This document shows, piece by piece, positions 1-64,000 of a stretch of DNA of 64,000 bases (position 1 is its first letter; every line of letters begins with the position of its first letter). The notes under the pieces were generated by a model that did no database searches, was not told the origin of the DNA, and worked only from the letters and a program-made list of their open reading frames with translations. The translations under genes were made by a program, and so were the position numbers. This DNA is from Henckelia pumila (Eukaryota > Streptophyta > Magnoliopsida > Lamiales > Gesneriaceae): assembly GCF_033568475.1 (NCBI RefSeq), contig NC_133122.1, positions 181,183,449 to 181,247,448 on the forward strand, in the 5' to 3' direction.

Positions 1-1784
1 TCATTGAATACAATTCCGCACTGGAAGCTGAATTAGCTAAGGAGAAGACACATGGATGCAAGTTAGACAGATCCCATATATTTGCTGTCAACATGTTTGA
101 GGACATGGAGAAATTTATGAAGGTTCCAGAGGAGTGGGCACCTCCTGAAACTAAGCCTTACACACCAGGGGAAAATCTGCAAAAATGGTTGACGGATGAA
201 AAGGCCAGGGATCAGTTTGTGATTCGTGCTGGTTCAGACACGGAAGTTTTGTGGAATGATGCCAGGCAGTCAAAATCTGAGCTTGTTTACAAGAAAACCT
301 ATTGGACAGAAAATTTTGTGCAGTGGTCTCCATTGGGGACATACCTGGCCACAGTACATAGGCAGGGCGTTGCTGTTTGGGGTGGTGATACCACTTTTAA
401 TCGATTGATGCGATATGCTCATCCTCAGGTAAAACTGATTGATTTTTCTCCCGGAGAGAAATTTTTGGTGACCTATAGCAGCCATGAACCAAGCAACCCT
501 CATGGGGTTGTTATAAACATTTTTGATGTGAGAACTGGAAAAGTCAGGAGAAATTTCAAAGGGAGTGCAGATGAATTTGCTATTGGTGGAGGTGTCGGTG
601 GTGTATCTTGGCCGGTTTTCAAGTGGGTTGGTGGAAAAGATGACCAGTACTTTGCCAGGATTGGGAAAAATGTAGTTTCTGTTTATGAAACTCAGACCTT
701 TAGTCTCGTATCTATGAAGGTTGATAGTGTTATGGACCTCAGTTGGTCACCCACAGATGCCATTCTTGCTCTCTTTGTTCCTGAACTCGGAGGAGGAAAT
801 CAGCCTGCAAGGGTGAGTCTCGTACAAATCCCTAGCAAAGATGAATTGAGACAAAAGAATCTCTTTAGCGTCAGCGATTGTAAAATGTACTGGCAGAGCA
901 ATGGCGATTACCTTGCTGTTATAGTTGATCGATACACAAAAACCAAGAAAAGCACATATACTGGCTTCGAGCTTTTCAGAATCAAAGAACGAGACATACC
1001 AATTGAGGTACTGGAGCTGGAAAATAAGAGTGATAAGATAATTGCATTTGCTTGGGAGCCAAAGGGCCACAGATTTGCAGTTATCCATGGTGATAATCCG
1101 AGGCCAGATGTTAGTTTCTATTCAATGCGCAGTGGTAACACAGGCCGTGTGACAAAGCTCATTACTCTGAAGGGCAAGCAGGCAAATGCTCTCTACTGGT
1201 CCCCAGCTGGTCACTTCATAATATTGGCAGGATTGAAAGGTTTTAATGGGCAATTGGAGTTTTACAATGTTGATGAACTTGAAACCATGGGAAACGCTGA
1301 GCATTTCATGGCAACAGATGTTGAATGGGACCCAACAGGAAGATATGTGATGTCAGCAGTTACATCTGTTCACGAGATGGAAAATGGATTCAACGTTTGG
1401 TCTTTCAACGGAAAGATGCTATATAGAATACTCAAGGATCATTTCTTCCAATTTTTGTGGCGCCCAAGACCCCCATCCCTTTTGAGTGCTGAGAAGGAAG
1501 AAGAGATCGCCAAGAACTTGAAAAAATACAGCAAGAAGTATGAAGCAGAGGATCAAGACGTTTCTTTGCTGCTGAGCGAGCAGGATCGAGAGAAGAGAAA
1601 AATGTTGAAGGAAGAGTGGGACCGGTGGGTCAGTGAATGGAGGCTATTCCATGAAGAAGAGAAACTCTACCGGCAGGAACTTAGAGATGGTGAAGCCAGT
1701 GGAGAAGAAGAGGAATATGAGGCCAAAGAAATCGAAGTTGAGGAGGAGTTGGATGTTTCGGAGGAGGTGATTTCCTTCGACTAG
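1..1784 (+). CDS. TIF3B1: Eukaryotic translation initiation factor 3 subunit b, 3' part (5' end outside window)
   Basis: eIF3b is a scaffold subunit of the eIF3 complex, which binds the 40S subunit in the cytoplasm during translation initiation. The frame is open from base 3, so the first Met at 93 is internal: codons before it encode the end of the RRM (KLDRSHIFAVNMF). About 593 residues are visible, against roughly 700 for the plant protein. Landmarks in order are the family motif PGENLQKWLTDEKARDQ, then a WD-like beta-propeller with WSPLGTYL, FSVSDCKMYW, ERDIPIEVLELE, AWEPKGHRFAVIHGD and LAGLKGFNGQLEF, then KYSKKYEAEDQDVSLLLSEQ, and an acidic tail ending at the TAG of 1782-1784. Compared with plant homologues as I remember them, a few residues are missing near codon 208 (FSLVSMKVD). 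No intron interrupts the visible 1.78 kb and I see no disabling mutation. A retrocopy is possible but unproven. Confidence 0.95.
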   Translation, partial: IEYNSALEAELAKEKTHGCKLDRSHIFAVNMFEDMEKFMKVPEEWAPPETKPYTPGENLQKWLTDEKARDQFVIRAGSDTEVLWNDARQSKSELVYKKTYWTENFVQWSPLGTYLATVHRQGVAVWGGDTTFNRLMRYAHPQVKLIDFSPGEKFLVTYSSHEPSNPHGVVINIFDVRTGKVRRNFKGSADEFAIGGGVGGVSWPVFKWVGGKDDQYFARIGKNVVSVYETQTFSLVSMKVDSVMDLSWSPTDAILALFVPELGGGNQPARVSLVQIPSKDELRQKNLFSVSDCKMYWQSNGDYLAVIVDRYTKTKKSTYTGFELFRIKERDIPIEVLELENKSDKIIAFAWEPKGHRFAVIHGDNPRPDVSFYSMRSGNTGRVTKLITLKGKQANALYWSPAGHFIILAGLKGFNGQLEFYNVDELETMGNAEHFMATDVEWDPTGRYVMSAVTSVHEMENGFNVWSFNGKMLYRILKDHFFQFLWRPRPPSLLSAEKEEEIAKNLKKYSKKYEAEDQDVSLLLSEQDREKRKMLKEEWDRWVSEWRLFHEEEKLYRQELRDGEASGEEEEYEAKEIEVEEELDVSEEVISFD

Positions 1785-2648
1785 AGGTCTATCCGAGTAT
1801 TGTCAAACCATGGCTCTCTAGAAGTGCTTGTTAGGCCCAATCTTTTTCTTTTTCTTTTTCTTTTTTTTTTAATCCTTTTTATTTGTTTTTTATATTTATA
1901 AATAATAATGAAATAATTATTTTATTGTTTTAATAATTAAATATTCGAAAAAAAAAAATTATTTTAATTATTTATATTATTTAATCAATAAATATTTATT
2001 TTAAATAAAAAATAAAATTTTAATTTTAATTAATAAAATTATTTATATTATTTAATCAATAAATATTTATTTTTTAATTAATAAAAATATTAATTATATA
2101 ATTTGTAAAAATATTTATTAACGATAAAATATTTTTTTTATAAAAACAATATTAATTATATAATTTGTAAAAATATGTTGAATAAAGTAATTAATATATG
2201 TGATAAGATTTTTTTTGGTGTAAGATTTGGTGTAAATGGCTTGAAGATGAATGTTGTATTTGGTGCAGAAATTTCACTATTTTAGTGCAAAACTTGCACC
2301 AAAATAGTGTTTGTGATTGAAGATGACCTTATGAACGTGGGATAGTGCAACCATTTTGTTTTCATCATTATCATTCAGATTACCTTGGAAACTTTTTGTG
2401 TCGTTTGTCGAATGGATGATTTTTTAGTAATTGTTACGAGGAAAGTAACCCGAACCTCTTGACATGTTATTTTGTAGAAGCATTCTTGGGATATTCCTCA
2501 TTATGAAACTTTTCTTTCGAACTTTGGTCTAAAAACATGAAGAAAAAAAATCCTCCAAAAAAAAAAACACTCATTACTTATCAAAAATCATAATTAATAG
2601 TAAAAAGTAGTGCCCCTCGGTCCCGGGTCATCTCACGAAAAGTTATAA
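1785..2648. other. AT-rich 3' flank of eIF3b with a possible small MITE
   Basis: There is no gene here. After the eIF3b stop come a pyrimidine tract (about 1845-1875) and a very AT-rich stretch to about 2210. The segment at about 2200-2335 has repeated GGTGTAA/TTGCACC blocks in opposite orientation and an imperfect palindrome around 2275-2310, as in small MITEs. I could not define its ends or a target duplication. Confidence 0.4.
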
Positions 2649-3337
2649 GGGCATCTGTACTCATGAGCCTTTACAAGGGGTTTATGTTATGACACGTCAC
2701 TGCCACCATCAAAATTTAAAAACCTCATATCTTTTAAAACATCTTTCAATTATCATAAACTTCTTCAACAACTTTTATGGGCCCACTTTCAATTTTCTTA
2801 TTTTAATTCCAAATTTCATTTCTCTTTATTTATAATTTAATTTACCATATCTTCAATTAAAAAAATTAACAATATTTCAATTTATAACATTAATTTTTAT
2901 GATATTAATAATTTAACAAAAATAAACTAAAAAACTATAAAAATAAGTATTTATCGGATAGTTTGGATCATTTAAAATTTATTTTAATGAAAATTAAATT
3001 ACATAAACTAAGAAAATAATATTACATAAAATGGTGAAATAAAAAACAAAATACAAAATAAAAAAGTACCCAAATTTATACCAAAACAAAAAAAAAAGCA
3101 AAAAAGAAAACAGAAAGTAGAAAAAAAAATTAAAAAAATTAAACAGGCGAAGGGTCCCGCAACTTGGCAGTGCACTCCCCCTCCTGCGCCTACAACTAAT
3201 TTTTAAAAATATATATAAACCGATCCCAAGATTTTACGACCGATTTATAGAAAAAATTATAAACCCCACCCGAGCAATGGGGGTGGGGTTTATGATGAGA
3301 AGTTTATATTTTTATCAATCTCCCATTACGGATGCCC
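2649..3337. mobile_element. PIF/Harbinger-type MITE, TSD TAA
   Basis: The left end starts GGGCATCTGTACT and the right end, read on the other strand, starts GGGCATCCGTAAT. These are short terminal inverted repeats of the GGGCATC type common in plant Harbinger MITEs. The flanking trinucleotide TAA is present on both sides (2646-2648 and 3338-3340), matching the 3-bp TWA target duplication of that superfamily. The interior has no coding capacity. The element is non-autonomous and 689 bp long. Confidence 0.7.
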
Positions 3338-3955
3338 TAACCAAAATCTTTTTTATGACATTAACTTGGAACATTGTGCATCTGAAACTCCTTTTACCAA
3401 GATCAATATAGTTATACGTAACCCAAAGCAATAGAATGATAAACCAAAAGGTTTTTAGGATCTTAAAAATAATGAATTAGTATTTTCATTAAAAACACTT
3501 AACCAACCAGGCAACCAAATGTTTTGGCTCAGCATTAACTATCAATTTTTTAAGTCTAGGTTAATTTTGATCATATATTATAGCTCCCAAAGATTTATTA
3601 ATTATTAAGTAATTAGATATGTAAATGAACCAAGCGTCTTTTGAGATATTCGGAGCTCGATTCGATAAATTAAACTCATTTCGGCTCGTTTAATGAGGTT
3701 CATTTGTTAGAAATTTAATAATAATTGTGATTGAAACCATATATCACAACAACCAAGAATTCATGTCGAATTAAAAGAAAATAAATAATAGTAAACACAT
3801 AACTGAATCCATTGATTGATTTAGCGTCAGAGTTATGGATCTTCCAAGACAACAGAGAATCGACCACCTTATTCTTTTTTGAGATGGGAACCAAGATAGA
3901 GATCTATGTATACCGTATATATTCTGTAATTATTTTCTGCGTCTTGGGCCATAAC
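3338..3955. other. Intergenic, nothing recognised
   Basis: AT-rich sequence without a convincing reading frame, element end or RNA gene. Confidence 0.5.
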
Positions 3956-3998
3956 CACACACACACACACACACACACACACAAATATATAAATATAT

Positions 3999-4037
<39 letters not shown>
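3956..4037. repeat. Compound CA/TA microsatellite
   Basis: A run of CA dinucleotides (about 3956-3983) passes directly into TA-rich repeats interrupted by AAATA (to about 4037). Confidence 0.95.
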
Positions 4038-4373
4038 ATTGAAGCAGTCTTCCGCCCATCACAGAAGACCTAATTGAGCTGGGTTTCTACACATAGGTGG
4101 ATCATACCAATTTGTTTTAATACTTTAAAAACTCATAATTAATCACATCATCTTATTGGGTTATTTATTATATAGCAGTACATATACAATTAATTAATTT
4201 ATGTAAGCCCACTGACATGAGTCAATTTTATGTGTTTTTATTGCATGGTTTCTATGTGTTTTGCATTAGTTTCACTTCATTCTGTTTGTGTAAAGTTAGT
4301 TTATTTGCATTTAGTTTTTTCTCATGCATATTGTTCATTCCTCTTGCATTTTTGGTTGATTTGATAGGAAAAT

Positions 4374-4770
4374 GAATCACATTTGTTGGGCAAAACCAGG
4401 GTGCGCTCGGCCCATCAATTCTTACCGCCCGAGCGCGACAATGAAGAAAATAAAAGAAAAGGGCAGAGAAGGGTGCGCTCGAGCGGTCAAATCTTGTAGC
4501 CCGAGTGCGTCCTCGAGAAAAACACATAAAATAGGCAAAGTACCCCCCCCCCCCCCCGCACCCGTGCCGTCAAATCCTACCGCGCGGGCGCTCTTGCGAT
4601 TTTGGAAAATTTTATTTTTCGGATGTTTTACATGAAAAGAACTCTTGGGCACTATAAATAGATATCTGGACGTTTTTAAGGGTTCAATGCGCAGAAGATT
4701 TAGGAGAGGCGGCTACCGAAGATTGGAGGCGTTCTTCATCTCGTTTTCAGTTTTTTCCAACAATCTCCCA
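4374..4770 (+). repeat. LTR-like fragment with GC-rich motifs and a TATA box
   Basis: Three copies of a GC-rich motif of the form GCGCTCG...CCCGAGCGC lie at about 4400-4440, 4471-4513 and 4560-4600, the last after a C15 run. They are followed by a TATA box CTATAAATAG at about 4652-4661 and a possible leader. The GC-rich blocks in an AT-rich setting, followed by a promoter, resemble the U3/R part of an LTR, and the gypsy LTRs at 10 kb also carry GC-rich blocks. I found no matching second LTR or target duplication, so this is an inference. Confidence 0.3.
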
Positions 4771-6014
4771 CATGGGCTACATAATTTATCTGGATATTGT
4801 ACATGAAAAAAATGGGTTGATCTCTTGCTATCCAAACAAAAATATTCCATAACAATATGGTCTATTGATCATGCCAATAAAAAACCAAAGAGGATTTCAT
4901 GTCAATATAGAACTAAAGAGGCTTTCGCTACTTTTTTAAATCACTATACCCTCAGTGATCACAATAAAGGCATAACCAATAACGTCATAGATCAAGTATG
5001 GATGTGTAGCATGGAAATACGCAAATGTGATCCTAGAATAAAACATGTATTTCCAACTGGTCCTCTTAATGACTCAAAGAGTCCAATAACAAACTTTCAA
5101 CCAAATGCTAAACCGCAAGAAATTCCATAACTTTATTTCAAAGTAATTCAAATAAAACTTAGTCTGTACATGCTCAAATCGAATATAAACTCTCATTATA
5201 TAGGCATATCATCTATATGGACAACACCGATGTGTGTTACATGCCCACAAAACATCTCAGTTGGCCAACTCATAACAAATGCGTCCAAAGTTATGGAATT
5301 TTAAAAAATTATGCTCAGTTGACACACAATCACTCTGGATTATTTCTTTCACAACCAAAAATTTCATGTCAATAATATGCTTTGTCCTCGACAAGATTCA
5401 CTTGCACTTTAAATATAACGTAACGATTTTATTATCACAATTAAAGTGATCATTTTCGGTGATAAAATGTCACAGCTTTATTCGGAGTTCGTATATCTGA
5501 CTATATCCAAATGTCATATCTCCAATATGTGAGGATAAAATCTTTAGCTCAATTTAAATATCGCATAACCCAATTAATAATCCAACATCAGGTTTCTTAA
5601 ATATCTGCCCAACATTCCAATAATGTACACAATATCCAAACGCGTATAACCTTATGCATGGATACACACTCCTACTGAACATGAGATATATGCAACGATC
5701 AATTGCAACAACATAAACATTAATATATTTTTTCTTAATGCCGACTTTCCCAATGTACTTTCCCACTAAAGTCAACTACCTCAATAAACTTTGCATGCCT
5801 ATATCAAAAAGAGTCGAGGAACCAATACTAATCACATTTGAATTTGAGACAAAACTTGAAATTTCATTTCCAAATGAATACAAAAAAACTTGATTTGTCC
5901 AAACATGAAACCAAAAATCAAATTCCGTCTAAATGATTGTACAATTAACAAAAATATTTTTCAAATTCAAATGATAAGATCAACTTTGCTAACCAGTTTT
6001 TGAGTACTTTTGCA
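4771..6014. other. Unassigned repeat-like sequence upstream of the ankyrin remnant
   Basis: The stretch has mixed composition and begins CAATCTCCCACATGGGC. It looks like degraded transposon interior, but I cannot place it in a family. The 101-codon frame at 4825-5130 has no recognisable domain. The stretch occupies the place where the 5' ankyrin-repeat exons of the next gene should be. Confidence 0.3.
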
Positions 6015-7283
6015 GTTTTAAGGCTGTTTCACAAATTGGGTTGGGGCATTTTACGATGCATTGGTACGTAATATCCTTCACTTACTGCTAATTATATATA
6101 CATACAAGGGGAAAAATGTACCTTGTGACAAGCTGTTGAATGTCTACAAATTAATATTTCAGTTCCAGAGATCAAGTACATTCATCACAGAAAGTTGGTA
6201 CACGATGAAGCTGAGAAGCTCCTCATCTGTATGTTCAAGGAGATACAAAAGTTGAGTAAGTCGGATCTCGATATCAAGCATTTATGATGCTATCAAGCAT
6301 GGGATCGTTGAATTCATAGATGAAATGCTGAAATATAATCCTGATATCATATGGAAAAAGGACAAGAAAGGAAGAACAATTTTTGCGCATGCGATTGTAT
6401 TGCGCCAAGAAAAGATCTTCAGCCGTATATACGGCCTAGGAACTAAGAAGAGCATAATGGCCCGGAGACACGATGTTTTCAAAAACAACTACTTGCACCT
6501 GGCCGCGAAACTATCTCCCCCTTCTCAACTAGAACGCGTGTCTGGCGCAGCCTTGCAGATGCAGAGGGAACTACAATGGTTTAAGGTGATCAAAATATTT
6601 AAGAGTTTTTGTACAGAATCTTTCAGTTAACACTAGCTCGTTTTGTGTGCACGTAGGAAGTTGAGAGCATTGTACAACCGAAGCTGAAAGAAGAAGTGAA
6701 CGAGAACAACAAAACACCAATCACTTTGTTTACAGAGGAGCACAAGAAACTGTCCAAGGATGCAAAAACTTGGATGAAGAACACGGCGGGATCGAGCATG
6801 ATCGTGGGCACGCTCATCGCTGCTGTCATGTTTACGACAGCTTTCACGGTCCCAGGAGGCAACAAAAACGACGACGGCCTACCGACCATGTTAGAATCCC
6901 AGCCACGCCCCTTCTTCATATTCATGTTCTCAAATGCCTTGTCCATGTTCAGTTCCTCCACTTCTCTGCTCATGTTCTTGGGAATTCTCACGGCTCGATT
7001 TTCGGAACAAGACTACCTCAAGTCCTTGCCCACCAAGCTCATCTTCGGCCTCATGTGCTTGTTTTTCTCCATTGTTACCATGATGTCTTCCTTCGGGGCC
7101 GCCTTGTAATTGATCCTTCACGATCAGTTGCCTTGGGTTACGGTTCCCATCATCGTTCTTTCCACCATTCCTATAGCTCTTTTCTCTCTTCTTCAGTTCC
7201 CACTCTTGATCGAGATGATCTATCGGACCTATGGCTCTGGGAATTTCGATAAGGCCAAGAAAACTAGATATTTTTCCCCTTGA
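6015..7283 (+). pseudogene. Ankyrin-repeat/PGG-domain membrane protein remnant (ACD6/ITN1-like)
   Basis: Plant ankyrin-PGG proteins are plasma-membrane or ER proteins with cytosolic ankyrin repeats and four C-terminal membrane helices. Only the 3' part is here: exon 6015-6063, intron to 6162, exon 6163-6585, intron 6586-6656, last exon from 6657. Visible motifs are YDAIKHGIVEFIDEML, NNYLHLAAKL, the PGG-domain core KTWMKNTAGSSMIVGTLIA and AFTVPGGN, then hydrophobic helices. There are two breaks. A 1-base shift near 6255-6285 separates the frame before YDAIKHG from the frame after it. An in-frame TAA at 7107-7109 cuts off the last helix, although the same frame continues with family-typical sequence (RTYGSGNFDKAKKTR) to TGA at 7281-7283. 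No ankyrin exons were found upstream. It is most likely a 5'-truncated pseudogene; a sequencing error at one site cannot be excluded. Confidence 0.8.
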
Positions 7284-7636
7284 TGATCATTTTCTTTTTG
7301 ACATCGATGATCTACTTCTTGTGTTTCTCTACATCCCTTGCTGGTTTGCTTGAAGTTTTATGATCATGTGTGAGTATGTTATTGTAGTAATATATGTGGT
7401 GACAATTTTTGATACATTTCACTTTCTAAATTTGATATTTTTGCTTCTTCGTGTATAATAATAGAGTATACTCATTATAGTGTATCATCTACATAATACA
7501 CTTTAGCGGAAATTTTGAGGAAAAAAAATAAAAATAAAATAAGTCTATAAGTTGAATGAAACGCCCTAATACAATTCGTTCGCTCGTTCTAAATTGGATG
7601 ACTAATAACTATGCATACAGCATAACAATTATAATT

Positions 7637-8131
7637 TCAAAAGAAAACGATCTCTGCCTTGTTGAGTAGCGTAAACTCGAATCTTCCATGTTGTTCTTCC
7701 CAGCGAAGCCCGATTTCGTCGTTCGTTCTGAGTCCTCGTCTTTTAACGAAATCTTTCCTCCAACCATTGATGAGTGTGTAGCTCTTAGTTATCCACGTTT
7801 TCAGCGTAAGCCTGTGCTCCGTCTTCGTATCGACGTCGTAGAAAACAAGCTCCACACCTATCTTCTTGTCGAAATCTCCAACGTGAGGCAACACATGTTT
7901 TTCAACAGCTTTCATTCCCAGCAGAAGCCTCGACGACCCGTCCACGTCGCTCTTGTGCAGCTTTTTCTTGATCGTCCAATGCTCGACGTCGATTTGACTA
8001 TCCGAAATCGGGGCGGTGATCGCTACTCCGAACAGTACGATAGTTGTCGAACATGCATCGGCGGTGGAAACATTCAGAGAAGCTTGGCCTCGGTGATTCT
8101 CTTCTCCGGAAGAAGAAGCGGTGAATGCCAT
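7637..8131 (-). CDS. B3 DNA-binding domain protein (At1g05920/At2g31720-like)
   Basis: This is a 164-residue intronless gene. B3 domains bind DNA in the nucleus; this short single-B3 family has no well-defined targets. The N-terminal 48 residues are low complexity. From about residue 50 the B3 fold is recognisable: HWTIKKKLHKSDVDGSSRLLL (a DNA-contacting strand-loop region), AVEKHVLP, the DVDTKTEHRLTLKTW core, SYTLINGWRKDFVKRRGLRTNDEIGLRW, and the final strand RFEFTLL. No helix- or transactivation-type extra domain is seen, and the length fits the family. The ATG at 8129-8131 is the first in frame and lies about 35 bases downstream of a TATA box. The frame is intact. Expression is unknown, and members of this family are often weakly expressed and fast-evolving. 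Confidence 0.85.
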   Translation of the reverse strand: MAFTASSSGEENHRGQASLNVSTADACSTTIVLFGVAITAPISDSQIDVEHWTIKKKLHKSDVDGSSRLLLGMKAVEKHVLPHVGDFDKKIGVELVFYDVDTKTEHRLTLKTWITKSYTLINGWRKDFVKRRGLRTNDEIGLRWEEQHGRFEFTLLNKAEIVFF

Positions 8132-8165
8132 GCAAAATACTATTTGTTTGGTATGATCAATGTTA

Positions 8166-8173
8166 TATTTATA
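8166..8173 (-). promoter_or_regulatory. TATA box of the B3 gene
   Basis: TATAAATA read on the minus strand, about 35 bases upstream of the ATG at 8131. With a start site some 25-30 bases downstream, the leader would be only about 10 nt. The ATG is the first in frame. Confidence 0.5.
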
Positions 8174-8437
8174 GAAGTGCGTGCGGTTTCGAGTCCTACT
8201 AGGATATGTTAGTTTTCAGAGATTTCATAAATATCTATTTAATTATCTGAATGAAATATAAAAGTTTCCTAATTTAAAATTTAAATATTTGGGGAAGATC
8301 GAGTTGCATGGGATCCTAGAGAATCCGGGAAGATATCAATTTATTTAGGTGCGTAAAATTATTATTATTCGTTGAATTTTAATTTAATTATTTCAAATTC
8401 CGTATTTAAAAGTTTGAATGATCGATAAAATCTTGAA

Positions 8438-8468
<31 letters not shown>

Positions 8469-8732
8469 CAATATTTTTTTAAAAAAAAAACAGCTGGGAA
8501 GATTTTTTTTAAAAAAAATTTCTTTATTCAACCTAATATTTTAAAAATAATCTGATAATCATGAGTGAACTTAATTAAAATTTAAATAATTTGCGTAGAT
8601 AGATAAAAAAAAATTTGAAATATTTCTAAACAAATTGAAACTCAATTAGAACACACGCCTCCCGGAGTCGAGGGATTCAAAAATCATAATGGTGGTTATT
8701 ATTATTATTATTATTATTTGAATAAATGGTTG
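8174..8732. other. AT-rich intergenic with TA and TTA microsatellites
   Basis: A (TA)n run lies at about 8438-8465 and a (TTA)n run at about 8696-8718. Nothing else is recognised. Confidence 0.6.
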
Positions 8733-9419
8733 TTATTTTTTATATTTAGAATCAGGATGAATGCTCTTGCACAACTCCTTGCCATTAAAGAAATGTTGCA
8801 GCATTTGTTGAACCTTTGGTATTCTAGTAGATCCGCCAACCAGCACCACGTCGTCGATACTTTCCTTCTCCATCTGGGCATCTTCCAAACAATCTTTAAC
8901 ATGTTTGATGCATTTATAAAATAAATCCATGTTGAGTTCCTCGAATTTCGCACGAGTTATTTTGAAGTCAAAGTGATGGAATCGATTCCTCGCGGAAGAC
9001 AGATTCTTCTTTTCTTTGCCCTCTCACAAGATGACCTAAGTCTCCTCCATTCTGATATCTCTTTTATGTCTTCTCTTGAACTCTTATCACTCTGTACCAA
9101 AGGGTCGCTAAATCTCCGACCAATCAATCTTTTAGCATCTGCAAAAAAACCAATACTAAATAATCATATTGATCCAGGAGTGAGAAAAAAATAACATTGT
9201 CTCACCAAAAATGGTGTTGGTTGGGTTCATGGCAACAAGATTCTTGGCGGAACCGCCGATGAGGCGTTCGGTTTCACTGAATGCTACGTACGAAGGCGTT
9301 GTGCGGTTGCCCTGATCGTTAGGTATGATCTCTGCACGATCATGGCGCCACACGGCTACGCATGAATAAGTTGTGCCCAAATCGATTCCAATGTCGGGTC
9401 CTTGGCTTCTTCGGGCCAT
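8733..9419 (-). pseudogene. Cytosolic HSP70/HSC70 pseudogene with a large internal deletion
   Basis: HSP70 is an ATP-driven chaperone. Exon 1 (9419-9206) encodes the start of the nucleotide-binding domain: [14 protein letters not shown] (phosphate loop 1), [24 protein letters not shown] and NPTNTIF. The intron 9205-9139 (GT-AG) splits the Asp of NTIF-D-AKRLIG, the usual intron site in plant HSC70 genes, so this is not a processed copy. Exon 2 starts AKRLIGRRFSDP. It then jumps to sequence equivalent to [13 protein letters not shown], so roughly 170 residues of the domain are missing by comparison with the family. A stop codon and frame change follow before the block [18 protein letters not shown] (phosphate loop 2). 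The copy ends after [12 protein letters not shown], lacking the rest of the NBD and all of the substrate-binding domain. It cannot make a chaperone. Confidence 0.9.
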
Positions 9420-9941
9420 GGTTGATCTTCTTCAGTGCATTGAAAAGCTTTATAGGTGGTAGATTATGCAGTGTATGGTGAGAAGAATACTATTAAGTAT
9501 AATGAAGAGAAACTTCGGAGCAAAAGCTTTGCAAATGAATAGTTATTGGAAATTTTTTGGTGTGTGTGATTGTCAATCATATCGGTAAAATCTATGTTCT
9601 TTTTTTTTCCATATTTTTCATGGAACATAAATTTTATTGTGTTCAAATCATTATGGGGGGAAATTATTTGTTAATTAAGCGGCCATCTACAAAATTAACT
9701 AGATAACATTTTTAATTCGAAATTATTATTTTACAAGTTTTAATATATGGCGGAAGAGACCAAAAAATAGTACCTAGTACTTTTATTTTGTTTTGTGTTT
9801 TAATTTTATGCTTGTGTATGTTGATAAGGATTCCAAGTTGAATTTAATAAAATAATGGATGCTAGGAGTGTTTTAATTTATGTAAAAACAATATTAGTAA
9901 GAGTGTTTTTAGTACTGCATGCTAGGAAAATTTGAAGCTTG
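9420..9941. other. 5' flank of the HSP70 pseudogene
   Basis: AT-rich and without genes. It ends at the target duplication of the gypsy element. Confidence 0.5.
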
Positions 9942-9946
9942 CAATT

Positions 9947-10890
9947 TGATGCGATCATGGATGGTTCGCGTGTTGATCGAGTGGCTGAGGATTCGTTGGA
10001 AATGCCAAGAGGACCAGTTACGAGAGGCCGAGCTCAGAAATTCAAGAAAGAACTTCAATCCTTGATGTTGAAGTCATACGAGGGCGTTGGATTTCTTGAT
10101 ATTCAGTTTGGAGGATGTTCTAATCTTATTGAGGTCAAAGGAGGTCAAAAAAGTAAAAAAATTAAAGACCAAGCTCGAAGCTGCGGCGCGTCCGCGCCTT
10201 TTGATTGCGCGCCCGCGCGTCCGGATATCAAATTGACGAAGTTTTGCGAACTCTCGACGCGCCCGCACTGCCTTCTCGCGCACCGGCGCCGTGTCCTGCG
10301 CAACTGCGGCGCGCCCGCGCCAAGCCCTAGTGCCCGCCCCGACATATTTTACATACACCGAAGGTGTTTGTGTGTGTGCGAGATATTATCTTATTTTGAT
10401 ATTCTATGCTATTTTTAAGTCTTTTATTCCTACTAAAAAACTTTAGGAGATATCTTTGATATCTTTTTGATTTATTTTGCGTTATCTTTCAATATTTTGG
10501 GTTGTAATATAAATACTACAACATTCATTATTTTTAATAACAATTAAGATTTTCAGAATATTGATTATTCAATACAAAATTCTCTCTAAAATTTTATCAA
10601 AGCTTTTGTTTTACCCAAAATCAAACTTATCAAAGTTTCATAGTTTTGTGGCGTTTATCAGTCGATTTTCAATTGGGTTGTCAAAAACAGGTTCCTTTGA
10701 AGGTCTAATTGGATTATTGATTGTTTTCTATCGTGATTCCTTGTTGCTAGTTACGTGTTCATCTAGAGGTGGAGATCCAAATCTGTTACTTGTTTCAAAG
10801 TCGGGACACAAATCCTTGAATTCTTTTGTTATCGAATTGAGGTGCGATTCGTTGTAATCGTGTTGCCTTTCATACATAAGATTCATATCA
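9947..10890 (+). repeat. 5' LTR of the gypsy element
   Basis: 944 bp, TG...CA. It carries GC-rich blocks (GCGCGCCCGCGC type) at about 10180-10340 that are longer than in the 3' LTR (870 bp). It contains a copy of the 3' end of the pol frame (from about 9950), as expected because pol overlaps the 3' LTR. Confidence 0.93.
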
Positions 10891-10904
10891 GTTGGTATCA
10901 AAGC
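10891..10904 (+). other. Primer-binding site
   Basis: GTTGGTATCAAAGC follows the 5' LTR directly. It resembles the initiator-Met tRNA site (TGGTATCAGAGC) with one change (A for G). Confidence 0.75.
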
Positions 10905-11401
10905 AAACGTTTGAAACAAGTAAGTTTTCACATCTTTGTAACTATCTGTTCTTCGTGTTCTTTGCGTTCTTCGTCCTTCTTCTAATTCTTCGTCTAAGTC
11001 TATTTCTCGTTCGTGTCTTGTGCTGCAAGTTATCTCAAAAAAAAAGAGAAATTCGAAAATTTCGGTCAAAAAAAAAAAGTAAGGGCCGAAAGCTACAAAA
11101 AAAAAAAAAAAAAAAAGAAGCAAGATAACTTGTGGACAATTTTTGTTCTTCTTCATCCTTGGGTGCAAGTCAAAAATTCGAGCATCCATAAATTTCTTAC
11201 TCTTGTTTTTGTCAATCTTTGAGAGTCGATTTTCAAGCGTCTAAAAGTTGTGAACTTGAGAGTTTGATTCACTTTTACACAAAGCAAAAGCTTACATAAA
11301 TTTTGAGTGGAAAGAAAAAGAGTGTTTGAGTTATTCGTTTGGAGTGAACTGTGAGAACTTGTGTGAGAAATTTTATTATTAACCTTTTTCTTGCAGGTAC
11401 C

Positions 11402-14400
11402 ATGAATCCTAATAAAGATACTAGTGAAAGTATGAACCAAGGAATTTTCAAGGTTCAAATGGAGGCGTTGATGGGGCAATTTACTAGGGTGATGAGGTCG
11501 GAGTTGGAACCTCTTCATGAGCGGATGAGTAGATTGGAGGAGAGTAGTAGTAGTGGAAAAAAAATAAAGATAGGAAGGGGAATGATTTTGAAAGAGATGA
11601 GGAGAGTTTTGATGAGAATTGGGATGGGAAAAGAAGAGTACATGGGGGTAGACATAAGCGAGAAGCGGTACGGGGAAAATATACGGAGGGCAGTAAGAAG
11701 GATGAAAATATTAGTAGTATTAAGATGAAAATTCCAGCGTTTCATGGGAAATCTGATCCGGAGGCGTATTTGGAATGGGAGAAGCATGTGGAGTTTGTGT
11801 TTGATTGTCATCACTATTCTGATCTTAAGAAAGTGAGGTTGGCAATGGTTGAGTTTGTAGACTATGCGTTAATCTGGTGGGATCAATTAGTGACCACTAG
11901 AAGGAGGTGTGGGGAGCCGCCTATTGAGACGTGGGAGGAGATGAAGCGTGTCATGAAAAAGCGGTTTGTGCCTAACTATTATTATCGTGATATGTACAAA
12001 CGTTTACAAACTCTGAAGCAAGGTCCAAGAAGCATGGAGGATTACTACAAGGAGTTGGAAACCACGATGATCCGGACCAATATTGAGGAGGATAATAAAG
12101 CTACAATGGCCAGATTTTTGTGCGGTTTGAATAGAGAAATCCAAGATCAAGTGGAGCTTCGCCACTGTTTTGATTTGGATGAGATGGTGCAGACGGCCAT
12201 GAAGGTGGAGCAGCAGCTCAAGAGGAGAGGAGCTGGTCGACTTTCTACAGGTGGAGGATCGTCGACTTCTTGGCATCCAAACGTTGCAAAACGGGAGGAC
12301 AACAAGCTGGTGTCCAAGCCAAAATTTGACACCAAATTGGAGGCACCAAAACAAGTGGGTAAAGGTACACCTGAAACTACTAATACTCGTTCTAGAGATA
12401 TTAAATGCTTTAGATGTCAAGGTGTTGGTCATATTGCCAGTCAGTGCCCTAATAAAAAAATTATGATTATGAATGCTGGTGGTGAGATTAAGTCGGAGAG
12501 TGAGGAGGAGAATTATGATGGTATGTCTGCTTTGGAGGATCCCAATGAAGAGGGATATGATGCGGTGGTTGGAGAATTGTTAGTGACTAGGAGAGTGTTG
12601 AATGTACAACAAAAGGAGGAGGAAGAAACTCAAAGGGAAAATTTATTTCATACTAGATGCTTTGTGAATAACAAAGTATGTAGTGTTATTATTGATAGTG
12701 GGAGTTGCACTAATGTAGCGAGTTATAAGCTGGTGGAAAAGTTGAGTTTTCCTGTTATAAAGCATCCTCAACCTTATAAATTGCAGTGGTTTAATGATAG
12801 CTTGGAGGTGAGAGTGCATAAGCAGGTGGTGGTACCTTTTTCCATTGGTAAGTATGTAGATGAAGTTTTGTGTGATGTGGTGCCTATGCAAGCTTGTCAT
12901 ATTTTGTTGGGTAGACCGTGGAAATTTGATAGAAAGGTGATACATGACGGTTTTAAAAATCGTTATTCTTTTACCTTGAAAAAAAAGCCTATTGTATTGT
13001 TACCTATGACTCCAAAGCAAGTGTTGGAGGACCATTTGAAAAAGAAAAAGAAAGAAGAGGCCGAAAAAAAGAGTGAACAAAAAAGTGAGATGGCCTTAGA
13101 AAAAAAGATTGAGAGAAAAAAAGATGGAAAAACAATTGAGAGGAAAGAGGCCGATAAAAAAATATGTATGGCCCAAAAGAGTGAGTTGCGAGAGATTTTA
13201 CATGTGCATACTCCACTTGTGTTGATTTTCTATAAGGAGATTCTCTTTAACACAAGTGATATAGCCGGAAATCTTCCGAGTAATGTTGTTTCTCTTTTAC
13301 AGGAATTTGAAGATTTATTTCCGGAGGATTTTCCTCAAGGATTACCACCTTTGAGGGATTTTGAGCATCAAATTGATCTTGTGCCCAGAAGTGCATTGCC
13401 AAATCGTCCAGCTTATAGGAGTAATCCGGAGGAAACAAAAGAGCTACAAAGGCAGGTAAGTGAACTTCTCGATAAGGGATTTGTGCGTGAATCTATGTCT
13501 CCTTGTGCAGTGCCTGTTTTGTTGGTTCCTAAGAAAGACGGTTCATGGAGAATGTGTGTGGATTGTAGAGCCATTAATAACATTACCATCAAGTATAGGC
13601 ATCCTATTCCTAGACTAGATGATATGTTGGATGAGTTGCATGGTTCTAGCGTCTTTAGTAAAATTGATTTAAAAAGTGGTTACCATCAAATTAGGATGAG
13701 AGAAGGTGATGAGTGGAAAACTGCTTTTAAAACCAAATATGGCTTGTATGAGTGGTTGGTTATGCCCTTTGGATTAACTAATGAACCTAGCACTTTTATG
13801 AGATTGATGAATCATGTATTGCATGTTTATATTGGAAAATTTGTTGTGGTATATTTTGATATCTTGATATATAGCAAAAATTTGGATGAGCATGTCGAAC
13901 ACTTGAGAATTGTGCTAATCACACTAAAAGCTGAACATTTGTATGCCAACTTGAAAAAGTGTGTGTTTTGTACAAAATAACTTGTGTTTCTTGGCTTTGT
14001 TGTGAGTTTCCAAGGTGTCAGAGTTGATGAGGACAAGGTAAGTGCAATTCGAGATTGGCCAACGCCTACTTCTATTGGTCAAGTTCGAAGTTTTCATGGT
14101 CTTGCAAGTTTTTATAGGAGATTTGTGAAAGACTTCAGCACTTTGGCGGCTCCTATGGCTGCGGTGATCAAGAAGAACATTCCATTCCATTGGGGCGAGG
14201 AGCAAGAGAAGTCTTTTGATATTATTAAACAAAAATTAATTAATGCTCATTTAATTGTTTTACCTGATTTTTCTAATACCTTTGAAATTGAATGTGATGT
14301 GTCAGGTGTAGGGATTGGAGGTGTTTTGATGCAAGGTGGACGGCCAGTTGCATACTTCAGTGAAAAGCTAAGTGGAGCAGCGTTGAATTATCCTACCTAT

Positions 14401-16215
14401 GATAAGGAATTTTATGCCTTGGTTCGTGTGCTTGAGACGTGGCAGCACTATTTGAGGCCAAAAGAATTTGTGATTCATACGGATCATGAGTTTTTGAAGC
14501 ATCTCAAAGGACAACAAAAGCTGAACAAGAGACATGCCAAGTGGGTGGCGTTTGTAGAGACTTTTCCCTACATTATCAAGTACAAGCAAGGGAAGGAAAA
14601 CGTGGTAGCGGATGCTCTATCACGATGGTACGTATGTGCTTTTATTTATTTTAGATTCTAAATTCTTAGGGTTTGAGTATGTGAAGGAGTTATATACTAG
14701 TGACCTCGATTTTGGTAAGATATATGCGTCATGTTTGCATGGTCCAAAAGATAAATTCTTCATGCATGATGGGTATTTGTTTAAGGAGGATAAGTTGTGT
14801 GTTCCTAAGTCGTCTATTCGTTACTTGTTAAGGAATCACATGGGGGTGGTTTAATGGGACATTTTGGTGTGGCTAAAACTTATGAAACTTTGCATGAAGA
14901 TTTTTATTGGCCACATATGAAGCATGATGTTAAGAAAATTTGCGAAAGATGTGTGACTTGTAGGAAAGAAAAGTCTAGACAACAACCACATGGTTTGTAT
15001 ACTCCACTTTCTGTTCCTAGTGAACCGTGGGTAGATATCTCTATGGACTTTGTTTTAGGACTACCGAGATCTAAGAAGGGGAGGGATTCAATTTTTGTTG
15101 TGGTTGATAGATTTTCTAAGATGGCTCATTTTATTGTGTGTCATAAATTTGATGATACATCTCATGTTGCGGACTTATTCTTTAATGAAATTGTTAGATT
15201 GTATGGCATGCCTAGGAGTATTGTGTCTGATAGAGATACTCGTTTCTTGAGCTACTTTTGGAAAACATTGTGGTGCAAACTTGGTACTAAATTACTGTTT
15301 TCGATTACATGTCATCCTCAAACGGATGGTCAAACTGAGGTTGTCAATAGGACATTAGGAACTTTGTTGCGTACTATCATTAAGAAGAATTTGAAAAGTT
15401 GGGAAGAATGTTTGCTATTTGTTGAGTTTGCATATAATCGTAGTGTGCATTCTACTACAAATTTTTCACCATTTGAAATTGTGTATGGTTTTAATCCTTT
15501 AACCCAATTGGATTTAATGTCTTTGCCTATGAGTGAAAGGGTTAACATGGATGGTAAGAAAAAGGCGGAATTTGTGAGAAATTTGCATGAAATGGTGAAG
15601 GTGAACATTGAGAAAAAAAATTTGCAATATACAAAGCAAGCAAATAAGGGAAAGAAGGGAGTTGTGTTTGAAGCGGGTGATTGGGTGTGGTTGCATTTGA
15701 GGAAAGAGCGGTTTCCTGAAAAACGGCGCTCAAAGCTTTTACCTAGAGGTGATGGACCGTTTCAAGTGTTGGAGCGCATCAACGACAACGCCTACAAATT
15801 AGATTTGTCAGGTGAGTATAATGTCAGTGCTACTTTTAATGTTTCTGATTTATCTCCTTTTGATGTAGGTGATGATCAAGACTTGAGAACAAATCCTTTT
15901 CAAGAAGGAGAGGATGATGCGATCATGGATGGTTCGCGTATTGATCGAGTGGCTAAGGATTCGTTGGAAATTCCAAGAGGAGCAGTTACGAGAGGCCGAG
16001 CTCAGAAGTTCAAGGAAGCACTTCAATCCTTGATGTTGAAGTCATACGAGGGCGTTGGATTTCTTGATATTCAGTTTGGAGGATGTTCTAATCTTATTGA
16101 GGTCAAAGGAGGTCAAGAAAGTGAAGAAATTGAAGACCAACCTCGAAGCTGCGGCGCGCCCGCGCCTTTGATTAGCGAACCAACGGCGCGCCCACGCGTC
16201 CGGATATCAAATTGA
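11402..16215 (+). pseudogene. gag-pol of the gypsy element, four frame breaks
   Basis: The gene starts at ATG 11402. Gag includes IPAFHGKSDPEAYLEWEKHV and the CCHC knuckle CFRCQGVGHIASQC (12406-12447). The protease site IIDSGSCTNV is near 12690. RT runs at about 13400-13980, RNase H at about 14280-14620 ([16 protein letters not shown]). Integrase (from 14854) shows the HHCC zinc finger (GHFG...MKHD...CERCVTC) and the DDE residues ([21 protein letters not shown]). Breaks: a frame change in the A8 run 11557-11564; a TAA at 13978-13980; frame changes near 14632-14645 and 14830-14845. The RT core reads YFDILIYS where the family has Y-x-D-D, so one catalytic Asp codon is missing (13852-13866). The leader 10905-11401 contains an A18 run at about 11098-11116. 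Confidence 0.92.
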
Positions 16216-16784
16216 CGAAGTTTTGCGAACTCTCAGCGCGCCCGCCCCGACATATTTTACACACACCGAATGTGTTTGTGTGTGTGCGAGATATTATGCT
16301 TATTTTGATATTATATTCTATTTTTAAGTTTTTTATTCCTACTAGGAAACTTTAGTAGATATCTTTGATATCTTTTTGATTTATTTTGCGTTATCTTTCA
16401 ATATTTTGGGTTGTAATATAAATACTACAACATTCATTATTTTTAATAACAATTAAGATTTTCAGAATATTGATTATTCAATACAAAATTTTCTCTAGAA
16501 TTTTATCAAAGCTTTTGCTTTACCCAAAATCAAACTTATCAAAGTTTTTGTCAGTCGATTTTCAATTGGGTTGTCAAAGACAGGTTCCTTTGAAGGTCTA
16601 ATTGGATTATTGATTGTTTTCTATTGTGATTCTCTGTTGCTAGTTACGGGTTTCAACTAGAGGTGGAGATCCAAATCTGTTACTTGTTTCAAAGTCGGAA
16701 CACAAATCCTTGAATTCTTTTGTTATCGAATTGAGGTGTGATTTGTTGTAATCGTGTTGCCTTTCATACATAAGATTCATATCA
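15915..16784 (+). repeat. 3' LTR of the gypsy element
   Basis: 870 bp, TG...CA, preceded by a purine-rich tract. It differs from the 5' LTR by scattered substitutions and by a shorter GC-rich block (about 16150-16245). The pol stop codon is inside it at 16213-16215. Confidence 0.93.
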
Positions 16785-17842
16785 CAATTAAGGTCAAACA
16801 AGTTGCAATTGGACTGTACGAGGAAAATTTGAAGCTTACAATTTGGGAGATTGGTAAAAGTTGTAATTGAAGGACATAAAATTGAGGATTATATGTATTG
16901 CATAGTATAATCATTTTTTAGTGAGTTGTAGTTTTTTGTATTCATATATTTTGCACTAACTACCACTTTCATAAAATTAAAATTATATTGGTTCAAAAGT
17001 GAATCTTGGTTCATGATGTGCGATGTAGCATATTAACATCATTATTATTAAGTATGTTGCAATTTTCAAGGTGTTCAAATAATTTACAGAGAATGATAAA
17101 AAAAGTCATCAATGGGAGTGAAGATGTGGTTGGATCTTTGTGGGAGAAGATGAAGGAGGAGAAAGCAAAAAAAAAAAAAAAAAAAAAGATAATGGCAAGA
17201 AAACGAACAAGGTAAGCAATGCGAACGAGGAGAAGCCATAACAATCGATAATATAATGCAACCAAGGCGGTGTATGAATCAATTTTCAATTCGGCTAAGA
17301 AGTCAAATTTCAAGGAGATTTACAGCTGCAAATCATTGCTAGTCGGTAGGAACTGCTGAGAAAGTGCACGAGGAGAAGAATTAGTCTTCATTGTTGTATT
17401 GTATATCTTGCATGAAACAACGATTGCTTTAGCAAAAAAATTTTGATGTGATTTTTAGACACGTTATTTAGCAATATGTTGTTTGCTATGACGGATACTA
17501 CTGACTTCATTTTGTTTGGTTTTCCATTGAGAGCATTTTTATTCATGAATTTGTTGCTTCCTAAAAGAAAACCTAAAAATAATCAGATTGTTGTGTTAAT
17601 ACACATTGTGGTGGAGTTATATATGAAACTGAAGCATGTATATATAAGTTCTATTTTCAAAAACAATAATAATTTTTTTAAAAAAAATGCACTTTACACA
17701 CGCGACGCGTATGCGTCAGTACGGGTCGCTGCTCTAAATGGTTCGGACAGTTTCTCAGGACAATTTTATGTTATCAACCATTATGTTTCATAACAACACT
17801 TGTTATTACACATGATATACTTATTATTTTTGAAAAAACATT

Positions 17843-17873
17843 GCACACGCATCACGTGTGCCTCGTTTGCTAG
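17843..17873 (+). mobile_element. Helitron-type 3' terminus
   Basis: A hairpin (GCACACG, 5-nt loop, CGTGTGC; 17843-17861) is followed after 8 nt by CTAG (17870-17873) and then T. Helitrons end in a short hairpin plus CTRR and insert between A and T. I could not define the 5' end to the left. Confidence 0.5.
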
Positions 17874-18479
17874 TATATATATAAATCATGGGGTGGCCGC
17901 AGGCCACACACGACAGCAACTCCATGGGTTTTTTTTAAAATTAATATTAATATAAAAATAAAAAAGAATTATAAAAACATACCAAGTTTTAAAAGTTGGC
18001 GGAGCACCTACGTACTGAATCCAGGACAGAAAGTCCCATATTCTTTTTTTTTTATTGTGTGTTTGAAATGTCTTTTTTTAAGAGATGTTGAATGACTTTT
18101 CCGCAATATAAAAAAGGGAAACAAATTGATGTTTTTATTGATTCAATTATCTAATTTATTGTTTTATTTTTATTTTCTATTTTCATATTAATTGTTGCTC
18201 TATTCTTCTTCATACAAATCAAAGCATGCTGGAAAGATACTGATGATTTATCATCTCATTTTCATTGTTTCGAATATTAAATTAACCAATACTTAAATCT
18301 TTTTTAAAAAAAATTGAAATACATAAAAAAAAACACAGCGTGCAAAAATTAAAGAATTTTTCGTATTATCATAATAATAATAACAACAACAACAACAACA
18401 ACAATAATAATAATATGGAATAATAATAATAATAATTTCATATTATTATTATTATTATCATATTTTTTGTAAAATAAAA

Positions 18480-19545
18480 TAAAAATAAGTTGACAGATAC
18501 ATTTAATTAAAAGGTATCGTAATAAAAAAAAATTAATATTTTTTGTATTTAATACAAATAATATTAAGGAAAAAATATTTTCAAAAATATTTAATTAAAA
18601 AATAAAATATTTTAAAGATTTTTCTATTAAAATAATTAATTGAAAGTCATCATTTAAAATTTTTACATCTTTTTTGAATTTTTTAAATTAATAATCATAT
18701 ATCATATTAAATTTTGAGATAAAAAATAAATAATATTAATTTAATATTCAAATAAAATATTTAGTATTTAAGAAATTTTTTAAAATTTATGGTTTTTTTT
18801 TTCTTTCAATCTCATGATTTGTAATTAATTTTGTTTATTTATAATCTAAATAATTCAAATGATCTTTTTTTTTTTTGAGTTGGGGGAGGAGGTTGTTGTC
18901 AACAATCTTATTATATCAATTGTTTATTTATTGATAATAATGCATTTAATTTTTCTTTTTTTTTTAGAAGAATAAGAAGATATCATTTAATATTTTTTAA
19001 GTACAATTTTACTTTTGTATATATAAAATAATGTTATTTATATTAAATTTTTAAAAAAATTGTAATTTACATTTCATTTATTTTTGCGTCGTATTTCTCT
19101 ATTTTTTGGAAAATATTTGTAAATTAAACTAAATACTATGTTTTATGAAAAATTAAATTTATAAATTTTAATATTTTTAATAAAAAAATATGAAATAAAA
19201 GCATAATAATAATATCACTAACTAAGTGTAATTGTTTTTACTCATATTAGCAATAATAATACACTACTAATATTTTTATTAATAGTGTAATAAATAAAAC
19301 TAACTCTAAGTATTTTAGAAATTTATTCAATTAATTAATTTATGAAAAATACGAGAAATTAATTAAATGATATAGCTTTCATTTCATGGTAATTATTTAA
19401 TAAAAAAATCTTCAAAATATTTGATCTGTTAATCAAATATTTCTGACCATATTTTCTTCTTTAAATATTATTTGTATTAAATACACAAAATATTAATTTG
19501 TTATTATGATACTCTCTAATTAATTAAAAGTTCATATATTTATGA
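18480..19545. repeat. Degenerate inverted repeat around AT-rich DNA
   Basis: Sequence at about 18490-18640 (with TTTGTATTTAATACAAATAA) recurs in reverse complement at about 19390-19545 (with TTATTTGTATTAAATACA). It is probably the arms of an old TIR element or foldback. The ends were not resolved. Confidence 0.4.
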
Positions 19546-20693
19546 ATTAACTAAATAACTCAATCAAAACACCAATTTCTTTCCTTTTTTGATGTGGTTG
19601 AAAATCCATTTAGCATATCAAATAAAAAAACTACACTATTAATGAAAATAAAAAAAATAGCAAAAAAAAAAAAAAGAAAGAAAGAAAGGACATTTGAATC
19701 CGGGACTAAGAGTGCCGGATTCTGCATGTGGCAGACTGCTGAATTGCCCCGGATTGTCATATTTTTGAAAGGTTTTAAAAGTTGGTATATTTTATATATA
19801 TATATATATATATATTATTTTTTTATAAAAAAAAACCCCAACTTCCAATGTGTATGAACCATGTTCATTTCTTGAACCATGAACCCACTACCTTGAATGA
19901 TAGTGAGTTCATTTTTTTGTACAATTACAAGATACATTGAATAAAAGCATCCAATATAAGTATATAATACAATTTCATCTATTAAAAGCAACAATTCTCC
20001 GCTGTTAAATAATTCGTAGAACTTCCATAGGGCTAGTCATATAAATTTATTAAAATATAACTTACATTAGACTAAGTACTTTAAAAACGTTTTTAGTAAT
20101 ATACAAGTGAAAAAAATTAAAACATGTGTTTTGTTAAAATTTGCGTAAATTATTTTTAACCCCATTATAGGTTCTAAGGAATAATTGAGAGAGAATTTTT
20201 TATTTTTAGAATAACAAGGCATCCCATCAATCAAAAAACCTAGTTGTATGCCGTGTTCAAGTTAGTAAGTTTTAGGTATGGTTACAAGTTACTCCGTAAC
20301 CCCCTACATTGTCATATCCCTACAACGAACCTGATAGGCTTAGCCATTGAAATCAAGAAAATAACCAAAAGACATGATTCAGCATCCAGATTGATTAGTT
20401 CATGCGAAACCAGTATTACTGAATTTATCATCACATTCTCCTTCGGCAAAGATTGATTAAGCAGAGAAGAAAAGTCCATCTGTTTAATAGATTAATCCGA
20501 CCACACATTACAGGATGATAAAAGACATCAAATGATTGTGAAAGGATAGGGAACATATAGAACATCTAAAGATTGTCAAGAGTTTCTCCTCTACCAATCA
20601 CAAAAGCTCGTGTCGGTACAAATCGATTATAAAAGGCCAACCAGAGATGCTTGGAACTATACCAGATAATGGTGGATATCAGGTGTGGGAATT

Positions 20694-23600
20694 TCACTTC
20701 TTCTCGTCTTCTTTTGGTTCCTTGTCTTCATCCTTGCTCTGCAGGACCAAGATTTTATTAATAAAACATGGAGGGACGCAAAGAAGTGCATTAGAAAAGT
20801 AATAATAATTAAAAAGCACTCGTACTGGACTTAATTACTTTTTTGTTCAAAACTCGTATTCATGGCATGATTTTTTAACATGTATACCATTATGTCTCGT
20901 ATATAAATAAGTTAGAGAACACCATGGTCAATTATATTTATAATGATCAAAGCTAAGCAAAGAAAATCAGTCTTAGCATCCTTCAACTATATATGTTCTA
21001 ATAAAATCCCAAATGCTACAAAGGATTGCATATGAGAAACCGAACAGAAAAATATCGAAACTTTTCCAAGGATAGAGATGTTACCATACAAGACTAATAA
21101 AATGGTACCGAACAGGACCATGATAAGTTAGAACTAAAAAGTAAAATATAATTCTTGCAGGCTAGACATCCAACAAATTAGACTGGGATTTAATCGGAAA
21201 TTATTGCTATTAACCCTTTTTTTTTTTGAACACCTCATCATCCATCCGCTGTAATTGTTGAAGTAGGTCACAAATACATACATGGTTGCAGCAACCAATA
21301 CCAAGAGACTTTTAAGTTGATGACAAAACTACTATATAAATTTTAATCTAAACTTCGTTAGCTTTTGCCAATATCAATAATCAAACTCACTTCAGATTGA
21401 CTCTGCATGGAAGCAAGCAAATCTTTGACATGGGGATCATTTGGATCAACTCCCGGAAGCTGCTCAAGCAAGAATGATGGGAAACAAACAATGAGTCGTG
21501 GTTCACTTCTAGTTCATCTCATTTACTTGATTAAGAGTTCATTAAATCTGCAGACTAGAACTGTATTTCTGGCATAATAGACTCACAGAGGCAAGAATGG
21601 AGGACATGAAGGATTGATCTCCAAGCAGCTTATTCACATCTGTTTGGTTTGTTTGATCAGCTGTGCTGTCTTGCACAGACAACTGGAGGGCTACAAGAAC
21701 GACAAGGAAAATATATAAAAATATATTATATAGCCAGGGCCATAAAACTTCAAATAAGACCCATTATAATGACAAAAGGAATTAATAAACACTGGGCACA
21801 GAGAAGCAGATAATTTAGCACAGAGATACAGCAGAACAATGATGATCACCAAGAAAAATGCTTAATACATCAGATGCAACATTTCTATAAGCATCAAATC
21901 AAACAATAGAATCAAAATAGCCAACAAACCTCCACTGAAAATTTGAAATAGAAGGGGCAAAATCCTCAAAGAAACAAAAAAAAAAAAAAGAAACTCTTCG
22001 AGTGGAGGTTGTTTACATGAAATAAATATATAAAACAGAAACAAAATTGGAAAGAGGTTAATTCAAAATTGAATTCCATGTTCTTTGAGTGTTTGATTTT
22101 ACTTTTGTAGCTTCATATCTCCAATTCTCTTCGAAGACACGTCTGAGGATAATTCCATGATATTTGGGATTGTTCTCTATAAAGGCAAAAACCAAACCGC
22201 AGAATCATAAAGAAAATTGTCATGAGAATATGAACTTATTGACAGCACATGAATAATTCAAACAAAACATTAATTAAATTAGGGATCATCATTAGGGAAA
22301 ATGATTTTGTTGGTTCATTAACTCATCCATTATTTGGTTTTGGTCAATTAACTTTTCAAAGTTTGGTTTTGGTACATTAACTTTTAATTTTCTGTTATTT
22401 TGGTCTAATTGCTAGCGTGATAGCTTGACATATCAGCATTTTATGGTGTCATGTCATCATTTTCGGATGTCACGTCATCATTTTCCAGTGACACGTCAAC
22501 ATTTGGACCAAGATAGCCGAAAACTAAAAGTTAGTGTATCAAAACAAAACTTTGAAAAGTTAATTGACCAAAACCAAAAAATGGACAAAACTTAATGGAC
22601 CAAAAAAACTATTTTCCCTCACTATTTTCATTTATTTAATGATTTGTTTTTGTTTTAGGATTTTTGTTTTAGGATTTGGTTTTGTTTATTTTAGGACTGT
22701 TTAAATCTAATTTAGGATTCTAAGCTATCTTTTCATTTGAATAAAAAGATTTGGAATCATCCAAATCTATAGGATTCTCAGGGATTTCATTTCTGATTTA
22801 ACCTTGTAAGCTCTATTATTTATAGGGTAGAATTTATACGAATAAAATTATCAGAAAAATTATTCACAAACTTGTGTAAGAGATCTAAGGTCCTCCCCCA
22901 ACGAACCTTAAATCCAAGAGATCGAGAAGTTTTCTCTAACGACCCTCAAATTCACTATAGAACACTCCTGGCCAGACCCATAATGTGGGACCATAACAAA
23001 TTGCTACCAGAACTAGTCGACATGGGGTATCAACGTTTTTCGACACAAATTTGAAGCCTTTGTAAAAAGGTTTCAAGTTTATGAGACAGCTGCTGAGAAA
23101 CAGCAGCAAGCTCTTATAGATAAGCTGGAGGAGATACTCAAATGTTTGTCAACCTTACAATCGAAGGTACAAGATCAGGGCAAAGATAGCAGCAAATTGC
23201 TAGATTTTTCCCAGTACAATAGACAATCAGCTCCATTGGGATGGCTTAATCGATGTGAAGTTTTTTCAACACCAACACACATCGGAGAAAGACAAGGACA
23301 TGTTTGCCTTTGTCCATCTTGAGGGTGATGGTGAACCATGGTTCCCCAATTGGGAAAAAATCGGCCCGACTTATGGCTGAAGGAATTTAATAACCAACAC
23401 CATCTATGCTTAATCCTTGAAATATTCCAACAGCTTGAAGAGAACCAAGTGAAGCCTTCAAAGATACTGGAACTTGAGGGAGCAGTACCTTCTCTCAAGG
23501 ACAACCATGATCTCCAAGGAGGGAGTAATGTCATGAGCCATGAGAATAGGTTATAGGCAGCACATGAATAATTCAAATAAAATATTAATTAGGGATCACT

Positions 23601-26600
23601 ATATTATTTATTTAATGATTTGGTTTTGTTTATTTTAGGATGGTTTTCTTTAATTTAGGATTATAAGCTCTCTTTTCATTTGAATAAAAGGATTTGGAAT
23701 CATCCAAATCTATAGGATTCTCAGGGATTTGATTTCTAATTTAATCTTGTAAGCTCTATTATTTATTGGGTAAAATTTACATGAATAAAATTATCGGTAA
23801 AATTATTCACAAACTCATGTTAAGAGATTTAAAGTTCTCTCCCATCGAGCCTTAAAAACCAAGAGATCGATAGGTTCTCTCTAACGAGCCACAAATTCAC
23901 AATAGACAGCCCCTGGAGAGATCCATAGCGTGGGGCCATAACAAAAATTGACAGCTGCCAAGGTAAAATAGTCACTAGGAAAATTAAATAGCAATGATCC
24001 CATATTGAAAGTTTTTAGTTTTTTACTCAAAACTCAGAGGGTCTCGAACCATGATTCAAAAGTTTTTTCAGTTTTTTAATCAAAACTCAAAAGGAAAGCA
24101 AGGAACATTCAACCAAAATTTCTTTCTCCAAGTAAAAATTATTGAAATAACATAAACCTTGATGCAACTTAAAACACAATTGGCATCTATTACTCTAAAC
24201 ATTAGATTTTGAACACCATAATTTTCACAGAAAAGTAACTAATTTCAGATAGTTATATGAGAATGGAAGTAGCCAACGAAGGATAAAAGTATATATGATA
24301 TACCAATGAAGAACTGAATATTACTTCACTCCAAATTATACAAAGCCCCTTCTAAAACCCTCTCTCAAAAATACTCAATCAAGCTGAGCCTGAACTACGA
24401 ATCCCTCAATGCAATGTCATTCCACCTGGGACCAGAAATATCACAAGCACACAACATGAGCTAAGCATACTTCAGACCATCATCTCTTCTCTCTCTCTTT
24501 TGTAATGATATATAAACATAAGTAAAACCTCTAGTCACACTGTCCCTCGACAGGTTAACAGACTTCAGCAAAAAGGCAACGGTTCTAAGGTTTAAACTAA
24601 GAAGATGTGGCACAACTCACAAGTCCTAGAAAAGCAGAAGAAAGAAAATACAAAAAAGGGTGCAAACATAAAAAGAATACCGAGGCAAACTGTCAGCAAG
24701 CTAATCAAATCAAATAGGGAAATCACCAAAACAACACAAGTTCTCACCAAGTTGCAGATCATGATCATCAGCAGACGCATCTGACATGTCGGTATCACGA
24801 ACAACAGCAACAGAGGTAGAATCATCCATGGACATTTCCAGGGCTTGCTGTAACAGTGCGTTATCATCATCCTGCAAATAAATCACAATCACGAGTACAC
24901 CCAGTCAATTGCTCGTATCACTCACACATAAGTAAACCAATATTGAAAAGTTCATTGTTCAGCAGCTCAAACATCCAAACAGTTTTAGTGAAAAAAGGGA
25001 ATAAAAATGAACATTGTAAAATGAAGTTTGCGCTCAAGATGGCTGTAATTCACAAAATGAGACTGTGGGCAATTTCTTAAAAACGAAAAAAAAAATCTTT
25101 TCTGATGTTTGTTCCACAAACCGTAGCAACACTATCAACCCCCTAACAACAAGTACATAAAGAGAATTCTTTTACCTATGATCCCATTTGCTAAATTCTT
25201 TATTATTTTTAAAAAGGCAGACTAATTTAAGGTTTATTTCAGACAAGTCTAAACATTAACACTTCAAGAAGCACGCACATAGTCACCATGATCACAATTC
25301 ACACATACCAGACCAGATAAGAAACATTTGAAGAATAGAGCTTAATATAGTTACATTTCATAAATTTATTCATTTTTATACTAGAGAAAGTGCAGAGATT
25401 CCAACCATTAGATCACGTGTCTTGTTTTCAGGCACGGTGGTTCCCTCATTTACATTTTCAGTCATGGTTACATCTTGTGAATTGGACTGCTGTTCTCCTA
25501 CATCCTGTTTTGCAGCTTCTTCAGCAGCCTTCTTCGCAGCAGCTTCTTGCCTTGCCCTCTCTTCTTCCATTGAAACTCGAAGAGCGAGAGCAAGTTCCGG
25601 ATCCAGGTTTGGATCCACACCGAAGTCAAACCCAGATACTCCACCAGCGGCAGCGGCAGCTGCTGCAGCCGCAAAACCGCTGCCCCCTTCTCCATCACCG
25701 GTGAAGATAGGGGTACTGAATAGCAGAAATAATGTCAAAAATGAGAAAGCACATTAAATTTGAATTGACAGAGATAGCATCTCAAATCACCTGATCAGCA
25801 CATCAGAAAGAGCACTTGGACCGGGAGGGACATGAACAATATGACTGCTATCATTATTATTAACTGCTGAAAGTAATGCCTCAAGCTTCTCAGCCTTTTC
25901 GCCATCTTCTTCACCAAAATTTATAATATCAAGAGATACACTGTTCTTTTTCAATTTTCTTCCAATCAACTCTAGCACCTTCTTGTCATATTTAACAGGA
26001 CTAAAAACACAGGAATTAACAACATGAAAAAGTTGAAATGAAACAAAAGGGGAAAAGGGGGACCGGGGAGAGGAAGGAGGAAGACGAAAGGAGGACTTCG
26101 AATTCACGTAGTGGTGAGTTATACCTTCCCGCAAACACAATTATCCTTTGTTGTTGCTTCTTGTTTTGTCGATGCTTGAGAGCCAACTGCGCCACCTGGA
26201 TCCCAGCGGTCAAGTTCATCTCGCCACCGATGTCTAAGCCTAAAACAACAAAGAACGATGTCCATCCAATCCCAATAATGTGGAAAATGGCAATCACAAA
26301 AAAGATAGAACATAACTAAGCCTTGAGAATCCAACTATACCACTACTATGCTAATCTATTGGCCATAACCTCTAGTCCTCTACTCATTTTCACATCTATA
26401 GAACCTAGGTGACCAAATCTATTTCCTTTTTGGGGCAACTCTAGAACTCTCAGCTTCTAATAATCCAACCATTAGTCATGGAATGCAGAATAAATAAACT
26501 AAAATTTTGGGGCAACTCTAGAACACTCGGCTTATAATAATCCACACCACTAGCCATGGAATGCAAAACAAATTATTAAAAAAAACTAAAATAGAAATAT

Positions 26601-27154
26601 ACAATAAGATATTTAAAACAGTAAATACAAAAATGCAAGCTGACCGTGCATGCAAGCCAAGATTTTTCCCAGATCACTAGTTGGAGTGACCAATACTCGA
26701 ACACCTTTTCCTGCCATCGTTAATATTCCGACCGTGTTCTCCGGATTGGACTACAATACAATTAAACCACTTAATAAAACGCAACAAAATTACCTAATCA
26801 ATAGCGCCTAAAATTAAAAAGAAGTTGGGGCACAAGAAAATAGGATCCCTGGTCACGAGAAAATAAAAGGGGGTAGATATTTAATTTTAAACACAAATCA
26901 GTGAAAAAAAAATTAATAAAATACTTGAGTCTTAGCTCCACAAATTAGATTAACGGCATCGGCTTGAGCTTGAAATCGATTGGGAGAGTAATCACCGTTG
27001 CGCATCCACTCAGAATTGTCAATGCAGATCATTGTCGCCTATTTTTGAAAGGAAAAAACGGTAAAGCAAACAAATGGAAATACAATGAAACCCTAATCCT
27101 AAGGAAGGGGGAAAAAACAAGTATGAAAAGCTCGGAACAGACCTCGAGCACCAT
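20694..27154 (-). CDS. RPN10: 26S proteasome regulatory subunit RPN10, ubiquitin receptor
   Basis: RPN10 sits in the 19S particle and binds polyubiquitin chains of substrates. Exons (minus): 27154-27143, 27038-26925, 26750-26645, 26239-26125, 26000-25791, 25715-25406, 24871-24748, 21690-21587, 21459-21391, 20738-20694. They total 1209 nt and 402 residues, the usual length in plants, with GT-AG borders and phases that close. Residues 1-190 are the von Willebrand A domain ([41 protein letters not shown]). Three ubiquitin-interacting motifs follow: [15 protein letters not shown] (about 223-237), [15 protein letters not shown] (about 293-307) and [13 protein letters not shown] (about 328-340). 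The tail is Lys/Glu-rich and ends at TGA 20694-20696. The 3.06-kb intron between exons 7 and 8 holds a nested LTR element. No disabling change was seen. The TATA box is not obvious. Confidence 0.96.
22218..23943 (+). mobile_element. Small non-autonomous LTR retrotransposon in an RPN10 intron
   Basis: The 5' LTR 22218-22998 and 3' LTR 23529-23943 both start TGTCATGAG and end CCATAACA. The target duplication AAAAT is exact (22213-22217 and 23944-23948). A purine tract AAGGAGGGAGTAA precedes the 3' LTR. The 530-bp interior holds only a broken gag remnant with [12 protein letters not shown] and [10 protein letters not shown], a gypsy-type gag motif. There is no pol. The 5' LTR is longer only because a MITE lies inside it. 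The element is antisense to RPN10. Confidence 0.88.
22294..22619. mobile_element. MITE with ~100-bp inverted repeats nested in the 5' LTR
   Basis: The left arm starts AGGGAAAATGATTTTG and the right arm ends with the complementary CTATTTTCCCT. The arms share blocks such as CAATTAACTTTTCAAAG. The 3' LTR (about 23590-23610) shows the uninterrupted version of the site. The flanks TCATCATTA and TCACTATTT could be a diverged 9-bp duplication, which with the long arms suggests a Mutator-type MITE. Confidence 0.65.
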
Positions 27155-28145
27155 GGTTGTCACGAATTGGTATCGGATTGATCGAAGAAATGGAAAGAGG
27201 GGTTTTTCGTCCCTTGATATCTAGCTTCGTTTCCACGAAAGAGTTTGGGTTTCTTTTTTCTCGTCGGAGTTGGGGTATCTGTGATTGGGGTCAAAGTGGG
27301 CCAAATGTTAGGCTATGACCCAAAATTTGGCGTGGACCCAGAAATTCGGGCTACCCCGTAAGCCCAAAAGGCCTGTTATTATTATTTTTGAAAAAAAAAA
27401 TAGTCATTAAATTAGAGATAAATAGGAACAAATTGGGGTTTTTAATAAAAATATAACTAAATAAATTTTTTGTGTTTCTAAAATTTGAAACAAAATAATC
27501 TAGTTTTCGAGAGAATGACTGAACTGGGTGCCCCTAGAATAGAAAAAGGACCGATAATCGACTTGGCTATAGAGTATAGACAAGGATAAAAAAGTATTAC
27601 GTATAATTAGTTGGAATTGGACCTTTACAAATAAGGGTGAGCCAAGCAGCAACACTATAAATTAAATCATACCTATATAGAAAATTATTTAAGAAAGATT
27701 TAAAGGTGGATATTTATGAATACATATGAGGTATACTATTTTGTGTGGACTAAAATGTATTGATAAAATTCAACACTTAAGTTTATGCTTGAATAGAATA
27801 GAGTTAGAATGGAATGGAATAAAAACAAGAATGAAACGATAAGTTTATTTCATTAAAACAATTGATGCCGGAAAAATAAAACATGAATGAAATAGAATTA
27901 TTTTTAATTATCAAGTCATTTTTCACTAAAATTCAAAATAGTAGCTACTCAAAATATTTATTCTAGATTAAAAAAATATTTATTATAATTATTATTTAAG
28001 AACAATAAAAAAATTATAACTATTAATAGTCTATTAATCATTCTAAAATTATCTTTATATTAAAACTAATATAAATATCAATCTTAATTTAGTAATTATT
28101 ATTGTTAGTATTTTATTTATTAAAATAAGTATTTTTTAATAAATA

Positions 28146-28176
28146 CTAGCAATATTGGCACACGCGTTGCGTGTGT
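28146..28176 (-). mobile_element. Helitron-type 3' terminus
   Basis: Read on the minus strand: a hairpin (ACACGCAACGCGTGT core), a 7-nt gap, then CTAG (28149-28146) and T. This is the same layout as at 17843, 50492 and 53056. The other end was not found. Confidence 0.45.
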
Positions 28177-30297
28177 AAAGAAAAATGTGATAAACGTGTG
28201 TGTAATTGAATACGTCTTTCATATAATGTTCCAAAAATAAATTTAATGCTGCAAAATAAGATACCTAAAATACTTAAAACACTTATATACACATCATAAG
28301 CTTAAACTTATTTCACGATCACATGGATGGATTTTTGTTGTGTGAACCTAGCTATAGTCCTTATAGAAACGGAATCGTTGTTGCTACATAAATTCAATGC
28401 TATGATATTATAATTTCTAGTAAAATAATAGATGAAAACATTAACATACTCATGCACCAATATTAAATTTGCAAGAGAAAAGGTTCGTGAAAAGTAATTC
28501 TCACTAATTCAAAAAGAAACTTTGAGAACATAAACTATGCTACCAATAAGAAGAAAATATTAAATCAGGTAGTCATCAGTCTTAGCCAAAAACTTGAAAC
28601 GAAAATACTACAAAAGAGAAGCACACAAAAAGTATTAAAATTTATAGATGACGTTAAATCATGGTGAAACTAAAAGTAATAACAATTTTATTTTAAACTA
28701 AATAATATTTATAGTATCTAGAAATTCTAAAAAAACATACGAATAAAACTTTTATTTATAAGTTAGCTTCAACTTTGTGTAATCATTACAAATTTCAATT
28801 TAAACTACAAATATTTCGAACTAACATGATATATTAATATACTCATCATTCCAGATTTCAATTTAAAATACAATAAAGTTCAAATTGAAAATAAAAAATA
28901 CATAAATATTGGACTTATTATAAAAATTAAGCCAATGAAAAATGTTTGACAAACAAATTCAATCTATAAAAACAAAAACATATATAAATACAAAACCAAC
29001 TCGTCAAATAAAAAAAAGGACCAAAAGATCACTGTCCTAAATGTCACAATCAAAAGAGTATCAATTAACCTCGGCAACAAAATTGTGAGCAACCCACAAA
29101 ATCATTCGCTTCTTAAGAACAATCTACAATAATAGCCTAAAACTAAAGAAAGTTATTAATTCTCATACATGCTTTAAGCCAAGAAGAGTTTGAATAAATA
29201 AAGAAAAAAATTGAGAATATAATTCGATTTAAACATAGTTGCATGTCATATCTACGTACATTTGAATACACTACAATCATTATTTCCCTAAAAATTACAC
29301 AAACAAATTACACATTATATATATTAACAAAAAAGGTAAAATTTCACTCTCTCTACATTTCACATAAAAACATAATTTTATAAATCATACAAAGTATTGC
29401 ATCATAGAAAGTAATTTGAAATTATTTGAAGGTAAATTTGTCTAATTATCTCTCCGTGCATCACATAAATTTTCAATTTGCGTATATAAAAAAAGCTTTA
29501 ATAATAAAGTTACTAAATTTTTTAAAGAATTTTATTATTATTAAAATTAAAACGTGGGCTCATTATTAATTTATGTCTCGTTGCAATACACATAAAAATG
29601 TTTCTTTTTCTTCTTAACACACATGCTTCTGCCAAGAAATCAAATCATCCGGATTTATGAAAACATCTGTATGCTGATAGAGAAGAGGAAGATTATCAAA
29701 ATTTATACCCAATTTTTCTTATGAGTCGTCAGTTATCACTTAATTGCTACTTACATTATTTCAATCTCCAATACTTTGGTGGAAATGAAAGTGAGAAAAA
29801 TTTATTTATTTAAAATATGTATAAGCCGATAGAGAAGAGGAAGAGCATAAAATTTTATACCGAGCTTTCGTATATGAGGCGTCGAGTCGAGTGTCGTTGG
29901 TTGTATAGGGCATTTAACAACTTGCTGCTTGATCTTCAATCTTCATTGTCTCTTTGATCCAATATTTTCTTCTATATTTATTTCTAAATCGATCAATTTA
30001 AAAACAATCACTATAAACAATAGTTTTTCATTGTTCTAAACCCATCTAAATTACAGTAAGAAGAAGATGGACTGAGAAGTTATATGTAACTTGCAAGTGC
30101 AATTGAACATAAATCTGTAGCCGATAAAATTTAGAGCGGTTGATAGAGGCAACAATAAGCACCACAATTAAAGAAGAAATGGTTTTATCAAAATGGTAGG
30201 TGAAAATCATGTGGTTGGTTTTGTTTTTCATTTTATATGCACCCACGATCAATTATGCACCCACGATCAACACGAAATAATTTAATTAAATTTTAGA

Positions 30298-30594
30298 ATT
30301 TTTTTATCTCAATTAAAAATATGTGAAACTTTCTCAATTAAGTTTATTAATAAAAAACCATATATGTGTGAGTGAATATATATTCAATTTTTTTTTTTCT
30401 GAGGAAGGATATATATCCAATTTTGGGTAGCCACAATTACAACTGGATTTTTTTATCTCAATTAAAAATATGTGAAACTTTCTCAATTAAGTTTATTAAT
30501 AAAAAACCATATATGTGTGAGTGAATATACATTCAATTTTTTTTTTTCTGAGGAAGGATATATATCCAATTTTGTGTAGCCACAATTACAACTT
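30298..30594. repeat. Tandem duplication, 149-bp unit
   Basis: Two adjacent, almost identical units (30298-30446 and 30447-30594) share TTTTTATCTCAATTAAAAAT, a T-run and CCACAATTACAACT. The few differences (for example GGGTAG versus GTGTAG) suggest a recent event. It lies about 260 bp upstream of the sulfurtransferase ATG. Confidence 0.9.
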
Positions 30595-30855
30595 GTACGG
30601 TTGTACCTTTTTTATTATAGGGGCTAAAGTATAAAATTTATTATCAAACTTTATTTAAATTATTTATTTATATATCTAGTCTAGCTAAAAAGTGGCACTC
30701 ACAGTCTCACACACCCACAAGATTTTTTGGCTGCTGGTTTTCTCAGCCGCGAATCAATCAAACAGCCAATTGATTCAATTCAAGAATCTTGTTATATATA
30801 TGATATGTTTACTTTAAATTTCACCAAAACTAAACTCATTTAATCGAAAATTTTT

Positions 30856-32073
30856 ATGGGCAGATTTAGGGTATTTTCAATCTACGGATTTCTTCTCCTC
30901 TTGCTTCATTATTGCAGTTCAGAATTAGAGATTGTAACGGTTGATGTTCATGTCGCTCGAAATTTTCTTGTCTCGGGCCACCACTTTCTTGATGTTAGGT
31001 AAAAATCACACAACCATTTCTTTTTTCTTATATTCAAAAACGTTTAAATTTCATGTATTATCATGTTATATTTGGAAATCATTTTTAGGACGGAAGAAGA
31101 ATTCAGGAACGGTCATGTGAAGAATGCCTTGAATATTCCATACATGCATAATACTGTGAATGGTATATATTATTTTAGAAGTAATGCTACAGGAATAACG
31201 AAACTTGCATAATAATTTTATATATCATACAAAATTCAATACAAAAATTTAATTTATCAAATATTATGATACGATAAATGCAAATACATTTATCATTATC
31301 CTTACTTCATATTTAACTGTTTTTCAAAAGGAAAATTTTTTTTGTCTCATTTATTAATGATGATGCAGGTTGGGTGAAGAATTCCAAATTTATAGAACAA
31401 GTTTGGTCCTCTTATGACAAAGAAGATCAAATTATCGTGGTAAGTGTGGAGCTAAATTTTGGGAGGGGAGGTATTTTTTCTCTTCTCAAAATAAATTATC
31501 ATCGGAAATTTTAGAATTACTATATATATATATATATTTAAAAATTTACTCATTAATTATAGTATCAAAATTCTAAAACTTTATTATAAAATTTCAAAAG
31601 TGTACATTATTATTATTTTATTACATAAAAATATACGAATCTGGTCGTTCATCTGGATCATGTATTATTATTTTTATTATGGGTATTGTATTATCAGGGT
31701 TGCAAAAGTGGCGTCAGGTCTAAAAATGCAGCAATTGAACTGCTTCATGCCGTGAGTTGATTTTTCAATTCTCTTTACTTATTTCTCCCTACCCTATCAT
31801 ATCATCTCAAGTACTATTGTCTGGTATGTAACATAAAACGATGTATTAATTGATATAAATATGTAATATGAGCTATAAAAAATATAAATTAAACATAAAA
31901 TAACTTTGTAGTGTAAATAGTTATATAAAATTTGATGTATATATTAAATGTGAGTCACATAATCGGCTATTATTTTTCAGGAGTTCAAGCATGTGCATAA
32001 TATGGGTGGGGGATACACGGCTTGGATTGAGAATGGATTTGCTGTTCAAAAGCCACATCATCAGGAACTTTGA
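30856..32073 (+). CDS. Rhodanese-like sulfurtransferase (STR16/17/18 type)
   Basis: Single-domain rhodaneses transfer sulfane sulfur through a catalytic Cys; the physiological substrate of the plant members is unsettled. Exons: 30856-30998, 31089-31162, 31369-31439, 31698-31751, 31981-32073. They total 435 nt and 144 residues, and all introns are GT-AG with consistent phase. An N-terminal hydrophobic stretch (FSIYGFLLLLLHYCSS, residues 7-22) looks like a signal peptide or anchor, as in STR17, which suggests secretion or membrane location rather than cytosol (inference). The domain shows VDVHVARN, HHFLDVRTEEEF (CH2A box), the active loop CKSGVRS with its Cys, and HVHNMGGGYTAWIENGF. The active site is intact. 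The gene ends QEL-TGA. Confidence 0.9.
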
Positions 32074-32111
32074 TGTCGGGATAATTTAAAAAAAATAATG
32101 TAAACTCAAGG

Positions 32112-32158
32112 TGTATCTGTATCTGTATCTGTATATGTATATGTATATGTATATGTAT
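32112..32158. repeat. TGTATC/TGTATA hexanucleotide repeat
   Basis: Three TGTATC units are followed by four TATATG-like units, in the 3' flank of the sulfurtransferase gene. Confidence 0.9.
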
Positions 32159-32497
32159 TTTCTTTTATTTGTCAATATTGGCCCTATTTAATTGCTAATT
32201 GCTACCCCATCCCTAGTAATGTTATAATTATCATTTCATTATATAACAATCTTGACAATTACAATATGGACTTTATTGTATACTAATGTGGCCCTTTTTT
32301 TTATTTACACAATGACACTAAAGAAAGAGAAAATTCTCAAATAAATGGAGCAAAATGGATAGTAATTACTAATTAGTTCTTGTTGCCGTAAATCTTGATT
32401 TCTAAGAAAATTTTGGACATATAAAACCGTATCATCCCCTTACCCAAACGGCCAAACTCCACTTATAAGTTATAGCCTTGGATCGTGTGGGCATCTA

Positions 32498-33100
32498 GAT
32501 GTGTCAATTTTTTGGGTTAGTCGGATGGGTTGAAGTCGGGTTGACGAAAATAATTTTTAAAAATTTCTTAACCCGAACCCGAACTCGAACCAATCCGAAA
32601 TGGTTAAACCAAACCCGAACCCGATCCACCCGATTTTTTTTATTTTTTAACAAAATAATTAAATAAAAATTCAAAACACACAATAATAATAGTAATATTT
32701 AATTTAATCACATAATAACAAAATCAAAGCTTATATATAATTTAAATTTGAAAGTCTAGTTGTAGAAAATTTAAAGTATTCCTATTAAAAAAAATAAAAA
32801 ATTATTTTTAAAAAATAAAAATTGCACAAAATAAACATTAAATGATGAAAATCTATTATATCAATATACAATAAATTTTTTTCAAACAAACAACGTATGA
32901 AAATATCGCAAATCTTTCTTAATTTAATATAAAATAATAATAATAATAATAAGTTTCGGGTCATCGGTTGACCCGAACCGAATCCAAACCCGATTAATTT
33001 TTTCGGGTTAGCTTTCGGGTCAACCCGAACCCAAAAACTCCCAACCATAACCTGATATTTTTCTGATCTACTCGTATCCGGTTGGATTGAGTTTTGACAC
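32498..33100. repeat. Foldback-like element rich in CCCGAACC/GGGTTCGGG
   Basis: The left side (TGTCAATTTTTTGGGTTAG, GGGTTGAAGTCGGGTTGAC) and right side (CGGGTCAACCCGAACCC, GGATTGAGTTTTGACA) are inverted relative to each other around an AT-rich core. This is probably a hAT-like MITE family. No clean target duplication was seen. Confidence 0.5.
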
Positions 33101-33198
33101 TGGCATCACTTGAATTCATGTGAAGTCTACTCTAATTAAGGGTTATGATAACTTATTTTTTTGAGTAATGGGAGGAGATTTTTTTCATAATTAAATCT

Positions 33199-33409
33199 TG
33201 TTATAAATATATTATTATTATAGATGATTATATATATATTAAAGATATGTGATCAAGATAAATATGTCAAGATAATATTTGTGAAGATTTGTATCTTGTA
33301 ATTTTTTCATATAAATAGGGGTGATTGAGTTCAATGAAAATTGCATCTGAGTATTGACTAATATGAATTCTCTCTATTCATCTCTCTTATTTTTTTATGA
33401 TTTATAACA
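33199..33409 (+). repeat. 5' LTR of the non-autonomous element
   Basis: 211 bp. Its promoter-like CATATAAATAGG at about 33309-33320 fits an LTR TATA box. The last bases and the primer-binding site overlap the conserved AACACGTTATCAGC. Confidence 0.85.
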
Positions 33410-35006
33410 CGTTATCAGCACGATATTATAACCAACTAAGAATGAAAATAATTCTCGTTTTATTGATGCTATTGGAATAGGACAACGCGTTGTCAATACT
33501 CAAATTTATGAGAGATATTCAACGGTGCTCTAAAAGTAGCACAAAGAGATATTCATTGGTGCTTTAGAAGTAGCACAATGAAAACAATTGATATATTGGT
33601 GCCCATGAAATATCATGAATATGTTGATGGCTATAAAGTACTACAACATGATTTTATATTGAGAATTTGAAGAAATTCATGATCGTGATATAATATATTG
33701 AGAATTTTGAGAGATTCATGATTACAATTTTGATATTTGGAAAGATATTCATGAATTCATGATATAATATATTGAATATTGAGATATTCAAGATTAAGAT
33801 CTGACATAAGATCAAATATATTGAGAATCTAAACAGATTCCTAGTTATAATATAATATATTAAGAATCTGAATAGATTCATGATAAAGATGAGATATATG
33901 ATTCGTATATTGAGAAAGTGAAGAAATCATGATTGATATCTGATATGTTATCAAATATCTATAAATATCATTGAAGAAATTGTTCTCATGTCATAATATA
34001 TCAATATTGAAATATTGATAAAAAGATACAATATTTGATAATATTCTTGAAGAATATTAATATAAAATCCAAAATTTGGAAATATTCTCGAAGAATATAA
34101 TGTAATGCCCTTTTGGTTGTTGAGATCTTATTAATTGAGAAATTTAGTACAATTTCTCAAAGAATATCGATATATGATCTAAAATTTTCAATATCTATAA
34201 GAAAATATTATTAAAAATATATGTGAGATATATATCAAAAGATATTGAGTTGATATCGATTCAAATTATATATTTGTTCTTAATGCTCTAGAAGAAGCAT
34301 GATATATTATTTGTCATTATTTTTATGAATAGCGACTTGATGTTCAATGATGAACTGCATAGGCTATTGATTGACAATTATGAATGTGCGGTAGTAAGAT
34401 CGCAACACTATCAATCGAAAAACAAAAATAAATGTTAAACCCAATGTTTTGGACCATCATCTATATTGGGAAATGACGATGATGGGTTGATGGTAGCCTA
34501 TGCATGATGATGTCAATGGGTTGATTTATGACTAACTTCAAGTCATTTTATTTATTTATTGAACTAATTTATTTTTGGTAAATTAATTTTGTATTTGTTT
34601 AAACTAAATTGTGGAAAACTCTAGCATGTGTTGTGTTTTGATTCACATAAATTATTTTGATGATATAACATAAGAAATACAAATTTTGTGAATCTATTCT
34701 ATTAGTCAATATATTGCATGAGATATTGATTATGCAATTTGGTGATAAATTTTCTGATTTGAGAATTTTTATATTTTAAGGATATATTGGGTTGTTAAAT
34801 CTTTAATTTATTTAATAAAATTTGATTATGGATTTTAAATTCATCAATTTTGATTGTGGATATAAATTTTGAATTTTTTCAATCGTTTGATTAATCTATC
34901 ATTTTTTAAATAAATGATAGATTATTTTTATCACATGTTATTATCTTACATGTAGGAACATGAATTTAATGTAAAAGGACATTCGTGATAGATTGAATGT
35001 CGTTAT

Positions 35007-36851
35007 TGTTGGAGAACGGCGATCAGATCAATCAGAATTGATATCCGGTGCAGCGGAAATTTAAAAATTTTATATGGAACGATTCCATAATGGGTATCAA
35101 AACTTTACGATTAAATTGTGTGTGTAAAAATTAAATAACAATTATAAATTTTTACTTCCAATCTCGAATCGAGATTATGGACACCAACAGATTACTCTGC
35201 TCTTGTTGTATATCCCTGGAACTGATGGACGAACTGTTCTTCAATCAGGTCCACGAACAGAGATTTAATCCCTCTGATAGATTGCACTAGAAAATCTATC
35301 AGAAGTTTCTACGAAGAGAATTAACGAATTTGATCCGTTAAACCAGACTGCAATTCAAAATTCACAGGCTGGATTTTCCCGACAGAGAGAGGGAGGGGGC
35401 GGCCACTTTAGAGAAAACGCAGCTAGGGTTTTCGAAAATATTTTGTGACCTCTGTTATCTAATTTCTGTACTGCAATAACTTATTTATAATGTGGGCTGC
35501 TAACAGCTTAGGGCCCATTAGTCATAAGTTCAAGCCTGACAAGCAAAGCCCGCATGTTCAGAAATTAATATAAAATTCATCGTGACTCAGATTGATAAAC
35601 CAATTTCACCAATGTGCACAGAAACCATTTCTGCATCTTTAAAGTCAAGATAAATTTTTCTGAATCCGAATTCAGTGATTTCCAAAAATGCCCATCCCTA
35701 TGTCATTTTAGGAAATCTTACTCCTCTACTCTTAAATAAGAAGTCCAACTTCTTTGTTCATTAAATTTAACTCTTTAAATTTAACTATCTCAACGGGGAT
35801 TAAAAATCCATTACTCTGTGTGACCCTCAATGGTTCAGGGATACAGCTAGCCGTGGGCTCACAACTCCTTGTGACTCGGAACAACAATTTCCGACTTGCC
35901 CATCGAATCATGGTAAGAGCGCCTAGCAACATCGCCCCATGATTCCCTAGGTATCACTGATAGTGCCTGCAAGAACCAATAGATTTTGGTTAGCGTACAG
36001 TACGGTCCCTTCATCCATATATCCCGATCGAATCAACAACTATTGGTAAATCGAGAGTCGTTCGAGATTCGATAACTATGCAATGCATCTTGAAGATCAA
36101 ATAGTGACATCGCATGTGCTACTAAGAAACCATTTCTTAAAACACATCATGTACTCTGGCCAGAGATTCGTCACACTAATATCTCCTCAGATTGCATAGA
36201 ATATCCACACTCGCAAGTATGTGGTGAATCCTTGACAACAAATCATCGACTCATATATGTGTCGTAACTATACCCAATCCCGACACCTGATGACCCCAAT
36301 AGAGTCGGTAAACGAGTCAAAGCACAGTACTAGCATATAGAGTCTCAATGATGTTTCAAGTAGTAAGGACTAATGGTGTACAACCAAAACCGCGAACTTT
36401 ATCCACTCGATAAGTGATAACCACTTGGAAAGTCCGGATAGGGTAGTTCGATCATTCATCGTATGAATATCCATTTGCATGCTTTGAACATCTCTATGTT
36501 CCATACCAATGAAACGTGGTACTCGGCATCGCAAATGCTAGTCTCAATCTCGAGCGATCTTTATCCTGATTAACGGACGGCTCAATCGACTAGGAACTGT
36601 TTAGAATATACAGTGACTATAAGATGTGTTTCATGATAGCCATCCCCATGTACTACCACATCTTACATACACTATAGTATATTCAAGGTCTTTATAAAAA
36701 AAACAATAGTATATCACAATATAACAATATGAAGAAAGATAAAGTCATTGTCTTTATAAAAGTGTAAATTATATTAAACAAAAGATTGTTTATACAAAGA
36801 GTCATCAAAGCCCTTAGCCATAAGTTGGCTCACTGGGCACCCACTCTTTCA
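35007..36851 (-). mobile_element. 1.85-kb solo LTR inserted in the non-autonomous element
   Basis: It starts TGTTGGAGAACGG and ends CTCTTTCA (TG...CA). The 5-bp target duplication GTTAT is exact at 35002-35006 and 36852-36856. Only one LTR is present and there is no internal region. On the minus strand a TATA-like ATTATAAATAAG lies near 35480-35495, followed by about 480 bp that would be R/U5, so the LTR is read leftwards. It contains no gene; the short frames at 35732-35942 are accidental. Confidence 0.85.
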
Positions 36852-37884
36852 GTTATTGAAGGTAAAAGATCTACTTGGTGCGTACAAGAATTTGAAAAAG
36901 AATACAAATTTAATGTGAAATGATATTCGTGATAGATCGAATGTTACTGTTGAAGGTAAAAAATCTACTTGATGCATATATGTATTTGAAAAGGTACGTT
37001 CGATTTTTCAATTTCAATTCTTTTATTATAATATCTTATTTATAGTATTTTGTTCAAGGAAAGACAACTATGAAAGCTGTCTGATTAACAAGTATATCAA
37101 AATATGAGATTTCACAAATTATTTGGGATTGAAATGATATAATCATTCGTGTATTTTGCTATTACACAAAATGATGATTATTTTGAACTACAACTTGTTG
37201 AACTTTCAATAACAATTATATGTGGCAATATGAGCAAATATTAGCAAAGTTTCTCAAAGTATTTCAAGCGGATTATGAGAAAATATTTGCACTTATCGTG
37301 GATGCACTGATTTGATGGTGATACATATAGAAACATCATCGAAGGATTCGATGCTCAAAATATTGTTTTTTCCAACTTGAAGAAGAAGAAGAAAATATAT
37401 TTGGTCTTGAAGTACCATATATATGGCAAAATCAGCATCTGAATCAATTTTTGGCAAATCAATGCATAAGATTGAAATATTCAAAGTTAATAATTTCAAG
37501 TAATGTTTGCAAGAGGGGGAGCAATTAAAGTTCTTTTTCCATTGTCTATGATTTTTTCCACGTGGTTTTTCATAACAAGGTTTTTAATGAGACAATTAAC
37601 AAGTATAAAGAGATGTCGTACTCTTTTTACTTCATTAGGATTTTGTCCCACTGGGTTTTTTCTGATAAGGTTTTAATGAAGCGCATCCATCGTCGGGAAG
37701 ATATCCGAAGAAAATATATGTTGTTGTACTCTTTTTTCTTTGTTCAGATTTTTCCCACGGGGTTTTACCGTCAAGGTTTTAACGAGGCAACACTTGAGTC
37801 TCGATGAAGTTCCCAGACATACATCTTGCCAAATGGAGATTTTTAAAAATTGATTGCTTGTGCAAATAATCATCTAAGGGGGAG

Positions 37885-37953
37885 TGTTATAAATATATTA
37901 TTATTATAGATGATTATATATATATTAAAGATATTCTTTTATGATTTATAACA
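37885..37953 (+). repeat. Internally deleted 3' LTR
   Basis: 69 bp. The first ~50 bp match the start of the 5' LTR and the last ~18 bp match its end, joined at AAAGATAT|TCTTTTATG. Confidence 0.85.
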
Positions 37954-37958
37954 AATCT

Positions 37959-38457
37959 CAAATTTAAAATATTGTTTCATTCTTGAAATCTAATTGTCAG
38001 ATTATCTCTATTCATCATCAGTTCGTCACAATAACTTCAAGTGCAGTCTAAGCTAATATTTTATTTTTAATTTTTAAGTTATAGACTAATCTTTTTACTA
38101 GTGTTGATCGGGTACAATCATGGGAGACTCGTTCCAATCAAGAGCTATGAGTATGATGCAACGCGAGTAAAATTGCCACGGTATCTTCCCCCTGCCCTTA
38201 TACCCGTCCGGGTACATGCTTTATTCAAGTTACAGTGATGTAACTTGTAAAAGTAACAACTGTAATTTTAGAAAGATACCTGTATTTTTAGAAGTCGGTT
38301 TCAAAATAGAGCAAACAAATCAACAGATTCCGAATGTGCTTACGTCACCGATGACCGAAAATCACGTGGATCCCACAAAAAATGGCGGATTCCCATAATT
38401 TATCATCTTCTCCGTGCTGCTCGCCTTGCGGTCGTCTGATTCGCTCCATCCGCAGAA
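37959..38457. other. 5' flank of the OPT gene
   Basis: Contains the promoter and leader of the transporter. The GC content rises from about 38330. No TATA box was pinned down. Confidence 0.4.
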
Positions 38458-41400
38458 ATGATCGGAGCTGATGAGGAAGAAGAAGAAATCTCCGCCCCAC
38501 TTAGTAAGTCAGAATCCCAGCTGTTTTGTTTTTTGCTTAGATTATGCTCATCATGTCAACGAAGTATCGAAGAACTGATTTGAGTGAAAATGTGCAGTCC
38601 AGAAGATCCAAATCGAGCGGCATTCGGCCGATGCATCCTCCTCGGAAGAGGAGAACTCGTCTGTGGAGCAGGTGGCGCTGACCGTCCCGTTGACCGACGA
38701 CCCAGCGCTGCCCGTTGTCACCTTCCGTTTCTGGGTACTGGGTTCGCTAGCCTGCGTGTTGCTCTCCTTCCTCAATCAGTTCTTCTGGTACCGACGCGAG
38801 CCGCTGTCGATCACCGCTATCTCCGCCCAGATCGCGGTTGTGCCGCTCGGGCACCTGATGGCGGCGGTGCTCACCCGGCGGGTTTTCTTCAAGGACCGAA
38901 AGTGGGAATTCAGCTTGAACCCAGGCCCTTTCAACGTGAAGGAGCACGTTCTGATCACCATCTTTGCGAATTCTGGGGCTTCCAATCCTTACTCTATTCA
39001 CATCGTGAGCGCGGTGAAGATCTTTTACAGGCAGAGGATGACGTTTTGGGTGTCTCTGGGGGTGGTTTTGACCACACAGATTCTGGGTTTTGGATGGGCC
39101 GGGCTTTTCCGAAGGTTCTTGGTCGAGCCCGCTGCAATGTGGTGGCCACAAAATCTTGTTCAGGTTTCTCTCTTCAGGTCGCACCACTTTACTCCATGTC
39201 AATTACTCCTGTCAGCTCAAATTCCCTGTGATTTTGACATGTCATACAACTCTAATGCAACTTTCTGTATGATGATCATAAATTATGAAAACTCTTCAAG
39301 TTATATTTTTTTTTGAATTTTTATTTAATGTGATTCACATTTTGTGTATTTTGTGGTTGCGTGAGATACCCCTCTTTCACTTTTTCTACATCATCATATA
39401 TGGTAGGTAGTTGGAGCTACAGAATGTGGATTATGTGCAAGGACTAATGAGGATGAAAAGATTCTTTCTTAAACCTAATGCATCCTACTTTTTGTTTAAT
39501 CTATAGTTCTTACCTTCATTTTATAATCAATTAAACAGTGTAAAAACTACATTAATATATTTTTGTATTCAACAATATCAGATAATTGAGGTGGTTTGTA
39601 ATCGTTCCAGATTCCAATGGCAGGGCACTTCACGAGAAAGAAGAGAGAGCTAAGGGTGGATTGACGCGAAACCAATTCTTCCTTACCGCATTTATCTGCA
39701 GCTTTGCTTACTATGTCTTCCCGGGATACCTTTTCCCAAAACTAACCTCAGTTTCCTGGCTTTGCTGGATATTTTCTTCTTCTGTCCTAGTCCAGCAGCT
39801 GGGTTCCGGACTACATGGTCTAGGAATCGGTGCTATTGGACTCGATTGGTCCAGCATATCCTCATACCTCGGCAGCCCACTTGCTAGCCCGTGGTTTGCT
39901 ACTGCTAACATTGCTGTTGGATATTTTCTTTGCATGTATGTAGTCACGCCGATTATGTACTGGCTCGATGTCTACAAAGCAAAGACGTTTGCCATATTCT
40001 CGGATGATCTTTTTACGTCAACTGGGCAAAAATATAACATCTCGGCCATTATAGATTCGAACTTCCACATTGACTTGCAGGCATATGAGCGTGAAGGGCA
40101 TCTCTATCTTAGCACATTCTTTGCTATGACATATGCTTTTAGTTTTGCATGTCTCACTGCCACCATTGTTCATGTCCTCCTCTTTCATGGCAGGTATGCT
40201 GAGACAACGGCTTATGCACAAGTTTTGCAGTATTACTAATTCACACTGTTCCATGATTAAACTGCATTTATAAAGAAAGGGTACAAACTTTCCTCTTAAG
40301 TTAGAAACTTGCTGTTTCAAAAACTTATGAGCTTATTGAACATATTAAACTTCTTTCCTTTTATAATTTAGCCACCTAGATCTTATTTACAATCTTTGAA
40401 TTATCCTGGATAACATGACATCGAGTAGCAATAATTGCTCCTGATACCATATGTGGCAGCCTATATTACACTAGAATGAAATCATGACATTTTTGGTATC
40501 AAATATTTTAAACTATTTGAGTTAAAATGTTATCACCTGTTGTAGTATTTGATAAAGCATAACCATTTGATCCTCTACCGAAATCATGCAACTTGATCGC
40601 CTTTTGTCCAAATAAAGGTTTATCATCCTCAATCTTCCTTGCTAATTAAAACCACAATTCTTTTTCCCAAATAATCAACTAAATTGGGCCTCATTATATC
40701 CATCCCATTTCAAGTGATGAGAACCCAAAACACTCCAACCCCAGAAATTCTCTCTTCTTGCCAAGTATCTCCCTATACAACTCTTGCTACTTCTTTAATG
40801 TGTTACTACTTTGGATGGTACAGCAAAATGCAGCCTGTATTATTATGCTTGTACAGTGTATTTCTGTGCTCTGAAACTGCTGCTTTATGAAACTTAGAGA
40901 TCTATGGCTGCTCAGCAAGTCAGCGTTTGAGGAGAAGAAGATGGATGTACACACAAAACTAATGCAAAAATACAAGCAAGTTCCTGAATGGTGGTTCATA
41001 TGCATTCTTTTGGTGAACATTTTAGCTACCATACTTATCTGCCATTACTACAACGATCAACTTCAGTTACCGTGGTGGGGTGTCTTGTTAGCGTGTGTTA
41101 TTGCCTTCAGTTTTACTCTTCCAGTGGGAGTTATTACAGCCACAACGAACCAAGTGAGATTTATATGCCGCTAGCTAAATTTAATTGTTCGATATGTATT
41201 GGATGAAATATTGAACTTCTATCTGAAACTTGAGCCTTTTTTATCAGACACCAGGGCTGAACGTGATTACAGAGTACATAATTGGTTTCCTGTATCCCGG
41301 ATATCCAGTTGCTAATATGTGCTTTAAGGTGTATGGCTACATCAGCATGAAACAGGCGCTAACATTTCTACAAGACTTGAAACTTGGACATTACATGAAA

Positions 41401-42251
41401 ATACCTCCAAGAACAATGTTCATGGCTCAGGTTCGTTTTTACTCTCTTTCTTCCTCCTAAACAATTAGAGGGGTGATCAGGTGTGGATTAAGAATAGCAG
41501 CATCAGCCATCAGAGCAAGACAGGGCTTAAGGGTGTTTCAATGATTTTGAGGGTGCGAAATGTTGATTTTTGGAAAAATTGTGCTTGCGTGTGTGGCATT
41601 CAACATAAAATCTGATCATTTCTGCCTGTTAATCAGGTGGTTGGCACCCTAATATCAGCATTAGCTCATCTAGGAACAGCATGGTGGCTAATGGACACCG
41701 TCCCAGACATTTGTGACCGAACAGCACTTCCTCCAGGAAGCCCATGGACATGCCCAAGCGACCACGTATTCTATGATGCCTCAGTCATCTGGGGTTTGAT
41801 TGGGCCGCGAAGAATCTTTGGTGATCTTGGCTATTACTCAGCAATCAATTGGTCTTTTCTAGTAGGTGCCATAGCTCCCCTTCTAGTTTGGTTTGCTCAT
41901 AAAGCATTTCCCAACCAGCACTGGATCAGACACATTACAGTTCCCGTATTGTTAGTCTCGATAATCAACATGCCACCGGCTACTTCTGTAAACTACAACA
42001 GCTGGATTATACTCGGTTTTGCCTCTGGCTTCGTTGCATACAGATATCATCGTGACTTGTGGAGTCGACACAATTATGTGCTGTCGGGGGCTCTGGATGC
42101 CGGGCTTGCGTTTATGGGCGTGTTTCTGTATTTATGTTTGGGAATGGAACACATTAAGCTTGACTGGTGGGGAAGTGAAACAGATGGTTGCCCTTTAGCT
42201 TCTTGCCCAACTGCTCAAGGCATTGTGGTAAAAGGCTGTCCAGTTGTTTGA
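38458..42251 (+). CDS. Oligopeptide transporter, OPT family
   Basis: Plant OPTs are plasma-membrane proton-coupled carriers for tetra/pentapeptides, glutathione or metal chelates. Exons: 38458-38503, 38598-39177, 39624-40193, 40898-41153, 41248-41430, 41637-42251. They total 2250 nt and 749 residues with GT-AG borders; the length is normal. Motifs are an acidic N-terminus, [15 protein letters not shown], the OPT signature [66 protein letters not shown], and [11 protein letters not shown] (the KIPPR motif). About a dozen or more hydrophobic segments are spread along the chain. It reads most like the OPT6/7 branch, judged from memory only. No break was seen. It lies 545 bp upstream of the methyltransferase gene in the same direction, and I infer no functional link. 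Confidence 0.95.
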
Positions 42252-42796
42252 GTGGCGTTGTATAGTTTTTCAGCGGATTACTTTTCATTGAATTTGTTAT
42301 ATTTGTATCCACATTGTAAAATTAGAAAAAGAAAATAAAAATGTACTGTGCAAGTTTATAATTTCAAATTTGTATAATTAATTCAACTTGTTTCTAGTTA
42401 AATGAGATGGACAAGTTTGCTTCTGAAATTCTATTATTTAACATGTCCAATGCCTTGGAAGATTATTACTATGATTATTCAAACAAGTTTCTTTTTAAAG
42501 AAACTATATTTAGAATTCATTTTTTATTGTCACATGCACATAGGAATATTTGTTTAATTTTAGCACCCGAACTATATTTTCAAATGTAGGACGATATCGA
42601 GTTGAGATCCAATTATTAAAAAAACCTTCTCTCCCAACTTTAAAAAAAGTAAAATAATGTTTTGAATTATTCTTTTTTTTTTTTTTGAGGAAATTATTCT
42701 TTTCTTTTTTTTTTTTAAATAGAAGAAGAAGAAGATTTATGCGTAAAGAAAGGAAAAAACCTTGCCACATTTTGACAGTTTAAAGGGAAGCATCAA
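42252..42796. other. 3' flank of OPT and promoter of the methyltransferase gene
   Basis: AT-rich with poly-T runs at about 42671-42715. No additional gene was seen. Confidence 0.5.
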
Positions 42797-45700
42797 ATGG
42801 AGACTGATGACACCAAAGCGACCCCAACGTCTTCGTCTTTGCGGTGGCGGATTATCCGCCGCGCCCTTCTCCGGCGTACATCTTGTTCCGGTAAGCACCT
42901 GTTGAATATTTCCATATGCACGTAATACCTTGATATTCTGTTTGACAGCGAACAATTCGTAGACAATCCAGTAGAAGCGATCCGTTTGAATCAAATTTCT
43001 CGAAGGACGAAAATTGGGTTCAATTTGATACCTTTCCGTTTGGTGGGTGAAGATGGAGAAAAGAATCCAGATTTTTCTTCGATGGAAAATCACGGAGATG
43101 TTTGTTTCTGCTACATGCTGCCTCTTCCTAGTGCTCCGAAGCTTTTTCTCCGGTTAGTTTAGTTGAATTTCACTTACGTGCTTTTAATATTTCGTTTACT
43201 TCTTTCTTCTCTAATTTGGACACGTTATTTCTTTCATTATCGGGTTAGGAAATCTAATGGCTGTGAACAGTGTGATTATACTATCAATTTCGTTGGAATT
43301 GTTCCAACTTCAATGCAGTTCGCTGTAGACTTTTGTTTTTGTAATGATGCTCTATGTAGCTGATGTTGGTTGGGGAGTGACAATTGATTACTTGTGGAGC
43401 TTAACGCAGTCAAAGATTGGAAGATTGTCCGGATCTCAATGATTTTGAAATCTGCAATAGATATCAAATTGACAACACCGGACTTGTCTGTAAGTAGAAC
43501 ATACCATCTCATTCCATCCCCATTTTGTTGATAATAAAGTTATTATCTTTGAGCAACCAGTCTCATCTGCCATTTACCACTACAATTAGCATTCGACCTA
43601 GCTAGTCTTGTGCAGCTTCCATTTCGTAAATTTATTTGTCAAGTGCCAACTTAGCTTCTTGGGATATCAGCTCTAGAACTGAAAGGAAGAAATATGTTAG
43701 TGGTCACAACTAATACCTAGCTGTGTAAACGGTTCAAGAAATGACCTGTATATTTTTATATTCTAGAAACATCTTTAATCTCATCTTGAGAGGGAAATGG
43801 GAATCAGAAAAATTTACCAGGAATCTTTCTGGTCTCTATTTCTCTCTTATTCAATTCTTTTCTCTCTTCATTCGTGTTGTCCTTTGATTTTATTTTATCA
43901 ACTCTTTTTCTTACCTCTTAGTTTGTTGGAGTACATGATTGTTACGGATAAGCTAACCGATAGGGATAAAAGATGTGGAAGAGGAATGGTCCTACTTAAG
44001 TGGACCTAGTAGAGAATTTGGTGATTCGAGTGATAAAAGATGTGGAAGAGGAATGGCCCTACTTAAGTGGACCTAGTAGAGAATTTGGTGATTTGAGTCT
44101 TCAATTGCTCATTCATGCGTTGCCACAATTTTGGGCGGGAAACAGACTATTGAGAATCAATGAGTCCAATTTTTGTTATGTAGATTTTCTTAGGGTTTTT
44201 TTTGGCCTTAATCTCACCTTGAGGAAAGGATGGAATGATGAAAATTGTCAATTTGGTTCGTTTGATCATATTTGAGATTTGCATCAAGAATATTGAGTGA
44301 GCCATTTTTCTGCTTCTGATGCAATACCTATCGCTGTCAGCTATAATCAGGTTGCTTTTTCCAAACACAGTCAAAAGTGAAATAGCTCTGTCCCCAGCAT
44401 GTACTATCTTACTACACTCGCCGTTTTTGTTTTTGAATAGGTCAATGGCCTTCTGAGGATGTACTTGCTTATTATTCCTTGTCACACTGTAATAGCTTCA
44501 GGTTATCATAACTTCTCTATTTAATTATACCTGGTGGTGTTTTCCCTTGGTTTAGTTATCGTTCTTTCTCAAATTTTCCAGAGATAAAAGGGTGATCGAA
44601 CTTGGAGCAGGCTATGGGTTAGCTGGCTTAGTTATTGCAATGGTCACAGATGTATCTGAAGTTTTGATATCAGATGGAAATCCTCAAGTAGTTAATTGTA
44701 TCCTTTGGACTAGGTCTTATTACTTTGTGAAATTTGTGAGTACTCGTAAGAAAATGTAACATCAACATTTTACTTTGTGCAGCATGCTCCAAAAGAAGAT
44801 ATTACTCTGTCTTTTCCTGAGTGATGTGCTTTTGAGTTTCTTAGCTCCTCAACATTGATAAATTTCAAATTAGGCAACCAGGAAACTAGAAACTTTCTGG
44901 GGAAAAAATTGTCCCTTGAAAGAAGAATATTATTGATAGGAACAGAATATCACTGCACCTTTTTAAAATATTAATGTTCTATAAGTCAGGAGTTGTTTTA
45001 TGAGAACTCTTTTGAGACAGTACTGATTGACCACACTAGTTTCCTTCATTTATCAATGGTGCATGTTTATCATGAATTCCTTCTCACCAAGAATTGGAAC
45101 TCTTAACAGGCAGATATTCAGCATAATATAGATGCCAATGCTGCATCATTTGGCAACACAAACGTGAAGTCAATGATGCTACATTGGGGTCAGCATGAGG
45201 TCTCCGAAATCAATGGTACCTTTGACGTGATTGTTGCAAGTGACTGGTAACTGGTTGTCCTATGAACTCAAGTTCAAGTATCTTTGTTAGCGTCTGCTTT
45301 TCATAAATGCATTTTCTATAATAATTTCCTTTATTTTTGATTCATTTATAGTTGTGGTTGCACGGACGATGTAAATTGCTGGACATTGTTAAAGTTTATG
45401 ATGTGTAAAATGACAAAACACCTCTCTTGCCTTAGTAATGAGGGATGTGGGTTTTTAAATGTCAAACTATGGTTTCCGATCCACATGGACCTTTTAAAGT
45501 AATCTTAACATGCCTGGAAGAATTCATTTTTATCGTTATATTTATCTTACTGGTTTCCTTGCTTGGACCAGTAAGAATTTTCTTCTCCTGATTTTGCAGC
45601 ACTTTCTTTAAGGAGTTCCACAATGGTCTTGCTCAAACAATCAAATGCTTGCTAAAAGTAGATGAACCCTCTGAAGCCCTGCTTTTTAGCCCCAAAAGAG

Positions 45701-45879
45701 GTGATTCATTGGATAAGTTTCTGGCTGAAGTTAAGGACAATGGCCTGCAGTTCAGCATAACAGAGAACTATGACACAACAATTTGGAAGCGTCATCAAGA
45801 ATTTCTCAGTGGTGATAAATCCTGGCCCAACTACGAGCCAGATCACTGTTACCCGTTATTGGTCAGTGTCAAACGCTAG
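42797..45879 (+). CDS. CAMKMT: Calmodulin-lysine N-methyltransferase
   Basis: CaM KMT uses S-adenosylmethionine to trimethylate Lys115 of calmodulin. Exons: 42797-42890, 42963-43152, 43410-43489, 44441-44501, 44582-44697, 45114-45246, 45600-45879. They total 954 nt and 317 residues. For exon 2 I chose the AG at 42961-42962, because the earlier AG at 42948-42949 leads into a stop codon. Features are the N-terminal SSSLRWRIIRRALLRR, HGDVCFCYMLPLPSAPKLFLRQR, NRYQIDNTGLVCQWPSEDVLAYY, the SAM motif I VIELGAGYGLAGLVIAMV (about 147-164), ISDGNPQVV, FDVIVASDCTFFKEF, and the C-terminal ALLFSPKRGDSL and HCYPLLVSVKR. No disabling mutation was found. Intron 3 carries a 67-bp tandem duplication. Confidence 0.92.
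43965..44098. repeat. 67-bp tandem duplication in a CaM KMT intron
   Basis: Two adjacent copies (43965-44031 and 44032-44098) start GATAAAAGATGTGGAAGAGG and differ at about three positions. Confidence 0.95.
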
Positions 45880-46909
45880 AATTTTGTCATTTGCTTTTAC
45901 CATTTCTGATCGTTTGCCTACATTCTTTAGACTCATTATATTTGTTTTTACGAAGAACCTGGTCATTGTTTAATGCCACTACATTTTGGAGCATTGATCT
46001 TTTCAGCTACTCGTACACCTCGTGTTTCATGCACGTCTTTGTTTATGTCTATTCTTCTGATAGACTTCAAGTGCTTATGCCATACCTTTTTAGGAACTGT
46101 CTCTATCTTTCGTTATAGTAAACTTTAGTTTGTCCGTCCTAGGCAGGGACGGAGCTAGATGCTTAAACTCAAATATTGTCAATTATTGTAAATTTGTAAG
46201 CATAATGATACTGCATGATACTTATTTGCATATACAAAAGATTAAATAGAATAGCTGAATCATGTTATTGCTAGGATGCATACATGGTATATCAACTGGT
46301 ATGAGGGTGAGTAATGTTTGAGATCGCTTCCAAAAACAATTTTGTGAAGGAAAAACTCCTGAGCACTTTTTGGAAGCAATCACAAACAATACCTAAGTCT
46401 AATTCAACAAATAAATAAATAAATAAACAAATAAAAATGACTTTAGATCATCTGGGGATTGATTTTGAGTAGGTAATTGTTTGCTGACTTTTACCACTGG
46501 TTACGAATTGGTGTATCGGGCCGGGTTTCAGTCATCCGACGGGCTTGGGTTATGAGTTGTATGGGCTTCAGGTTCCATCATCCAAATATCAGATTAAGTA
46601 GATGGCCCATAAATGTTGGGATGGGCAGGATAACTGCCAAACACATGATGAGAATGGAGGTGAACTGCAAGGAAGCAGCGGCGGATACAATTGACACTCG
46701 GGTAGGCACAGTTACTTCACTTGGGTTGGTCTGGGCGGGATACCTGCCAAATACATGATGAGAATACATCAAATGATCAAAACCACCATAATGAAATTTT
46801 CAATGTGTTCATGTCTGGATTTAAAAAAGGATAGGATATAAGGATTACTGATCCAATATATAAATGAACTTTTTATATTTGTTTGTTTATTTGATCGCGA
46901 ATTGAGTAG
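45880..46909. other. Intergenic between CaM KMT and the thaumatin-like gene (convergent)
   Basis: The two genes converge here, so it holds both 3' UTRs. An imperfect 39-bp repeat (CTGCCAAACACATGATGAGAA type) occurs at about 46618-46656 and 46729-46767. No gene was found. Confidence 0.5.
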
Positions 46910-47764
46910 TTACCGGGCGGAAAGGGACGGACAGAAAGTGACGACATAATCGGATGAAGCACAAGTAAATGTGCTGCTCCTATCATCATATGCGTAGCTG
47001 TAAGCCATGGGGCACGCGTTCTTGAAGAACGCTGAGTATGCGCTCGGCCCGCAAGTGTCTGGCGTCCCGTGCTCACCGCTGCAGCAATATCTAGGATCCC
47101 CGAAGGCCTCACAGGCGCTCCTACATGCCACGCAATCCCCCGAGCTGCTGCTCACCACCTTCAGCTCTGGAGGGCACGAGGCGTTGAGGTCCGCATTGCA
47201 TCCTGTGTGCGTGCAGTTCCCGCTTCCGGCCCCATTCTGTGGGACGACCAACATAGGTAGATTGAACCCGTCCACGAGACTGACATCATAGAAGTCGAGC
47301 CCATTGAAGCCGTTGAGTGTGAACTCAACCAGACTAGCTGGAGGCACCGCACCGTTGCCTCCGCACTCAACCTTTCCGGTGCCACAATCGCCAGTGGCGC
47401 AGTTGAAAATCCCGGTGGTGGGATCTTGAGCGCAAAACGTGCGGCCCCATAAACGGCCAGACCAAGAAGATGGTACATATATTGAAACCGAATCGCCGGA
47501 GTTGAGCACAAATCCAGTGGTCGAAAGCTGGGGAGCACCAGCGTTAGATAATATCCCCGGCCACACGGCGTGGGAGCACTGGTTCACTAACGTAAATGTC
47601 GCGAAACACACCACGCCTGCATTCCGCACCACGAACATGCATGTTTGCATGAAAACGTTATGAAAAGATATTCAACGGAGTTGAGTTAATTAAATACCTG
47701 GCATTAATAGAAGGAGACCTGAAATTAGAAGAATGGATTTAAGGAAGTTGTGTGTTTCAGCCAT
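46910..47764 (-). CDS. Thaumatin-like protein (PR-5 family), secreted
   Basis: Thaumatin-like proteins are apoplastic or vacuolar; some bind or hydrolyse beta-glucans and act in defence or stress. Exon 1 is 47764-47698 and exon 2 is 47616-46910, with intron 47697-47617. Total 774 nt and 257 residues. Residues 1-22 are a signal peptide (FLKSILLISGLLLLMP). The mature part starts near GVVCFATFTLVNQC. The family signature is present (GIFNCATGDCGTGKVEC), as are the acidic-cleft residues (R in GRLWGRTFC, E in LVEFTLN, D in LDFYDVSLVDGFN, D in CNADLNASC). Cysteines are numerous, consistent with the 8-disulphide form. It ends at TAA 46910-46912 without a vacuolar tail. It is intact. Enzyme activity is not shown by sequence alone. 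Confidence 0.95.
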
Positions 47765-49377
47765 CTTTTGATGAACAATGAATTGATGTCGTCGCAGGAA
47801 ACTGAAGTTGAAAAGTGATTATGCGACGACTGTGTTTTCTATCAAATCGTATCCTTGAAATGTTTTGATGAATATACTAGTAGCTGTAATCTTGAAGCTA
47901 CGGTGAAATTAAGTACTTGAAACTCGAATCTTGGTAATGAAACAAAGACAATTTATATAATGTTTTGGGATATTCAATTCATCAAAATTTTTAGGAAATT
48001 TCTGTACGACGATAAAAATAATTATTGGTAGATTATTATGTTTGACTGGAAAGCATAATCCTAGCATGAATTGGAAATTTAAAACAAGTGGTGGAATATA
48101 CATTACAACAAAAAGTAAAAGAAGTAGGATTCGGTGAGCAAAGTGGCAACAATTTCGAGCTGAGGCAGAATCAAATACGTGGAAATTCAGAGGGTTCTTC
48201 CGACAAGTTTAATTATGAATCTTGAATTTGACTAATTTCAGAAGTCAGCACAAAGATTCTCTCTGTTGTGTTCTTCAGATTGGGAAAGTCCTCCTATTTA
48301 TTGTAGTTTTGATTAAGTGTTTAAATTTCGGATAAAATCGAAAAAAAAAAAATCAAATCGAAAAAACCAAACATTAAATCGAACTGAAAATTAGATTTTG
48401 AAATTCGGATATAAATGTTAAAATCAAAATTTATTTGGTTTGATTTTAGATTATATATGTCAAAACTAAACTGATTGAAAATACTGAATTTTATTAAATT
48501 AATAATTTTATTTATATTATTATTTAAGTTATATATTTTATAAGATGATATTTACTGAATGAAATATCATTTATAATAATTTTTAGTTGATTATTGTTTA
48601 TATAAATTATTTAGACTACATTAAAACAAAATCAATTAGACTTTGAATTTAAAGGTTTTACAAATAAATCATGTATAAAGATAACATATTATATTTTAAA
48701 ATATATTTATATTACTAATCAAAATAATTTTATCAAATCCGAAATAACCGACCGAATAACCGAACCGTTTTGGTAGAAAACCGGATCGGACCGGAAGAAA
48801 ACGGTTCGGATATCGGAATATATATTTCTAAATTCAAAAATCGAAATAAAAAACCAAAAACCAAACCAAACCAAACCAAACCAAATCGACCGATGAACAT
48901 CCCTAATTTTGACTTCAGTCAAATATAACTACTGTATCAGGAAATATATATACTTATAATGTATCTATTATCTTTATTATTATTATTACTATTATTACAT
49001 ATCTAAAAATGTGAATAAAAGGGTAAAGCTTTATCATTGTGAAATAACAACTTTATCCTTTTATTCACACTATAAGTAAGACCATATAATATATAGAGAG
49101 ATATAAAACTAAAAGCAACATTTTAGTTAAGACATAAACGTAAATAAATATTTCTATTATATGTAAATATTAATATCCATAAATACATTATATATTTATT
49201 ACTATCATTAAATTGCAACTAATGCATCCATTAACCCTATTACACAATTTATTTTTTAATTATTATATTTTAAAAAGAACTATTTATTCCTTCTTTTTTC
49301 ACAATTTTTAACCATTTATTCATTTTTCACAATTTTTTTTGGCTTATTAGTAGATTATTTTCTACATTAATATTAAA
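47765..49377. other. Upstream of the thaumatin-like gene; AT-rich with an AACC-rich repeat
   Basis: The first ~600 bp are promoter-side sequence. At about 48340-48905 there is a region with AACCG/CCGAACC motifs at both ends (AACCAAACC repeats near 48855-48885), similar in style to the element at 32.5-33.1 kb. Low-complexity AT sequence follows. No gene was found. Confidence 0.5.
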
Positions 49378-49985
49378 TCTACAAATTATGAAATCATATA
49401 TAATTGATTATATGGTAATAGTCTAATGACACATTTCGTACTATTATCTAATTAATTGAATAATATAATATAATTATAATTTTATCAAAGTCATTTATAT
49501 CAATAATAACCAAAAAAGACTAAAATTTACAATTAATGTAGGAGTATAAATTAAACCATCGATATTTTTATATAGCTAAGAAGAAGAAAAAAAATTCAAA
49601 ATGAAAATTATATAAATATAATTAATAACGATAATATATATATATATAGGAGTTTGATGATTAGGATAAAAAATATTAAATCTACAAATTATGAAATTAT
49701 ATATAATTGATTATATGGTAATGGTCTAATGACGCATTTCGTATTATTATATAATTAATTGAATTTAATTCAATTATCAAAGTCATTTATATCAATAATA
49801 ACAAAAAAACTAAAACTTACGGTAGTAATATATATAAAAAGTTAGAACTAAACAAAATATTTTTACAAAATTAATGTAGAAGTATAAAGTAAACCCTCAA
49901 CATTTTTATATAGCTAAGAAGTAGAAAAAAAATTCTTATTATACAAACATAATTAATAACGATAATATATATATATATAGAAATT
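49378..49985. repeat. Tandem duplication, ~300-bp unit, AT-rich
   Basis: Units at about 49378-49670 and 49679-49985 share TCTACAAATTATGAAAT, CAAAGTCATTTATATCAATA and TTTTTATATAGCTAAGAAG, with some indels. Confidence 0.8.
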
Positions 49986-50136
49986 TTTAGTTGCCCAACC
50001 AATGCTGCCCAACTCGTCCCCGACAACTAAAACCCGGTACCATATTTAGTGATACGAAAAATTAAAAAAAAAAAACTAAAACCTGGTGATCGGGGACGAG
50101 GTGGGCAGGAATGGTTGGGGCTTAGGCAGCTAAAAA
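49984..50136. mobile_element. Short MITE with ~55-bp inverted arms
   Basis: The left arm TTTTTAGTTGCCCAACC...CTCGTCCCCGA and right arm (other strand) TTTTTAGCTGCCTAAG...CTCGTCCCCGA flank a 35-bp A-rich centre. It sits between (TA)n tracts, so a TA target duplication is possible but cannot be read. Confidence 0.65.
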
Positions 50137-50491
50137 CTCATATATATATATATATATATATGAGTTTGATGCATGATTATGATAAAAAAAAGATTTAAAT
50201 TAATAAATTTGAAGGCTTAGTAGATTATTTCCTTTATTAAAACTCATTTATATCCATAATAATTTTATTAAATTATAAAATGACGTGTATTAAATTTGGT
50301 ATCCTTTAATAGATTTGTGATTATGCATGATTCCAAGACAATAAAAATAAAATTAATACAAACATTTAGTATGATCATTTATGAGAACTATTGAACGAAT
50401 TATCAATAAATTTTGATAATAGGATTGAAGTTTATTTTAAATTGAAGAAGAAGAAAATTTTAAATAATAATTATACAAACTTAATTAATAA

Positions 50492-50523
50492 CTAGCGATA
50501 GAAGCACACAGAGCTGCGTGTGT
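50492..50523 (-). mobile_element. Helitron-type 3' terminus
   Basis: Minus strand: an imperfect hairpin (ACACACGCAGCTCTGTGTG), a 7-nt gap, then CTAG (50495-50492) and T. Confidence 0.45.
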
Positions 50524-50691
50524 GATATAATATATGAATTTTTATTTTGTTTTAAAAAAATAATGTATTATTTAGTAGTTGAAAATTAATTATTGGTAAG
50601 ATAATATAAATTTAATATGCTAATATAATCAAATTGATATTTGAGATATATACGTGTGAAATTAATCATAAAAACAAACATGATACATATT

Positions 50692-50952
50692 CAAAAAAAA
50701 AAAGGGTTGACCCCGAAGGGGACCCCATCCCACATGAGTCAGAGGCCCATTGGCTCATGCGGGGGTTAAATCGAGGGATGTGCATGAGTAGGCAGGGACC
50801 TGAGGGAGGGAACAACATGGTCCAACCCCCAGAGCATACCCCCAAATATTTCAATGAGGAATATGCTCCACACGAGGATCGAACCCGCAACGCTGGAAAA
50901 TTTCTTTCCACGTCATCTCAGGTCTTACCAACTCGCCTATGCCCATGTGGGC
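50692..50952 (-). mobile_element. tRNA-derived SINE, poly(T)-ended
   Basis: This 261-bp element is GC-rich compared with its surroundings and flanked by an exact 19-bp direct repeat (50673-50691 and 50953-50971), as expected for LINE-dependent insertion. Read on the minus strand, the head carries a box A-like TGGGCATAGGCGAGTTGG (about 50945-50928) and a box B GGTTCGATCC (50885-50876), the RNA polymerase III promoter. The 3' end is a run of T (50704-50693). A poly(T) tail is unlike most SINEs but is, as I recall, seen in Au-type plant SINEs. Confidence 0.85.
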
Positions 50953-51113
50953 AACAAACATGATACATATTGGTTGAATAAAAGGTGGAACTTGGAAGAG
51001 GTTAGTGAGAAAAAAAAGTTGAGAAAACAAAAAAAGATAGAATTAGAAGATGATTTTTTGTGTGTCATGACATACCAAAAAATAGTTACTATAAGACACT
51101 CAACTTTTATATA

Positions 51114-51363
51114 TACTACCGATAATGCATGGCACACACGATGTGTGTGCATAAAAAACCGCTACTCGTGAAAAAAATGGAGAATGAAATTTTTTTTTTT
51201 GAGAAGATAAAAATCAAGTTTATAAATTTAAAAAAATAAAATAGGTAACTGCATAAAACTTATAAGCAAAGTGATGATCGGTTAAAAAAGTTGAAAGTGG
51301 AGTGCTAATGGTATTTTTGAAATAAAAAAAAGTTTCACCAAAAACGATACCCTTTTAATAACT
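51114..51363 (-). mobile_element. Helitron remnant of copy 1, 5' end lost in a foldback
   Basis: It is homologous to the complete Helitron at 53056-53319. The terminal CTAG has become GTAG (51118-51115), and the 5' TC end has been replaced by an inverted copy of the element's own middle part. Confidence 0.7.
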
Positions 51364-51452
51364 GTTTTTGGTGAAACTTTTTTTTATTTCAAAAATACCC
51401 TTAGGACTCCACTTTCAACTTTTTTAACCGATCATCACTTTGCTTATAAGTT
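51257..51452. repeat. Near-perfect foldback, 89-bp arms, 18-bp loop
   Basis: Arms 51257-51345 and 51364-51452 are reverse complements with about three mismatches; the loop is 51346-51363. The left arm belongs to the Helitron remnant and the right arm is an inverted copy of it. It would form a long hairpin as DNA or RNA. Confidence 0.93.
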
Positions 51453-52339
51453 ATGAGTTTGATGATTAATATAAAAAGATTTCAATCAATAAATTTGAAG
51501 GCTTATTCGGTTGATTAATATAAAAATATTTAAATTAATAAATTGGAAGGCTTAGTAGATTATTTCGAATATAGTATTTCGGTTTTTTTGGAAATTTTTT
51601 TTTGTACAAACTTCAAAATTTATTCCTTTAAATGTTTTTAAAAATGATCGCACCATTTTCAAAGTGTAGTTAATATAAGTATATTATTAAATAAGTATAA
51701 AAAATATTACTAAATATGAATATGTCTATATATTTGAGAAAAGAAAAGAAAAAAAAAAGTGACCTATATAATTGGGATGGAGAGTATAATCTCATTAATA
51801 ATAAATCGGCTTATTTCAGCGACCATATAATAAAATATCTTTAATTGCCTAACTTATTGGGATCCATTCGAATCTTATATAACATGTTCATAGAATAAAT
51901 AGAATAGTATTATTTTATTGATATTTTATTAATAAACCATGATACAGGTCGACTTAGTATATTATACTGTGAAAATTAATAATTTTCAATATATATTACA
52001 CAATATATTTTCTATGTTAGAAGTAATAATTTTGACTCAAATCAATATATGTTATACAATATTTTTTCGTAATGACAAAAAAAAAACTATTTTTGAAGGG
52101 AAAAATAATATTTTATAAATAAAATAGTAATTTTTTTTAAAAAAATAAATAAAATAGTACTTTTGGATTGAAGTTCATCTCACAAATTTGACATGTCGTA
52201 CAATCTCACATGAGTTTTTGTTTTTTTGTTTGTTTGAGTTGGGGTAGTACTTTTGGATTGAAGTCATCTATAGGGTAGTACTATTTGGATTGCAGGTCAT
52301 CTCACAAATTTGACCTTTGACCTGTCATACAATTTCACG

Positions 52340-52512
52340 TAAGTATCTCGAACACGAGATTTCGTCCAAAATCTTAGTGTCAGATTAGCTACAAGTTATC
52401 GGCAGTTTTTGCGTTTTTTTTTAGTTGGGGGAGGAAATTGTCATAATCGGGTCTCGAATTCGAGACCTCATCCAATACTAGGGACATTGGTACCAGATGA
52501 GCTACACGTCAT
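52340..52512 (-). mobile_element. Pair of tRNA-like SINE modules (second copy at about 54265-54430)
   Basis: On the minus strand two units of about 106-bp spacing show a tRNA-like box A (TAGCTCATCTGGTACCA; second unit TAGCTAATCTGACAC) and a box B-like TCTCGAATTCGAGA or TCTCGTGTTCGAGA. A following AATTTCCTCCCCCAACT is common at the tail of plant tRNA-derived repeats. The ends are not defined. Confidence 0.5.
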
Positions 52513-52529
52513 CATGACATTTTTAATTA

Positions 52530-52557
52530 CTAGTAAAACACACGTGTGATACACGTG
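52530..52557 (-). mobile_element. Helitron-like 3' terminus (duplicated at 54455-54483)
   Basis: Minus strand: a hairpin with CACGTGT/ACACGTG arms is followed by CTAG (52533-52530) and T. The same layout recurs in the duplicate copy. No 5' end was found. Confidence 0.4.
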
Positions 52558-53037
52558 GTGCCACTTTGTCTATGTAATATATCTATTTATTATTTTTTAT
52601 AATTATATTAGTGGAATTTTCACGACTTCATGATAAAAGTCATAATTTTGAATTATTAATTATGAAAATCAACTGAAATAATACAATAATCATTAATAAA
52701 TTTTCAAATGTACGTCTCATTATTGATATTTGAAAATAAAATGATTCAAACTAAAATTAATGATAAATAAACAACTTAATTATGAAATTACTAAACTATT
52801 ATAGTAAAAAATTACTAAACTATTAAGCTTCATTTTAGTTATTTATTATTTTAACTATTTAATTAAATTTTTTAAATATCATTTTTATTATAAATTATTA
52901 AAATATAAACAAAAATACAATTTTCAACAAAAAAATAATATAAAAATAACGGAAAAAATACAATTTTGATGTTTTTATTTGTATTTATGTTTCATTTTTT
53001 GTTCTATTAATGATGAATATGTATTTTCAGTCTTATA

Positions 53038-53318
53038 ACTCAACTTTTATATATACTAGCGATAATAGCACACACGATGTGTGTGCATAAAAAACCGCTA
53101 CTCGTGAAAAAAATGGAGAATGAAATTTTTTTTTGAGAAGATAAAAATAAAGTTTATCAATTTAAGAAAATGAAATAGGTAACTGCATAAAACTTATAAG
53201 CAAAGTGATGATCGGTTAAAAAAATCGAAAGTGGAATGCTAAGGGTATTTTTGGAATAAAAAAAAAGTTTCACCAAAAACAGTTATTAAAAGGGTATCTC
53301 CCTTTATTTATAGTATAG

Positions 53319-53359
<41 letters not shown>

Positions 53360-54674
53360 TAGATAGTCTAGATAGTGTGAATTATTATATATATATATAT
53401 ATATATGAGTTTGATGATTAATATAAAAAGATTTCAATCAATAAATTTGAATCTTAGTCGGATGATTAATATAAAAATATTTAAATTAATAAATTGGAAG
53501 GCTTAGTAGATTATTTCGATTATATTATTTCGGTTTTTTTTTGGAAAATTTTTTTTGTACAAACTTCAAATTTTATTCCTTTAAATGTTTTTATGTTAAT
53601 ATAAGTATATTAGTAAATAAGTGTAAAAAATATTATTAAGTATGTATATGCCTATATATTTGGGAGAAGAAAAGAAAAAAAAAATGACCTATATAATTGG
53701 GATGTAGTGTATTATCTAATTAATAATAAATCTGCTTATTTCAGCGACCATATAATAAAATATCTTTAATTGCTTAACTTATTGGGATCCATTCGAATCT
53801 TATATAACATGTTCATAGAATAATTAGAATAGTATTATTTTTATTGATATTTTATTGATAGACCGTAATACAGGTCGACTTAGTCTATTATACTGTGAAA
53901 ATTAATAATTTTCAATATATATTACAAAATATATTTTCTATGTTAGAAGTAATAATTTTGACTCAAACCAATATATGTTATACAATATTTTTTCGTAATG
54001 ACAAAAAAAAAGCTATTTTTGAAGTGAAAAATAATATTTTATAAATAAAATAGTAATTTTTTTTAAAAGAAATAAATAAAATAGTACTTTTGGATTGAAG
54101 TTCATCTCACAAATTTGACCTGTCGTACAATCTCACATGAGTTTTTGTTTTTTTGTTTGTTTGAGTTGGGGTAGTACTTTTGGATTGAAGTCATCTATAG
54201 GGTAGTACTATTTGGATTGCAGGTCATCTCACAAATTTGACCTTTGACCTGTCATACAATTTCACGCGAGTATCTCGAACACGAGATCTCGTCCAAAATC
54301 TTGGTGTCAGATTAGCTAGAAGTTATCGGCAGTTTTTGCGTTTTTTTAGTTGGGTGAGGAAATTGCCATAATCGGGTCTCGAATTCGAGATCTCGTCCAA
54401 TACTAGGGACATTGGTACCAGATGAGCTACATGTCATCAGGACATTTTTAATTACTAGTAAAACACACGTGTGATGTACGTGGTGCCACTTTGTCTATGC
54501 AATATATCTATTTATTATTTTTTATAATTATATTAGTGGAATTTTCACGACTTCATGATAAAAGTCATAATTTTGAATTATTAATTATGAAAATCAACTG
54601 AAATAATACAATAATCATTAACAAGTTTTCAAATGTACGTCTCATTATTGATATTTGAAAATATAATGATTCAA
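53038..54674. repeat. Segmental tandem duplication, copy 2, left part
   Basis: It matches copy 1 up to ATGATTCAA, then is interrupted by the 7.9-kb element. The match resumes at 62593-62883. It differs from copy 1 by the intact Helitron head and by TAA/TA microsatellites at about 53320-53406. Confidence 0.9.
53056..53319 (-). mobile_element. Complete non-autonomous Helitron, 264 bp
   Basis: On the minus strand it starts TCTATACTATAAATAAAGG (53319) after an A and ends in the hairpin GCACACACATCGTGTGTGC, an 8-nt gap and CTAG (53059-53056) before a T. The A|TC...CTAG|T layout is diagnostic of Helitrons. It has no coding capacity. Confidence 0.85.
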
Positions 54675-54759
54675 GGGTAAATGATTTAAAAATCCCTACC
54701 AATCCTTCAAACTTTATCTTAACTCCTTAACCATAATTTTCTTTATTTCAACTCCCTAG
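54675..54759. repeat. Left terminal inverted repeat
   Basis: Starts GGGTAAATGATTTAAAAATC and ends at AACTCCCTAG. It pairs with 62499-62583. The identity of about 72% implies an old element, TIRs that differed from the start, or both. Confidence 0.8.
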
Positions 54760-55080
54760 TGGTTCCCATTTTTGATTTAAATATTAATTAGTAACTAATC
54801 CTTTGTACGTGGTATTGTTAACCTATCGAACCAGTCTCGGCCATGCAAGACTATCAGTTCCGCAAGGTTTCCAGCCGATATACTCCGAATTAGGGTCCAA
54901 CATGCTTCCGTAAGATGAATTAAATTTAAATACCTCTTTGACCAAAATGTCGTCGGGTCATACCTGCCGAGTTTTACGAAGTGCTCCTCACACTCCAACC
55001 ACGCAGTCGCAACAGATGGTTTCTGCACAAGCTCCTTCAACGACACCCAGCACAGTCTTAAATCGTTTTCTACCTTAATG
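54760..55080 (-). other. Unassigned segment between the left TIR and the viral leader; possible captured exon
   Basis: A minus-strand frame (about 55080-54795) encodes about 90 residues including LRLCWVSLKELVQKPSVAT and WLECEEHFVKLGRYDPTTF. It opens after an AG acceptor-like site, and a GT donor-like site follows WSKR near 54940. I do not recognise the protein. The composition is more gene-like than the surroundings. It could be a host exon captured by the MULE, or viral leader sequence. No function is proposed. Confidence 0.3.
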
Positions 55081-55279
55081 CATATGGTATATAAATTTAA
55101 TTATAAAATATGAGCATGAAAGAACAAGAGACTTTAAAGAAATTATTTAGAAATAATATTATTACATAAATCAACTCCTTTGAAGAGGAGAAGACAACTT
55201 GTTAACTACTCATAGTAGCTTTGTTCTTGAAATACATGAAAGAAAACTTAATACAATAGAAAGAGAAATATTACAACAA

Positions 55280-55345
55280 TTTATTTGTAAGAAACCTGAA
55301 GGGAATGATCGATATCTTCAGCTTTCTTGGACACTTGTATTTATA
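55280..55345 (-). promoter_or_regulatory. Pararetroviral promoter and poly(A) signal
   Basis: On the minus strand TATAAATA (55345-55338) is followed about 50 bp later by AATAAA (55285-55280). A TATA box closely followed by a poly(A) signal is the terminal-redundancy (R region) layout of caulimovirids. It lies downstream of the last viral frame, as expected for a circular genome cut near its leader. Confidence 0.6.
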
Positions 55346-55594
55346 GCTGAGGTTCCACTCGTTTCACCGAAAAATTTCAGGGAATCTTACAGCTGTCTTG
55401 TATTTCTTTATTCCATTATTGATGACATCTTTTACTAGTGGAGGAATCACATGCCTGCCACTTTCTTTTGACTTTATTCTCCTCACATGTCTGCTTTATT
55501 GTTGTCGGAGCATCTTTTGCTTTTGAAGTAGGCCCCTGTGAAAACGCATCTTCAGTGGTCCTTGTCCACCTTTGCTTGTCTCGAAAAAATCTTT

Positions 55595-56857
55595 TCAATC
55601 CGTTCGGGGTCTAAAGGTTTTTTCAAATTCTGACTCCTTCTGATTTGGGCATTCTGGGCAGATATTCTCTGACCATCGTCCAATATGAGCCATGTTACAA
55701 AATTTTCGGCGAGTTTCTTTACTCCCCGGCAGCTTGTTGTTCCACAAAAGATTTCTCTTCTTTTCAAAGAGTTCTTCCGCAAAGGCTGTAGTTTTTCCTG
55801 TCATTGTGTTTAACAGGAATGATCCATTCATAGAATTCTGATAAAATTTAAATGGAAACTTGACTTTGTCCATCTCAGTAAGACAGACCCAAATACCCCA
55901 TGCCCTTCTGGTTGAGATCTCATTTTCCCCGAAAGTGGACACTAAGGGTATTTCTTCAGTATTTCTTCTTGTACTATTTATATCAGGTCTCCTTAGCTTG
56001 ATGAAATGAAAGGGTTCGTGTGATCCTTTCACTGTTGGTTCTGGAGCTGCACTGAAAAAATATAACTCAAGCACATCTCCTCTGGACAAATGGTCGTTAT
56101 TTGCCCATGTTTCTTGGACTGCTTCCTGAATCCATTTCGGTAACTGTGATATCTCCGGGAAGCTTGGTGACGTTGTATAAACTGAGGCCAAGACTCCAAA
56201 TTCATACCAGAGCTTTACATCCTTAGGATTGACATTATTTTTTAGCCAAACCCTTGGATATATCCCTTCCACATCAACCCTACAAGTGTTAGGGTTAATT
56301 TAACTTCTTGTACTTAATTTCTCCCACCTTTGTTGATAAACCTGAAATGAAGAAATAATAGTTGGGTTAGTATCGATCTTAGATTTGCCCTTGTCAGTGT
56401 TGGGCCTAAGATTGATCGCTTCCTCTTTTAACCCAGAGGCGGATGGTTGACTTGATGAGGAATCCTCATCAATTGTTGCTTCATCTAAATCATCAAAAGT
56501 TGATGATAGATTAGCACTTGTTTCTTGAGTTTTAGTTTCATCAACATCTTGTTTTCCAACCGGTGGTTGTATTTCTTGTTTTTGTAAAACCAATGGTTTT
56601 ATCATATCTTGTTTATGAGAAACCAATGATTTCTCAATAGCCTTCACAATTAGCCCTTAAATAGCAGCACATAGTTGTGTTTGGGCTTGCATACATCCTA
56701 TAATTCGATTAGATACTTTGATCCGATCAGCTTATTGTAACCTATCGGCAATTTCAGCATTAATGGCTAACTGGTTGAACTCGGTTTGAAGCAACCCAAG
56801 GTGTTCCCTGAGATGCCTCTGCATTTTCATGATGGAATCCACGTCACTGCCTTCCAT
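55595..56857 (-). pseudogene. Downstream ORF of the pararetrovirus (transactivator position), broken
   Basis: It starts at ATG 56857-56855, overlapping the last codons of the RNase H frame in another frame, a tight overlap typical of these viruses. About 421 codons run to 55595 with in-frame stops near 56754, near 56684 and at 56302-56300. The N-terminal part is polar with a Ser/Asp/Glu-rich stretch; the C-terminal part holds GIYPRVWLKNNVNPKDVKLW, LPKWIQEAVQETW and a basic end. By position it would be the transactivator/viroplasmin or the accessory ORF2 of related endogenous viruses. I cannot confirm this from motifs. The frame also appears shifted near the 3' end. Confidence 0.6.
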
Positions 56858-59047
56858 CTCTTGTTAAGAAATCTGCAAGAATATTTTCATGAGATTTAAT
56901 AATAACAATATCAAAAATATAATTTTGACATAATGCTTGCCATCTTAATAACCTAGCTTTCTCAGGTTGAGATTCAATTTTATTTCTTAGGAAAGCTTTT
57001 ACCTGGGTGTTATCAACCTTCAGAGTGAATTTTTTAGCAAGTAAAAATAATGGCCATTTTTCAAAAGCCCTTTTAACTGCATAAAACTCCTTTTCGTTGA
57101 TATGCCATCTGATGGCTTCTGATTCTGAAAAAAGACCGCTACAATATCTGCATGGTATTTCCCCATCTGGAGTGATCTTGGTAAGGACTGCTGCCCACCA
57201 ATCATCACTGGCATCCGTAAATAATACCAGATCATCTTCATCTATGGGTATAACCATTTTTGGGAGATTCTTACATATCTCTTTTAATTGGTTTACCCCT
57301 TTAGTGTGGTTATCGGTCCATATAAACCTAGCATCCTTTTTTAACAAAGGACTGAATACCTTTCTGTACATTGCTAGGTTGTTAATGAACATCCTTACAA
57401 AATTAACTACTCCAAGAAAACTCTGGAGTTGTTTTACGTCTTTGAGTTTATCTGAAAAATTCTTTACCTTTTTCACAATATGGGGTTGCAGAATTATTCC
57501 AATTTCATCAATCTCAATACCAAGGAATTCAATTTTCCTTGTTGCTATGACTGCTTTCTTTTCAGATAAGACCAGTCCTTCTTGTTTACAAATTTTTGAG
57601 AAAATCTCTAAGTGTTTAACGTGTTCGTCTATGTTTTTTGATGCTATCAGAATATCATCAATATAAAAGAACATAAAGTTGAAATAATCTTTAAAAAGGT
57701 TATCCATCTTTCTTTGAAATATCTGGGGTGCATTAGCCAATCCCATAGGCATAACTTCCCAAATATAGTGTCCATGTGGAGTAGAGAAGGCTGTGAATTT
57801 CTTACTGCCTTCTTCCATTCGAATCTGGTAAAAACCAGACTTACAATAAAATTTTGAAAACACTCTAGCATTTCGTACACAGATAATTAGGTGTTCTCTA
57901 CTCGGTATGAAGTACCCATCAAACTTCAGGATTTTATTAATACCTTGGTAGTTAATAACTAGCCTGGGTTTTCCTCTTTTTATTTCACCATGATTTCTAA
58001 CCAAAAAACCTTGCTGTTATATGGTGAAACTCCTTATTTGATTAAAACAAGGTCCAAATGTTCCTTGATAATCATTCTCATATCCCTTTGATCTGTTATG
58101 TTCATCGGGATAGGCTTATATCTGACGAATTTATACTCTTTGCCTTTCTTTAGAGTAAGACTGGTTTTGAGTTGATTTCTATCCCACCATGCCGAAGGAT
58201 GCTCGTTGTAACTTTCTTTGAGCCTCTTTTTGACATCTTCAAGGGATACCTTATTTTCTAACTCTATATCTCTGTGATTTAGAGTTACCTTGAGAAGCTC
58301 CATATCCTCTGTTTGGAGTTCTTGTTCTGTTGTTATTTTTAACATGGTTTCTCCAAACCTTCTTGGATCTTTCATTTTTGGGTGAAAAAGTTGTCCTTTA
58401 TCACCACGCTGACTGCGAAATATTATCGGCAATTGTCGATAAAAATCAACCTTGAGTCTTTGAACGATAATTTTATGATCACAAATTGTAGTGAACATAA
58501 GTCTTCTTGACTCATTGTCTTGTGTGTACTTCTTAAACATTTGTAAGAAGTTATTTCCTAACAAGATATCAGCTCCTGTATCATGGAAATAGATTGGTGG
58601 TGTTTTTACCTTGTACCAAGGTGTTTGACCTGCACCTCCCATAAGGATCTCTGCTTGTTTTATTCCTTTGCAAAGAATTAAAATTCTTCAAGAGAAATCT
58701 CGTCCAGAAATTTTTGGCAATTCTTCTTCACATTCTGCAGGGAAGACTCCTCTTTTTGCTGTACAAATTCCTTCTCCCGAGTCAATATAAGCTGCAAAGT
58801 ACTCAGCCTTATATTGTTCATACAACATCCCTAACGGAATGTATATGGAGAAAAGACTTGTTGTCATTTTTTTAAAGGGATTACTAAATGGCCCCGCCAT
58901 TTTTAACAGACTGTGTTGTAACACAGTAATTCGATTAAGACTATTTACCTTTAGTTTTCCTAAGGCTTCAAAAGGTAGAGTATGGTTACTCCTTTCTACT
59001 TCTTCAATGCATTCTAGTAAATCATGTTCATGACTTACTAATTTCAA
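56844..59047 (-). pseudogene. Caulimovirid aspartic protease - reverse transcriptase - RNase H frame, broken
   Basis: The protease site YIDSGEG lies at about 58784-58804. The continuation DTGADILLGNNFL (about 58575) fits a retropepsin-like domain. RT has RGKPRLVINY, motif B-like GLANAPQIFQRKM and the catalytic FYIDDILIAS (about 57655-57685). RNase H has LFTDASDDWWAAVLT, WHINEKEFYAVK and the C-terminal ILADFLTRDGR. Breaks: TGA at 58690-58688, TAA at 58036-58034, a frame change in the T-run near 58005-58010. Motif A reads FSKFYCKSGF, where other caulimovirids have Asp in place of Tyr, so one catalytic residue is lost. Family-level assignment is firm. The genus is less so: the CP-MP-AP-RT order recalls Cavemovirus/Solendovirus. 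Confidence 0.88.
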
Positions 59048-59146
59048 CAGTTGCTTCTTCCTCTATTTGTGAACAGAGTTTTCGAATCTGATTAAGGGAT
59101 TGTCCCTTATCCAATTCTCTTGGTTTTCCATTTCGTAGATTTCTTA

Positions 59147-60442
59147 TTAAATCCTCCAAGTCTTTTCTTTTGCCATGAACTCTATTCCTTTTTCAAGGCG
59201 TTTACATGGTTTATGGTCCTCCAGGAATTCTAGACCAAGAATGAGCTGATCCATTTCTTTTCCTGGAATTCCCCAGATTTGAACTTCCAATTCTCTAATA
59301 TTTATCACTCTTTGGTAAGTTCCTTTTTCCTCTTGTTCCAAATAGTAAATCGAGTTACAAGGGAACTGGTTCCGAAGACTTGTAATTTCGAATACTATTT
59401 TCACTTCTTTCCATCCTTCTGGAGATTTAAGTTTTCCTATTATAGAAAACTCTTTTTCTTCTGGTGGAATTTCTTGACTAGGAGATTTGTCCCATCTTCT
59501 GCTTGTCATTCTGTCTCCTTGGAAAGATAACCTTTGGGGTTCTATTTTAAGGTCTTTGTATAGAACCGGTCTGTCTTGAATTTGAATGTCTGTTTCTTGA
59601 ATTAAAGAAAACTCGATTCTTTCCGGGTATATTGCTTGAGCAACTTTCCCAAAGACCTCTGGAATTTCAATGAACTCATTTCTAATAAATAATTCAGAAT
59701 GGTGAGTATTAGAAAGAGCATATGAAATTTGATACGTAATAGAATATGGCCTATTACTTTCATTCATTAATCTTTTTTTCTTGAAGTTTTGATGCAACGT
59801 CAATGCTCGACTAAAATCTCTATCAGCTAAATTGTAGGCTATTCTTGGATAAATAACTCCCACAATTTTTTCTGCACACAAATTTTCCGAGATAGTTCCT
59901 AGAACCGCATCTTGTATATTCCCCATTCTTTTATCGCATACTACGATATCTATGAGTGAATCTATTTTCTCTTTAAAAGTAGCTTTGATCATAATTTGGA
60001 TTGCTCCAATATGAATCCAAGACATTGTCTTTGCTACTTCTGCTTTTAATTTCTGTAATTCCTCTCGAATTTCTTCAAAGAGAATTAATTGCATCTCAAT
60101 TTGATTACTGGTTAATTCCATAGGAATCGCCATTTCCCTTCTGGATACCTTATAAATCAAATTATGTCTTCTTTGTCTTAGTCCTAGGTTTCCTAAGACT
60201 CTTTCAACTTGTCCTGCCGAAAATCTTTGGTATTTCTGTAATGTTGGATTTTCTCTCATAATCCGTTGGACCATATTATGAGATATCGTGGTTTGACTAA
60301 AGAACCCAGCCAAACTTTCATGTGTTTCATGCCGAAACACTTTCTCTTTACTCTGATTCTGATTTTGATTCATCCTCAGAAACTTCTCGACTAAACAATA
60401 TCTCTTCTTCGTATATGCTTTCATCTGAGGGGATATCCTCAA
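59147..60442 (-). pseudogene. Movement protein domain of the pararetrovirus (30K superfamily)
   Basis: Movement proteins carry virus between cells through plasmodesmata. The frame of about 430 codons is open, but its start at 60442 is only the edge of a frame change; the preceding coat frame has an acidic stretch just before. The core shows SWIHIGAIQIMIKATFKEKI, VVCDKRMGNIQDAVLGTI, YPRIAYNLADRDFSRALTLH and FIEIPEVFGKVAQAIYP, the pattern of caulimovirid movement proteins. It is placed downstream of the coat domain, as in cavemo- and solendoviruses and unlike badnaviruses, where it comes first. Confidence 0.8.
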
Positions 60443-60515
60443 ATTGATATACTTGGACTAGATCTTAAAAGAAGACCGCATCATCCATATCTGGTGTTGC
60501 TTCAAAGAGTTTAAC

Positions 60516-62252
60516 TCATTTTTTCTCGTTTTCTGGACAATTTGTAGATATATGTCCTCTTGCTCCACATGTCCAGCAGTTGCAATCCTTGAAACTTTCA
60601 CTTGCTCTTGTATGAGTTCTTCTTAAAGTTCTTCTTGATGGTGTTCTTCCCCTGCTTTGTGAAGAGCCTGTTTCTAGGAATGTTCTTGTAGGTCCACTTC
60701 TTCTACCCGATCTATAGGATCTGGCCTTTTGTTTGGACCAAAATGTTCTTGGTTTCCAAGAACTTTTCATTCTTTTATTATAGGGATTATTTCTGAATTT
60801 CTTTCTTTTAATTTCCTGTGATCTGTTTTCAATAATCGTTGGAAGATCATTTTCTCTACAACACAAAGGTGTACGCTTATCTATACCCCTTATTTTCTTG
60901 CAGTTCTTCTGTAATGCTGTCATATGACACCATTCTGCTAATTTTCCTTTCAAAAAGGAGGCACGTCTTGCCAATGTATCAAGATTACCTGGAACATATT
61001 CTTTAATCAGCATTTCTCTCCAGGGACTTGGCATTTTTGCGAAAAATAGCTGAATAGCTATATTTTCCTGGACTCCCGAATTTCATCTGTATTTAGTGAA
61101 TAACATAATGTATTCATCCACTAAACAGATATCATGTAACTCGAGGCTATAAAGAGCTTGAGTATATCTTCTCTTTTTCTTTGTATCTTGATTATTGAAA
61201 TAGTCTACCCCTATGAATTGTGCTTTAAATAGGGTGGCCATTCTTCCTCCAATCTCGTTGAGGGATTCTCCTGCTAAGATTGATTCCTTATTTTCTGGCA
61301 TAGTCATCTCCCATGCGATCTTAACAGATCCCATTAGACTCATTTCTAGAAGTTTAATGAATCTTTTTTTATTGAGATCTAATGTCCCTGCTGCTATTCT
61401 CATAGCTGACGTCCAATCATCTATAAGATCTTCTCTGTTTTTGAAGTCCAAAACATCAAGGTTTAACATAACCCCGTAAGGAGGTATTGGATCTAAAACA
61501 GTTTTTCCGTAAGGAGTTTGATGGAGTGGGATTTTACTCCTTCTTGATCTGGTTCCTGCTGGATGTGAATTTTCTCCAACCTGGAACTCACTATGCGGTT
61601 CTTCTGTTTTAACCACATATCTTGGGGGATTCCCTATGGGTTGTTCACCTTCAGGTGAATTCATTTTTAGATCTACTACTTTGAGATTCGCACAAGAATT
61701 CGCAAGATCTTGTAGATCCTCGAGATTTAATCTTTCTAAAGTAGTCATCAGATAGTGTTTTTCTCTGATACTGCTTTTATAAGATTAATCATCATTTCAT
61801 CATCGGTTAAAGGTTTTTGAACTATTTTGGTTTTACCTTTCTGATGTAACAAAGGTTCGGTACCAAATGAGAGTGGTAACCTTCCACCTGTATTTCATTT
61901 TCTAGAACCCGAAGTGTGTTCTAGATTTATGATTTTATTTTGAAGATCCTTTAGAGTTCCAAGAATTTCTTCTTGTTTCTTAAGGATTTCTTCAATTTGC
62001 CGAGGTATTTCATATAGCTGATTGTTGTAATATTGTACCGTCTTTTGAATTTCTCTAAGATCTCCGGAGAGTTTAGAAGAATCTGGGGTAATCTCTAAAA
62101 ATTGAGAGTTAAAAATAATTTTTCTTTATCTCTTTAAAATTAAGAGCATTAATCACAACATATTGTAAGTAATCTATTGCGAATATATTAACTTGTTTAT
62201 AGGATTTCATATGAATAAAATCCTCTTGATTCAAACCTTCGTTTGAAGTCAT
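60516..62252 (-). pseudogene. Coat protein domain of the pararetrovirus, broken
   Basis: It starts at ATG 62252-62250, about 80 nt after the primer site. The first part is coiled-coil-like (LREIQKTVQYYNNQL, EEILKKQEEILGTLKDLQNK, in a different frame from the ATG, so a frame change lies near 62110). The middle is a capsid-type region (KRFIKLLEMSLMGSVKIAWE, SLELHDICLVDEYIMLFTKY). The end is basic, followed by the CCHC knuckle CWTCGARGHISTNC (about 60545-60590). An in-frame TGA at 61085-61083 and the TGA at 60518-60516 interrupt it; acidic sequence continues in frame beyond the latter towards the movement domain, implying one original CP-MP frame. Confidence 0.8.
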
Positions 62253-62329
62253 ATTTTGTAAAAATCTTCTCCTCAACAAAGAAAAGCATGAATTAACGAA
62301 TAATATTACGTCTGAATAATTAACCTAAA

Positions 62330-62341
62330 GCTCTGATACCA
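62330..62341 (-). other. Viral primer-binding site (initiator-Met tRNA)
   Basis: TGGTATCAGAGC on the minus strand, the exact 12-nt complement of the 3' end of plant initiator-Met tRNA used by caulimovirids to start minus-strand DNA. It marks position 1 of the viral genome. From here to the poly(A) signal at 55280 is about 7.06 kb, near the size of a full genome. Confidence 0.9.
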
Positions 62342-62498
62342 TTTTGCAGATAATTCTTTATACTGCAAATGAACACAAAATCTTCAGATTCAATCATAAA
62401 ACCTTTAAATTTTAAGCATAGAACCTATAGATTTCAAGCATAGATTAACATAAATCTAGTACAAGAATTAAACATTAAAATATTCAAGTTTGGTGGTC

Positions 62499-62583
62499 CT
62501 AGGAAGTTATAGTAAAGAATCTTTTGGCTAGAGAGTTATAATAAAGTTAGAAAGGGTATTAGGGATTTTAGGACAATTTACTC
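62499..62583. repeat. Right terminal inverted repeat
   Basis: Its outer end is GGACAATTTACTC (reverse strand GAGTAAATTGTCC). It pairs with 54675-54759 and is directly followed by the duplicated target ATGATTGAA. Confidence 0.8.
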
Positions 62584-62592
62584 ATGATTGAA

Positions 62593-62883
62593 ACTAAAAT
62601 TAATGATAAAGAAACAACTTAATCATGAAATTACTAAACTATTATAGTAAAAAATTACTAAACTATTAAGCTTCATTTTAGTTATTTATTATTTTAATTA
62701 TTTAATTAAAATTTTTAAATATCATTTTTATTATAAATTATTAAAATATAAATAAAAATACATTTTTCAACAAAAAAATAATATAAAAATAACGGAAAAA
62801 TACAATTTTGATGTTTTTATTTGTATTTATGTTTCATTTTTTGTTCTATTAATGATGAATTTGTATTTTCAGTCTTATAACTC
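62593..62883. repeat. Segmental tandem duplication, copy 2, right part
   Basis: It continues the match to copy 1 from ACTAAAATTAATGATAAA to CAGTCTTATAACTC (copy 1: 52750-53037). Confidence 0.9.
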
Positions 62884-63240
62884 ATATTTTTTTATTTTTG
62901 GTCATGTTACGGTATATTTTCATTTGTAGTCATGTAGCTTCTATATTATTTTTATTTTTTGTCATTTAACTTGTATGTTATTTTTATTTTTTGATTATTT
63001 TTTCACCATAGTCTATCATGTCTACCGATCATAAAAAAAGATCGAAAATTAAAATAAATACAAATTAAAAGATCAAAAATAAAAACAATATACAAGTCAC
63101 ACGACTACAAATAAAAATACATCGTAAAATTACCAAAAATGAAAAATATTCAATTTGCAGGACTGAAAATATAAATTCACCGTTAACAGGACCAAAAGTA
63201 AAAAAAATTGCAATAAAGAGGACGAGAAATATAGTTCCCT
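62793..63240. repeat. Diverged foldback element
   Basis: The left arm (62793-63000) and right arm (63041-63240) are inverted, with matching blocks such as TATTTTCAGTC and TTTTTATTTGTAGTC. The outer right end reads AGGGAACTATATTTC on the reverse strand. It is probably a Mutator-like foldback MITE. Its left arm is shared with the end of the duplicated segment. Confidence 0.6.
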
Positions 63241-63720
63241 AAAATAACCAAATAAAATAATAAATCCAATTATTTAATTCAAAATAAACTCTAATAATAT
63301 TATCAAATGATGTTTATATAATTTTTCAATTTTCCTCATAAATTACCATAATAAATAAAAGAAATAAACTCTTCTCATTGCAAATATTTGAAATGTAACA
63401 TTTACACAATAATAATTAAATAAATTCGAATCACCAAATAGCAAGTTTACATACTATATGTCTCATTGTCAATATTTGAAATTTATTATTTCAAACAAAA
63501 ATTCATGATACATAAATAAAATAGTCATCGAATTACTAAGCTATTAATTAGCTTCTTCTTAGTTAATTATTATTTCAACTCTTTTATCACAGTTTCTTTG
63601 CTAATTATTAAAATATAAATAAGAGTACATTTTCCAACAAAAAGAATAAAAAATAATAATAATAATAATAATAACCAAATAAAATTATAAATTCAACTAA
63701 TCATTTTAAAATAACATTCT
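63241..63720. other. AT-rich intergenic
   Basis: Contains a (TAA)n microsatellite at about 63655-63673. No gene was recognised. Confidence 0.5.
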
Positions 63721-63909
63721 ATCCTAATATCATAAATTTTTTTGATAATTCGTTCAATAGTTATCATAATCATCATAAGAAATGTTTGTACCATGATTAA
63801 TTTTTTTTGTATTGTCTTGGAATCATGCATAATCTCAAATCTATTAAAGTACAACAATTTTAATACACACTATTTTATAATTTAAGACAATTATTATTCA
63901 TATAAATGA
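63721..63909. repeat. Inverted copy of 50244-50425
   Basis: Reverse complement of this stretch matches 50244-50425 at roughly 80%, with shared blocks such as TTGTCTTGGAATCATGCATAA and TGATAATTCGTTCAATAGTT. The pair brackets a 13.3-kb region. Confidence 0.8.
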
Positions 63910-64000
63910 CTTATAATAATTGAATTTAATTAAATTATTATTCAAATTTTGATACCATTTTTCGCACTTATAAATAATAAATTGGTGTATGAAGATTTTC

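What the first reader, a model, noticed from the sequence alone, without database searches (positions are those of the whole stretch)
54675..62583. An endogenous pararetrovirus enclosed in a Mutator-like DNA transposon
A near genome-length caulimovirid (primer site to poly(A) signal, about 7.06 kb) lies between 85-bp gapless inverted repeats (61/85 matches) and a 9-bp target duplication (8/9). Caulimovirids have no integrase and normally leave no target duplication, so these ends belong to a cut-and-paste element. Either a MULE captured a viral genome or the virus integrated into a MULE. Both would give a route by which viral DNA could be copied or moved by transposase. I do not recall such a composite being described.
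Basis: partly seen in the sequence, partly recalled or inferred. Interest (0 to 1): 0.95.

Follow-up and report, generated by a model that had tools for sequence, protein, structure and literature searches.

The report
Plant virus carried by jumping-gene ends
In this plant genome a plant virus genome sits between the ends of a cut-and-paste transposon, and the pair has spread together to many places, each well-mapped copy bearing the small target duplication of a transposon, which gives this virus lineage a way to multiply in chromosomes.

Summary
The inverted repeats (61 of 85) and 9-bp duplication (8 of 9) are confirmed. A near-identical empty copy of the target lies in the window: the joined flanks match it without gaps at 217 of 223. 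In the window's own assembly (885 Mb) both ends are sharp borders of a repeat family whose copies run on into the viral body. Of 15 copies with both ends located, the window's included, 13 have perfect 9-bp duplications and 2 have 8 of 9; of 210 mismatched pairings none is perfect. End words of two subfamilies occur 158 and 124 times, reversed controls 0. So virus and terminal repeats moved as one DNA transposon. No short virus-free version was seen among 74 paired ends. Viral reading frames evolved under purifying selection while subfamilies diverged, so the virus was not simply dead cargo. Mutator-like ends are the best assignment by repeat length and 9-bp duplication. The transposase was not identified, and whether the repeats came from a MULE or from the viral leader is open.

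The parts
52635..52857 (+). near-identical copy of the target region without the element (empty site, single ATGATTCAA)
   Evidence: joined flanks match gaplessly, 217 of 223
54666..54674 (.). left target-site duplication ATGATTCAA
   Evidence: 8 of 9 to the right copy
54675..54826 (+). left terminal inverted repeat (first 85 bp gapless; weaker to about 150 bp)
   Evidence: family border within a few tens of bases in the 39 non-window matches scored
54795..55100 (-). 101-aa open frame in the leader region, origin unknown
   Evidence: no Pfam, no homologue found; partly readable in subfamily B with stops
55280..55285 (-). AATAAA, poly(A) signal-like
   Evidence: AATAAA in the matching stretch of 5 of 5 family loci checked
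55338..55345 (-). TATAAATA, putative pregenomic promoter box
   Evidence: present in 5 of 5 loci checked
55595..56656 (-). downstream viral reading frame (two pieces, 55595-56299 and 56300-56656), unknown protein; homologues of the first piece in Perilla, Sesamum, Phlomoides
   Evidence: over 55595-56250 pooled pN/pS 0.18 in the true frame against 1.33 and 1.58 in the other two; weak sub-cut-off hit of the second piece to a P-element transposase model, E 0.023
56844..58016 (-). reverse transcriptase and RNase H
   Evidence: Pfam RVT_1 2.1e-32, RT_RNaseH 8.7e-18
58034..58687 (-). Caulimovirus-type A3 protease piece
   Evidence: PF02160 1.6e-06
59147..60457 (-). viral movement protein
   Evidence: PF01107 1.6e-26
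60516..61082 (-). probable coat protein piece with zinc knuckle
   Evidence: PF22909 E 0.0015 and PF00098 E 0.0011, both below Pfam cut-offs
61083..61784 (-). 5'-proximal viral reading frame, function unknown
   Evidence: pooled pN/pS 0.42 against 0.90 and 0.91 in other frames, 26 of 28 copies offered
62330..62341 (-). TGGTATCAGAGC, tRNA-Met primer-binding site
   Evidence: exact in 11, one mismatch in 12 and two mismatches in 3 of 26 right-end loci, the window's included
62440..62583 (-). right terminal inverted repeat (outer 85 bp gapless)
   Evidence: family border within a few tens of bases in the 39 non-window matches scored
62584..62592 (.). right target-site duplication ATGATTGAA
63383..63578 (+). 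second, older paralogue of the target region without the element
   Evidence: 147 of 189 aligned bases match across the junction; score 145 against a maximum of 82 in 300 shuffles

Best explanation
This is one copy of a dispersed family of composite DNA transposons of about 7.95 kb. Each unit is a caulimovirid genome, opened in its non-coding leader between promoter and primer site, with Mutator-type terminal inverted repeats as its two ends. Shown: the unit inserted many times as a whole, and each of the 15 copies with both ends read has a 9-bp target duplication (two of them with one mismatch). Inferred: since no transposase model passed its cut-off in the viral frames, a MULE transposase supplied in trans cuts at the repeats. 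Shown: three viral reading frames carry the mark of purifying selection (RT between subfamilies, two others within subfamily A). Inferred: the lineage also passed through a phase in which the viral proteins worked, for example an episomal or infectious circle carrying the repeats, so that reverse transcription and transposase-made insertion alternated.
For: Borders at 54675 and 62583, within a few tens of bases, in the 39 non-window matches scored for each end. Loci run on into the element's interior at 87-96% identity: 7 of 7 non-window left-end loci L002-L008 for 0.57 to about 1.7 kb and 19 of 19 right-end loci L010-L028 for 0.3 to 1.6 kb. 9-bp duplications: 13 perfect and 2 at 8 of 9 among 15 copies with both ends; 0 of 210 mismatched pairings perfect, 16 at 8 of 9. 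Empty site in the window, 217 of 223 gapless across the junction. Terminal words: 158 (A left), 124 (B left) and 135 (B right) places, reversed controls 0. Full-length spacing in 44 of 74 B pairs. Between-subfamily dN/dS in 201 RT codons is 0.06-0.24 (9 sequences). Frame-specific conservation in two further frames. TATA box and AATAAA in 5 of 5 loci; primer site exact or one off in 23 of 26.
Against: No transposase carrying these ends was found: 10 MULE-transposase loci scanned within about 1.5 kb gave best scores of 31-35 against 29-46 in ten control stretches. Of 49 mapped ends 30 form the 15 pairs and 19 stayed unpaired; indels, nested insertions or the limited stretches fetched may explain it. 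26 of 100 listed B left ends found no partner within 25 kb, and 30 of the 74 pairs are outside 7,850-8,050 bp. 60 of 105 RT hits were not linked to a listed end; the lists are cut at about 100 places. dN/dS within subfamily A is 0.23-0.90, which fits decay after insertion but shows that the selection signal is not uniform; the pairwise values are not independent. No circular or RNA form was seen; none could be looked for.
Confidence: 0.8

Rival explanations
1. Passive cargo: one dead virus copy sat in a non-autonomous MULE, which was then multiplied by transposase alone with no role for viral genes.
For: Terminal repeats and 9-bp duplications fully explain movement; copies with internal stops occur; within subfamily A RT dN/dS reaches 0.90.
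Against: Between-subfamily dN/dS 0.06-0.24 and frame-specific conservation in two other frames are not expected of neutral cargo.
Confidence: 0.12
2. The terminal repeats are the arms of the virus's own pregenomic leader stem-loop, opened at its tip and recognised by a host transposase; no MULE was ever captured.
For: The repeats lie where the leader stem-loop lies in genera whose primer site is downstream of it (PMC5902531, passages). An AT-rich stretch of about 100 nt separates the right repeat from the primer site. The two arms change together between subfamilies: 9 concerted columns against 1 crossed control, of 121. No virus-free elements with these ends were seen in the capped lists.
Against: About 490 nt of leader with several upstream ATGs lies between the TATA/poly(A) region and the left repeat, not the simple stem-loop layout. 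The inner leader is not unusually structured, z 0.49, and complementarity does not run on inside the repeats in subfamily B. Repeats homogenised by transposition would also change together.
Confidence: 0.25
3. Chance nesting of a virus and an unrelated MITE.
For: None found after the genome search.
Against: Viral body attached at 26 of 26 end loci examined and matching duplications at 15 of 15 copies; hundreds of end words.
Confidence: 0.01
4. Copies arose by repeated ordinary viral integration (end joining) or by segmental duplication.
For: One run of B left ends with about 8.55 kb spacing on C1 looks like local duplication.
Against: The same terminal borders plus a 9-bp duplication at each of 15 sites, and a clean empty site.
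Confidence: 0.02

Closest known systems
Teratorn (piggyBac transposon fused with a herpesvirus, medaka; PMC5601938 abstract and outline seen, PMC10175614 passages seen)
   Same: A virus genome bounded by cut-and-paste transposon ends and amplified in the host genome; viral genes kept.
   Different: Reverse-transcribing plant virus instead of a herpesvirus; 8 kb instead of 180 kb; Mutator-type ends and 9-bp duplications instead of piggyBac; no transposase found inside. [quoted passage not shown]
Endogenous caulimovirids (EPRVs)
   Same: Movement protein, A3 protease, RT-RNase H, tRNA-Met primer site, high copy number. The RT falls in a fully supported clade with Sesamum proteins (72-73% identical where coverage is 99%) and an unnamed ENA protein (79%).
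   Different: EPRVs are described as lacking LTRs, with boundaries hard to define (PMC10741241 passages). Integration is ascribed mainly to illegitimate recombination, with a transposon-mediated process and, for later amplification, retroelement-like transposition among the proposals (PMC9794742 passages). Here the borders are exact, with target duplications.
Non-autonomous MULEs and Pack-MULEs
   Same: Terminal repeats over 100 bp, 9-bp duplication, foreign cargo, no transposase inside.
   Different: The cargo is a near-complete virus genome whose frames show purifying selection, not host gene pieces.

Membership tests
Mutator-like element (MULE) | 9-bp target-site duplication (length recalled) | tested here: met
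   13 of 15 perfect, 2 of 15 at 8 of 9
Mutator-like element (MULE) | long terminal inverted repeats | tested here: met
   subfamily A 61 of 85 gapless, score 92 vs shuffle maximum 58; one subfamily-B copy aligned over about 130 bp, score 95 vs maximum 50
Mutator-like element (MULE) | encodes or shares ends with a MULE transposase | tested here: inconclusive
   no transposase model over its cut-off in the 9 element frames scanned (one weak P-element hit, E 0.023); 10 of 150 scored MULE-transposase loci scanned within about 1.5 kb, none with these ends
Caulimoviridae | RT-RNase H with A3 protease and movement protein, no integrase | tested here: met
   Pfam hits, no integrase model among the 9 frames scanned
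Caulimoviridae | tRNA-Met primer-binding site | tested here: met
Caulimoviridae | coat protein with zinc knuckle | tested here: inconclusive
   PF22909 and PF00098 below cut-off
Cavemovirus-like genus placement (coat before movement protein, recalled) | genus-level RT relationship | tested here: inconclusive
   the only named exogenous virus in the 120 hits listed of 426 is Sweet potato collusive virus, 43% identity, on a long unsure branch
Teratorn-like virus-transposon fusion | viral genome and transposon ends mobilised as one unit | tested here: met
Teratorn-like virus-transposon fusion | demonstrated transposition activity | not testable with these tools
   needs an assay

The most novel reading that the evidence does not exclude
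A plant pararetrovirus lineage that carries transposon ends as a fixed part of its genome, so that its episomal circle replicates by reverse transcription and is placed into chromosomes by host MULE transposase: a reverse-transcribing virus with a borrowed DNA-transposon integration system.
Probability: 0.4. Interest if true: 0.96.

Novelty: new variant of a known kind. Interest (0 to 1): 0.9.

Why it matters
Most caulimovirids have no integrase (PMC10741241 passages), and how they enter and multiply in plant chromosomes is called unknown (PMC10175614 passages) or ascribed mainly to illegitimate recombination (PMC9794742 passages). Here one lineage has a directly testable route: transposon ends. 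It would be a second virus-transposon fusion of this kind, in another kingdom, with a reverse-transcribing virus and a different transposon superfamily, and it joins class I-like replication with class II movement in one element. In the searches made for it I saw no listed title or abstract start describing such a composite; CAULIFINDER's authors report no TE-caulimovirid chimeras in a test run (PMC9719215 passages).

Tried and rejected
Rejected: chance nesting, MITE-only ends, segmental duplication as the general cause. Led nowhere: relatives in IMG/VR (one stretch matched a pattern, none confirmed); Rfam and tRNA scans of the window (none); a Pfam or homologue label for the 101-aa leader frame; the downstream frame's fold (model pLDDT 47.5, too poor to search); Pfam scan of its homologue alignment (two weak stray families, each in 1 of 13 members); a total copy count by a leader word (not completed). 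The C-subfamily right end was not in the stretch fetched; by eye it holds a second copy of that insertion's flank instead. Rows dropped: one of the A-left places shown was not carried over (99 used), and places beyond about 100 per list were not visible; two of 28 copies offered for the 5'-proximal frame were left out because they covered 60% or less of the codons or matched too little, and stop codons were skipped.
Full report
What was checked. All numbers hold: 61 of 85 gapless matches, next best in the window 43 of 85, duplication 8 of 9. The gapped alignment of the two ends scores 92 against a maximum of 58 in 500 shuffles; the extension beyond 85 bp is only weakly supported by itself, 11 of 1000. 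The viral assignment holds: movement protein, A3 protease, RT and RNase H by Pfam, primer site, probable coat protein below cut-off. The window's copy is broken into several frames.

Empty site. The window holds the same target region without the element at 52635-52857. The two flanks, joined in a script with one duplication removed, match it without gaps at 217 of 223 across the junction, with a single ATGATTCAA. A second, older paralogue lies at 63383-63578 (147 of 189 aligned bases; score 145 against a maximum of 82 in 300 shuffles). So the whole segment 54675-62583 is an insertion.

A family, not a single nest. The window is G000:C3:181183449-181247448 of an 885-Mb assembly in 133 contigs. 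Queries covering only each terminal repeat and its flank found 691 and 744 first-look candidates, 40 scored each, the window's own among them; the other 39 stop at or within a few tens of bases of the two borders. 7 of 7 non-window left-end loci and 19 of 19 right-end loci run on into the element's interior, for 0.3 to about 1.7 kb. These loci were chosen by likeness to the window's ends, so they favour its own subfamily.

Target duplications. From 49 mapped ends (20 left, 29 right), 15 copies, the window's included, had both ends; 19 ends stayed unpaired. Of the 15, 13 have identical 9-bp duplications and 2, the window's included, have 8 of 9. Of 210 deliberately mismatched pairings none is perfect and 16 reach 8 of 9. 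Lengths run from 6,886 to 9,868 bp, 12 of 15 being 7.9-8.0 kb. This is the signature of transposition of the whole composite.

Subfamilies. RT protein hits elsewhere (105 scored besides the window's, 92-95% identical) lie on the four large contigs and on small ones. The expected left end was fetched for the first ten of them: nine show the same kind of border; the tenth stretch was still viral sequence, and a listed left end lies 4,017 bp from that hit. Eight of the nine belong to a subfamily B, mutually 96-99% identical and 80-83% identical to the window's end, and one to a third group C. Left words of A and B occur 158 and 124 times and the B right word 135 times, reversed controls 0. Of 105 non-window RT hits 45 link to a listed left end, 42 of them at 2,141-2,325 bp; 60 do not, and the end lists are truncated. 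Of 100 listed B left ends 74 pair with an opposite right end within 25 kb; 44 are 7,850-8,050 bp apart and the shortest is 3,272 bp, so no MITE-like form was seen there. One B copy's duplication could be read on both sides, but it is a low-complexity AT repeat and weak evidence.

Selection. In 201 RT codons of nine copies dN/dS is 0.06-0.24 between subfamilies, 0.08-0.37 within B and 0.23-0.90 within A. For the 5'-proximal frame (26 of 28 copies offered, subfamily A) pooled pN/pS is 0.42 in the true frame and 0.90 and 0.91 in the other two; for part of the downstream frame (55595-56250, 6 copies) 0.18 against 1.58 and 1.33. The pairs are not independent and no tree-based test was run. TATAAATA and AATAAA are present in 5 of 5 loci, and the primer site is exact or one off in 23 of 26. 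Viral functions thus appear to have been maintained while the composite diversified. Copies with and without stops both occur.

How it probably works. Read on the viral strand, the element starts with the right repeat, then about 100 nt, the primer site, the coding frames, the promoter/poly(A) region, about 490 nt of leader, and the left repeat. Inference: a circle closed at the two repeats would place them inside the pregenomic leader, between promoter and primer site. Transposase acting on the repeats would insert such a DNA with a 9-bp duplication. In several caulimovirid genera the primer site lies downstream of a large leader stem-loop (PMC5902531, passages), so the repeats could themselves be that stem. 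The arms do change together between A and B (9 concerted columns against 1 crossed, of 121) while keeping 11 arm-specific differences in common, which suggests that the fusion predates the A/B split (one copy of each subfamily). The inner leader alone is not unusually structured, and in B the complementarity does not run on inside the repeats.

What is missing. The transposase is not identified: the genome holds many MULE transposase matches (1188 candidates, 150 scored), but ten loci scanned showed no matching ends within about 1.5 kb, and several of those ten look alike in the scan. The donor of the repeats is unknown. The plant is unnamed; the nearest viral relatives with a name are in Sesamum, Perilla and Phlomoides, which suggests Lamiales (order recalled).

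Relation to known things. Teratorn is the nearest in kind. Among the papers listed (none listed) and 105 I saw no such composite with a pararetrovirus by title or abstract start; only PMC10741241, PMC9719215, PMC10175614, PMC5902531 and PMC9794742 were seen in passages, and PMC5601938 and PMC5491270 in abstract and outline. The library lacks most subscription journals. I therefore rate it a new variant of virus-transposon fusion, the first I know of for a reverse-transcribing virus.

Noticed in passing
window 10000-16784: Ty3/gypsy LTR retrotransposon with gag, RT, RNase H and integrase between repeats 94-97% alike; primer-site-like TGGTATCAAAGC at 10893.
   Followed up: partly
G000:C1:97074001-97171382: Run of seven exact subfamily-B left ends in one orientation, four of the steps 8.52-8.59 kb: a likely tandem array. 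The 640 bp before one of them does not match the element's two end regions.
   Followed up: partly
window 54795-55100 (-): GC-rich 101-aa open frame in the leader region, partly readable in subfamily B, no homologue found; possibly a captured host piece.
   Followed up: partly
L118 (C3:136685430-136685830): By eye, the flank of a subfamily-C copy appears again about 8 kb away without the element: a possible further empty site.
   Followed up: no
window 52635-54674 and 62584-63750: The AT-rich target region is itself repeated: a 97% copy about 1.9 kb upstream of the insertion and more diverged direct and inverted repeats downstream.
   Followed up: partly
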